A stretch of DNA of 46,645 nt from Campylobacteraceae bacterium. Its GTDB lineage: Bacteria > Campylobacterota > Campylobacteria > Campylobacterales > Sulfurovaceae. The translations under genes and the position numbers were made by a program. The stretch lies in the NCBI GenBank assembly GCA_027024155.1, contig JALVTE010000027.1, forward strand, positions 1 through 46,645, read 5' to 3'. This document shows positions 1 to 46,645 of the stretch, in pieces. The stretch's first letter is position 1, and each line of letters starts with the position of its first letter. The notes beneath the pieces were generated by a model that saw only the letters and a program-made list of their open reading frames with translations, ran no database searches and was not told the DNA's origin.

Positions 1-113
1 TTAACCAATGACAGCGACCTCTTTTATCTTCCTCTTTCTACTTTAGCACCCCTTAGTTTAACATGTTTTTTACATTGTCAAACTTTTTATTTCTTTGGGG
101 TTTTGTATTATAC

Positions 114-180
114 GATGACGGCGATGGCATAGTTTTACATCATGCCATTTTACCGATATAAAATCCTTAACTTAATGGTA
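114..180. repeat. Fragment of dispersed intergenic repeat
   Basis: The stretch starts with GATGACGGCGATGGCA, which recurs with one change at 1550-1565. It contains 7-bp arms ATGGCAT/ATGCCAT and ends in a 21-base segment (160-180, ending TTAACTTAATGGTA) that recurs with one mismatch at 24527-24547. A TATAAAATC block followed downstream by GTGCCCTATAA resembles the TATAAAATC...TTGCCCTATAA layout at 1590-1612. I read it as a decayed copy of a family of non-coding repeats. The rest of 1-235 shows nothing else I can support apart from the -10 box at 224. Confidence 0.5.
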
Positions 181-223
181 ATGGAGGTGCCCTATAATTA
201 TTGTTATTTTTCTATAAATAAGA

Positions 224-229
224 TATAAT
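224..229 (+). promoter_or_regulatory. -10 box of mscS-type gene
   Basis: TATAAT lies in the context AGATATAATC, the same form seen before aspS and rodA here. Only six bases separate it from the ATG at 236, so a transcript starting at the usual distance would have almost no leader. No Shine-Dalgarno sequence is visible. Confidence 0.45.
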
Positions 230-235
230 CATTAT

Positions 236-1411
236 ATGGAAAATATTATAATAAAAATATTAAACTTTTTTAAGTTGAATAGTACAGCAATTTTTTTAAT
301 ATTTACTTATGCTATCTTTTTGTATATACTTTATAAACTCTCTAAGGGTGTGAAAAAATATTTAAAGTTGTATCTTTTTAGAAATAGGAAAGATAGTTTT
401 TATAGGTATCTATTTTTTAGAGTAGATAAAATTGCTAAACCTCTTTTATACTTAATAAATCTATATATTTTTACAAAACTTATTGACTATATCTATGGCT
501 TAAATTATAGTAGTGATATTTATAAAATAGTATTTATTATAAATCTATTTTTGATACTTTGGCTACTTTATGAAATTGTTAAATTTCTTCTTTATTCTAC
601 ATTACGCAATAAAATAAAGACGCAGAAGGGTGCTAGGCGTGAATTATTTAACCTTTTTCTAAATATTGCTAAAATTACAGTTGCTCTTATTGCTACTGTA
701 GCTATTTTGTCTAAGTTTGGTGTAGATATTACTGCTCTTATTACATCTTTGGGTGTTGGTGGGGTGATTGTTGGTTTTAGTGCTAAAGATATGCTTGTAA
801 ACTTTTTTGACTCTATTCGTTTAATAAGCGAAGATGCTTTTAGGCAGGGCGACTGGATAGAGACAAGAGATTTAGAGGGCTTTGTAACAGAATTCGGTTT
901 AACATCTACAAAAATTAGAACTTTCGATAATGCAATGGTTACAGTACCAAACTCTAAACTTGCAAATGACCATATAAAAAACTGGAGCAAAAGAGTAATA
1001 GGCAGAAGAATTAAATTCCACTTACCAATTAAATATACAAGCAACACAAAAGAGATAGATAGAGTCATTTACGAAATATACGAAATGCTACACTCTCACC
1101 CAGATATTGTAAATTTAAATAAAATAAGATATTTAATAAAGATGAAACGAACTTACGAAGATGGGCTATTTAATTTAGAAGATAAATATGGAGTTAGAAG
1201 AACGCTACTTGTCTATTTAGACGAGGTAGATAAGTACTCTCTAAATATTTTAGTATATGCTTTCTCTATATCAGTAAATTGGGAAGAGTGGCTCAGGGTA
1301 AAACAAGATGTTATAAAAAAGATAATTGTAATTATAGATAACTCTAAGTTAGAGTTTGCATATCCTACAAGTGAGATTTTGTTGCGAAATAGGGATGCTA
1401 ACTTAAAATAA
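236..1411 (+). CDS. MscS-family mechanosensitive ion channel
   Basis: This is a small-conductance mechanosensitive channel of the inner membrane, expected to open under membrane tension and release solutes during hypo-osmotic shock. The N-terminal part (about residues 10-160) is a series of hydrophobic helices. The pore-lining region and following beta domain carry the MscS signature, including GVGGVIVGFSAKDM, then FRQGDWIE and the NSKLA stretch typical of the family. At 391 aa it is somewhat longer than E. coli MscS, mainly from extra N-terminal helices. It stands alone between repeat copies at 114-180 and 1448-1612. No Shine-Dalgarno precedes the ATG, but the -10 box is so close that a leaderless message is plausible. 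The family call is firm; the subfamily is not assigned. Confidence 0.9.
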   Translation: MENIIIKILNFFKLNSTAIFLIFTYAIFLYILYKLSKGVKKYLKLYLFRNRKDSFYRYLFFRVDKIAKPLLYLINLYIFTKLIDYIYGLNYSSDIYKIVFIINLFLILWLLYEIVKFLLYSTLRNKIKTQKGARRELFNLFLNIAKITVALIATVAILSKFGVDITALITSLGVGGVIVGFSAKDMLVNFFDSIRLISEDAFRQGDWIETRDLEGFVTEFGLTSTKIRTFDNAMVTVPNSKLANDHIKNWSKRVIGRRIKFHLPIKYTSNTKEIDRVIYEIYEMLHSHPDIVNLNKIRYLIKMKRTYEDGLFNLEDKYGVRRTLLVYLDEVDKYSLNILVYAFSISVNWEEWLRVKQDVIKKIIVIIDNSKLEFAYPTSEILLRNRDANLK

Positions 1412-1447
1412 AACTTGATTATATAATGGAAAAGGTATAAGATTGCA

Positions 1448-1564
1448 CACCATCGCCGTCATCTGAGTGAAGCGAAGAATCTAATCTTCATGGCTATAAA
1501 CTAAGTGTTTGTATCGGCAGTTTGAGTTAGATCCTTCACATTCGTTCAGGATGACGGCGGTGGC
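1448..1564. repeat. REP-like imperfect inverted repeat
   Basis: The left arm (1448-1483, beginning CACCATCGCCGTCATC) and right arm (1528-1564, ending GATGACGGCGGTGGCA) are near reverse complements around a 44-nt centre. The arms contain GAGTGAAGCGAAGAATCT and its counterpart, the kind of sequence found in dispersed palindromic repeats of many bacteria. It lies between two convergent genes. It has no coding capacity and could act as a bidirectional transcript end. Confidence 0.65.
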
Positions 1565-1614
1565 ACTCTTTAAGATTGCCTTATTTGGTATAAAATCTAA
1601 AGTTGCCCTATAAG

Positions 1615-2598
1615 TTAAAACAGAGAGTTATTATCCTCTTCTTTATTCAGTATATCTTCGGGCTTTAAATTATAGCAAAATGCGTAGTGGAAGAAGTTGT
1701 TTTTTAGTATCTCTTTTGCCTCTTGCTCATTTTGGTACCAGTTTGGTCTATCTACTGTATCTAGCTTAGATTTAGGTGGTGTTAAGACAATGCTTTTTAT
1801 CCATTTTCCTTCTTCTCTTAAGTATTGAATTGCTCTATCTACTATTTTTAAATTGTTTACAAATATTAAAACTTTCTCTGTTGTGCCAATATTTGATGGA
1901 GTTAAGTCATCTTCTACATAGAATGGTCTAAACTCTTTTGTATATTTTAAGCGATTTATATCGTACTCTATATCCCAGTCTTGGCAAAATTTTACTACTT
2001 TCTTAATATTATCTATAAATAGTGGCGACATTTGAGCGTTTTGGTAAATGTATTTATCTATTTTAAATGTCGTTTTTAGCAAAGAGTCAGAAATTATATA
2101 ACCATACGCTAACTCTTTTTGTGTTCTATAGTTTGGCGATAGCGACTCTGCTAACTCTTTAGAGTTTGTAATATATACTTCGTAATCAGAGTTTAAGACT
2201 GCTTCGAAACTCTTTTTCCAGTCGCTTGATATTATAGTGTATATACTAGAGCGTCTCGATACAATTTGTTTTAGAAAAGATATATCTATATCTTCAAAAA
2301 GATATATTTTAGACTCTTTTTGCAACACAATATAGCGTAAAAACTTTAGCGTAGCTTCTTTGATAGATTCTACTTTTATATATGCAATTTCGCTATCGGT
2401 AATCTCTAATTCAGCTTCGTAAACTATAGCAAATGCACCATTTTCTATAGCTTTTTGTGCACTCTCTTTATCGGTAGCAAAAAATAGGTCGCCACTATCT
2501 ACTTTAGAGGGGTAGATTGTTGCAGACTCTACTCTATTTATTTTTGGTTCGTTTTGCAGTTCGCCACCGATTATATTTATTAAATTCTCTATTGTCAT
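1615..2598 (-). CDS. MurF N-terminal-domain-like protein of unknown function
   Basis: The first ~90 residues resemble the N-terminal UDP-substrate-binding domain of Mur ligases: DSGDLFFATD followed by AIENGAFAIVYE matches the usual GDLFVAL...A...GA pattern of MurE/MurF. The central ATP-binding domain is absent: there is no GTNGKT-type P-loop in the remaining ~240 residues, so ligase activity is not expected. The rest of the protein is unrecognised. Its ATG shares a base with the metG stop codon (TAATG on the minus strand), so it is the second gene of a metG operon and is probably translationally coupled. I treat it as a conserved hypothetical; the link to cell-wall precursors is inference from the N-domain only. 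Confidence 0.6.
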   Translation of the reverse strand: MTIENLINIIGGELQNEPKINRVESATIYPSKVDSGDLFFATDKESAQKAIENGAFAIVYEAELEITDSEIAYIKVESIKEATLKFLRYIVLQKESKIYLFEDIDISFLKQIVSRRSSIYTIISSDWKKSFEAVLNSDYEVYITNSKELAESLSPNYRTQKELAYGYIISDSLLKTTFKIDKYIYQNAQMSPLFIDNIKKVVKFCQDWDIEYDINRLKYTKEFRPFYVEDDLTPSNIGTTEKVLIFVNNLKIVDRAIQYLREEGKWIKSIVLTPPKSKLDTVDRPNWYQNEQEAKEILKNNFFHYAFCYNLKPEDILNKEEDNNSLF

Positions 2599-4538
2599 TA
2601 AGATACTTTTGTTCCTGCTGTTTTTGGTGTTTCTGGGCGAAGCAAGCTTAAGCCGTTTTCATCTTTTGCGGCAAGTAGCATACCTTCGCTTAACATACCC
2701 ATTAGTTTAGCTGGCTTTAAGTTTGCTACAACACACGCTTGTGTACCTACTAAATCTTCAGGGCTATACCACTCTTTGATACCGGCAATAATTTGGCGTG
2801 GATTCTCTTCGCCTAAATCTACTTTTAGCTTTAGTAGTTTCTTGCTTTTTGGTACTTCCTCTGCTTCTACGATTGTTCCAATTTTTAACTCTGTTTGGAA
2901 GAATTGGTCTATTGTTATAACTCCGCTTGTGCTCACTGCTTTTTTATCCTCTTTTTTAGCTTTTGGTTCTGGTTTTGGAGGCTCTACCTCTTTTAATAAC
3001 TGCTCTTCAACTCTTGGGAATAGTGGAGGAACTTTAGATATTGTAAACTCGTTTAATAAACCTTTGTTGTATATTAAATTTGTATAACTATCTAAGCCAA
3101 TTTCAAAGCCTAGAGCTTGAGATATTTTATCTGTAGTCTTTGGCATTACAGGGTGTAGCATAATTGCAACTTTTGCTAAAATATTTGCTATTAAGCCATT
3201 TAGTGCGAATGCTTGCTCCTCTTTACCCTCTTTCATTAAGTTCCATGGCTGGTACTTATCTATTGCTTTGTTTGCAACACTTAGTGGACGCCATAACTCT
3301 TCTAAGTAGCGGTGTAGTTGCATATCGAAAAGTAGAGGCTCTAGTTTTGCTAAAGATTCATTTACTTCATCTAACTCCGCTTGGTAATGTTTTTCTACAT
3401 TTTCACTATTTACCACACCTTTGCTGTATTTGCCACTCATACCAATAAGGCGGTTAAGCAGGTTTCCTAAGTCGTTACCTAAGTCTGAATTTATTCTATC
3501 TATCAAAGCTTTTTGACTAAAGTCGCCATCGCCACCAAAGGGTACTTCGCGAAGCATAAAGTAGCGGAAGTTCTCTATACCGTAAGCATCTGCAACCTCT
3601 TTAGGGTTTATAACATTGCCTTTAGATTTACTCATCTTCTCGCCGTTTCTTGTCCACCAGCCGTGTGCTGCTATATGCTTTGGTAGCGGTAAATCCAAGC
3701 TCATTAAGAATGCTGGCCAAAAGATTGCATGGAAACGCAAAATATCTTTACCAATTAAGTGTACTCTTGCTGGCCAATAGTCCATTTTTTCATTTGTAGT
3801 GCCATAACCTAGTGCTGTAACATAATTCATTAGGGCATCTAACCATACATACATTACATGTTTTGGGTCGTTTACGCTTTTCGGTAGTTTTACACCCCAA
3901 TCGAAGCTTGTTCTTGTAATTGATAAATCCTCTAATCCACCCTCTACAAAACGCATAACTTCGTTTTTCTTTGTCTTTGGCAGAATACATTTTTCGTTCT
4001 CGTTATACCACTGGATTAATTTGTCTTGATATTTAGATAGTTTAAAGAAGTAACTCTCCTCTTCTACGATAGAGGTCTCTTTTCCACAATCTGGGCATAG
4101 CTCTCCATCTACAATTTGGGTATCTGTAAAGAATGTTTCGCAACTAATACAGTAGTGCCCTTTGTATGTACCTTTATATATATCACCCTTTTGAAGCATT
4201 TTTTCAAACGCTACTTGTACACCTGCTTTATGCTCTTGGTCTGTTGTTCTTATGTATTTATCGTAAGTTATGTCAAACTCATCCCAAAGTGCTTTGAATT
4301 TATAGCTAATCTCATCAGCATACTCTTGCGGGCTTTTACCTCTAGCAAGTGCAGCTTGCTCTATCTTTTGTCCGTGCTCATCTGTTCCTGTTAAAAAGAA
4401 TGTATCTAATCCAACCATTCTTGAGTAAATTGCCAATGTATCTGCAATTATAGTAGTGTATGCGTGCCCAATATGTGGCACATCGTTTACATAATATATT
4501 GGTGTAGTAATATAAGCTTTTTTGCAACTATCGCCCAT
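2598..4538 (-). CDS. metG: Methionyl-tRNA synthetase
   Basis: This enzyme charges tRNA-Met with methionine in the cytoplasm. The class I HIGH motif is present as PHIGHAYTT near residue 20 and the KMSKS motif as GEKMSKSKGN. Between them lie paired zinc knuckles (CISC...CPDC). The C-terminal ~110 residues form the OB-fold tRNA-binding domain (start near TIDQFFQTELKIGTI, with PRQIIAGIKEWY and ANLKPAKLMG), joined by a Lys/Pro/Glu-rich linker. The length of 646 aa is normal for the dimeric form. A Shine-Dalgarno (AGAAGG) lies before the ATG. It is transcribed divergently from the chorismate-mutase-like gene. Confidence 0.97.
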   Translation of the reverse strand: MGDSCKKAYITTPIYYVNDVPHIGHAYTTIIADTLAIYSRMVGLDTFFLTGTDEHGQKIEQAALARGKSPQEYADEISYKFKALWDEFDITYDKYIRTTDQEHKAGVQVAFEKMLQKGDIYKGTYKGHYCISCETFFTDTQIVDGELCPDCGKETSIVEEESYFFKLSKYQDKLIQWYNENEKCILPKTKKNEVMRFVEGGLEDLSITRTSFDWGVKLPKSVNDPKHVMYVWLDALMNYVTALGYGTTNEKMDYWPARVHLIGKDILRFHAIFWPAFLMSLDLPLPKHIAAHGWWTRNGEKMSKSKGNVINPKEVADAYGIENFRYFMLREVPFGGDGDFSQKALIDRINSDLGNDLGNLLNRLIGMSGKYSKGVVNSENVEKHYQAELDEVNESLAKLEPLLFDMQLHRYLEELWRPLSVANKAIDKYQPWNLMKEGKEEQAFALNGLIANILAKVAIMLHPVMPKTTDKISQALGFEIGLDSYTNLIYNKGLLNEFTISKVPPLFPRVEEQLLKEVEPPKPEPKAKKEDKKAVSTSGVITIDQFFQTELKIGTIVEAEEVPKSKKLLKLKVDLGEENPRQIIAGIKEWYSPEDLVGTQACVVANLKPAKLMGMLSEGMLLAAKDENGLSLLRPETPKTAGTKVS

Positions 4539-4606
4539 TTGTAACCTTCTTGTAAAAATATTTTTATTATTTTATCTAAAAATTAGTAAGTATCTTTTAA
4601 AAATGG

Positions 4607-4612
4607 TATAAT
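4607..4612 (+). promoter_or_regulatory. Extended -10 box of chorismate-mutase-like gene
   Basis: The sequence TGGTATAAT gives a TATAAT box with an upstream TG, 31 bases before the ATG at 4643. A Shine-Dalgarno AAGGAG (4628-4633) lies between them. Confidence 0.55.
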
Positions 4613-4642
4613 TTTACAAATTATTAAAAGGAGTGCTAAAAG

Positions 4643-4942
4643 ATGGATATTAAAAAATGCGAATCTTTAGAAGAGGCAAGAGAGCAGATAGATATTATAG
4701 ATGACCAAATTGTAGAGTTAATTGCAGCAAGAAATGCATATATTAAGCAGTTGGCACACTTTAAGAACTCTATAGATGAGATAAAAGCAAAAGATAGAAT
4801 AGACGATATAATAAACAGAATGCGTTCTCGCGCTATAGAGTTAGGTTTATCACCAAATTTAATAAACGACTTATATATAAGAATGATAGACTCTATGGTA
4901 GATACTGAAGTATCAGAGTTTCAAAATGCAAAAAATTATTAG
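4643..4942 (+). CDS. Chorismate mutase type II (AroQ/PchB fold) protein
   Basis: This is a 99-residue all-helical protein. The pattern LEEAREQIDIIDDQIVELIAAR is the first helix of the CM_2 family, with the arginines and glutamine usually involved in chorismate binding. QLAHFK and the second-helix stretch ending in MRSRAIELGLSP continue the fold. Known members either convert chorismate to prephenate or, like PchB, split isochorismate; the sequence alone does not decide. A good ribosome binding site (AAGGAG, 9 bases before the ATG) supports the start. It is a single-gene unit between metG and the SUF operon. Confidence 0.75.
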   Translation: MDIKKCESLEEAREQIDIIDDQIVELIAARNAYIKQLAHFKNSIDEIKAKDRIDDIINRMRSRAIELGLSPNLINDLYIRMIDSMVDTEVSEFQNAKNY

Positions 4943-4977
4943 CAAACTGTTAAATATTTATTAATATTAAAATCTTT

Positions 4978-4999
4978 TATTGGGTAACTCTACCCAATA
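4978..4999. terminator. 9-bp inverted repeat between aroQ-like gene and suf promoter
   Basis: Perfect arms TATTGGGTA and TACCCAATA surround a 4-nt loop. No clear T-run follows on either strand, so it may be a weak terminator for the upstream gene or an operator for the SUF promoter 65 bases downstream. Confidence 0.45.
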
Positions 5000-5063
5000 T
5001 AGCAATATTCTACACTAATTACGACTAAATTACTCCTATTTAATAATTTTTTTGCTAAAATCC

Positions 5064-5092
5064 TTGACATAGAGTTTAAACTTTGCTATAAA
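5064..5092 (+). promoter_or_regulatory. sigma-70 promoter of the SUF operon
   Basis: TTGACA (5064-5069), a 17-base spacer and TATAAA (5087-5092), with an upstream TG making an extended -10 (TGCTATAAA). The expected transcript start is near 5099, giving a leader of about 25 bases before sufB. A -35 this good is unusual in this window. Confidence 0.75.
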
Positions 5093-5123
5093 GTTATTAA
5101 TACAATTTAAATAAAGGCTATAG

Positions 5124-6557
5124 ATGGCACAAGAAGAAGTAAACAAAGCCATAACTGGCGAGTACAATCTTGGTTTCGAGATAGACATCGAGCAAGATAC
5201 AGTACCACCAGGGCTAAATGATGATGTAATAAAGTTTATATCAGCTAAAAAAGATGAACCAGAGTGGATGTTAGAGCTTAGACTTAAAGCATACCACAAG
5301 TGGTTAGAGATGGAAGAGCCAGATTGGGGTAAATTAACTTACGAAAAGATAGATTATAACTCTATCTCTTACTTTTCTGCACCAAAGCAGGCACCAGAAT
5401 CTTTAGACGAAGTTGACCCTAAAATTTTAGAGGCATATGAAAAGCTAGGTATTCCACTAGAAGAGCAAAAGCAACTACAAGGAATAGCAGTAGATGCTGT
5501 TGTGGATTCTGTTTCTGTAAAGACAACATATAGTGAAGAGCTTAAAAAACATGGCGTAATTTTCTGCTCTATCTCTGATGCTATAAAAGATTATCCAGAA
5601 CTTGTAAAAAAGTATATGTTTAGTGTTGTACCAATGACAGATAATTACTTTGCAGCACTAAACTCGGCTGTATTTACAGATGGTACATTTGTTTATATTC
5701 CAAAAGGTGTGCGTTGCCCAATGGAGCTTAGTACTTATTTTAGAATTAATGCACTAAATACCGGACAGTTCGAGCGTACATTAATTGTTGCAGACGAGGG
5801 CAGTTATGTAAGTTATAACGAAGGATGTTCTGCACCTACTAGAGATGAAAACCAGCTACATGCCGCAGTTGTAGAGCTTGTTGCAATGAAAGATGCAGAG
5901 ATTAAATACTCTACTATTCAAAACTGGTATCCAGGTGACGAAGAGGGCAAAGGTGGAATTTACAACTTTGTTACAAAGCGTGGAATTTGCGAAGGTGATA
6001 ACTCTAAAATTTCATGGACACAGGTAGAAACGGGCTCTTCTATTACATGGAAATACCCAAGCTGTGTTTTAAAAGGGGATAACTCAGTAGGAGAGTTCTA
6101 CTCTGTTGCAGTAACAACCCTTGCACAACAAGCCGATACAGGTACAAAGATGATACATTTAGGCAAAAACACAAGTTCAACTATTATCTCTAAAGGTATT
6201 TCGGCTATGAAGGGTCAAAATACATATAGAGGCTTGGTTAAAATTGGTGCAAAAGCAGAGGGTGCAAGAAACTTTAGCGAGTGTGACTCATTGTTAATTG
6301 GTAGCCAATGTGGTGCACACACTTTCCCTTATTTAGAGAGTAAAGATAGCATAGGGCAGGTTGAACATGAAGCAACAACTACAAAAATCAGCGACGAGCA
6401 ACTATTTTACCTAAGACAAAGAGGTATAAACGAAGAGGATGCAGTAAGTATGATTGTACACGGTTTTTGTAAAGAGGTATTTTCGCAACTTCCTATGGAG
6501 TATGCGGTAGAGGCTAGAGCATTATTAGAATTAACATTAGAAGGAAGCGTTGGATGA
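5124..6557 (+). CDS. sufB: Fe-S cluster scaffold subunit SufB
   Basis: SufB is the scaffold subunit of the SufBCD complex, on which Fe-S clusters are built with sulfur delivered through SufE. Typical features are [32 protein letters not shown], the beta-helix core with repeated Gly/Ser-rich strands, and the C-terminal [19 protein letters not shown] block shared with SufD. The length (477 aa) is normal. The start has an AAAGG ribosome site and sits just downstream of the promoter at 5064-5092. Its stop overlaps the sufC start by 4 bases (ATGA), so it is the first gene of a coupled operon. Confidence 0.96.
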
Positions 6558-7306
6558 GTAAAGTATTAGAAATTAAAGATTTAAAAGCAAAAATAGGCAA
6601 TAAAGATATCTTAAAAGGTTTAAACCTAGATTTAGAAGAGGGTAAAGTACACGCAATTATGGGACCAAACGGTGCTGGTAAATCAACTTTATCTAAAGCA
6701 ATAGTTGGTCATTACGATGTAGAGGTAACAGATGGTGAAATTATCTATAAGGGTAAAAATATCGTAGATGAAGAGCCAGAAGAGAGAGCATTAGACGGTA
6801 TATTTTTGAGTTTCCAAAACCCTGTAGAGATACCAGGCGTAAATAATGCATACTTTTTAAGAACAGCAGTAAATGCAAGACGCAAGCACCTTGGTAAGCC
6901 AGAGCTAAATGCTGCAGAATTCTTAAGAGCAATGAAAGCAGATGTAGCAGAGCTAGGAATGAAGCCAGAACTAATTAACCGTAGTCTAAACGAGGGCTTT
7001 AGTGGTGGAGAGAAAAAGAGAAACGAAATCCTGCAAATGATGATGCTAGAGCCAGATGTTGTAATATTAGATGAAATCGACTCAGGACTAGATATCGATG
7101 CACTTAGAGCTGTAAGTGAAGGTATAAACAAAATGAAAGATGGCAAAAGAAGCTTTTTAGTAATTACACACTATAGCCGTATATTAGACTATATAGAGCC
7201 AGACTATATTCATGTACTAAAAGATGGGCAGATAGTACATACTGGAGGTTCTGAATTAGTAGAGCAACTAGAAAAAGAGGGTTATAGCTCTTTTGAGGAG
7301 AAGTAA
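6554..7306 (+). CDS. sufC: SufC ATPase of the SufBCD complex
   Basis: This is a soluble ABC-type ATPase that drives conformational change in SufB-SufD during cluster assembly. The Walker A motif is GPNGAGKST (about residue 37), the ABC signature is [13 protein letters not shown], and the Walker B is [13 protein letters not shown], followed by VITHYSR with the switch histidine. The length of 250 aa is typical. It overlaps sufB at its start, and its TAA shares one base with the ATG of the 39-codon ORF at 7306. Confidence 0.97.
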
Positions 7307-7425
7307 TGAAAAACTTAACAGTAAATATATTTGAAAAGAAAAAGTTTTTCATTCTCGCCAAAGGCGAAGCTTCAGTGAGAGGAATTTCTCTGAAGCTTGC
7401 TTTAGAGAAAGGAGATATAATATGA
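7306..7425 (+). CDS. 39-aa ORF coupled between sufC and sufD
   Basis: A short open frame begins [15 protein letters not shown] and ends KLALEKGDII. Its ATG overlaps the sufC stop (TAATG) and its TGA overlaps the sufD ATG (ATGA), so ribosomes could pass sufC - ORF - sufD without a gap. The second half is built from two self-complementary segments (7355-7367 and 7367-7398). I do not recognise the peptide. It may be a real small protein, or a repeat insertion that stayed in frame and restores coupling to sufD. The AAAGGAG at 7407-7413 is the sufD ribosome site and lies within this ORF. Confidence 0.4.
   Translation: MKNLTVNIFEKKKFFILAKGEASVRGISLKLALEKGDII
7355..7398. repeat. Double hairpin within the SUF operon
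   Basis: TCGCC-AAA-GGCGA (7355-7367) is followed at once by AAGCTTCAG (7367-7375) and its perfect reverse complement CTGAAGCTT (7390-7398). The words CTCGCCAAAGGCGAAG and CAGTGAGAG resemble dispersed palindromic repeats. It could modulate sufBC versus sufD expression. Confidence 0.55.
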
Positions 7426-8666
7426 AATTAGACATTTTAAATACTCTCGATAGTAATGGTATTTTAAAAGAGCTTGGTGCTAGCAGTTCAAAAAGTGTAG
7501 CTGCTTCAGCTCTTGCAAAGTTAAAAGTGCCTAATAAAAAGACAGAGAAGTATAGATATTTCGATATTGAGCCTCTAGTTTCAAAAGATTGGAAACTTTG
7601 CGAAGTAAAAGAGCAAAATGTAGAAGCAAGTGGTAAAAAAATTGTTATAGAAGATGGTGCTCTGTTAAATAGTGGCGACATAGATGGCGTAAGTGTAGAA
7701 GTAGCAGAGTTTAGCGACATAGATGCCGAGCACTTTGATGGTTTATATTTTTTAAGTCACTTAATGGCACCAAAAGCTATTGTAATTAGATGTAGCAAAG
7801 ATAGTAGCTTTGAGATAGAGCATAATTATACATCTAGCGAATGCCTAATAAATTATAGAGTAGTTATATTGGTAGATGCTAACATACACTGCCAAATATC
7901 AGACAGCTTTAAAGGTGAAGCAAAGAAAAGCTTTATACTTAGCGGTTACGATATATTTGTATCAAGAGATGCATCTCTAAAGTTTATAAAGACTCATACA
8001 CTAAATAGTGCAAACTATACACCAATATTTACAAGCAGATATAAAGTAGATAGCAGTGCTAACTTAAAAATTAGTAGTTTTGATTTTTCATTTGATAATG
8101 GTTTAAATCTGTTTAGAGTTGAGTTAAAAGAGAATGCTAATTTAGATGCTTCTCATCTGTTATATGCAACAGATAGTGCAAAATATGGAATTGTATCAGA
8201 GATAGTACACGAGGGCAAAAGCTCAACATCTAGCCAAATTGCAAAATCTATATTAGATAAAAAAGCAAGAGGGATTTTTGATGCACTAATTCGTGTACAA
8301 AATAGTGCTAAGTGGACAAAAGCACATCAAAACTCTAAGTCTGTACTTCTAAATAGCGGTGCATATATGGCAAGCAAACCACAACTAGAGATATATATAG
8401 ATGACTTAGAAGCAAGCCACGGCTCTACAACAGGTCAATTAGATAACAAACAACTATTCTATCTACAATCTCGTGGTATTGCAAAAGATGATGCTAGAAA
8501 AATGCTAATATTAGCATTTGCCCACGAAATTATTGCAACAGTAGATGATGAATACTTGGCAAACAAAATATACGCAGATTTTGAAACAGCATATTACGGT
8601 AAATATGAGCTAGATTGTATGAAAACTTGCGATAGTTGCGAAGAATCTATATTAGGAATTGAGTAA
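7422..8666 (+). CDS. sufD: Fe-S cluster assembly protein SufD
   Basis: SufD is the paralogue of SufB that completes the SufBC2D scaffold. The N-terminal helical part contains PNKKTEKYRYFD, the middle is beta-helix-rich and weakly conserved as is usual for SufD, and the C-terminal core carries SQIAKSILDKKARGIFDALIRV, LLNSGAYMASKPQLEIY and the conserved DDLEASHGSTTGQLD then QLFYLQSRGI. The length is 414 aa. The stop contains the sufE ATG (TAATG). The ribosome site AAAGGAG is 8-9 bases upstream. Confidence 0.93.
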   Translation: MKLDILNTLDSNGILKELGASSSKSVAASALAKLKVPNKKTEKYRYFDIEPLVSKDWKLCEVKEQNVEASGKKIVIEDGALLNSGDIDGVSVEVAEFSDIDAEHFDGLYFLSHLMAPKAIVIRCSKDSSFEIEHNYTSSECLINYRVVILVDANIHCQISDSFKGEAKKSFILSGYDIFVSRDASLKFIKTHTLNSANYTPIFTSRYKVDSSANLKISSFDFSFDNGLNLFRVELKENANLDASHLLYATDSAKYGIVSEIVHEGKSSTSSQIAKSILDKKARGIFDALIRVQNSAKWTKAHQNSKSVLLNSGAYMASKPQLEIYIDDLEASHGSTTGQLDNKQLFYLQSRGIAKDDARKMLILAFAHEIIATVDDEYLANKIYADFETAYYGKYELDCMKTCDSCEESILGIE

Positions 8667-9091
8667 TGAAAACAATAGAAGAAGTAGTAGCAGAGTACAA
8701 AAGCGATTTCGAACTTTTCGAAGATGCAAACTCTAAACTGGAGTATATTTTCGATTTAGGAAAACGCCATACAACACTTCCCCAAGAGGAGAAAAACGAT
8801 AGCACATTTATAGTTGGCTGTGCCTCTCCTGCTTGGCTTGTTGGCGAGTGTAAAGATGGAGTGCTAATTCTAAGAGGCGAGGGCAGTAGCGAAATGGCTA
8901 AGGGTATGATAACTCTACTTATGGATATATTTGGCAACAAAAAAGCAGACGATATTTTAAATTTTAATCCAGAAAAACTAAACGAGTTAGGAATTGTAGA
9001 GTTGCTATCTCCTGTAAGACAGCAAAGCCTGCAATCATTCTTAGAAAAAGTATACAGCTATGCAAAAAGATGTAAAGAGGGAACACTATAA
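8666..9091 (+). CDS. sufE: SufE sulfur-transfer protein
   Basis: SufE accepts persulfide sulfur from the SufS cysteine desulfurase and passes it to SufB. The motif FIVGCASPAWLVGE contains the family's catalytic cysteine and tryptophan, and LGKRHTTLPQEEKND matches the N-terminal region. The length is 141 aa. It overlaps sufD by one base and its own TAA overlaps the next ATG. Its partner SufS is not encoded anywhere in this window. Confidence 0.92.
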   Translation: MKTIEEVVAEYKSDFELFEDANSKLEYIFDLGKRHTTLPQEEKNDSTFIVGCASPAWLVGECKDGVLILRGEGSSEMAKGMITLLMDIFGNKKADDILNFNPEKLNELGIVELLSPVRQQSLQSFLEKVYSYAKRCKEGTL

Positions 9092-9438
9092 TGGCAGATT
9101 TAAGAGATGTAACACCAGAACAAACTAAAGAGCGAGTAATAGAAGAGTTACAAAAAATATACGATCCAGAATTACCTGTAAATATTTATGATTTAGGATT
9201 AATTTACGATGTAGATTGCTGGAAAGATGAAGTTAGCAAACTTAATAAATGTAAAATAACAATGACACTAACATCAGCAACATGCTCTATGAGCGAAGTT
9301 ATAGTAGACTTAGTAAAATCAATCCCAAGCCGAATGGATGGCGACTTACTAGATTTAGATGTAGAGTTAGTATTCGACCCACCATGGGACCAAAGCAAAA
9401 TGACCGACGAAGCAAAACTAGCTATGGGGTTGCTGTAG
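9091..9438 (+). CDS. SufT/MIP18-type (DUF59) Fe-S maturation protein
   Basis: The protein is a 115-residue single domain of the MIP18/PaaD/SufT family. Hallmarks are IYDPELPVNIYDLGLIYDV, the TLTSATCSMSE stretch with the conserved cysteine, and FDPPWDQSKMTDEAKLAMGL at the end. Members help mature or insert Fe-S clusters. As the last gene of the SUF operon, sharing a base with sufE, it almost certainly works with SufBCD; the exact step is unknown. Confidence 0.9.
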   Translation: MADLRDVTPEQTKERVIEELQKIYDPELPVNIYDLGLIYDVDCWKDEVSKLNKCKITMTLTSATCSMSEVIVDLVKSIPSRMDGDLLDLDVELVFDPPWDQSKMTDEAKLAMGLL

Positions 9439-9442
9439 TTGG

Positions 9443-9483
9443 TTGATGGTCAATAGTCGATAGTTTATAGTCGATAGTTTATA
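9443..9483. repeat. Heptameric tandem repeat
   Basis: Six 7-bp units in a row: TTGATGG, TCAATAG, TCGATAG, TTTATAG, TCGATAG, TTTATA. The last four form two exact 14-bp copies. It separates the convergent ends of the SUF operon and hsdR and marks the left edge of the defence operon. Confidence 0.7.
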
Positions 9484-9504
9484 AAGTTTTTTATATTTAC
9501 ACCT

Positions 9505-12500
9505 TTATAGTCGTATATTTTTCTTAAAATTTTCCGCCTGTTCAAATATATCTTTATAAACCTCATCTCTCTCAACTGGCGGATAGCCGTGTTCATCTAG
9601 CAGTAAAATAAGCCCAACTTTTAGGGCAGATTTAATATCTTCTCTCTTGCTCCAATCAGGAAATCTAGCTTGTTCATCAACCAAATCTTTAACAGCCTTT
9701 GCTAAAGTAATAAGTTTCTCTTCTGGATAACTAAAATCATACTTAATGCACAAATCTTTTAAAATATCATAAAATGCTTTCTCTTCAAAATCTATTCCCA
9801 TTTCTTCACCTGAGCTAAACTCTTTTTGCACTTCCCAAATCAGGTTTGTCAAATGTTCTGCCATCTCCTCATAAACTTCACTTCGCAAAACATCATCTTC
9901 TTTTCTTTCATTATATTTTTCAACTAAAGATTGCATTTTTTTAGAAAAATCGATACCTTTTACTCTATTTACTTTTTTAATTTCTCCAATAGCCTTAGCA
10001 AGAAGTTGTTGCAAAAGTTTAATTTTAGTATTGGGTAATTTTATCTTATTGATTTTTGCTATATAATCTTCATCAAAAATATCTTGCTTACTCTCTTCAT
10101 CTCCAAGTTTAAAAATTTCTTGCACGCCATCACTCTCTAATGCGTCATTTATCATCTCTCTAACTTTAGCATTCATTTGTGCTGTATCGGGTGCATCTCC
10201 TTTAGTGAGTTTAAAAATAATAGAGCGGACAGCCAAATAAAAGTGTGTATAATCCCTTTCTTCTTGAGTAAGTTGTTCACTACCTGCACAAATATCATAT
10301 GCTGCTTTTAAGCGTTTAACTAAGCCCATAAAACGAGCCTCTAACTCTTTGGTTAATTGCACATATTCTGCTGCCATATTTAAAGTATTCAACTGCTCTA
10401 ATGTAGAACCGTTAAAATATTTTGAATCATCAAATTTATAAAAAAGTTTTGCCAATAAATCTAAATGATTTCTAACTACAATTAAAGACTCTTCAATATC
10501 TTCAAAATTTTCACTTTCTCCTTTATTGTATTTAGCTAAAGCCAAATTCATCTGTTTTTTAATACCGATATAATCTACAACCAACCCTTTATTTTTACCT
10601 TTAAACTTTCTATTTACTCGCGAAATTGTCTGAATCAAATTATGCTGTCTTATCGGCTTATCAATATAAATAGTATCTAAAAACGGAACATCAAAACCGG
10701 TTAGCCACATATCAACTACAATCGCTATTTTAAAGTTAGATTTTTCGTTTTTAAACTGCCTGTCTAACTCTTTTCTATACTCCTTTGTTCCCAATAAATC
10801 ATACAGCTCTTTTGGGTCATCTTTCCCCCTGGTCATAATCATTTTGATACGTTCCATCGGTTTAATTTCCCTTTTTTCTTTGTCACTAAGAACTACACCA
10901 TCTTCTGCAACTCTAACTTCTGCCCATTTTGGTCTAAGAGAAATTACATTTTTATATAATTCATAAGCTATTTGGCGATTAGAGCAAACAAACATCGCTT
11001 TGCCTTTTACCGTTACACCCTCTGAAACTCTTTTTTCATAATGCTTTACAAAATCTTCTGCCAATTTTTTCAAGCGGTCAGGGTTTCCCAAAATAGCATT
11101 CATTGTTGCAGTTGCTTTTTTACTCTCTTCTATCTGGTATTCATTCGCTTCCGCTTCTGCTGCTTCTTCATAATATTTCTCAATTTTTTCCAATTCACTA
11201 TTGTGCAAAGCAACTCTAGCAGCTCGCCCCTCATAAACAATTCTTACCGTAATTTCATCTCTAACCGATTCTGTCATTGTATAGCTATCTACCACTTTTC
11301 CAAAAACATCTAAAGTAGCATCAATCGGTGTTCCCGTAAACCCTACAAAAGTTGCATTTGGTAAAGAATCATGCAAGTATTTAGCAAAGCCAAAACTCTT
11401 TTTAACACCTTTAGATGTGACTTTTACTTTTTGGTCTAAATTGGTTTGGCTTCTGTGTGCCTCATCCGAAATACAAATTACATTTGTTCTTTTAGTAAGC
11501 AGTTTTGTATCTTCTGTAAATTTTTGAATTGTAGTTAAAAACACTCCTCCGCTTTTTCTGCCTTGTAGCAAAGTTCCCAATTCATCTCTGCTCTCTACAC
11601 TTTTTACATTTTCATCATCAATAAAAGTTTTGGCATTAGTAAATTGACCTGCAAGTTGGTCATCTAAATCTGTTCTGTCGGTTATAAGCACAATAGTAGG
11701 GCTTTCAAAATGCTTACTTTTCATCAGCAAACGGGTAAGATATAGCATTGTAAAACTCTTACCGCTTCCAGTTGCTCCAAAATATGTACCGCCCTTTCCA
11801 TCTCCGTTAGGTTTCTCTGCTTTTTTGATATTTTCATATAATGCACGGGTGGCATAATATTGAGGATAACGGCAAACTATTTTTTCGTCTTTTTTTGAAC
11901 TGTCTGGAATATATATAAAATTTTGAATTATATCTCGCAATCTATTTTGGTTTAGCATTCCTTGAATAAGGGTAAATATACTATCAATGCCATCAACATC
12001 TTTTGCTAATCCTGCGATTCTGCGCCATGCATAATAAAACTCATAAGGGGCAAAAAACGAACCGGCTTTATTATTTACACCATCGCTTATTATACAAAAA
12101 GCGTTATATTTAAAAAGTTCTGGAATATCTCTTTTGTAGCGAATAGTTAATTGTTCATAAGCATCGTGTATTGTGGCTTCTTCTCTAATAGCAGACTTAA
12201 ATTCAAACACTACAACAGGCAAGCCGTTTATATAAATTATACCGTCAGGAATTCGCTTTTGCGCACCAACAATTTCTAATTGAGTTACAAATTTACAAAT
12301 ATTATAATTTTTGCCATATTTAGTTTTTGGTTCAGCTACTATACTATCTAAATTAGAACTTTGATTTTGTGGCGGAAGCCCTGAATAATCGATTAATTCT
12401 ATATGAATATCTTTTTGCCCTCTATCTTCTCTTTTTAAAATAAAACCATCAGAAAGCCAACGCATTATTTTTTTATTACTCTCATAAAGGTCTGTAGAAG

Positions 12501-12723
12501 ATAATGCTTTAAGTTGCAAAATAATAGATTGAGCTTCTGTCTGGGTTAATCGTTCTTTTTTATAACGATTAAGCAGATAATTTTTCAAATCCTCCTCAAT
12601 CAATACTTCATCATTTTCTCTGGAGATAGTATTACCCAAAAAATGAGGATACCCCTCGTTTTCTAATAGTTCAATAAATACTTGCTCTAACTTTGATTCT
12701 GTGAATTTATTTTGTGCAATCAA
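9505..12723 (-). CDS. hsdR: Type I restriction enzyme, HsdR subunit
   Basis: HsdR is the motor and nuclease subunit that translocates unmethylated DNA and cuts it at a distance. The N-terminal PD-(D/E)XK nuclease shows PD at 159-160 and FEFK at 173-176. A superfamily 2 helicase follows: FGATGSGKSFTM (Walker A, about residue 313), CISDEAHRSQ (motif II), GFTGTPI (III) and QTISRVNRKFKGKNKGLVVDYIG (motif VI). The helical C-terminus binds HsdM. At 1072 aa it is full length. Its ATG lies 17 bases inside the upstream helicase gene, so it is coupled to the Gabija-like pair rather than directly to hsdS, and is the last gene of the operon. Confidence 0.95.
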   Translation of the reverse strand: MIAQNKFTESKLEQVFIELLENEGYPHFLGNTISRENDEVLIEEDLKNYLLNRYKKERLTQTEAQSIILQLKALSSTDLYESNKKIMRWLSDGFILKREDRGQKDIHIELIDYSGLPPQNQSSNLDSIVAEPKTKYGKNYNICKFVTQLEIVGAQKRIPDGIIYINGLPVVVFEFKSAIREEATIHDAYEQLTIRYKRDIPELFKYNAFCIISDGVNNKAGSFFAPYEFYYAWRRIAGLAKDVDGIDSIFTLIQGMLNQNRLRDIIQNFIYIPDSSKKDEKIVCRYPQYYATRALYENIKKAEKPNGDGKGGTYFGATGSGKSFTMLYLTRLLMKSKHFESPTIVLITDRTDLDDQLAGQFTNAKTFIDDENVKSVESRDELGTLLQGRKSGGVFLTTIQKFTEDTKLLTKRTNVICISDEAHRSQTNLDQKVKVTSKGVKKSFGFAKYLHDSLPNATFVGFTGTPIDATLDVFGKVVDSYTMTESVRDEITVRIVYEGRAARVALHNSELEKIEKYYEEAAEAEANEYQIEESKKATATMNAILGNPDRLKKLAEDFVKHYEKRVSEGVTVKGKAMFVCSNRQIAYELYKNVISLRPKWAEVRVAEDGVVLSDKEKREIKPMERIKMIMTRGKDDPKELYDLLGTKEYRKELDRQFKNEKSNFKIAIVVDMWLTGFDVPFLDTIYIDKPIRQHNLIQTISRVNRKFKGKNKGLVVDYIGIKKQMNLALAKYNKGESENFEDIEESLIVVRNHLDLLAKLFYKFDDSKYFNGSTLEQLNTLNMAAEYVQLTKELEARFMGLVKRLKAAYDICAGSEQLTQEERDYTHFYLAVRSIIFKLTKGDAPDTAQMNAKVREMINDALESDGVQEIFKLGDEESKQDIFDEDYIAKINKIKLPNTKIKLLQQLLAKAIGEIKKVNRVKGIDFSKKMQSLVEKYNERKEDDVLRSEVYEEMAEHLTNLIWEVQKEFSSGEEMGIDFEEKAFYDILKDLCIKYDFSYPEEKLITLAKAVKDLVDEQARFPDWSKREDIKSALKVGLILLLDEHGYPPVERDEVYKDIFEQAENFKKNIRL

Positions 12724-14755
12724 TTATTTCCCATCCTTTATTTTCATAACTTGCAATGTCATCTGTAATATTTTCCTTTAATACAGCAAAACACAATAAA
12801 TGAGTTGGTCGAGAAAAGCCGACATATATCATTTTAAATGCTTGTTTTCCTCTTTTATCATTGTTATTAGCCAAATTAAAATTATGTTTTTCTTTTTTTA
12901 AAGCTTCATTAACTCTTTTCTTTTTGGTTTCATATTCATAATATGAAGTTTCAACATACATTGTAGCACAATGTGTCTGTCCTTTTACAGAATGAACGGT
13001 TTGAATTTCTATTTTTATATCATCTGTTTGTATCTCTTCACTCTCTTCTGTTTCGTAAATTAATTTTTTAAAATTTTCTCCAATAAAACTATTTGTTTTT
13101 TCTGTTATTTCAATATCTAACCACTCCTTAAAATCAGAATTAACAAACGATTTTATATCATTATAGACCTTTTCATATTTATTGTGTGCAACCAAATCAA
13201 ATGACCATTTATAAAGTTTATTTTTAAAAGATTTGTAACTGTTTTGATTATTTTGAATATATTTTATTAGTTCTCTTTTTGTATAGTATTTATCTTTTTC
13301 AACTCCTCTAATAATCGCTTTATATGTTTTTCCTTCAATTCTTAAAATATGAATTAAAGCATTTAAAATAGCTTTTCTTGCTGCTTCTAATGTCTTTTTG
13401 TTTTTGTCAAAATACTGTAAATATTCACTTAATGTATTATAAGTCTCTTTTGAAGAAGAGTTTTCTTTCTTGTAATCGTCAAATATATTTTCCAATCTTA
13501 ATTTTCCATTATGATTTTCATCATCATCCCACTTTGCATTCCAGCCTATTATCTTAAAACCATATTTTTTACTCTCAGGTATCTGATGTAAATTATATTT
13601 TTTAATCAATTCACTAAATTTATTTTTTAATAAATGTTTCGTATCTGCATCAAATAGTATTAAATATGGTTTTATTGGATTTTCTAATTTTCTTTTGCCA
13701 TTAACAATAAATCTTGAATTTCCATCTTCATCTTGTTGTTTATCAAGAGTAAAAAAGTTTACAACTTCTGCTATTTCTTGTGTTAAACGATAAGAATCTT
13801 TTAAATACAAAATAGGTTCTCTAGGTTCCCAATCAGCATGCACGCTTTCTTTTTTGCTAGAATTATATATTGATTGGTTTATATCTCCGATTCTTTGAAT
13901 AACTGTTGGTGAATTTTCCGAATAGAATATTTTATCTATAATATCAATTTGATATTTCTCTAAATCTTGCATTTCATCAATAAAAACATATTTGAAACGC
14001 TTTTGCAATAAAGTAATTATTTGTGGATTATTTGCAAGAAACCAATCAGCTAAACAAAAGGAATCTTTATAATTTAAGATACCTTTAGAAAACAAATCTG
14101 TTTTCCATTGTTCCAACTCTAAATAGTATTGTTGAGCACTTCCAGAATATTTATAAAATGTTTTATCATTGTAAATTATTTTTCGATTCTCTATATCAAA
14201 TATGAAATATTTTAAAAATTTAATAACATTTTGTTCTTTTTCTATAAAAGAAAGTCTATTGTTCCCCCTATTTAATCTTCCAAATAATTTATTTTTTAAT
14301 CCTTTAGGTTCTGTTCTTTTCCATTGCAAAGAATAGTAAAACTTTTCTGCCTCCTTTTCATAAATATCATTATCATTTTGCAATATATAGCTACCATATT
14401 TTTCAAAACAAGCAGGATTTGCCAAAAAATTATTTACAAAACTTTGAAGTGTCCCTACAAAATTAGGATATTCAAAAAGATTGGGAGCAACTTTTTTTAA
14501 TTTCTTTTCTATCTCATAAACTGCTGCATTGGTATGAGATAAAACCAAAATTCCGGAACCATCTTTAAAAGGCAAATGTTTTGATAAACAGTAAAGCTTA
14601 GCAAGTAATGCAGTTGTTTTACCACTCCCCGGCACAGCCAATAAATCGCAAGAGTTTAAGTTTTGAATAAATGGGATGCGTTCAACAGTATCAAACTCAT
14701 CCCCATTTATCAGCAATTGTTCTGCTTCTTTGATATGTTCTCTTTTTATTTCCAT
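12707..14755 (-). CDS. gajB: UvrD-like superfamily 1 helicase, Gabija GajB-like
   Basis: The protein is a 682-aa SF1A helicase. Walker A is VPGSGKTT (41-48), motif II IDEMQD (259-264), motif III GDINQSIY (290-297), motif V TVHSVKGQTH and motif VI YVGFSRPTHLL. In Gabija, GajB is activated by nucleic-acid ends and acts with the GajA nuclease. The 1-base gap to the OLD/TOPRIM gene upstream is the canonical gajA-gajB arrangement. It is longer than the ~500-aa Bacillus GajB, mostly through a large central insert of unknown role (about 330-570). The alternative is a generic UvrD-like helicase of an OLD class 2 locus, which amounts to the same system. Confidence 0.8.
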   Translation of the reverse strand: MEIKREHIKEAEQLLINGDEFDTVERIPFIQNLNSCDLLAVPGSGKTTALLAKLYCLSKHLPFKDGSGILVLSHTNAAVYEIEKKLKKVAPNLFEYPNFVGTLQSFVNNFLANPACFEKYGSYILQNDNDIYEKEAEKFYYSLQWKRTEPKGLKNKLFGRLNRGNNRLSFIEKEQNVIKFLKYFIFDIENRKIIYNDKTFYKYSGSAQQYYLELEQWKTDLFSKGILNYKDSFCLADWFLANNPQIITLLQKRFKYVFIDEMQDLEKYQIDIIDKIFYSENSPTVIQRIGDINQSIYNSSKKESVHADWEPREPILYLKDSYRLTQEIAEVVNFFTLDKQQDEDGNSRFIVNGKRKLENPIKPYLILFDADTKHLLKNKFSELIKKYNLHQIPESKKYGFKIIGWNAKWDDDENHNGKLRLENIFDDYKKENSSSKETYNTLSEYLQYFDKNKKTLEAARKAILNALIHILRIEGKTYKAIIRGVEKDKYYTKRELIKYIQNNQNSYKSFKNKLYKWSFDLVAHNKYEKVYNDIKSFVNSDFKEWLDIEITEKTNSFIGENFKKLIYETEESEEIQTDDIKIEIQTVHSVKGQTHCATMYVETSYYEYETKKKRVNEALKKEKHNFNLANNNDKRGKQAFKMIYVGFSRPTHLLCFAVLKENITDDIASYENKGWEIIDCTK

Positions 14756-14756
14756 A

Positions 14757-16571
14757 TTATACTCTGCAAGCGTGCTTTATAGCATCAATTATATATTTTA
14801 AATACTCATCATCTTCTTTAATTTCAAAAGCTTCATTTGTTGATATTTTTTCAGCTAGTGCACCGGCAATAGCAACTTTATCTATTGTAGAGGTTCCGGC
14901 TTTTTTTGCTAATTTATCAATAAATTTTGATTCAAATTCAGGCTTAAAACTATCATTGTCTTTTTTAAATTCAACAGTTCCTTTATGAATTTCAGAAACA
15001 GATTCTTTAAACAATTTTGAAATAGATTCAGATTTGTATAAACACCACTCTAATGTCCATTGTTTAGCAATAAATAACTTTACACGGCTATCGTTAAAAT
15101 CAATAAAATTTGTTTTTATTCCATCTCTTTTATTGTTTTCTTCTTCGGTTTCAAATGCTCCATGATTATTTGGCTTAACATCTAAATCAGTAATAACAGA
15201 AACAGGAATATTTAACTCTTTTTTATCATTGCGTAAAAATATTTTTGCAAAGTGCAGATATGCTATAGAACCTACATTTACTATTGATACTTCATATTGA
15301 GTTAAGTCATATCCAAGTTTCTTTGCAATTATTGGTATAAGTATCTCTTCTGCCCATCCTTCAACAATAATAACACCTTTAGCAAAGAACAAATTTGATT
15401 TTGTTACATCTAGAAATCTCTCTAAAAATTTATAATTTTTTTTATCTAATTTCGTTTTGTCATCACTTAATGGATAAGCATCATTATTATGACAAATAAT
15501 CAAATTATTAATTTGAACCTTTGATGCAAGATTTGGGCTGTGTGTAGTAAGAATAAATTGCACATCATTTTCTTTTTGCAATGCTTCAATAACTTTCATT
15601 TGTGCTTGTGGATGCAAATGAGCTTCTAGTTCTTCGATTAACCCTAGCTTCAAACCATCCCAATCTTTTTTAAGATGTAATAATTCAGTAGCCATATAGA
15701 GCCTATTCATTGTTCCTAAACCAAGATTTCTAGCACCTTCTATCCCCAATGATATTTTTTCTAAAATAGCTTTTAATTCAGGTTCAGACAATTCTAATTT
15801 TGAACTTATATCATTATCGATAAAAGATTTTAAAAATCTATCAACAACATCTTTGATTTGTTCTTTATTACTTTTAGATTCTCCCTCTTTTGATGAATCA
15901 TTAAACCAATTTTTTATGTTATCATTTGTTTCATCAAGCCATTTTTCAAATTCATGTTTTTCCTCATTTTCTTTTTTAAATAATTCATGCCCTTGTAAAA
16001 TTTGAGATAAACGAGAATTTTTTTTAGCGATTAATTCATTATTTGCATCTCGTAATGCTTTAAGGTAAGTTGATTTTAAATATTCTCTTGCTTCTGCATT
16101 TAAAGAATAACCATATTCATCCATACCCGCTTTAGTTTCGTATGGTAAAATTCTTTCATTCTTTTGTTCAACTTGAAAAATTAGCCGTAAAATTGGTTTG
16201 TATTCATTATTGTCATTTTGATTATCTTCATTTTGATTATCTTCATTATCATCATCATTATCTTTATACCAACCTAACCATTCTATAAAATTTTTTGCTT
16301 CATCATCTTTTAAATCTTTGAATATAATTTCTATGCGTAACTTACTAGAGTTCTTATAAAAGTCCTCTTTTTCAACTCTAATCCATTCATAAGCATGTGT
16401 TTTTAAAACTAATTTAATGGCATCTATAATTGCTGTTTTACCGGAATCATTTTCTCCAATTAAAACATTCGTGCCAGGATTAAAAGGAACAATAAGGTGT
16501 GGTTTTTCTAAATCCCATTCATCATTACCATATTTTCTAAAATTCCAAAGTCTTAATTCTGATATATACAC
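14757..16571 (-). CDS. gajA: OLD-family ATPase/TOPRIM nuclease, Gabija GajA-like
   Basis: This is an ABC-type ATPase fused to a TOPRIM nuclease. Numbered from the GTG at 16571 (604 aa), Walker A is GENDSGKT (39-46), Walker B and the following loop LIEELEAHLHPQ (311-322), then LTTHSPN. The TOPRIM domain begins at VIIVEGWAEE (about 400-409) with the metal-binding TDLD at 461-464. GajA nicks DNA when nucleotide levels fall during phage infection. I prefer GTG 16571: AAAGGA lies seven bases upstream and the gap to hsdS is 4 bases, whereas an ATG at 16601 would overlap hsdS by 26 bases with no ribosome site. An Asp/Asn/Glu-rich insert near residues 105-125 comes from a 15-bp tandem duplication. 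Confidence 0.82.
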   Translation of the reverse strand: MYISELRLWNFRKYGNDEWDLEKPHLIVPFNPGTNVLIGENDSGKTAIIDAIKLVLKTHAYEWIRVEKEDFYKNSSKLRIEIIFKDLKDDEAKNFIEWLGWYKDNDDDNEDNQNEDNQNDNNEYKPILRLIFQVEQKNERILPYETKAGMDEYGYSLNAEAREYLKSTYLKALRDANNELIAKKNSRLSQILQGHELFKKENEEKHEFEKWLDETNDNIKNWFNDSSKEGESKSNKEQIKDVVDRFLKSFIDNDISSKLELSEPELKAILEKISLGIEGARNLGLGTMNRLYMATELLHLKKDWDGLKLGLIEELEAHLHPQAQMKVIEALQKENDVQFILTTHSPNLASKVQINNLIICHNNDAYPLSDDKTKLDKKNYKFLERFLDVTKSNLFFAKGVIIVEGWAEEILIPIIAKKLGYDLTQYEVSIVNVGSIAYLHFAKIFLRNDKKELNIPVSVITDLDVKPNNHGAFETEEENNKRDGIKTNFIDFNDSRVKLFIAKQWTLEWCLYKSESISKLFKESVSEIHKGTVEFKKDNDSFKPEFESKFIDKLAKKAGTSTIDKVAIAGALAEKISTNEAFEIKEDDEYLKYIIDAIKHACRV

Positions 16572-16575
16572 TATT

Positions 16576-17694
16576 TTATCCTTTCCCCATCTCTTCCACA
16601 ACCCCTCGCATCAAAATAGGGCAAAGTGGTTTTATGCTGTTTTTTAATTTCTCGTTTATCTTTTTGCGGGTTTCTAATGTGTGATAAATGGTAACTATTG
16701 CTTCTTGGATTTTTATGTCTGGGATAGGAACTTTAATATCGCAAAATCTTTCCCATTCTAAACTAGCTCTTACACTACTGTCACTAATAAACCAACCAAG
16801 CCTATTAAATTCTGGACGATAAAACCAAAGCATGAGAAATTCCGGTAATATATGCACATCTTCTTTTATTCTAAAGATACTGTATGCTGGTGATATAATA
16901 GCAGGTTTATTATCAGAGTATAGAACAACCCTTACAGTCTCATCTCTTCCAACTTGCATTGGAGAATATGCAAATTCTCCTTTATTAATAACCTTATAAT
17001 TTATTAAATTATCTTTATTTATTTTTGCTTTTGATGGCATAAAAACCTTGTTTACATTTATTCCAAGAAGGTTAGTAACCAAACCTTTATTATTTCGATT
17101 ATCAACTAATTCAATTAAGTCACTAATCGGTTTCAAATCCTTCTCTTTTAAAGAATCCATATACGTATCGCAAATTAGTTGTAAATCATCTAAACTCTTT
17201 TCGTAAGATTTTTGATTATTAAGAATACCATTGTATAGTGCTACATATTTTTTTTGGATTTTTATGTCTGGGATTGGGATTTCAATTTCACAAAATCTCT
17301 CCCACTCTAAACTTGCCCTTACACTGCTATCACTAATAAACCAACCATACCTGTCTGATTCAGGTCTCTGAAACCACATCATCATATATTCGGGAATCAA
17401 TTTATTTTTATCTTTGCTTTCTATGACTAAATAAGCAGGAGAAATAATTGCTGGTTCATCATCTGTATAAAGTGCAAGTCGTATAGTTTTATCTCTACCA
17501 ACTTGCATAGTAGAATATGCAAATTGTCCTTTTTTTATAACTTTATATTTTGACAAATCAGTACCAGAGACATTAGCAACAGAGGGCATAAAATTTTTAG
17601 TTATATTAATACCCAAAAGATTTGTGACAGCCAAATCTTTATTACGATTATCAACCAATCGTATATAATCACCCAAACGCTTATAGCTACCCAT
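16576..17694 (-). CDS. hsdS: Type I restriction specificity subunit HsdS with duplicated TRDs
   Basis: HsdS sets the DNA target of the type I enzyme through two target recognition domains (TRDs) joined by helical spacers. Here the two halves are near copies: TRD1 (about residues 5-155) and TRD2 (about 190-345) share LVDNRN, VTNLLGIN, MQVGRD, PAIISPAY and GWFISDSSVRASLEWERF. Well over half of aligned positions are identical. At 372 aa it is short but has both domains and both spacers. Two like TRDs predict a symmetrical bipartite recognition site. Its start overlaps the KilA-N gene by 8 bases and has a GGAGA ribosome site. Confidence 0.92.
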   Translation of the reverse strand: MGSYKRLGDYIRLVDNRNKDLAVTNLLGINITKNFMPSVANVSGTDLSKYKVIKKGQFAYSTMQVGRDKTIRLALYTDDEPAIISPAYLVIESKDKNKLIPEYMMMWFQRPESDRYGWFISDSSVRASLEWERFCEIEIPIPDIKIQKKYVALYNGILNNQKSYEKSLDDLQLICDTYMDSLKEKDLKPISDLIELVDNRNNKGLVTNLLGINVNKVFMPSKAKINKDNLINYKVINKGEFAYSPMQVGRDETVRVVLYSDNKPAIISPAYSIFRIKEDVHILPEFLMLWFYRPEFNRLGWFISDSSVRASLEWERFCDIKVPIPDIKIQEAIVTIYHTLETRKKINEKLKNSIKPLCPILMRGVVEEMGKG

Positions 17695-18529
17695 CTGTAT
17701 CTCCGATTTGCTTAGACAAGAGGTTATTTGAAGTATCGCTAAGTAAAATTTTCATTTGACTTATTGCAATTTGATTAAGCTTTAAAAGTCGCTCACTTTG
17801 TTCTAAACCTTCATTGATAAAAACAGAATTTAAATTTTCTAAATTGGCTAAACAAACCAATTGTGCAACATTGGCATAATCGCGGATATTGCCTTTTTTG
17901 CCTGGGTTTTCATCTCGCCACTGCTTCGCTGTTTTTCCAAAGAGTGCCATATTTAAAATATCTGCTTCATTTGCATAGACAAAACTTATCTGTTTAGAAG
18001 TAAGATTTTTAGGTATTAGATTCTCTTTTACAGCATCAGTATGAATTCTATAATTTATTTTAGTAAGTTGCCGTTTTATATTCCATTCTAATTGTCCTTG
18101 TTCTTGTTCTTTTAGGCGCTGGAATTCTTTTATTAAGTAAAATTTAAACTCAACAGATACCCAAGAGGCAAATTCAAGGGCAATATCTTTGTGGGCATAT
18201 GTTCCACCATATCTTCCGGATTTTGATTGCAAACCAATAGCATTTGTAGTTTCTATCCATTTTTTAGGGGATAATACAAAATGATTAAATCCGGCTTCAT
18301 TTTTAAACTGGTCGAATTCGACCAGTTTAAAATTTGGATTATGCAATTTTTCCCAAAGTCCCAATAACTCAATAGTGTTTTTACTTCGTAACCAATTTTT
18401 AATAATATCGGCAGGTGCTTCTGGATTTTTATATTTGGCAATATCTGTAATGCTTATAAAATCTTCTTGTCTGGTTTTGATAAAACTGACACTAACACCT
18501 TTTATATCTACTTTTTTACTTTTGCTCAT
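17687..18529 (-). CDS. KilA-N domain protein in the hsd operon
   Basis: A 280-residue protein whose N-terminal half is a KilA-N DNA-binding domain: ISITDIAKYKNPEAPADIIKNWLRSKNT, then KKWIETTNAIGLQSKSGRYGGTYAHKDIALEFASWVS, the characteristic end of the fold. The C-terminal half (ISFVYANEADILNMALFGKTAKQWRDENPG...RDYANVAQLVCLANLE) recurs in proteins encoded with restriction systems but has no function I can name. It overlaps hsdM by 4 bases and hsdS by 8, so it is part of the same translational unit. A 32-bp perfect palindrome lies in its coding sequence (18301-18332). A regulatory or accessory DNA-binding role is inference. Confidence 0.8.
   Translation of the reverse strand: MSKSKKVDIKGVSVSFIKTRQEDFISITDIAKYKNPEAPADIIKNWLRSKNTIELLGLWEKLHNPNFKLVEFDQFKNEAGFNHFVLSPKKWIETTNAIGLQSKSGRYGGTYAHKDIALEFASWVSVEFKFYLIKEFQRLKEQEQGQLEWNIKRQLTKINYRIHTDAVKENLIPKNLTSKQISFVYANEADILNMALFGKTAKQWRDENPGKKGNIRDYANVAQLVCLANLENLNSVFINEGLEQSERLLKLNQIAISQMKILLSDTSNNLLSKQIGDTDG
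18301..18332. repeat. 32-bp perfect palindrome inside the KilA-N gene
   Basis: The left half is TTTTAAACTGGTCGAA and the right half is its exact reverse complement, with no spacer; the centre is an EcoRI-type GAATTC. The next base pair outward does not match. On the minus strand it encodes FKLVEFDQFK. It may be an operator or a strong hairpin in the mRNA. Confidence 0.85.
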
Positions 18530-20091
18530 AATTCATAACCTAAAGTTTTAAAAGCATTTATTAACTCTTCTTGCGATTTTTTCTCTTCTTCTAAAAGTTT
18601 TTTAAAATCTTTTTGAATTCGTTTCATTTCGGTATCGAAATCTATTCCGCTGTCTCTATCGACAAATTCAATATATTTACTTGGCACTAGCGAAAAATCG
18701 TTAGCTTTTATCTCTTCGAAACTTGCAGATTTGCAAAATTCTGGAATATCTTTATAAGTAGTTTTGTAATCTATTTGTTGCCAATTATGATAAGTTAATG
18801 CAACTTTTTCAATATCTTCTTTTGTAAGCTCGATAAATTTCTTTTCGTATTCGCTTCCCCACTGTCTTAAATCCATAAAGAGAATCTCTTTTTCTCGATT
18901 GCGATACCTTTTTTGTCTATTATTTATTTCAACTGTTCGCTCTTTTTTGTTTTTATTGATAATCCAAAGAGTTACGCTAATATCTGTTGTATAAAATGTG
19001 TTTCTTGGAATAATTATAATAGCTTCGACTAAATTATTTTCTATAAGTTTTCTTCGGATTTTATACTCTTCTCCACCGCCAGATAAAGCTCCATTTGCAA
19101 GAATAAAACCTGCAACTCCATTTTCAGAAAGTTTAGAAACCATATTAAGAATCCAAGCATAATTGGCATTGCTTTTTGGCGGAACTTCATACCCCATCCA
19201 TCTTGGGTCGTCTAATAATTCATCTTCGCCTCGCCAATCTTTTTGGTTAAAAGGCGGATTTGCCATAATATAATCTGCTTTTAAATCTTTATGTTGATCG
19301 TTATGAAAAGTATCAGCCGCCTTTTCACCCAAATTTGCACTAATTCCGCGAATAGCAAGGTTCATTTTAGCCAGTTTATAAGTGGTATTGGTATATTCCT
19401 GTCCATAAATAGAAACCTCTTTTTTGTTTCCTTGATGACTTTCGATAAATTTAACAGATTGAACAAACATCCCTCCTGCTCCACAAGCAGGGTCGTAAAT
19501 AATCCCTTTATATGGTTCTATCAATTCAGCAATAAGATTAACAATAGTTTTTGGTGTATAGAACTCCCCTTTACCTTTACCCTCTTTAATAGCAAATTTT
19601 TTCAAAAAATACTCATAAACACGCCCGACAATATCACCTCCGCCATTGCTTAAAGTGTTAATATCGTTAATAGTATCAATTAGCGAAGCAAGTTTTGTTT
19701 TATCTAATCCTAATCTTGAAAAGTAATTATCTGGCAAAGCCCCTTTTAGGGCTTTATTGTTTTTCTCTATTGTATGCAAAGCAGTATCGATTTTAAGTGC
19801 AATATCATTTTGTTTGGCATTTTTTGTAATATAACTCCAGCGAGAAATATCTTCGAGAAAAAAGACATTTTTCATTGTATAAAAATCTTCCATCTCAATA
19901 TATTTCTCTTTGCCTTCCGCTATTAACTCTTGTCTGCGTTCTTCAAATTTATCACTAGCAAATTTTAAAAAGATTAAGCTCAAAACTACATGTTTATATT
20001 CAGAAGGCTCAACAGAACCCCTTAGTTTATCGCACGATTGCCAAAGGGTTTCTTCTATAGATTTTTCTTTAGTACTATTTTTTTTAGCCAT
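18526..20091 (-). CDS. hsdM: Type I restriction-modification methyltransferase, HsdM
   Basis: HsdM is the adenine-N6 methyltransferase subunit that, with HsdS, protects host DNA. The N-terminal helical domain (about 8-130) is followed by EFYTPKTIVNLIAEL, the S-adenosylmethionine-binding DPACGAGGMFVQS (200-212) and the catalytic NPPF (278-281). The length of 521 aa is normal. It is the first gene of the six-gene minus-strand operon, with a -10 box at 20133-20138 some 42 bases upstream, and its stop overlaps the next start (ATGA). Confidence 0.96.
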   Translation of the reverse strand: MAKKNSTKEKSIEETLWQSCDKLRGSVEPSEYKHVVLSLIFLKFASDKFEERRQELIAEGKEKYIEMEDFYTMKNVFFLEDISRWSYITKNAKQNDIALKIDTALHTIEKNNKALKGALPDNYFSRLGLDKTKLASLIDTINDINTLSNGGGDIVGRVYEYFLKKFAIKEGKGKGEFYTPKTIVNLIAELIEPYKGIIYDPACGAGGMFVQSVKFIESHQGNKKEVSIYGQEYTNTTYKLAKMNLAIRGISANLGEKAADTFHNDQHKDLKADYIMANPPFNQKDWRGEDELLDDPRWMGYEVPPKSNANYAWILNMVSKLSENGVAGFILANGALSGGGEEYKIRRKLIENNLVEAIIIIPRNTFYTTDISVTLWIINKNKKERTVEINNRQKRYRNREKEILFMDLRQWGSEYEKKFIELTKEDIEKVALTYHNWQQIDYKTTYKDIPEFCKSASFEEIKANDFSLVPSKYIEFVDRDSGIDFDTEMKRIQKDFKKLLEEEKKSQEELINAFKTLGYEL

Positions 20092-20132
20092 TTATAGTTA
20101 TTATTCCCTCTATTCTTATTTTATATTGAATT

Positions 20133-20138
20133 ATTATA
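20133..20138 (-). promoter_or_regulatory. -10 box of the defence operon
   Basis: TATAAT on the minus strand, preceded by CTTTCGC, with no recognisable -35. A transcript would begin near 20126 and carry about 35 bases of leader before hsdM. No other promoter is evident inside the operon. Confidence 0.5.
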
Positions 20139-20248
20139 GCGAAAGTAGCCTGATTATTACTAACTAAATACTTATGCATAAAATTTGTATTATTGGGTGT
20201 GCTTTAAAGATTAATTTCTAATCTCTAATAGATAGTTTAGGTATATTT

Positions 20249-21325
20249 TTATACCAATTTATCATTTAACAACTCTTCAAGTAAAACTGTTGCGTAACTA
20301 CCTGCAGGCAGAGTAAATTTAAGTGTAGCGGTATTGTTCTCTTTATTAAACGATATATCAGTTTGCTGTGGCGATATCCATGCAGCTCTTCTAGCTCCTC
20401 TTAGAGCGTCGAAGTCGTAGTCTACAAATTCTCTCTCTATTTTTCCGGCTATAGATGTAGAGAATCTTACACTACTACCAAAGAGTACGCCGGTTGGGTA
20501 AAACTTTTTGTTATCAAAAAGCTCTATATACTTTTCTATATTATTAACAGTTTCAAAAATCTTTTTGCCCTTTTTGTAACTAAAACCTAAATCGCCAGGT
20601 AGAAGTTTAAAAGGTGTGCTAGATTTATTGATTAATTTTAGTAGAGTAGGGGAGATGCTACTTGTTATATTATCTTTTTTGCCATCTATTATATTTTTAG
20701 AAATCTCTAACCTTTTGTTTAGCCATTCGTTAAAATATTTTGCTTGGTATGCGGCTACTATAATTCTACTCTTTTGATTTTTGCTACCTTTTCCAAATTC
20801 GCTGATTTTTTTACCCTTTAGTGAGGCATCATCTAAAACACCAAATCTTTGGTATCCAAAAAAGTTTGCAAAACCGTTTTTCTTAATTGCATTAAATGCT
20901 CTCTCTATTTTATAGTACTCATCTTGGCTAACATCTTCTAAAACAATTTCGAAACTATTGCTTCTAAGCTCTCCAACTTTTATTGGTTTATCACAAAAAC
21001 CTATCTCTTTAATATTGACTCTATCGCTATTTTTAAACTTTTTTACACTTATATTGCGTGGCAGGGTTAAATACTGTGTCGTAACTGCATGCTTATCTTT
21101 AAGCCCAGCGTAGCTTATCTCTTTCTCTTTTATCTTTAGCACACTTGCGATATATTCGATAAGTTCTATTGTAGATATAGAAGTTTTAGTAACCTCTAAT
21201 AGTCTAAACTCTCCACGCTTTTGCGGTTTTACTAAAGTGTTCTCTACTACTTTAAATGTCTCTGGGCTTTGCTTAAAACTAAATTTAGTAGCCTCTTTAT
21301 TACTTAAATATACTCTATTTGTCAT
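20249..21325 (-). CDS. truD: tRNA pseudouridine(13) synthase TruD
   Basis: TruD isomerises uridine 13 in some tRNAs. The family's catalytic region ISYAGLKDKHAVTTQYLTLP carries the active aspartate, and NFFGYQRFG is the second conserved block. I start it at the ATG at 21325 (358 aa, close to the ~350 of E. coli TruD), which overlaps the upstream helicase gene by 11 bases; the longer frame from 21370 would add 15 residues and overlap by 56 bases without a ribosome site. It is coupled to the Suv3-like helicase, suggesting a shared RNA-processing unit. Confidence 0.92.
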   Translation of the reverse strand: MTNRVYLSNKEATKFSFKQSPETFKVVENTLVKPQKRGEFRLLEVTKTSISTIELIEYIASVLKIKEKEISYAGLKDKHAVTTQYLTLPRNISVKKFKNSDRVNIKEIGFCDKPIKVGELRSNSFEIVLEDVSQDEYYKIERAFNAIKKNGFANFFGYQRFGVLDDASLKGKKISEFGKGSKNQKSRIIVAAYQAKYFNEWLNKRLEISKNIIDGKKDNITSSISPTLLKLINKSSTPFKLLPGDLGFSYKKGKKIFETVNNIEKYIELFDNKKFYPTGVLFGSSVRFSTSIAGKIEREFVDYDFDALRGARRAAWISPQQTDISFNKENNTATLKFTLPAGSYATVLLEELLNDKLV

Positions 21326-24095
21326 TTTTTCTCTTTCTGTAGCCTCTTCTATTTTTACTGTAGCAATCATCGCATATCATAAATCTATAACTAATATCCA
21401 ACTCTTTACCACAGCGTTTACACTCTTTATTAAAGTTAGCCTCTCTTAGCGATTTTTCTATGTATTTGTTTAAATTATCTCTTGTTGCTCTAGCTTTATC
21501 TACATCTAAAAACTTATCACTAAATTTAAAACTTAGCCATAGATACAAAGAGACCTCTTTTACCCTATCTTCTGCATTAAGTAGAGCGTTGTAACTAACT
21601 GCCTTTTTAGGTAAATTTTTAGTTTCGCTAAATGGCACAGCTTCGTCGTTTTCTATATGTTTAATGTATCTATGAAACACCTTTTGTAAGTATGGTGAAT
21701 TAATCGATACAGGAGCACAAGCTAAGTGATATTTTGAGACTAAATCTAAATTGTACTCATCTACAATTTTAGAAACCTCTATCATAGAATCGATATTTGC
21801 AGCTACAAATGGTCCTTCGAACTCCATATTAGAAGCAAAAAAGTCTAATATCTCAAATAGATTATTTGTTTGCAAAATTTCGCCAATTAAGAGTACATGC
21901 TCTAAAGATGCCATTATCGAAATTGGTAACTTTAGAGGCTCTAACTTCTGTTTAAATTTACTTTTTATGGTTAGTAGGGTAGGGAAGTCGAGTGCACCAA
22001 CTAACCCTTTTTCGTGCAAACCGTATCTACCTGCACGCCCTGCAATTTGTAAAATTTCAGAAGTAGTTAGCTCACGCCTTCTTAATCCATCAAACTTATT
22101 ATCTCTTGCAAATAGTATAGTTTTTATTGGCAAGTTAAGCCCCATAGCGATAGCATCGGTTGCTATTAAAATTTGGCTCTCTCCCTCTCTAAATCGTCTT
22201 GCCTCTTCGCGTCTAACCTCTGGAGAGAGATTCCCATAAACTACCGACACATCAAAAAATGGTGATACCTTATTTTTAAGAGCCAAAACATCTTTACGAG
22301 AGAATGTTACTATAGCAGTATTTTTTTGCAATCTATTTATAGGAGTTGCTCTATCCATCACTTCTAACGGATTTTTTCTCTCAAACTCTACAATTTTTAA
22401 TGGTTCATTTAAATATTTAGCAATCTCTTTAACTACCTCTAGTGCATCGCTAGAGCCTGTTAATATAACTTTTTTAGCAGGAGCTCCAATTAATGCGTTT
22501 GCCCATGCCCAACCACGGTCTCTGTCGCCAATCATCTGTATCTCGTCAATTACACAAACATCTACCTCTATATCTGGATTTATCATCTCTATAGTAGAGC
22601 TTATGTGTGTAGAGTCTTCATCTATTATTTCCTCTTCGCCAGTAATTAATGAACAGTTTACTCCACTTCTGTTTAAATCTTCGTAGCCCTCTAATGCAAG
22701 CAGCCTTAGTGGTGCTAAGTAAAATCCAGTCTCTGCACTCTTTAACTCTTGTAGGGCAGAGTAGGTTTTACCGCTATTAGTAGGACCGACATTAAAGATA
22801 ATCTCTCTATTTAGACTTCTAGCTGTAGGGAAGAGTTGTTTAAAGTCACGAATAGTTTTTGCAAGCAACTCTTGTCGTTTGTGCTTATCTTTATCCTCTT
22901 TAATATCTTCATTAAAGTGGTACAGAACTCTTTTTGCAACTTTATTCTTTAAATTCAAAGAGCGGTTAGTCTCTACTACTGGTGCAATAAATCTAAAAAT
23001 ATACTCTTTTATATGGTTCAAATCGAACTCTAAAGGTTTTGCACTCTCTTGCATCTTCTCTATTAACTCTTCGATATAGAGTTTAAAATTCTCTTTTAAC
23101 CTAGAGTTAATCTCATAAAAATCATCTAATATTGTAGCTATATTATTAGTCCAAATTGAACTATATAGTGCATTTTTCTCATAATCTAAAAGTACATCAT
23201 ACTCTAAATTCTCATCAAAAAGCCCTACAGTAAACTCTTTAGAGAGGATATAATTTAATCTATTATGCGAAACTTTTATCTCTTTATCTAAACTTTTAAC
23301 AATTTTTTTAACAATTTTAGAGGGAATAGGGCAGTGGTAAAGGTTTCTAACTGGCTCTTTTAGAGCTTTTAGTATCTCTATAAGTCTATCTTGCCCTAAG
23401 TACTCTATTTTAGAGACCTTAGTTATAAACTCCTCTAACTCTCTAGCTTTATTAAGGGTTGCATACTCTTTTAAACTTTTTAAATGCTCAATAGCCTCTT
23501 TTTTCTCTTTTTTTACAAGTGTATTTAAAGAGATACCTAAAGATATTGAGTGAATCAAATTTATCTCTATATCAAAATCTTCTAATTTCGCAATATGTGG
23601 CTGAGTAAACTCTATTGTATCGTTACCTACAAACTCTATATCTAACTCTTTGGAGTACTCGTTTAAAATATCGTTCATTCTTAAGTATGCCAGTTTACTT
23701 AAAACTTTATCTTTTGTAATTTTGGCAACTTTTTTATCTATAAATTCCGATAAAATATACTCATCTTCTTGTGGAGTTGTCTGGGTATCGTTTAAAAACG
23801 AAAGAATTAACTCTACTTTATCTTTTTTCTCATTTTTCCTAAAGCTAAATTGCTCTTCTAAAAAATCTATAATATTTTTACGAATAGCGTAGTCACCCTC
23901 ACTCCACAATCTTCTTATATATTTTATAATATCATTTCTCTCTAAAGAGCCTATATCCACCCCTATATGCATCATTAAGCCATATAGGGTATCATCATCA
24001 ACACTCTCTATCGCTCTATCAAATGGAGTATCGTTAAATAGTGCTCTTACTCTATTATTTAACTTTATAAAATGCTTTCTCTTCTTTTTTGCCAT
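21315..24095 (-). CDS. Suv3-like DExH RNA helicase
   Basis: This 926-aa protein has a helicase core in its centre with the Suv3 form of the motifs: FNVGPTNSGKTYSAL (I), APLRLLALEGYE (Ia), VCVIDEIQMIGDRDRGWAW (II), LTGSSDA (III), SQILIATDAIAMGLNLP (V) and EILQIAGRAGRYG (VI). The N-terminal ~410 residues are helical and unrecognised. The C-terminus ends in CKRCGKELDI...MICDDCYSK, a CxxC...CxxC zinc ribbon, then a basic tail, both suited to RNA binding. Mitochondrial Suv3 unwinds RNA for degradation; a similar role is inferred. It is the upstream partner of truD. Confidence 0.82.
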   Translation of the reverse strand: MAKKKRKHFIKLNNRVRALFNDTPFDRAIESVDDDTLYGLMMHIGVDIGSLERNDIIKYIRRLWSEGDYAIRKNIIDFLEEQFSFRKNEKKDKVELILSFLNDTQTTPQEDEYILSEFIDKKVAKITKDKVLSKLAYLRMNDILNEYSKELDIEFVGNDTIEFTQPHIAKLEDFDIEINLIHSISLGISLNTLVKKEKKEAIEHLKSLKEYATLNKARELEEFITKVSKIEYLGQDRLIEILKALKEPVRNLYHCPIPSKIVKKIVKSLDKEIKVSHNRLNYILSKEFTVGLFDENLEYDVLLDYEKNALYSSIWTNNIATILDDFYEINSRLKENFKLYIEELIEKMQESAKPLEFDLNHIKEYIFRFIAPVVETNRSLNLKNKVAKRVLYHFNEDIKEDKDKHKRQELLAKTIRDFKQLFPTARSLNREIIFNVGPTNSGKTYSALQELKSAETGFYLAPLRLLALEGYEDLNRSGVNCSLITGEEEIIDEDSTHISSTIEMINPDIEVDVCVIDEIQMIGDRDRGWAWANALIGAPAKKVILTGSSDALEVVKEIAKYLNEPLKIVEFERKNPLEVMDRATPINRLQKNTAIVTFSRKDVLALKNKVSPFFDVSVVYGNLSPEVRREEARRFREGESQILIATDAIAMGLNLPIKTILFARDNKFDGLRRRELTTSEILQIAGRAGRYGLHEKGLVGALDFPTLLTIKSKFKQKLEPLKLPISIMASLEHVLLIGEILQTNNLFEILDFFASNMEFEGPFVAANIDSMIEVSKIVDEYNLDLVSKYHLACAPVSINSPYLQKVFHRYIKHIENDEAVPFSETKNLPKKAVSYNALLNAEDRVKEVSLYLWLSFKFSDKFLDVDKARATRDNLNKYIEKSLREANFNKECKRCGKELDISYRFMICDDCYSKNRRGYRKRKNDK

Positions 24096-24227
24096 AATTT
24101 TATTAACTTTTCTATATTTTTTGTAACTATATCATAAATTTGGTCTAAAGCAAAGAAGTACAGTTTTATTATAAGTGCCTCTAATTAATTAAGACTTAAA
24201 AAAGTTGGAGTAGGGTGCTACAATTTG

Positions 24228-24282
24228 TTCTTTTATAGGTGTTTTTTTGTTTTGCTCTACGAGTAGCACAAGAGTACACTTA
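24228..24282. repeat. Dispersed repeat, copy 1
   Basis: It begins TTCTTTTATAGGTGTTT and contains TTTTGTTTTGCTCTACGAG and CACAAGAG. It matches 41393-41450 at about five of six positions, with one short gap. Both copies are intergenic and in the same orientation. Confidence 0.75.
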
Positions 24283-24333
24283 CTGAAAACAGTTTTTATA
24301 ATTAAGTTCACAGAATTTATAGGGCACATCTAA

Positions 24334-24362
24334 TAATACATTTTTGGTAAAAAAATGTATTA
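24334..24362. terminator. AT-rich 12-bp hairpin
   Basis: Arms TAATACATTTTT and AAAAATGTATTA are perfect around a GGTAA loop. Arm-end A and T runs are present on both strands, so it could end transcripts in either direction, although no gene reads directly into it. Confidence 0.45.
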
Positions 24363-24807
24363 ATTATATTAACTTAAGGGTGTTCCATATTTATTTCTTG
24401 GCTTTAAGCTTAAAGCTAGCCACTTTCGCCACTCTCATAAAAGTGGGAAATCTGCGATTTTAGTTTTCATGGGAATAACATGGTGACAAGCTTTTTGCCT
24501 TTGTGCTTTAAGCTTTTTATGGAGTTAAAATTCTTAACTTAATGGTATACTGTATGCACACACCCTCTATAAAGTAACTTACTTTCTTTAATTAATAAGC
24601 TTTATTATTAAAGAAGCAATAAACTTAATACTATATACTATAGAGAAAAATAGCAAAAAAAGATAAAATAGTTTATTTGATTAACATAATGTATATTATC
24701 TTTATAATATTTTTAGATGCTTTAATTGCTTATTAATAGCTAATTTAAGTCCTTTTTTATTTATTATTGTCTAAAATGAACTATTGATAAATTTTGAGGA
24801 TAAAATT

Positions 24808-25335
24808 ATGTATGATGTAAAAGATTTAATAGAGAAAATGAAATTAGTAGCAAAATTAAAAACTAATACAGATTTAGCAAAAGAACTAAATGTTAGTTAT
24901 AATACATTAAATACATGGTTAAAACGCAAGAAATTACCACAAGAAGTTATTATAAACTTTGCTAACAAATATAATACATCTCTTGATTATCTATTATTAA
25001 AATCAAATCCATCTGATAACGTACAAATAAATTTATTTAATAATGAAGCAGAAATACCAATAGATAGTGGTACATTGCTACAATCTTTTGTATTTTATGG
25101 AGAATATGAGCCTTTGAATATAAAACCTGGAGATATATTAGAGTTAAATTCTACCCTATTACACTCTGATGCCCACTATCTATTGCATTATAATGATATA
25201 TATTTTATAGCAAAAGTTATAATTAATATATTTTCAGATAGTGCAACAATTATAACTACTGATAACTACAAAAAAGAAATCAACATAAATAACTTTAAAG
25301 ACCATAATATGGGTATGATAATAGGTAAGAATTAA
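24808..25335 (+). CDS. CI-like repressor with HTH and S24-like C-terminal domain
   Basis: The 175-aa protein has an N-terminal helix-turn-helix (about 1-65) of the phage CI type: NTDLAKELNVSYNTLNTWLKRKKLP and YNTSLDYLLL. The C-terminal part (about 85-175) follows the LexA/CI peptidase outline, with FVFYGEYEPLNIKPGDILELN where active members have a GDSMEP-like motif with the catalytic serine. The serine appears to be lost, so RecA-stimulated self-cleavage is doubtful. I start at ATG 24808 because GAGGA (24796-24800) is well placed; an upstream TTG at 24784 has no ribosome site. No other phage genes are nearby. The target is unknown. Confidence 0.72.
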   Translation: MYDVKDLIEKMKLVAKLKTNTDLAKELNVSYNTLNTWLKRKKLPQEVIINFANKYNTSLDYLLLKSNPSDNVQINLFNNEAEIPIDSGTLLQSFVFYGEYEPLNIKPGDILELNSTLLHSDAHYLLHYNDIYFIAKVIINIFSDSATIITTDNYKKEININNFKDHNMGMIIGKN

Positions 25336-25343
25336 TATCAAAT

Positions 25344-25355
25344 GAACAAATGTTC
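25344..25355. promoter_or_regulatory. TetR-type operator, copy 1
   Basis: GAACAAATGTTC, with inverted halves GAACA/TGTTC. It lies just after the repressor stop codon, with the same halves as the copies at 25430 and 25463. A weaker version (GAACACTTATTC) is at 25387-25398. Confidence 0.65.
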
Positions 25356-25429
25356 TAAATAAGAAGATTAGTAGCCTTATATATATGAACACTTATTCTT
25401 ATATATAAGAGCCTACATATCTTCCATAA

Positions 25430-25441
25430 GAACAAATGTTC
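25430..25441. promoter_or_regulatory. TetR-type operator, copy 2
   Basis: GAACAAATGTTC, preceded by CATAA as is copy 3. Its centre is 33 bases upstream of the centre of copy 3, close to three turns of the helix. Confidence 0.7.
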
Positions 25442-25453
25442 ATACGGAATTAC

Positions 25454-25482
25454 TTGACATAAGAACATTTGTTCTGTATAAT
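25454..25482 (+). promoter_or_regulatory. Autoregulated promoter of the tetR gene
   Basis: TTGACA (25454-25459), 17 bases, TATAAT (25477-25482): both boxes are consensus, and a TG precedes the -10. The third operator copy, GAACATTTGTTC (25463-25474), fills the spacer, so a bound repressor would block polymerase. Confidence 0.85.
25463..25474. promoter_or_regulatory. TetR-type operator, copy 3, in promoter spacer
   Basis: GAACATTTGTTC, within AGAACATTTGTTCT, between the -35 and -10 boxes. The position implies direct repression of the downstream regulator gene. Confidence 0.75.
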
Positions 25483-25509
25483 ATGTTTAAATTTCCTAAG
25501 GAGGGTATT

Positions 25510-26145
25510 TTGAATAAACTTTCTGGTACTAAAAAAAAGATATATGAAGCTGCACTTAAACTCTTTGCTCAAAAAGGTTATAAAGCAACCACCGTTAGAG
25601 AAATTGCAAGAGCTGTAGGAATCCAACAGAGTGCTATTTATAATCACTTTAAAAATAAAGAGGCAATTTTAGATGAAATAATAGATAACTTATCAAATAG
25701 TCATTTAATAAACCTATTTGAGGACAAAGACCCTAAAGATATATATAAAAAGGGCAAATCTATATTGAAACATATATCTAATATGTTTAAATTAATAAGT
25801 TACGATACTAAAACCGATTTACTTTTTAGATTTATGATGCAAGAGTTGTTTAATAATGAGAGACTTAGAATTTTTTATAATGAAGAGTTTTATCAAAAGA
25901 ATGTAAAGAAGTTATCTATTGTCTTTTTTATGATGATGCAAGAGGAGATGATCGCCTCTATGGATCCATTGGTATTGGCAAATGAATTTTTCTCTCCCCT
26001 ATTCTTTTACCAGCTTCAAATTGTAAGGTTAAAAGCTGATAATAAATCTACAGCAGTAGCAGCAACACTATTTGAAAAACATACAGATTTTTTCTGGGAT
26101 AGAATTAGAATCAATAATGAAAGGAAAGAACAACTTTTTAATTAA
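25510..26145 (+). CDS. TetR/AcrR-family transcriptional regulator
   Basis: The N-terminal DNA-binding domain is typical: KKKIYEAALKLFAQKGYKATTVREIARAVGIQQSAIYNHFKNKEAILDEI. The C-terminal all-helical domain (about 60-211), which would bind a ligand, is unrecognised. I choose TTG 25510 because a strong AGGAGG (25499-25504) sits five bases upstream; the in-frame ATG at 25483 directly follows the -10 box and would lie upstream of the transcript start. The gene has its own operator array. The usual partner (an efflux pump or enzyme gene) is absent: the next gene is a convergent helicase, so targets must lie elsewhere or the CI-like gene is the partner. Confidence 0.9.
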   Translation: MNKLSGTKKKIYEAALKLFAQKGYKATTVREIARAVGIQQSAIYNHFKNKEAILDEIIDNLSNSHLINLFEDKDPKDIYKKGKSILKHISNMFKLISYDTKTDLLFRFMMQELFNNERLRIFYNEEFYQKNVKKLSIVFFMMMQEEMIASMDPLVLANEFFSPLFFYQLQIVRLKADNKSTAVAATLFEKHTDFFWDRIRINNERKEQLFN

Positions 26146-26166
26146 TGGTTCAATATGAACCATTAA
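26142..26166. terminator. Shared hairpin between tetR and uvrD-like genes
   Basis: Perfect 11-bp arms TTAATGGTTCA and TGAACCATTAA enclose a 3-base loop. The stop codons of both convergent genes lie in the arms. U-tails are weak on both sides, so termination efficiency is uncertain. Confidence 0.6.
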
Positions 26167-28199
26167 ATTTCTATTGGTTCTTTTAATAGTTTTGCTTCAT
26201 ATAAGAAAAGAGATGGTTGATATTGAGCTTTTTTGATTCTATCAAATTTTGCATAGGATAGATATAGTTTAGTTTTAGCTCTAGTTACAGCTACATAAAA
26301 TAGTCGTCTCTCCTCGTCTAATCCACCATTTTTATTCATAAGTTTTCTATTTGGAAAACGGTTATCTGCTAAATCTACAATATATACATCTTCAAATTCT
26401 AACCCTTTGGAAGCATGAACTGTAAGTAAATTTACACCCTCACCTTCGCTTACTTCTCCGCCACCTAAAATCATAGCATTTAGGAAACGGCTTAAATCTT
26501 TATATGGACGAGAGAGTTCTAGTAACAATTTTGCTTTGTTGTATATTCTCTTTTTAGCTTCTTCTTTTTTATTTTGGTCTATTTCACCAGTTTTTAGCTT
26601 TGCTCGTTGAGTCGATAGATTCTCTACTAAATTAATGTACAATTTAGATTTTATAATTTTAGATACAACTTCGTGAGAGCTAGTAGAGTTTTTAAGAGTT
26701 TTTATTAATTCACTAAAATTTTCAAAAAATTGTAAAGACTCTTTCTCTATTTTTGATAATTTAACTATAGGGTGCTTCATTGTCTCTTTATTAAAACCCA
26801 TATGTGCAAATCTCGAAGCTAAGCCAATTTCGTCACAATCATCAAAAAGTCCTAATTGTCTGCTGTTTACTCTTTGTAGTTTAGGCATCTCTTTAATTAC
26901 TGGGTTTATTACTCCTCTTATTAAATCACCATTTCCAAAATGGGTTAAAGATATAAAAATATCTTTTGCTAATACTGCACCTACATTTTTGGCATATTCA
27001 AATATATGAATAAATGCCATTAAGTCTTTAGGATTAACAATAAGTGCTACAATATCTAAAATAAATTTAATCTCTTTTGCATCAAAAAAGCTAGTGCCCC
27101 CTTTTCTTTTGCAAGGTACATTTAACTCTCTTAAGCTAGCTTCTAAACCATCGGCACTAGAGTTGTTTCTAAATATAATTGCAATATCTTCGTATGATGT
27201 TTTGCTCTCTTTAATTTGCTGAGCTATCGATTGATATTGGTCGAACAGGTTTTCGTAAACCAATAACTTTGGAGGTATAGACTCCCCTACTTTTCCAACT
27301 CTTAACTCTTTTGGGTAAATTCTCTCGTTTTTACTAATTACTCTATTTGCCAAATTAAGTATATCTTTGCTAGAGCGGTAGTTTACAGACAAAGAGTAAA
27401 CATTTGCACCCCTGTATCTATCTGCAAATGTAGAGATGTTTTCTATATTTGCTCCATTAAATGCATAAATACTTTGGTCATAGTCTCCTACACAAAATAG
27501 AGATTTTGGATTTAATGTATTTACAAGAGCCTCTTGTAAAGTATTTGTATCTTGATACTCATCTACTAATACTTCGTCAAACTCTATTGGTTCTTGCTTT
27601 ATACTTTTTATTGCCAAAATTAGTAAGTCGTTAAACGAAGCAAATCCGTACTCCTCTTTTGCCTCTTCAAATTCATCCACTATATCTTGATATATATCCA
27701 ATAGCGGAGTGTGCTCTTCATATCTATCTTCCATCCAACTACTAAATGTATCTAAGCATGAATTTTGATATAGAGAGTATAACTCATAAAGATAAATTGC
27801 AGAAAATGGTTTGACCCCTAAATCTAAGCGATGAAACTCTCTTTTCTCATAAACTGTACGAAAAAGTGTTTTTAATTCGCCTGGTTGCTTAAGTGTAAGC
27901 TTTGGGTTTCTTGCCTTTAACCATCGGTAAGATACAGCATGAAATGTGCCAGCTTCTATTTTATCGATAATTTTAGCATCGAAATATCGCTTTAGTCTAG
28001 CAACCATTTCAGCTGCTGCTTTGTTTGTAAAGGTTAAAAGCAAAATTCTATTGGGTTCGACACCTTTTTTTAATAAATTAGCAATTCTTCCAACTATTGT
28101 AGATGTTTTTCCGGTACCTGCACTTGCAATAATTAAGTTTTTACCAAAATCAGCAGTTGCAGCCTTAAGCTGCTGCTCATTTAGTTGGCTAAGTGGCAT
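26163..28199 (-). CDS. UvrD/Rep/PcrA-type DNA helicase
   Basis: The protein is a 678-aa superfamily 1A 3'-5' helicase for repair or replication restart. Motifs: IIASAGTGKTSTIVGRIA (I, about 21-38), LLLTFTNKAAAEM (Ia), EVLVDEYQDTN (II), FCVGDYDQSIYAFNGA (III), LSVNYRSS (IV), LLTVHASKGLEFEDVYI (V) and EERRLFYVAVTRAK (VI). It is the only classical UvrD-type enzyme in the window outside the defence operon. Its ATG shares a base with the stop of the small gene upstream (TAATG), so the two are coupled. Confidence 0.93.
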   Translation of the reverse strand: MPLSQLNEQQLKAATADFGKNLIIASAGTGKTSTIVGRIANLLKKGVEPNRILLLTFTNKAAAEMVARLKRYFDAKIIDKIEAGTFHAVSYRWLKARNPKLTLKQPGELKTLFRTVYEKREFHRLDLGVKPFSAIYLYELYSLYQNSCLDTFSSWMEDRYEEHTPLLDIYQDIVDEFEEAKEEYGFASFNDLLILAIKSIKQEPIEFDEVLVDEYQDTNTLQEALVNTLNPKSLFCVGDYDQSIYAFNGANIENISTFADRYRGANVYSLSVNYRSSKDILNLANRVISKNERIYPKELRVGKVGESIPPKLLVYENLFDQYQSIAQQIKESKTSYEDIAIIFRNNSSADGLEASLRELNVPCKRKGGTSFFDAKEIKFILDIVALIVNPKDLMAFIHIFEYAKNVGAVLAKDIFISLTHFGNGDLIRGVINPVIKEMPKLQRVNSRQLGLFDDCDEIGLASRFAHMGFNKETMKHPIVKLSKIEKESLQFFENFSELIKTLKNSTSSHEVVSKIIKSKLYINLVENLSTQRAKLKTGEIDQNKKEEAKKRIYNKAKLLLELSRPYKDLSRFLNAMILGGGEVSEGEGVNLLTVHASKGLEFEDVYIVDLADNRFPNRKLMNKNGGLDEERRLFYVAVTRAKTKLYLSYAKFDRIKKAQYQPSLFLYEAKLLKEPIEI

Positions 28200-28537
28200 T
28201 AAGAGTTTTTGCCGATAATGTAGTAAGTATTTTTATTATCTACTTTTTGTAGTGTAACTTTAAATTTATCTGCCCAAAATTTAACAATTTCGTTAAATTT
28301 CTCTATTTCTGAATCTATTTTAGAGTTACTTTTCAGTTTTAAATAATCTTTAGAGTTAGATAGTGCAACAACAGCATTAACAGCTTTTAAATCATCACTT
28401 AAAGTAAAAAGGTGTTGTGCAAAATCAAAGAAGTTATTTGTGTTTTTTGTAATATTCTCTAATTGTTTAGTAGTAGCTTCATTAACCGGGTAGTTTAACT
28501 GAATTAAAATGTTCTCGATATTAGCTTTAATACTCAT
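28199..28537 (-). CDS. Hypothetical 112-aa protein coupled to uvrD-like gene
   Basis: I do not recognise this protein. It is mostly helical by composition, rich in Asn and Lys, without cysteines, signal peptide or membrane segment; the C-terminus (FKVTLQKVDNKNTYYIIGKN) may be a short beta hairpin. Its stop overlaps the helicase ATG by one base, so it is expressed with the helicase, perhaps as a partner. The start follows AAGGAAA on the minus strand. Confidence 0.65.
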   Translation of the reverse strand: MSIKANIENILIQLNYPVNEATTKQLENITKNTNNFFDFAQHLFTLSDDLKAVNAVVALSNSKDYLKLKSNSKIDSEIEKFNEIVKFWADKFKVTLQKVDNKNTYYIIGKNS

Positions 28538-28583
28538 AAATTTCCTTATATAGTTTTTTGGCTGTTATTGTATCAAAAAAAAT

Positions 28584-29159
28584 TTATGATAATCTTGCTA
28601 ATAACACTCTGTAATGTTTTAAGTTTTGAAATGCTTTTTCGTAACGCCATCTTAAAACAAATTCTATAATTTCATTTTTAAAATCTTTATCTAATGTTTC
28701 AGCTTTTCCAAAGTAGCCTAAAGAGATATTTTTTGCTTTTTTCTTACCATTTTTATCTGGTTCATATGTAATTGCAATAATCTGCACATACTTACCCTCT
28801 CTAATCTCTCCAAAATCTTCCTCTTTTAAGCCTATACCACTAATATTCATAGCTTTATATACAAAAATTTCTGCTAAATTTGGGGCTTTTTTCTCTATAT
28901 CTAACTTTTTGTAGAGCTCTAGCATTCTTACTATATTATCTAATCTTACACTATCAGATTTATCATTAATTTCAATAGCCTCTCTTAACTCTAGTGGTAT
29001 CTGATTTAATAAATCTATATTGCTACTGGTACTTAAAGAATCATCAATAGTTTCAACATCAATAGTAAATAGTTTATCAGAGCTAGAAGATGTTTTTTGC
29101 TCTATCTTTCTTTTTAATCTATCATTAATGCTTCTTAGTCTCTCAACACTTACACCCAT
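28584..29159 (-). CDS. Hypothetical 191-aa protein
   Basis: Unrecognised. It begins with a charged helical stretch (VERLRSINDRLKRKIEQ), then a Ser/Asp-rich low-complexity linker (about 22-50), then a more ordered region (about 55-190) with NLAEIFVYKAMNISGIG and EIIEFVLRWRYEKAFQNLKHYR. No signal peptide or membrane segment. A strong GGGGAG ribosome site precedes the ATG. It is separated by 46 bases from the 112-aa gene and is probably the first gene of that minus-strand unit. Confidence 0.65.
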   Translation of the reverse strand: MGVSVERLRSINDRLKRKIEQKTSSSSDKLFTIDVETIDDSLSTSSNIDLLNQIPLELREAIEINDKSDSVRLDNIVRMLELYKKLDIEKKAPNLAEIFVYKAMNISGIGLKEEDFGEIREGKYVQIIAITYEPDKNGKKKAKNISLGYFGKAETLDKDFKNEIIEFVLRWRYEKAFQNLKHYRVLLARLS

Positions 29160-29467
29160 GGTGGCTCCCCAAAAAAAAACTATACATTTTTAATAATTTT
29201 ATCAAACAATACTATATAATATGTTACGATAACAAGGTTAATATTAAAAAGTAATATACTTTCAATACAATATCAAATTTTTCATTAAATATATCTAAAA
29301 ATATCAATGGTTTCATTACTTAATATAAAAATAATATTTATTAATTTATTGTTACTTAGTTCTTAATAACACTATTTTTATTACATTTTGTTGCTTTAAT
29401 CATATTTTTTATATCGTTTAGATAGAATACTATACTTATAAATATAATAATATACGGACGGTTTTAA
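29160..29467. other. AT-rich divergent intergenic region upstream of murA
   Basis: The region is very AT-rich and has no coding frame. It carries promoters in both directions. For murA, TATAAT at 29443-29448 or TAGAAT at 29423-29428 are candidate -10 boxes, and GGACGG at 29456-29461 a possible ribosome site. I see no repeat or structured RNA in it. Confidence 0.5.
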
Positions 29468-30733
29468 ATGGATTATTTAGAGATAGAAGGCGGTTGTAAA
29501 CTTAGCGGAAATGTTACAATTAGTGGGGCTAAAAACTCTGCTCTAGCAGTAATAGCAGCTACTATTTTAAGTGATAAAGAGGTAACATTAACAAACTTAC
29601 CTAATGTTGTAGATATTAGAACTTTACTAAAACTATTAAAAATGCTAGGAGCAAAAGTTGAACATAATGATACAGTAGCTAAAATTGATTGTTCAACAAT
29701 CTCATCAACAAGAGCAGTTTATGAAATTGTAGCTCAAATGAGAGCTTCTATTTTAGTTTTAGGTCCACTACTTAGCCGTTTTAAGCACTGCGAAGTAAGC
29801 TTACCAGGTGGTTGTGCTATTGGACAAAGACCAATAGATTTACATATTAAGGCTGTAGAAGCACTTGGTGCAGAAGTTACACTTGAGCAAGGGTATGTTG
29901 TAGCAAAAGCAGAAGATGGGCTCAAAGGCAATAAAATTATTTTTGATAAAATCACAGTTGGTGGTACAGAAAATGCGTTAATGGCAGCTGCTATGGCAGA
30001 TGGTATAACAGAGATTGTAAATGCAGCAAAAGAGCCTGAAATTGTACAACTTGCCCAAATGTTAGATATGGGTGGAGCAAAAGTAGAAGGCATTGGCACA
30101 GGTCGCCTAAAAGTTCATGGTACAAATGGAAAGCCTTTAGATTTTAGTGAATCTGTAGAGATTATTCCTGATAGAATAGAGGCAGGAACTTACCTATGTG
30201 TTGGTGCAATTACAAACTCTGAAATCACACTAGATAAAATAAATGTAGAACATATTCAGACATCTATAGATAAATTAGAGGATATGGGTTGTAATTTCGA
30301 TATAAAAAACGATTCTGTAACAATTAAACCTATAGATAATTTAAAGGGTGTAAATATAATTACGACTGAGTATCCAGGTTTCCCTACAGATATGCAAGCA
30401 CAATTTATGGCAGTAGCTACATTGGCTAGTGAAGATAGTTTAATAGAAGAGAGACTGTTCGAAAATAGATTTATGCATGTTAGTGAGTTAAATAGACTAG
30501 GTGCAGACATTTGGTTAAAAGGTAATACTGCAGCTGTAAGACCAGTAAAAGAGCTTGTAGGCGCGGAAGTTATGGCAACAGACTTAAGAGCAAGTTCAGC
30601 ACTTGTAATTGCAGCACTCGCTGCAAAAGGCACAACTAAAATTAGAAGAATATACCACTTAGATAGAGGTTATGATAGATTAGAAGAGAAACTATCTAAC
30701 ATCGGTGCAAAAATTGCAAGAAAAAAGAGCTAA
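29468..30733 (+). CDS. murA: UDP-N-acetylglucosamine 1-carboxyvinyltransferase MurA
   Basis: MurA transfers enolpyruvate to UDP-GlcNAc, the first committed step of peptidoglycan synthesis. It has the two inside-out alpha/beta domains of the EPSP synthase fold: [15 protein letters not shown] at the N-terminus, [15 protein letters not shown] with the active-site cysteine (so the fosfomycin-sensitive form is expected), then [30 protein letters not shown] and [17 protein letters not shown]. The length of 421 aa is normal. A short inverted repeat (AGAGCTAA/TTAGCTCT, 30726-30744) spans its stop. Confidence 0.97.
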
Positions 30734-30794
30734 CTTTTAGCTCTGCACAACATATACACTATCCCCCTACTCTACTTTTTTATATATCTTTAGA

Positions 30795-30800
30795 TATAAT
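30795..30800 (+). promoter_or_regulatory. -10 box of aspS-adk
   Basis: TATAAT in the context TTTAGATATAATC, giving a transcript start near 30807 and a ~25-base leader before the aspS GTG. Confidence 0.55.
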
Positions 30801-30831
30801 CGCATCAAATTTTAAGCATTAGGATTATGAA

Positions 30832-32604
30832 GTGAGAACACACTATTGTGCTAATATAAACGAAGAACATATCGGACAAGAGGTAACAGTTGCTGGTTGG
30901 GTACACAGCCGTAGAGACCATGGTGGTGTCATATTTATTGATATTAGAGATAATGACGAGATAGTACAGCTAGTTTGTGACCCAGCAGATAGCCAAGAGG
31001 CACACAAATTAGCTGAAGAGGTTAGAGACCAATTCGTACTTATTGCAACTGGTAAAGTAAGACCAAGAGGCGAAGGTTTAGAGAACCCAAGACTTAAAAC
31101 TGGTAAAGTAGAGATTGTAGTAGATAAACTTATTATAGAAAATCGCTCTCTACCAATGCCATTTGAATTAGAAGACGAAAAAGTAAATGAAGAGATTAGA
31201 CTTAAATATAGATATCTAGATTTAAGAACACAAAAAATGCACGACATTTTTAAACTAAGATCTACAGCTTCTATTGCTGCTAGAAATTCACTAGCAGAGC
31301 AAAACTGTTTAGAGGTAGAAACACCAATTCTAACAAAAAGCACACCAGAGGGAGCAAGAGACTACTTAGTACCTAGCCGTGTATTCCCTGGTGAGTTTTT
31401 TGCCCTGCCTCAGTCTCCACAGCTATTTAAACAGCTTTTAATGGTTTCTGGGTTTGACAGATACTTCCAAATTGCAAAATGCTTTAGAGACGAAGATTTA
31501 AGAGCCGATAGACAGCCAGAGTTTACGCAGATAGATGTTGAGCTAAGTTTTTGTACTCAAGACGATGTTATAGCAGTAGCTGAGAAATTAATTAAAGATG
31601 TATTTACAGCTTGTGGCAAAGGCGATAAAGTACCAGATACTTTCGAGCGTATGCCTTACGATGAAGCTATGGAAAAGTATGGTTCAGACAAGCCAGATTT
31701 ACGTTTTGATATGGCTATGGTAGATGTTATAGACATTTTCGCAAAATCTAGCAATGAAATCTTTAGCGATATTGCAAAAGATACTAAAGCTAACAGAATT
31801 AAAGCTCTTAAAGTTCCAAATGGCGACAATATCTTTAGTAAACGCCAAATGAAAGGTTTCGAAGATTATGTTAGAAAATTCGGAGCAAAAGGTTTAGGTT
31901 ACTTCCAGATGAAAGAAGATGGCTTAAAAGGTCCACTTACTAAATTCTTTACAGAAGAAGACCTGCAAACTATTATAGACAGATGCAATATTAAAGTTGG
32001 CGATGTTGTATTCTTTGGTGCAGGCGATAAGAAAACTGTACTAGATTATATGGGTAGATTTAGACTATACTTAGCAGAGCTTATGGATATAATCGACGAA
32101 GATGAATACCGCTTTGTATGGGTAGTAGATTTCCCAATGTTCGAAGTAGAAGATGGTAGAGTTAAAGCTCTGCACCATCCATTTACAATGCCTAAGTTAG
32201 ATGAAAATGGCAACATTAGCTATGACGATATAGAAGATTTAAAATCTATCGCTTACGATATTGTACTTAACGGTACAGAGCTAGGCGGTGGTTCTATACG
32301 TATCCATAAAGAGGATATTCAAGAGCAAATCTTTAAACTATTAGGAATAGAAGAGGAGGAAGCACAAGAGAAATTTGGCTTCTTACTAGATGCTCTTAAA
32401 TTTGGTGCACCACCACATGGTGGATTTGCAATCGGTTTAGATAGATTAATTATGCTGTTAGCAAAAACAGATAGTATTAGAGATGTAATTGCATTCCCTA
32501 AAACGCAAAAGAGCCAGTGTCTATTAACGCAAGCACCATCAGATATTGACGGTGAGCAGTTAAAAGATTTAGGTTTAAGAATTAGAAGAAATGTAAACAA
32601 TTAA
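30832..32604 (+). CDS. aspS: Aspartyl-tRNA synthetase
   Basis: This is a bacterial-type class II synthetase of 590 aa: N-terminal OB-fold anticodon domain ([19 protein letters not shown]), motif 2 [19 protein letters not shown], the bacterial GAD insertion, and motif 3 [13 protein letters not shown]. Many Campylobacterota lack AsnRS and use a non-discriminating AspRS with GatCAB; whether that holds here cannot be seen. The start is GTG, with TAGGAT seven bases upstream; the nearby ATG at 30827 runs straight into a stop. Ten bases separate it from adk. Confidence 0.97.
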
Positions 32605-32614
32605 GGAGAAAGTT

Positions 32615-33214
32615 ATGAAAAAACTATTTTTGATTATCGGAGCACCAGGAAGTGGTAAAACAACAGATGCAAGTATTATTGCAGAGAGAAATAGTGATAA
32701 AATAAATCACTACTCTACTGGTGATATGCTAAGAGCAGAAGTAGAGAGTGGAAGTGATTTAGGTAAAGAGATAGATAGTTATATCTCTAAAGGAGAATTA
32801 GTTCCTCTACAAATCGTATTAAATACAATTATTAATGCTATAAAAAATAGCGATAAAGATATTGTACTAATAGATGGTTTTCCAAGAAGTGTAGAACAGA
32901 TGAGAGAGTTTGATAAACTTCTACAACAAGAAGATGATATAAAACTTGTATCTGTTATAGAAGTTAGAGTTAGTGAAGCTGTAGCAAAAGAGAGAATCTT
33001 AGGTAGGGCAGCCGAAGCCGCACCAGGCGAGCAAAGAAGTGATGATAAAGAAGATGTATTCTATCATAGAATGAAGATATACACAGAACCACTAGCAGAA
33101 ATTGAAAAATTTTATACAGAAAAAAAATTGTTAAAAGTAATCAATGGAGAAAGAACTTTAGAAGAAGTTGTAGATGAAATGGAAAAATTTATAAAAGAGA
33201 GTGCAGGTATTTAA
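32615..33214 (+). CDS. adk: Adenylate kinase
   Basis: The enzyme interconverts ATP + AMP and 2 ADP. The P-loop is IIGAPGSGKTT (7-17), followed by YSTGDMLRAEV (AMP site) and LIDGFPRSVEQM. The lid region is short and lacks zinc-binding cysteines, giving 199 aa, the short-lid form. The ribosome site AAGGAGA is well placed. Downstream of aspS in one transcript, ended by the strong hairpin at 33218-33254. Confidence 0.95.
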   Translation: MKKLFLIIGAPGSGKTTDASIIAERNSDKINHYSTGDMLRAEVESGSDLGKEIDSYISKGELVPLQIVLNTIINAIKNSDKDIVLIDGFPRSVEQMREFDKLLQQEDDIKLVSVIEVRVSEAVAKERILGRAAEAAPGEQRSDDKEDVFYHRMKIYTEPLAEIEKFYTEKKLLKVINGERTLEEVVDEMEKFIKESAGI

Positions 33215-33217
33215 CTC

Positions 33218-33254
33218 TAGTGTGCAGTAGTGCTACTGCACACTACTAATTTTC
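33218..33254 (+). terminator. Intrinsic terminator of aspS-adk
   Basis: Perfect 13-bp arms TAGTGTGCAGTAG and CTACTGCACACTA meet over a 2-base loop (33218-33245), followed by CTAATTTTC. The T-rich side faces the adk transcript. The opposite strand lacks a T-run. Confidence 0.8.
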
Positions 33255-33261
33255 TATACTT

Positions 33262-33573
33262 TTAAAATTCATAAAGCTTATCTTGAAAATTTATAATATT
33301 ACCATTATTATCTACTTCTATACCTTCATATTTTAGTAGTTCTATTTTTCTTGCCACTCCTTGTGGATGAGTATAGTTTCCTATTTTACCACTGCTTTGC
33401 ACTACTCGATGACATGGTGTTTGTGGTGCATTTGGATTCTTTCCTACTGCTGTAGCTACTGCTCTTACTGCCCTACTCTCTAAAGCTTTAGCTAGTAGTT
33501 TATATGTAGTTATTTTTCCCGCCGGTATTTCATTTAATTTTTGCCATACTCTATTTTGTAGTTTAGTTGCCAC
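33262..33573 (-). CDS. Short MGMT-type DNA alkyltransferase domain protein
   Basis: Only the C-terminal catalytic/DNA-binding domain of O6-alkylguanine-DNA alkyltransferases is present: FQNRVW-like start (LQNRVWQKLNEIPAGKITTYKLLA), AVGKNPNAPQTPCHRVVQSSGKIGNYTHPQGVARKIELLKYEGI. The acceptor cysteine of PCHRV is retained, unlike the tryptophan of alkyltransferase-like (ATL) proteins. At 103 aa it lacks the N-terminal domain of Ogt/Ada. Its GTG start overlaps the CYTH-CHAD gene by 11 bases. Confidence 0.85.
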   Translation of the reverse strand: MATKLQNRVWQKLNEIPAGKITTYKLLAKALESRAVRAVATAVGKNPNAPQTPCHRVVQSSGKIGNYTHPQGVARKIELLKYEGIEVDNNGNIINFQDKLYEF

Positions 33574-34930
33574 TACAAATTACCCTTTTTATGGCTTTAA
33601 AATTCATATCTCTTTTAATTTTTTTTAACTTTTTATCAACATTTTTAATAATAGACTTTTTTAATTTTTTATCTATATTAATTCTCTCTATTATATAGAT
33701 TGTCTCTTTATACCTATACTCTTTTTTTATTGTTTGAAAGTTACTATTTTTTATTTTAGAATTAAAAAATTTTGCTAAATATTTAATATTTTTAAATTTA
33801 GTATATATTAGTTTGATATCCTTACTCTTCTTAGAAATTTTTTCTAACTCTTTTAACTCTTTTTCTAAAATTACATATTTAGCATAGACAAAAGGTATTT
33901 TTGCACTACTCTTTAACTCTAATTTTTCAAGTGATAACTCTAGTTTTCTTATACTTTTATTAGAATAACTATTTGATAAGTTTTCTTTTTCTATTTTTAA
34001 ATTCTGAGCTAAATTTATAAGTATCTTTAAAATTTCTTTCTGTTCTTTTTCTTTAAAAGTATATTTTATTTTTAATAATTCTTTAAAAGATATATCAAAT
34101 TTTATTGTTTTATTAGACTCTAATAAAAATTTATTTATATTGAATAATATTTCCACATAGTCATTTTTATTAATATAATCATTAAAGCCAACTATTAGGC
34201 TTTTTATAGCTTTTATAGCTTTAAATGCCTTTTTTAAACTATCTATTTCTAAATTTTCTAAAAAAGCATTATAATTTAATTCAAAACTTGCAAAAAATCT
34301 CTGTAAATAGTTATTAAAAGCAAGAGAAGCATCTTCATATAAAGAGACATAAAGGTCAAATTTTGGTTCTATTACTTTACTAGATTCCAGCACTTCTTTT
34401 AATGAAATATAAGAATCATCTCTAAGAGGTATCTGCATAGATTTAGATAATGCACCATTTGTATATATTGGTTCATTTGTTATCTCTTTTATTACAAATG
34501 GAGTTAATACTTTTGGCATTTTGAAATTTTGTGCATCTTTTAAACTTATAAACTCTACTTCTAGGATAGATAATCCTTTTAATTTATCATGAAATATATC
34601 TAATTCAAATCTATTATTATCAATTATAAACTTTAGACGTTCTTTTTTAATTATTCCACCTAGATTTAAAGCTTTAGCTTCTTGATACTCCTCTTTAGAT
34701 ATCTCATTTTCTATCTCTTCTCGAACTAATCCAGTACCTTTTTTGATATTTTTGATATAAGTAAAATCCTCTTTCCTAAAGCGTAAAGTCTCTTCGCTTG
34801 TAGCTTTTAGGTAAAATTGTTCCATCTCTGAGATAATATAACTAATACCTTTTTGTTTCAATAATTTTTTAATTTTACAACTATTAAAGAGGTATCTTCT
34901 CTCTATCTCTAAATTTAACAAATTTAACAC
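33563..34930 (-). CDS. CYTH-CHAD domain protein
   Basis: The N-terminal CYTH domain (about 5-160) starts with LEIERRYLF, the ExExK-type signature in a variant EIERR form, then ETLRFRKED, KGTGLVREE(I)E, RLKFIIDNNRFELDIFHDKLKGLSILEVEFIS. CYTH enzymes bind triphosphates or polyphosphate through these charged strands. The rest (about 185-455) is a helical, lysine-rich CHAD region, thought to bind polyphosphate. The start is GTG (34930) with AAGG upstream. Partner in the overlapping gene pair with the MGMT-like protein; no functional link is obvious. Confidence 0.82.
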   Translation of the reverse strand: MLNLLNLEIERRYLFNSCKIKKLLKQKGISYIISEMEQFYLKATSEETLRFRKEDFTYIKNIKKGTGLVREEIENEISKEEYQEAKALNLGGIIKKERLKFIIDNNRFELDIFHDKLKGLSILEVEFISLKDAQNFKMPKVLTPFVIKEITNEPIYTNGALSKSMQIPLRDDSYISLKEVLESSKVIEPKFDLYVSLYEDASLAFNNYLQRFFASFELNYNAFLENLEIDSLKKAFKAIKAIKSLIVGFNDYINKNDYVEILFNINKFLLESNKTIKFDISFKELLKIKYTFKEKEQKEILKILINLAQNLKIEKENLSNSYSNKSIRKLELSLEKLELKSSAKIPFVYAKYVILEKELKELEKISKKSKDIKLIYTKFKNIKYLAKFFNSKIKNSNFQTIKKEYRYKETIYIIERINIDKKLKKSIIKNVDKKLKKIKRDMNFKAIKRVICSGN

Positions 34931-35010
34931 TAAACAACCTTTATTTTAAATACTACAATTCGTCTTTATGGCATTTACACATATACGGTAATGTATTATC
35001 AAAATTATAG

Positions 35011-35016
35011 TATAAT
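35011..35016 (+). promoter_or_regulatory. -10 box of the lipoprotein-rsmD-permease operon
   Basis: TATAAT in AGTATAATC, 27 bases before the lipoprotein ATG, with AAAGG at 35031-35035 as ribosome site. Confidence 0.55.
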
Positions 35017-35042
35017 CTGTTGAAAAATACAAAGGTTATACG

Positions 35043-35240
35043 ATGAAAAAGTTAAATATAGCTCTAATGGCACTTTTTGTAGGTTTAACAGGTTGCGCAA
35101 CAAGCAAACCACAGCCAAAAGTCTGTACAGCTAATATTCCAGACCCTGCAAAAACAGAGATTAACAAAACAAATACGGTAATTCCTAAGAAAGCTTGCCA
35201 TAAGAGAAAACAGTTATGGAGTCAATTTGGCATCAAATAA
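35043..35240 (+). CDS. Small predicted lipoprotein
   Basis: A 65-aa protein with a basic N-terminus, a hydrophobic stretch and a lipobox FVGLTGCAT; the cysteine at residue 18 would be lipidated. The mature part is short, with a Pro-rich segment and a basic tail (KKACHKRKQLWSQFG) that includes two further cysteines. I do not recognise a family. It overlaps the rsmD start by 14 bases and shares its promoter. Confidence 0.7.
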   Translation: MKKLNIALMALFVGLTGCATSKPQPKVCTANIPDPAKTEINKTNTVIPKKACHKRKQLWSQFGIK

Positions 35241-35835
35241 AAATAGAGTAAAAATATTTACCACACCAATAATTGCAGGCAGATACAAAGGCAAAAAAAT
35301 AGCAATACCAGCCATAGATACAACAAGAAGTTCTAAGTCTATTCTTAGAGAGTCGCTATTTAACTCTATTGCATATGATGTAGTCGATTCAAACTTTGTA
35401 GAGCTGTTCTCAGGCAGTGGTTCTGTTGGGCTAGAGGCACTTAGCCGTGGGGCTACTAAAAGCTACTTTTTAGAGCAAAACCCAACAGCATACAAAATTT
35501 TGCAAGATAATATTACAAATATTGCACCAGATAGCTCATATGTACTTAGAGGCGATGCTTTTGAACTATTTGGCTCTCTATACAAGCAGTTAAAAGAGGA
35601 AGGCAGAGATACATTTTTCTACTTCGACCCACCATTTAGCATAAGAAATGGTATGGAAGATATTTACGATAAGTGTATAAATCTAATAGCCCAAATTCAA
35701 GACCCATTCGCAAAAATGGTAATTGTAGAGCATATGACCAACATAGATATGCCAGCGAGTATTGGCAAATTAACAAAACAAAAGCGTAAAAAGTTTGGTA
35801 AAAGCTCACTAACTTACTATACCATAGAGGATTAA
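35227..35835 (+). CDS. rsmD: 16S rRNA (guanine-966 N2) methyltransferase RsmD
   Basis: The enzyme methylates G966 in the small ribosomal subunit. Family features: IIAGRYKGKKIAIP, TTRSSKSILRESLFNSI, the SAM-binding FVELFSGSGSVGLEALSRGA, EQNPTAYKILQDNI, and the catalytic FYFDPPF. The length of 202 aa is typical. The start is TTG, with TGGAG nine bases upstream, within the lipoprotein gene end. The next gene starts two bases after its stop. Confidence 0.92.
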   Translation: MASNKNRVKIFTTPIIAGRYKGKKIAIPAIDTTRSSKSILRESLFNSIAYDVVDSNFVELFSGSGSVGLEALSRGATKSYFLEQNPTAYKILQDNITNIAPDSSYVLRGDAFELFGSLYKQLKEEGRDTFFYFDPPFSIRNGMEDIYDKCINLIAQIQDPFAKMVIVEHMTNIDMPASIGKLTKQKRKKFGKSSLTYYTIED

Positions 35836-35837
35836 AC

Positions 35838-36653
35838 TTGAACAAGCCAGCCCTGCCTAGAGTGTCGCTCTTTATTCTTGTAGCCATTATACTGCTGTCG
35901 TTTGTAGGACCATTTATATATACGGTTTCGCCTTACGAATTTAGCAAAGATGCAATACTACAAGCCCCAAGTGCCAGCCACCTGCTAGGAACCGACAGAC
36001 TAGGCAGAGACTTGCTAGCAAGGGTAATAAAAGGCGGGCAAGTATCTATAGCCATAGGTGTTGGCTCAGCCCTTATAGCTTCACTAATTGGCTTAATATA
36101 TGGCGTATTTGCAGGCTATTTAAAGGGACTTTGGGATAAAGGCTTTGTATTAGTTGTAGACCTATTCCTAACCTTCCCTACTTTCTTTTTACTACTAACT
36201 TTGGTTAGTTATATCGAAGCATCCTCACTAATTTTAGTAATAGTAATCGCCATAACAGGCTGGATGGGTACAGCAAGGCTAATTCGCTCTCAAGCATTCC
36301 AAATATCGAACCAACCATTTATAAAAGTGCTTAAAATATCTAATGTATCGAACTTTAAAATAGTATTTAAATACTTCCTACCCCTACTAGCCCCAATATT
36401 CTTTGTAAGTTTCTCATTTGGCGTAAGTGGTGCCATACTAGCAGAAAGCGGACTAAGCTACCTGGGACTGGGAATAACCCCACCAAACATGAGCTGGGGT
36501 AGCATACTAAGCAGCGGAAAACCAGTAATGGAGATAGCCTGGTGGGTAAGCTTTTTCCCTGGACTATTTATATTTTTAGTAACCTTTAGCCTTATTCAAA
36601 TATCGGATTATCTGCAACAGTTGTCTAATTTGAAGGAGAGTGCTATAAATTAA
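35838..36653 (+). CDS. Oligopeptide/dipeptide ABC transporter permease (DppC/OppC type)
   Basis: An inner-membrane permease subunit. It begins with a transmembrane helix (about 8-30), then the family loop HLLGTDRLGRDLLARVIKGGQVSIAIG, further helices, and an EAA-type cytoplasmic loop (GWMGTARLIRSQAFQISNQPFI) that docks the ATPase. The C-terminal SGLSYLGLGITPPNMSWG is characteristic. The matching DppB permease, ATPases and binding protein are not here, so it must work with subunits encoded elsewhere. The start is TTG 35838 with AGAGG seven bases upstream. It is the last gene of the rsmD operon. Confidence 0.88.
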   Translation: MNKPALPRVSLFILVAIILLSFVGPFIYTVSPYEFSKDAILQAPSASHLLGTDRLGRDLLARVIKGGQVSIAIGVGSALIASLIGLIYGVFAGYLKGLWDKGFVLVVDLFLTFPTFFLLLTLVSYIEASSLILVIVIAITGWMGTARLIRSQAFQISNQPFIKVLKISNVSNFKIVFKYFLPLLAPIFFVSFSFGVSGAILAESGLSYLGLGITPPNMSWGSILSSGKPVMEIAWWVSFFPGLFIFLVTFSLIQISDYLQQLSNLKESAIN

Positions 36654-36672
36654 TGCTAAAAGCATTAATTTA
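36646..36672 (+). terminator. 12-bp hairpin at the end of the permease gene
   Basis: Arms TAAATTAATGCT and AGCATTAATTTA with a 3-base loop span the stop codon. The run of T is short, so it may be a weak terminator. Downstream, TAGCTTAG occurs twice before a T6 run. Confidence 0.55.
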
Positions 36673-36743
36673 GCTTAGAGCTTATAGTGTAGAGCCAACA
36701 AATTAGCTTAGTTTTTTATCTGTTAATATTAGGCTTACTTAGC

Positions 36744-36749
36744 TATAAT
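36744..36749 (+). promoter_or_regulatory. -10 box of the type II restriction-modification pair
   Basis: TATAAT, 49 bases before the endonuclease ATG; GGAG lies 9 bases before the ATG. I see no controller-protein gene or C-box repeats. Confidence 0.45.
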
Positions 36750-36798
36750 ATTATTTGAATAAAATTTACAAAGCATAAAGAAGTTATGGAGAAAAAAG

Positions 36799-37638
36799 AT
36801 GTCTAATATCCTTAAAGCTGTTACGAATATAGTGCAAAATCCAATTATTAATCTAGTTGATTATTATCAAGGAAGAAACAGAATAAACAATAGTGGTAAA
36901 GCTTTAGAAAATTATATACAAGATATATTTGCAGGAACTTTAAATGAAAATGATGAAAATAGAAGATTACAAAGATTACAAGAGGTATTTTCATATCAAG
37001 GAAATCAAAATAATCCACCTGATTTGATTTTAAGAGATTCTGACGCAATAGAAGTTAAAAAATTACAATCGAAAAATTCTGCTATTGCCTTGAATAGCTC
37101 TTATCCTAAAGCAAAACTATATGCTTCTAGTCCTATGATAACAAATGCTTGTAGAACTTGTGAAGATTGGGAAGAGAAAGATATTATTTATGCTATTGGC
37201 TATACAGATGATAACTCTTTAAAATCTTTATGGCTAATTTATGGGGATTGTTTTTGTGCTGATAAAGAGATATATGAAAGAATAAAAAATATAATATCTG
37301 ATGGTATAAATTCTATTCCTGATGTAGAATTTACACAAACAAATGAACTTGGAAAAGTTAAAAAAGTAGATCCGTTAGGTATTACAGATTTAAGAATTAG
37401 AGGGATGTGGCATATTGATAATCCAAATAAGATTTTTAATTATATTTATGAGTTTGATGAAGATGCCGCCTTTCAACTAATTTGTTTAATTAAATTAGAT
37501 AAATATAACTCTATACCTCAAGCGGATAAAGTTATTTTAGAACAGCTTGATAATATTAATATTCAAGATATAAAAATTAAAAATCCTAATAATCCAATTC
37601 AGTTAATAGATGCAAAACTATTAACTTTTAAGGTGTAA
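36799..37638 (+). CDS. Type II restriction endonuclease, NgoPII-like (GGCC)
   Basis: The opening ([44 protein letters not shown]) and the acidic core [17 protein letters not shown] match the NgoPII family of endonucleases; the latter is the PD...ExK catalytic motif. The length (279 aa) agrees with R.NgoPII. The target is inferred as GGCC from the family and from the partner methylase. It ends two bases before the methyltransferase start, so endonuclease comes first in a two-gene operon. Confidence 0.85.
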
Positions 37639-37640
37639 TA

Positions 37641-38735
37641 ATGAAAATAATTTCACTATTTTCTGGTGCTGGAGGGTTGGATTTAGGTTTTGAAAAAGCT
37701 GGATTTAAAACTATTTGGGCAAACGAATATGATAAAGAGATATGGGAAACTTATGAAAAAAACTTTCCTAATACCTTTTTAGATAGACGAAGTATAAAAG
37801 ATATACCATCATATGATATTCCTAACGCTATTGGATTAATTGGTGGACCACCTTGTCAAAGTTGGAGTGAAGCTGGAAAATTAAAAGGAATAGATGACCA
37901 TAGAGGACAACTGTTTTTTGAATTTATACGGGTTTTAAGAGATAAAAAACCGCTATTCTTTTTGGCTGAAAATGTATCAGGAATGTTGGCTTCAAGACAT
38001 AGTGAAGCACTTAAAAATATCAAAAAACATTTTACAGATAGCGGATATGATTTATATTTTAAATTATTAGATGCCAATGATTTTAAAGTAGCACAAAATA
38101 GAAAACGGGTATTTTTTATAGGATTTAGAAAAGATTTAAATATCAAATTTGATTTTCCTGCTCCATTTGAAAAAAAAAGAGTTTTAAAAGATGTAATTTG
38201 GGATTTAAAAGATAATGTAATTCCTGCAAAAGAGAAAAATTATACTAATGGCAATGATTGCAAGTTGCCAAATCATGAATATTTGCTTGGTAGTTTTTCA
38301 TCTATTTTTATGTCAAGAAATAGAGTTAGAAGTTGGGACGAGCCATCTTTTACTATTCAAGCGGGTGGAAGGCATGCGCCACTTCATCCACAAGCACCCA
38401 AAATGCAATTTGTAGAACAAAATAAAAGAATATTTGTACCAAATTATGAGCATTTATATAGAAGGTTAAGTATAAGAGAGTGTGCTAGAATACAATCATT
38501 TCCAGACGAGCATATATTTTATTATAAAAATTTAACAGCAGGATATAAAATGGTCGGTAATGCTGTTCCTCCATATTTGGCATATTATTTAGCAAAAGAG
38601 ATACGAAAGCAGCTGGTAAGTATTTATCCTAACAAATCCTTAGAACTAACAAATGAAAATGTTGATAAAAAAACAAAAATTAATGATATGGTATATTCAC
38701 TTAACATAGTTGCTAAACAAACGGCTAATCTATAA
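37641..38735 (+). CDS. DNA (cytosine-5) methyltransferase, HaeIII/NgoPII-like
   Basis: A 364-aa 5-methylcytosine enzyme with all main motifs: [19 protein letters not shown] (I), [16 protein letters not shown] (IV, catalytic cysteine), AENVSGM (VI), [15 protein letters not shown] (VIII), and [17 protein letters not shown] then [18 protein letters not shown] (IX-X). The target-recognition part ([26 protein letters not shown]) matches M.HaeIII closely, predicting methylation of GGCC. It protects the host from the adjacent endonuclease. Confidence 0.94.
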
Positions 38736-38950
38736 TTAATTTCTGTTGTGACTAAATAAAAAGGTCGTAGGTAACAATTTGCTACTTTTATGCTAAAATA
38801 TTGATAAATGCAGAAAAGTATCTATTATTAAACTCTAAATTTAAAAGTAGAAAAAATAAGCGAAGCTACATTATAAGCCCTCTGCTCTTAGCTCCTACTT
38901 CTAAGCTTCTAAATGTTAAACTTCCGACGAATTAAAAAAAGGTTGATTTA

Positions 38951-40489
38951 ATGTTTAATATTAAAAACTATAAAACTGACAATATTAAGAATGATATACT
39001 CTCTGGGCTTGTTGTAGCGGTAGCTTTGGTGCCAGAGGCTATTGCGTTTTCGTTTATTGTTGGTATTAACCCTATTGTGGGGCTTTATACTGCGTTTATT
39101 TTGGGGTTAATTACCTCTTTGCTTGGTGGTAAACCAGGGATGATTAGCGGGGCTACTGGTTCTGTTGCTGTTGTGCTTGTTGGGTTGGCTTTAGAGGCTA
39201 CTCACTACCTGCAAACTCAGGGGCTAAGTGGTGACCAACTGGCTATGGGAGTTTTGCAATACATTGTTCTATCTGCAATTTTAGCTGGTGTTATACAGAT
39301 GCTTTTTGGTATTTTTAAATTTGGTAAGTTTATCCGTCTTGTTCCTCTGCCTGCGATTTATGGTTTTGTAAATGGTTTGGCTATTGTGATTGCTATGGCT
39401 CAGTTTAAGTTTTTTAAGGGTGAGGGGTGGCAAATGTATGCTATTGTTATTGCATCTATGGCAATTATGTATTTTTTACCAAAATTCACAAAGGCTATTC
39501 CTGCTGGTTTGGTTGCTATTGTTAGTTTGACTCTGCTAGTATATTTTACTGGATTAGATACTAAAAATATTGGCGATTTAGCTAACCTTAGCCAATATAA
39601 AGGGCAGCTGCCACACTTCTCTATTCCAGATACACTATTTAGTTTAGACGCTATAAAGATGGTTCTGCCATATGCTGTAATTGCGGCACTTGTTGGGCTT
39701 ATAGAGTCTTTGCTAACACTTGCTGTTTTAGATGAAATTAGTGGCACTCGTGGTAGTGGCAACAAGGAGTGTGTAGCTCTTGGTCTTGGTAACTTTACTT
39801 GTGGTTTCTTTGGTGGTATGCCTGGGTGTGCTATGATTGGGCAGTCTATTATTAACTATACCTCTGGTGGCTTGGGGCGTTTGTCATCGTTTACTGCGGC
39901 TGTTGGACTTATGGCTTTGGTTGCATTCTTTACAGATACATTACAACTAATACCTGTTGCGGTTTTGGTTGGTATTATGTTTATGGTAAGTATTGGGACA
40001 TTCGAGTGGAGTAGCTTTGGACATTTAAAAAAGATGCCAAAAGAGGATGCATTTGTAATGGTAGCGGTAACAGTAATTACAATTTTCTTTGACTTGGCGG
40101 TTGCGGTTATTATTGGTGTAATTATCTCAGCCCTAGTATTTGCTTGGAAGCACGCAAGAATTTATGCGCAGACAAAAGAGATAGATAAAGATACAAAGCT
40201 GTACGAAATGAGTGGACCTCTATTTTTTGCTTCGGTTCAATCGTTTATGGATAGTTTCGATATAGAAAATGACCCTAAAAATATAGTAATAGATTTTAAA
40301 AATGCAAAAGTGTTAGATGCTTCTGGTGCAGATGCTATTGAAAATTTATATAGAAAATATAAAAAAGTAGCTAAGAATGTTACTCTTAAACATTTAAGTA
40401 AAGATTGTATTGCTATACTAAAACAAGCAAAATCTAGTGTTATAAAACAGAGTGATGACCCAGAGTATAAGATTGCAAGGGATTATTAA
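38951..40489 (+). CDS. SulP-family anion transporter with STAS domain
   Basis: An inner-membrane transporter of the SulP (SLC26-like) family, with about 11-14 hydrophobic segments up to residue ~400; the start DILSGLVVAVALVPEAIAFSFIVGINPIVGLYTAFI is the family signature. A cytoplasmic STAS domain follows (about 415-500), with VLDASGADAIENL. Substrates in the family include sulfate and bicarbonate; not decidable here. It is a single-gene unit. Its coding strand is noticeably rich in G and T compared with its neighbours, partly explained by hydrophobic codons. Confidence 0.93.
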   Translation: MFNIKNYKTDNIKNDILSGLVVAVALVPEAIAFSFIVGINPIVGLYTAFILGLITSLLGGKPGMISGATGSVAVVLVGLALEATHYLQTQGLSGDQLAMGVLQYIVLSAILAGVIQMLFGIFKFGKFIRLVPLPAIYGFVNGLAIVIAMAQFKFFKGEGWQMYAIVIASMAIMYFLPKFTKAIPAGLVAIVSLTLLVYFTGLDTKNIGDLANLSQYKGQLPHFSIPDTLFSLDAIKMVLPYAVIAALVGLIESLLTLAVLDEISGTRGSGNKECVALGLGNFTCGFFGGMPGCAMIGQSIINYTSGGLGRLSSFTAAVGLMALVAFFTDTLQLIPVAVLVGIMFMVSIGTFEWSSFGHLKKMPKEDAFVMVAVTVITIFFDLAVAVIIGVIISALVFAWKHARIYAQTKEIDKDTKLYEMSGPLFFASVQSFMDSFDIENDPKNIVIDFKNAKVLDASGADAIENLYRKYKKVAKNVTLKHLSKDCIAILKQAKSSVIKQSDDPEYKIARDY

Positions 40490-40601
40490 ATAATGTATAT
40501 AGTGTATAAGTTCAGGTATTAATTGTAAATTCATTGTATATAGTTCTAAACTAAAATAAAAATTATGTTAAAATTCTAAAAATTTTTTATGGAGAAAGAA
40601 T

Positions 40602-41123
40602 ATGGATATAAGTAAAATCGGTACTGGTAAATGCCCAGATGAAGTAAATGCAATTATAGAGGTACCATACGGTTCTAATATTAAATATGAATTAGATAAA
40701 GATAGTGGTGCTATAGAAGTAGATAGAGTAATCTTCTCAGCAATGTTTTACCCAGCAAATTACGGTTTTGTAGCAAATACATTATCTGACGATGGAGACC
40801 CTGTAGATGTTTTAGTACTTGGTGAGTATCCTTTAATTCCTGGATGTTTTATTAAGTGTAGATTAATTGGTGTACTTGTAATGGAAGATGAAAAAGGAAT
40901 AGACGAAAAACTTTTAGCTGTTCCATATGAAAAAATCGACCCAACATTTAAAAATGTTAAAGAGATAGACGATGTACCAGAGCATACTTTAAACAAAATT
41001 AAAAATTTCTTCGAGACATATAAGATGTTAGAGCCAAATAAGTGGGTAAAAGTTACTGGCTTTAAAGGTAAAAAAGAGGCTACTGAAATTTTAGAGCAAG
41101 CTATAAAAAACTATAAGGCTTAA
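40602..41123 (+). CDS. ppa: Inorganic pyrophosphatase (family I)
   Basis: The enzyme hydrolyses pyrophosphate to drive biosynthetic reactions. Family I features: EVPYGSNIKYELDKDSGAIEVDRV, YPANYGFVANTLSDDGDPVDVLVLGEYPLIPG with the metal-binding aspartates, and a C-terminal helix. The length of 173 aa is typical of bacterial hexameric forms. A GGAG ribosome site precedes the ATG. The next small gene begins four bases after its stop. Confidence 0.96.
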   Translation: MDISKIGTGKCPDEVNAIIEVPYGSNIKYELDKDSGAIEVDRVIFSAMFYPANYGFVANTLSDDGDPVDVLVLGEYPLIPGCFIKCRLIGVLVMEDEKGIDEKLLAVPYEKIDPTFKNVKEIDDVPEHTLNKIKNFFETYKMLEPNKWVKVTGFKGKKEATEILEQAIKNYKA

Positions 41124-41127
41124 TTAG

Positions 41128-41301
41128 ATGAAATATATATTAGCGTTAATTGCCTCTTTATTTATTTTAGGTGGTTGTACACAAATTGTTACAGCACCTA
41201 TATCTTTAGCAGGTAAAGCTGTAAGCACTACTTTAGATGTTGCAGGTTCTGCTGGTGGTGCTGTAGTAAATACAGTTACTGGTGGAAGTGACGACGATTA
41301 A
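41128..41301 (+). CDS. 57-aa predicted lipoprotein
   Basis: A short frame encodes MKYILALIASLFILGGC, a lipoprotein signal with a GGC lipobox (cysteine 17), then a Ala/Gly/Val/Thr-rich segment (AGKAVSTTLDVAGSAGG) and a DDD end. Small lipoproteins of this composition with acidic ends are common in proteobacteria. It follows ppa by four bases and probably shares its transcript. The function is unknown. Confidence 0.65.
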   Translation: MKYILALIASLFILGGCTQIVTAPISLAGKAVSTTLDVAGSAGGAVVNTVTGGSDDD

Positions 41302-41392
41302 TAACACTATATGCAATATTTAACAAATCAAAAAAGTGACAGATATTAAAGAATAAATCTTCTCTACTAGCTGAAGCTAAGAGTGATAATTT

Positions 41393-41450
41393 TTCTTTTA
41401 TAGGTGTTGCTTTTTTGTTTTGCCCTACGGGTAGTACAAGAGGGCATTTA
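41393..41450. repeat. Dispersed repeat, copy 2
   Basis: It starts TTCTTTTATAGGTGTTGC and contains TTTTGTTTTGCCCTACGGG and CACAAGAG-like ACAAGAGGGCA. It matches 24228-24282. This copy keeps complementary ends TGCCCT/AGGGCA, which copy 1 has partly lost. Confidence 0.75.
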
Positions 41451-41569
41451 ACTTTAAACGGAATTTAGGACAAGTTAGCTTTTTGGCTAGCTTTTATTAA
41501 AAACTATATAACATTAAGCACCCTTTTGTGCTATTAAATGTTGAATATAGTGCGTAACATCAGTTATTA

Positions 41570-41591
41570 ATTCTCTTTTTTTAAAGAGAAT
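41570..41591. terminator. 9-bp hairpin upstream of GluRS-like gene
   Basis: ATTCTCTTT and AAAGAGAAT are perfect arms around TTTT. It may end transcripts from the ppa side, but no T-run follows the stem on the plus strand. Confidence 0.4.
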
Positions 41592-41608
41592 ACTACTAAA
41601 CTACTAAA

Positions 41609-41633
41609 TATAGGTCACCTATAAAAATAGGTG
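41609..41633 (+). promoter_or_regulatory. Mutually exclusive inverted repeats before GluRS-like gene
   Basis: TATAGGT-C-ACCTATA (41609-41623) and CACCTAT-AAAA-ATAGGTG (41616-41633) share their middle arm, so only one stem can form at a time. They end 27 bases before the ATG at 41661. Confidence 0.45.
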
Positions 41634-41660
41634 ATAATAAGCTAAACTAGGATTATAAAT

Positions 41661-42893
41661 ATGCTAAGATATTCAATATCTCCAAATGTGGATATAGACT
41701 TAAACAGTTTAACGGTTGCACTTTTAAACTATATTGTTTCACAACAAAAACAGTGTGCTTTCTTCATTAGAGTTGAAGATATAGAAAAAGATAAAATAGA
41801 TGAATCTAAATTACAAGATAATATAAATCTTTTAAAAAAGTTTGCAATTAATACTGAAGTTGTAGTAAATCAGAGTAGTAATTTGAATATTTATGCTCAA
41901 TTAGCTACCAATTTAATTAAAGAAAAAAAAGCTTTCGCATGCTTTTGTAATGAAAAATTACAAGAGTGCAGTCAAAATTGTAAAGAATTAGAAGCATCAA
42001 AAGTAGAAAGCAAAGTAAATAGTGGTGAAAAATATAGTATAAGAGTTATAGAACCAAATGAAAATATAGCTTTTAGAGATATAATTTTAGGTAGAATAGA
42101 AAGAACAGCAAAAGAGATAGGTAATATATTAATTTTAAATAAAAATGGTTTAGCATCTGAAGATTTTGCGAATTCAATCGATGATATGAGTGCCTCTATC
42201 GATACTGTAATTAATACAGAAAATAGTATAAATAGCACAATAAAACAAATTTATATTCATAAACTTTTAAATTATAATTGCAATATAGATTATGCACACT
42301 TGCCAAATATAAAAAATTTAGATAATATATCACTTAAGTGGTTGTTACAAGAGGGGTTTTTGCCCGATGCAATTATAAATTATTTATTGACTCTTGTGAC
42401 TAGAGTGGATAAAGGGGTTTTTTATTTGCCCGATGCAATAACTTGGTTAGATATATCTAATATTAGCAATAAACCTATGGAGTTTAATTTAAATAAATTA
42501 AAAGAGTTAAATAGAGAGCATTTAAAAAATCTTGATAGTTTAAAATTATCAAAAATATTTGGTTTCGCAGATAGCGATATCGGAGAGCTATTAAAACTAT
42601 ATTTAGAAGATTCTAGCACTATAAAAGAGTTAGACCAACATATAGTAGCAACTTTTGCAGCAAAATCTTGTACAAAAGAGATACAAGAGATAGCTAATAT
42701 TATAAAAGATGCTCCTTATATAGAAAATTTTGATGATTTTTTAGGATATATTGAAAAGCGAAGTTCACTAAATAGAAGTGATATTATAAAGGCAATAAGA
42801 GTATTATTAACAGGTAGCAATAAAAGCCCCAATTTAGAGTTAATATATAAATACATCAACCCATATATACTGGAGGTAGCAAAATGTCGTTAA
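41661..42893 (+). CDS. Degenerate glutamyl-tRNA synthetase paralogue
   Basis: A 410-aa protein that aligns along its whole length with bacterial GluRS: RYSISPNVDIDLNSLTVALLNYI against the RFAPSPTG...HVGGARTAL start, FIRVEDIEKDK, FACFC, SIDDMSASIDTVINTENSINST, EGFLPDAIINYL, and the anticodon-domain IRVLLTGSNKSPNLELIYKYI. The class I motifs are lost: HIGH is replaced by DLNS (13-16) and the KMSKS loop by NLDNISLKW (219-227), which is also shorter; the RGED position reads NTEN. Aminoacylation is therefore unlikely, but the anticodon-binding part is kept. It sits where a gltX gene is followed by yggT in Campylobacter. A true GluRS must exist elsewhere. Confidence 0.8.
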   Translation: MLRYSISPNVDIDLNSLTVALLNYIVSQQKQCAFFIRVEDIEKDKIDESKLQDNINLLKKFAINTEVVVNQSSNLNIYAQLATNLIKEKKAFACFCNEKLQECSQNCKELEASKVESKVNSGEKYSIRVIEPNENIAFRDIILGRIERTAKEIGNILILNKNGLASEDFANSIDDMSASIDTVINTENSINSTIKQIYIHKLLNYNCNIDYAHLPNIKNLDNISLKWLLQEGFLPDAIINYLLTLVTRVDKGVFYLPDAITWLDISNISNKPMEFNLNKLKELNREHLKNLDSLKLSKIFGFADSDIGELLKLYLEDSSTIKELDQHIVATFAAKSCTKEIQEIANIIKDAPYIENFDDFLGYIEKRSSLNRSDIIKAIRVLLTGSNKSPNLELIYKYINPYILEVAKCR

Positions 42894-43159
42894 TATTCAA
42901 TACATTAATAAATATGTCAGTGGCACTTATTCAAATATATATTTGGATAATAATTATAGCTGCATTAATGAGTTTGGTAAATCCAGACCCATATAATCAA
43001 ATAGTACAAGTAATACGTAAATTGACAGAACCAGTTTTTAATTTCGTACGCTCTAAAATGCCCTTTGTGGTTATATCGGGAATTGACCTGTCACCTATTG
43101 TAATAATATTTGCATTAGATTTATTAATAAATATTTTATATAGTTTACGAATCAACTAA
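42884..43159 (+). CDS. YggT-family membrane protein
   Basis: A 91-aa protein with two hydrophobic helices (about 10-32 and 65-90) and the family's central stretch MSLVNPDPYNQIVQVIRKLTEPVFNFVRSKMPFV...GIDLSPIVIIFAL. Members are inner-membrane proteins of uncertain function, sometimes linked to osmotic tolerance or division. The start lies 10 bases inside the GluRS-like gene, after GGAGG. Confidence 0.88.
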   Translation: MSLIFNTLINMSVALIQIYIWIIIIAALMSLVNPDPYNQIVQVIRKLTEPVFNFVRSKMPFVVISGIDLSPIVIIFALDLLINILYSLRIN

Positions 43160-43182
43160 TTTACTATTTAAGATTATCTGAT

Positions 43183-44325
43183 ATGAAACAAGATATTTTA
43201 AATAAACTCCCCTCCCCTTGTTGGCTTTTAGAAGAGAATAAGTTAAAAAACAACTTGGAGATATTAAAAAATATAAAAGATAAAACGGGTGTAAAAATAC
43301 TACTAGCACTTAAAGGCTATGCTCTTTGGAAATCGTTTGATTTAGTATCTAAATATTTAGATGGCTGTTGTGCAAGTGGATTAAACGAAGCTATGTTAGC
43401 TAAAGAAGAGTTTAGAAAAGAGGTACATACATACTCTCCTGCTTTCAAAAATGAAGAGATAGAAAAAATTGCAAATATATCTAACCATTTAGTCTTTAAT
43501 TCACGAAATCAGTTGGAAAAATTTGCGACAAAGGCTAAAGAGATAAACCCAAATATATCTATAGGTTTACGAGTAAACCCAGAGACTTCGCACGCACCTG
43601 TAGAGATTTATAACCCATGTGGTTTATACTCAAGACTTGGTATTAAAGAAAGCGATTTTAAAGAGGAATTTTTAGCTAAGATTGACGGCTTACACTTTCA
43701 CGCTCTTTGCGAAGAGGATTCAAGTTCTTTACAAGCAGTCCTAGAAACTTTTGAAGATAAATTTGGAAAATTTTTGCATAAACTAAAATGGGTAAACTTT
43801 GGCGGTGGACACCACATAACAAAAAAAGGTTATAATGTAGAGCTTTTAATAGAGTTACTAACTAACTTTAAAAGAAAATACCAACATTTAGAGGTTTACT
43901 TAGAACCAGGTGAAGCTGTAGGCTGGGAAACAGGTACTTTAGTAACTACAGTATTAGATATTGTACACAATGGATTAGATATAGCCATATTAGATAGCTC
44001 TGCAGAAGCTCATATGCCAGATACTATAATTATGCCATACCGTGCAGAGGTTCAAGGTGCCAAAGAAGCAAATAAGTTACCTTATACCTATAGACTAGCA
44101 GGTAATACATGCTTAGCAGGTGATATAATGGGTGATTACAGTTTCGATAAACCATTACAAATAGGGGATAAAGTAGTATTTAAAGACCAAATGCACTACA
44201 CAATGGTAAAAGCTACAACATTTAATGGAATAAACTTACCATCTATTGCAATATTAAGAGAAAATGGCAATATAGATGTAGTTAAAGAGTTTGGATACAG
44301 CGAGTTTAAAAATAGGCTTAGTTAA
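43183..44325 (+). CDS. nspC: Carboxynorspermidine decarboxylase
   Basis: This PLP-dependent enzyme removes CO2 from carboxy(nor)spermidine, the last step of the alternative polyamine pathway used by Campylobacterota and Vibrio. The fold-type III barrel shows LLALKGYALWKSF with the PLP lysine, GCCASGLNEAMLAKEEF, VNFGGGHHITKKGYN, YLEPGEAVGWETG, DSSAEAHMPDTI and the C-terminal AGNTCLAGDIMGDY. The length of 380 aa is normal. The dehydrogenase partner is not in the window. It follows yggT by 23 bases. Confidence 0.95.
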   Translation: MKQDILNKLPSPCWLLEENKLKNNLEILKNIKDKTGVKILLALKGYALWKSFDLVSKYLDGCCASGLNEAMLAKEEFRKEVHTYSPAFKNEEIEKIANISNHLVFNSRNQLEKFATKAKEINPNISIGLRVNPETSHAPVEIYNPCGLYSRLGIKESDFKEEFLAKIDGLHFHALCEEDSSSLQAVLETFEDKFGKFLHKLKWVNFGGGHHITKKGYNVELLIELLTNFKRKYQHLEVYLEPGEAVGWETGTLVTTVLDIVHNGLDIAILDSSAEAHMPDTIIMPYRAEVQGAKEANKLPYTYRLAGNTCLAGDIMGDYSFDKPLQIGDKVVFKDQMHYTMVKATTFNGINLPSIAILRENGNIDVVKEFGYSEFKNRLS

Positions 44326-44330
44326 TCAGT

Positions 44331-44363
44331 GCTATATAGGTTAAAAATCCATTCCTATATAGC
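44331..44363. terminator. Shared hairpin between nspC and the YfiH-type gene
   Basis: Perfect 10-bp arms GCTATATAGG and CCTATATAGC enclose a 13-base loop containing the minus-strand stop codon. It sits between convergent genes. T-tails are poor. Confidence 0.5.
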
Positions 44364-45093
44364 TAATAAATCTACCACTACAGCCACACTCTTTTCTGTA
44401 ACTAAAATAGTCACTATTTTTACAAGATGTGCATATACTACTTACTTCAATATTCTCTTCTTTTATATTTAAGTCCATCAACTGGGACTTATTCACAATA
44501 GATATATCTAAATGCCACTTTTTTTCACCAGTTTTAACTAAAGCATCACTATATTGATAAAAATTTTTAGCTACATCTTCGCCAACTTCATAACAACAAG
44601 ATTTTATAGATGGCGAGAGAGCAACTTTAATATTTTCTATTTTTGCTCCCAATTTTTGCATCTTTTCTATTAAATTTTTTGCAATATTTTGCTTTGTTCC
44701 TCTCCATCCAGCGTGTGCTGCTCCTATAATTTTATTTTTACTATCATACGCTAAAAGCCCCAAACAATCGGCAGTTAGTATAGTTAGCATAACTCCTTTT
44801 TTATTAGTTACCATACCATCAGCCTCTATATTACTCTCTAGCCAACCATTAAAATTTTCATATTCGCTAACATCAATAATTTTACTACTATGAATTTGTA
44901 AAAAAGATATAAATTTAAAATTTTTTGGAAACTTTTTGGAAAATTCATCTCGGTTTAATTTTATTTTTTGAGCATTTTCACCAGTGTGAATAGCCAGTGA
45001 ATAAGCGTAAGGATTTTTTAAGTTTTTAGTGGTAGTTCCAGCAAATAATCCATTTTCTTGGTTAAAAATTTTATATATGTTCCATTTTTTCAT
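44341..45093 (-). CDS. YfiH/DUF152-type copper-oxidase/purine nucleosidase family protein
   Basis: The protein belongs to the family once called laccase-domain or polyphenol oxidase YfiH, now known to include purine nucleoside phosphorylase/adenosine deaminase activities and a cytoplasmic cell-wall fidelity role. Conserved features: QIHSSKI, ADGMVTNKKGVMLTILTADCLGLLAYD, GAAHAGWRGTKQNIAKNLIEKM, SIKSCCYEVGEDV and DYFSYRKECGCSGRFIS, which supply the His/Cys metal ligands. The length of 250 aa is normal. It runs convergent to nspC and divergent from rodA. Confidence 0.88.
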   Translation of the reverse strand: MKKWNIYKIFNQENGLFAGTTTKNLKNPYAYSLAIHTGENAQKIKLNRDEFSKKFPKNFKFISFLQIHSSKIIDVSEYENFNGWLESNIEADGMVTNKKGVMLTILTADCLGLLAYDSKNKIIGAAHAGWRGTKQNIAKNLIEKMQKLGAKIENIKVALSPSIKSCCYEVGEDVAKNFYQYSDALVKTGEKKWHLDISIVNKSQLMDLNIKEENIEVSSICTSCKNSDYFSYRKECGCSGRFISYIGMDF

Positions 45094-45111
45094 CGTCTAA
45101 ACTTTTTTAGA

Positions 45112-45117
45112 TATAAT
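45112..45117 (+). promoter_or_regulatory. -10 box of rodA
   Basis: TATAAT in TTTAGATATAATC, the same form as at aspS. It lies 75 bases before the preferred ATG. Confidence 0.5.
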
Positions 45118-45191
45118 CATATCTAAATTACCTGATAATATATCATTTGTTATACTTAGGTAAGATACTAAACTTAAGGCAAGTAAATTTA

Positions 45192-46331
45192 ATGAACGCA
45201 GAAAAAATCATAGACTACTTTTATCAAATAACTAAACGCTTTAACTATATATTAATTCTGCAAATTATCCCTATACTTGTAATTTCTTCAATGTTGATTA
45301 AAGAGATGAACCCTCACCTATTTCATAAGCAGATGGCATATTATATAGCTTCAGGAATTGTATTTTTAATTGCTGCATATATACCTTGGAAATATCTACT
45401 CTGGTTATTTGCACCACTTGCTTATATTATGAATATAGGCTTGCTTTTAGCTGTAGAAGTTGCAGGAAAAACAATTTTAGGAGCAAAACGTTGGCTTGTT
45501 GTTGGTGGTATGAGTCTTCAGCCTTCAGAGTTTATGAAATTAAGTATTTTACTATTCTTAGCTTTTTTAATAGGCAAACGACCCCCTAATAAAGAGAAGG
45601 GGTATGGATTTTTAGAGTTCGCTGTATTATCTATTATTATATTAATACCATCATTCCTAATTTTAAAAGAGCCAGATTTAGGAACTACTTTACTTTTGGT
45701 TTTAGCATCTTATGGTGCTTTACTAATTGTGGGTATTAATTGGAAAGTTATTACAACTATTCTACTATTCTTAGCTGTAGTTATACCCTTGTCTTATAAT
45801 TTTGTATTAAAACCATACCAGAAAAAGAGAATTAATGATTTTTTAGGAAAACCTAGTTATCAAGTAAGACAAGCCTTAATTGCAATAGGTTCAGGTGGTA
45901 TCGAGGGTAAAAGTAAAGATGAAGCAACACAAACACAGTTGAAGTTTCTGCCAGTATCAACAACAGACTTTATATTTGCATATTTGGGTGAGAGACATGG
46001 CTTTAAAGGGATGTTAATAGTTATTGTTCTTTATATATTATTAATTATCCACCTTTTAGTAATATCTCATATATATAGTGATGATTATCATATAGTTGTA
46101 ATATCTAGTGGGTTAGCATTTCTGTTTTTTGTATATATGGGTGTAAATATTTATATGGTTATAGGTTTAGCTCCTGTAGTTGGTGCTCCTTTGCCTATGT
46201 TTAGCCACGGTGGAACATCGTTTATAATTTTTGCATTTCTTTTTGGGATTTTAGAGAATTTAATCTCTTTTAAAGGTTACACACATTATAATTCCGACAC
46301 CAAAATCGAGATGATTAAAAAAGAGTCTTGA
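45192..46331 (+). CDS. rodA: Rod-shape SEDS glycosyltransferase RodA
   Basis: RodA polymerises peptidoglycan glycan strands with a class B penicillin-binding protein during elongation. It has about ten membrane helices and the SEDS/RodA blocks GAKRWLVVGGMSLQPSEFMKL, LKEPDLGTTLLLVLASY, RQALIAIGSGGIEGKSKDEATQTQLKFLPVSTTDFIFAYLGE (the RodA rather than FtsW form) and PLPMFSHGGTSF. I start it at ATG 45192 (379 aa), the first codon giving a normal RodA N-terminus; an upstream TTG at 45147 would add 15 residues. The tRNA gene follows 28 bases after the stop. Confidence 0.93.
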   Translation: MNAEKIIDYFYQITKRFNYILILQIIPILVISSMLIKEMNPHLFHKQMAYYIASGIVFLIAAYIPWKYLLWLFAPLAYIMNIGLLLAVEVAGKTILGAKRWLVVGGMSLQPSEFMKLSILLFLAFLIGKRPPNKEKGYGFLEFAVLSIIILIPSFLILKEPDLGTTLLLVLASYGALLIVGINWKVITTILLFLAVVIPLSYNFVLKPYQKKRINDFLGKPSYQVRQALIAIGSGGIEGKSKDEATQTQLKFLPVSTTDFIFAYLGERHGFKGMLIVIVLYILLIIHLLVISHIYSDDYHIVVISSGLAFLFFVYMGVNIYMVIGLAPVVGAPLPMFSHGGTSFIIFAFLFGILENLISFKGYTHYNSDTKIEMIKKES

Positions 46332-46358
46332 TTTATACGGTTTTACTCACTTTTAAGA

Positions 46359-46435
46359 GGGTCTTTAGCTCAGCTGGTTAGAGCTCTCGGCTCATAACCG
46401 AGCGGTCCGGGGTTCGAGTCCCCGAGGACCCACCA
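46359..46435 (+). tRNA. tRNA with CAU anticodon (Met, or lysidine-modified Ile2)
   Basis: A complete 77-nt cloverleaf: acceptor GGGTCTT pairs with AGGACCC, D arm AGCTCAGCTGGTTAGAGCT, anticodon arm CTCGG-CTCATAA-CCGAG with anticodon CAT, T arm CCGGGGTTCGAGTCCCCG, encoded CCA. It is not the initiator type, because the first acceptor pair is a normal G-C and the stem lacks the three G-C pairs. The GGCTCATAACC loop form resembles tRNA-Ile2 as much as elongator Met; TilS determinants in the acceptor stem (U4-A69, C5-G68) are mixed. Confidence 0.9.
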
Positions 46436-46584
46436 CTTAAACACAAACTATCTATTAGAACTAACAATCTTCAACAAATCATTTAGCTATATGTATTCAT
46501 AAAAAACTTTAATTTTACTCCCCAATAATTCCATACCAAATTAGACAACAAGCCAACTTGCTCTATAATTAGGTACTTCAAAGC

Positions 46585-46630
46585 GAAAAAGTCACACTTC
46601 AAACTTTCACCTATTGGGTGCGACTTTTTC
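46585..46630. other. Inverted repeat near the window end
   Basis: GAAAAAGTC (46585-46593) and GACTTTTTC (46622-46630) are perfect reverse complements, extended by CAC/GTG after one mismatch. The rest of 46436-46645 shows no gene. It could be a terminator for the tRNA transcript or the end of an element continuing beyond the window. Confidence 0.5.
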
Positions 46631-46645
46631 AACTAAGGATGGATA

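What the first reader, a model, noticed from the sequence alone, without database searches (positions are those of the whole stretch)
41661..42893. GluRS-like protein that has lost HIGH and KMSKS
The protein aligns end to end with glutamyl-tRNA synthetase but has DLNS for HIGH, a shortened loop without KMSKS, and NTEN for RGED. The frame is intact and the anticodon-binding region is kept, so it is maintained for another role: tRNA-Glu/Gln sensing or sequestration, a tRNA-dependent regulator, or a partner of the active GluRS or GatCAB. It occupies the gltX-yggT locus of relatives.
Basis: partly seen in the sequence, partly recalled or inferred. Interest (0 to 1): 0.7.

Follow-up and report, generated by a model that had tools for sequence, protein, structure and literature searches.

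The report
Dead tRNA-charging enzyme, kept by selection
A second glutamyl-tRNA synthetase has lost its catalytic centre many separate times in vent and sulfur bacteria that gained a replacement enzyme, yet the intact gene is still kept by selection, which points to a second, non-enzymatic job nobody has described.

Summary
Window 41661-42893 encodes a 410-aa GluRS2-type protein (gltX2) with DLNS for HIGH, NTEN for RGED and the KMSKS loop deleted. The genome (Sulfurovaceae, nearest a Nitratifractor MAG) has an intact GluRS1 and a GlnRS with a GatB/YqeY tail.

It is not an isolated oddity. In 60 Sulfurovaceae genomes catalytic decay tracks GlnRS: 32 of 35 GlnRS+ genomes with a full-length gltX2 lost HIGH and/or KMSKS; all GlnRS- genomes except incomplete or contaminated ones keep both. 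On an rpoB tree the motif states change at least 12-13 times. Outside the family, 0 of 15 GlnRS+ copies are intact and 16 of 17 GlnRS- copies are.

The dead copies are not pseudogenes: no frame is broken in 80 named family loci, and dN/dS after inactivation is 0.14-0.29 (neutral simulation 0.63-1.11, about 33 stops expected). AlphaFold2 gives a complete GluRS fold (pLDDT 93). The final codons are held by yggT's Shine-Dalgarno.

Best reading: a recurrent pseudo-synthetase keeping a non-catalytic binding role. Its partner is unidentified, and some lineages (f5, f8) dropped the gene.

The parts
41661..42893 (+). gltX2*, catalytically dead GluRS2, 410 aa
   Evidence: ORF; PF00749 5e-28; orthologous to GluRS2 of relatives (about 40-50% identity to intact copies), against 27% to own GluRS1
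41697..41708 (+). DLNS in place of HIGH (HIGN in active GluRS2), residues 13-16
   Evidence: alignment
41940..41981 (+). Cys94, Cys96, Cys107 of the putative Zn insert, kept in about 90% of dead copies
42213..42224 (+). NTEN in place of RGED, residues 185-188
42315..42320 (+). site where the KMSKRD loop is deleted (between residues 219 and 220)
42510..42716 (+). helical domain 4 (residues 284-352), best-kept part of dead copies (LSxxFGFADxxIGxLxKxY...TxxEL)
   Evidence: entropy of residues 301-325 nearly equal to active copies; dN/dS 0.19
42771..42833 (+). anticodon-recognition loop region (residues 371-391), decayed
   Evidence: residues 353-392 dN/dS 0.37, the highest of all domains
42872..42877 (+). 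GGAGGT, Shine-Dalgarno of yggT inside codons 404-406 of gltX2*
   Evidence: read; SD-like motif near the 3' end of 51 of 55 family gltX2 genes
42884..43159 (+). yggT, overlapping gltX2* by 10 nt (probable translational coupling)

Best explanation
The gene is the Campylobacterales GluRS2 (gltX2), which ancestrally charges tRNA-Gln with Glu for GatCAB to amidate. In lineages that acquired GlnRS, often horizontally within the family, that activity became redundant and the catalytic residues decayed in parallel, about ten or more times in Sulfurovaceae and again in at least four other families. The full-length folded protein stayed under purifying selection, so it has a second, non-catalytic role: it is a pseudo-synthetase. 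Shown here: correlation with GlnRS, repeated loss of motifs, intact frames, purifying selection after inactivation, intact predicted fold. Inferred: that it has no activity, and that the role is a binding or scaffold one using helical domain 4 and the preserved fold rather than anticodon reading. My preferred partner, at about 30%, is the GatCAB/AspRS machinery, which these genomes still need because they lack AsnRS. The role must be useful but not essential, because some lineages dropped the gene.
For: Motif table against GlnRS: 32/35 GlnRS+ full-length copies lost HIGH and/or KMSKS, 15/18 GlnRS- intact, Fisher p 8e-8 (not corrected for relatedness). rpoB tree: at least 13 changes of HIGH, 12 of KMSKS, 11 of GlnRS; independent pairs go the same way in about 6.8 of 10 and never the other way, median p 0.016. 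GlnRS tree rejects one clade per genus (g3 p 1e-32, g8 6e-5, g11 0.004), consistent with horizontal spread. Other families: 0/15 GlnRS+ intact, 16/17 GlnRS- intact. Frames uninterrupted in 80/80 named loci. dN/dS 0.14-0.29 for closely related dead pairs (G000/G040 0.23, CI 0.17-0.32, both DLNS with the same loop deletion), 0.09-0.32 in other families, and 0.17-0.37 in every domain. Neutral simulation at the G000/G040 divergence: dN/dS 0.63-1.11, mean 33 stops, minimum 19. AlphaFold2 pLDDT 93.4, GluRS fold by Foldseek. GatB in 26/26 and AsnRS in 0/26 order-level genomes tested, AsnRS in 0/60 family genomes.
Against: dN/dS of dead copies is 2-5 times higher than in active ones, so constraint is relaxed. 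GlnRS+ genomes of two families lost the gene entirely (f5, f8) and G092 is truncated, so the role is dispensable. f5/f8 keep GatCAB, which speaks against GatCAB strictly needing it. Most invariant residues in domain 4 look like helix caps and core, so they show fold retention rather than a mapped interface. No expression or biochemical data exist here.
Confidence: 0.72

Rival explanations
1. Translational leader for yggT. gltX2* survives only because yggT, whose Shine-Dalgarno and start codon lie inside its 3' end, needs ribosomes to traverse it; the protein is useless but must be translatable and harmless, so frame and fold persist.
For: Overlap with yggT in nearly all family genomes; SD-like motif near the 3' end in 51/55; lowered dS in the last 18 codons.
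Against: dN/dS 0.14-0.29 over the whole length, far from neutral; a short ORF would serve equally; yggT stands without gltX2 in f5 and f8 and follows a truncated gene in G092.
Confidence: 0.15
2. tRNA-binding regulator or sink: the dead protein still binds tRNA-Gln or tRNA-Glu and senses or sequesters it.
For: GluRS fold kept, Zn-insert cysteines mostly kept, stem-contact domain constrained.
Against: The anticodon-recognition loop decays as strongly as the active site, and the Zn cysteines are lost in some dead lineages.
Confidence: 0.15
3. Slow pseudogenisation caught midway, with residual constraint mistaken for function.
For: Graded intermediates exist (G027, G055 and others); some lineages lost or truncated the gene.
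Against: Close pairs compared share the inactive state, so dN/dS was measured after inactivation; 33 stops expected, none seen; no broken frame in 80 named loci.
Confidence: 0.1
4. Still an active or altered ligase using non-canonical motifs.
For: Fold complete; GluQRS profiles match weakly.
Against: HIGH, KMSKS, EDTD, YN and RGED are all gone in the window protein; GlnRS and GluRS1 cover the reactions.
Confidence: 0.03

Closest known systems
GluRS2 (gltX2) of Campylobacterota, e.g. Helicobacter pylori GluRS2
   Same: Same locus before yggT, same length class, about 40-50% identity to active copies in its family
   Different: All catalytic motifs lost; GlnRS present
Co-occurrence of GluRS2 and GlnRS in epsilonproteobacteria (PMC3927822)
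   Same: That paper listed six genomes with both, including Nitratifractor and Sulfurovum, and a Deinococcus-type YqeY-tailed GlnRS
   Different: In the passages read it gave HxGN as the epsilonproteobacterial GluRS2 motif and mentioned no loss of catalytic motifs, retention under selection, or parallel repetition
Thermotoga maritima inactive GluRS2 (as described in PMC3927822)
   Same: A GluRS paralog reported not to charge tRNA-Glu or tRNA-Gln
   Different: That one arose by duplication; this is loss after redundancy, repeated in many lineages
Pseudo-synthetases such as HisZ (from general knowledge)
   Same: aaRS-derived protein without aminoacylation kept for a non-catalytic role
   Different: Here the conversion is recurrent, graded, and tied to a horizontal gene gain
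GluQRS (YadB)
   Same: GluRS catalytic-domain paralog
   Different: GluQRS keeps its active site and lacks the anticodon domain; here the reverse

Membership tests
Bacterial glutamate--tRNA ligase (TIGR00464) | Score over curated cut-off 289.95 | tested here: not met
   206.2 bits
Bacterial glutamate--tRNA ligase (TIGR00464) | HIGH and KMSKS motifs | tested here: not met
   DLNS; loop deleted
Bacterial glutamate--tRNA ligase (TIGR00464) | Overall GluRS fold with C-terminal helical domains | tested here: met
   AF2 pLDDT 93, best Foldseek hits all GluRS, TM about 0.8
GluRS2 orthologous group (gltX2-yggT) | Synteny with yggT and closest similarity to GluRS2, not GluRS1 | tested here: met
GluRS2 orthologous group (gltX2-yggT) | tRNA-Gln glutamylation | not testable with these tools
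   active-site loss predicts none
Pseudogene | Broken frame | tested here: not met
   window frame intact; 80/80 named family loci uninterrupted
Pseudogene | Neutral evolution | tested here: not met
   dN/dS 0.23, neutral simulation 0.63-1.11
Pseudo-synthetase (non-catalytic aaRS paralog) | Catalytic residues lost, protein kept by selection | tested here: met
Pseudo-synthetase (non-catalytic aaRS paralog) | Known non-catalytic partner or role | not testable with these tools
   needs pull-down or knockout
GluQRS (YadB) | Catalytic domain only, active-site motifs kept, cut-off reached | tested here: not met
   100.5 bits against 276.7; C-terminal domains present

The most novel reading that the evidence does not exclude
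GluRS2 of Campylobacterales has always had a second, aminoacylation-independent function (a scaffold role, perhaps for the Asn transamidation machinery), and each arrival of GlnRS strips the enzyme away and exposes that function, in about ten or more natural replicates.
Probability: 0.4. Interest if true: 0.82.

Novelty: new variant of a known kind. Interest (0 to 1): 0.7.

Why it matters
It reinterprets a published co-occurrence of GluRS2 and GlnRS as replacement of an enzyme by its dead relic under selection. It also offers a replicated natural experiment: about ten or more independent conversions, with graded intermediates and lineages that lost the gene, in which a non-catalytic function of an aminoacyl-tRNA synthetase can be isolated. 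A cultured type strain, Nitratifractor salsuginis, carries a dead copy, so it can be tested directly. It also warns against annotating these genes as glutamate--tRNA ligases.

Tried and rejected
First genome-contig scan with the window protein alone found nothing. GatCAB-dependence by presence/absence: uninformative, since GatB is near-universal and AsnRS absent everywhere. G001 as evidence of gene loss within the genus: rejected, because yggT is missing too, so an assembly gap is possible. G028 and G037 as GlnRS-free dead copies: weak, since they are 72% complete and 93% complete with 7% contamination, and G037's sister G019 has GlnRS at a contig end. Invariant E405 as evidence of protein function: rejected, explained by yggT's Shine-Dalgarno. 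No known RNA element at the locus in Rfam. The first GlnRS tree took a wrong ORF for G046 and was redone without it. Literature searches found no prior report of the motif loss; the library holds only open-licence papers.

Full report
Observation. The ORF at 41661-42893 is a 410-aa protein in frame with no interruption. Pfam gives tRNA-synt_1c at 5e-28 and NCBIfam gltX_bact at 206 bits, below the curated 289.95. Against active GluRS2 relatives it reads DLNS for HIGN, EDIE for EDTD, ASEDFAN for PTYNFAC, INTEN for IRGED, and the KMSKRD loop is deleted. [quoted passage not shown]

Family survey. All of 60 genomes of the family gave a GluRS match, and 55 have an alignable gltX2, two of them as fragments at contig ends. 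A genome-contig scan names the family as Sulfurovaceae (Sulfurovum, Nitratifractor); the nearest copy, 75% identical, is in Nitratifractor sp. S142_10. Of 53 full-length copies, 29 GlnRS+ genomes lost both HIGH and KMSKS, 3 lost KMSKS only, 3 keep both; 15 GlnRS- genomes keep both, 1 (G047, 77% complete) has KMGKR, and 2 are degenerate but are the incomplete or contaminated assemblies G028 and G037.

Independence. On an rpoB tree HIGH changes state at least 13 times, KMSKS 12, GlnRS 11; in independent pairs loss follows GlnRS in about 6.8 of 10 and is never reversed, median p 0.016. The direction (loss) is inferred from the intact state of GlnRS-free relatives across the order. The GlnRS tree rejects a single clade for g3, g8 and g11, consistent with horizontal exchange of GlnRS inside the family.

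Order survey. Among 100 genomes of the order at 90% completeness or better, GlnRS occurs in 29. Outside the family, none of 15 GlnRS+ copies (families f3, f7, f15, f19) has an intact active site, while 16 of 17 GlnRS- copies do; the exception, G093, is split by a frameshift/TAG. Seven GlnRS+ genomes in f5 and f8 showed no GluRS2 at all, and in the loci examined yggT stands without it. In f15 and f19 glnS mostly lies beside gltX2*, and in G116 the end of glnS overlaps its start.

Selection. None of 80 named loci has a premature stop. Closely related dead pairs that share the inactive state give dN/dS 0.14-0.29 (G000/G040: 0.23, bootstrap 0.17-0.32), active pairs 0.05-0.13. Other families give 0.09-0.32. 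A neutral simulation at the G000/G040 divergence gives 0.63-1.11 and on average 33 stop codons in the two copies, minimum 19. All seven domains are constrained (0.17-0.37); the anticodon region is the most relaxed and domain 4 among the least.

What is kept. Comparing 31 active with 58 fully dead sequences, the lost positions are the catalytic ones, and also the anticodon loop KGKxxFKPLRxLLTGAEHGPE (that this loop reads the anticodon is from general knowledge of GluRS structures). Residues 301-325 are nearly as conserved in dead as in active copies. Many invariants there (S297, D304, T320) sit at or next to helix starts in the model, so they testify to the fold more than to an interface. AlphaFold2 with 40 sequences gives pLDDT 93.4 and a full GluRS fold.

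yggT. The gene overlaps yggT by 1-13 nt in nearly all family genomes, and an SD-like motif lies within its last codons in 51 of 55. This explains the conserved C-terminal E-V and the lowered dS of the last codons, but not constraint elsewhere.

Mechanism. The best-supported account is enzyme redundancy after GlnRS arrival, followed by recurrent conversion to a pseudo-synthetase kept for a non-catalytic role. Because the anticodon loop is not kept, a tRNA sensor is less likely than a protein scaffold. These genomes lack AsnRS and keep GatB, so the Asn transamidation machinery is the most natural partner to test; this step is inference, and lineages without gltX2 show that it is not obligate.

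Literature. PMC3927822 (2014) reported GluRS2 with GlnRS in six epsilonproteobacteria, including Nitratifractor and Sulfurovum, and proposed that YqeY-tailed GlnRS came from Deinococcus-Thermus; the passages read mention no loss of motifs. G020 has exactly the published genome size of Nitratifractor salsuginis, 2,101,285 bp, and carries a dead copy (NVND, KRLSPHD), so a cultured strain is available.

Limits. Activity loss and function are inferred from sequence; genomes are mostly MAGs, so absence of GlnRS in incomplete assemblies is uncertain; the Fisher p ignores relatedness, and the tree-based test is the fairer one. dN/dS uses Nei-Gojobori counts and is rough at high dS.

Noticed in passing
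36799-38735: Probable type II restriction-modification pair: an endonuclease-like ORF (36799-37638) followed by a C5-cytosine DNA methyltransferase (37641-38735). Judged from the sequences by eye only.
   Followed up: no
41128-41301: Small 57-aa lipoprotein-like ORF (lipobox LGGC) between the pyrophosphatase gene and gltX2*.
   Followed up: no
L295 (G093): GlnRS-free genome of family f22 whose gltX2 is split by a frameshift/TAG; real loss or sequencing error.
   Followed up: partly
L301 (G092): Dead gltX2 truncated to 313 aa, without the helical C-terminal domains, just before yggT.
   Followed up: partly
order-level family f13 (G071, G087, G100 and others): Genomes with neither GluRS2 nor GlnRS at the thresholds used but with GatB where tested: GluRS1 may be non-discriminating there.
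   Followed up: no
L306, L279-L281, L283, L284, L288, L290, L138, L140, L141: glnS lies next to gltX2* in families f15 and f19 and in some Sulfurovum, suggesting glnS arrived at this locus or joined the operon.
   Followed up: partly
G120:C1:107627-109042: gatB match read with one internal TAG.
   Followed up: no
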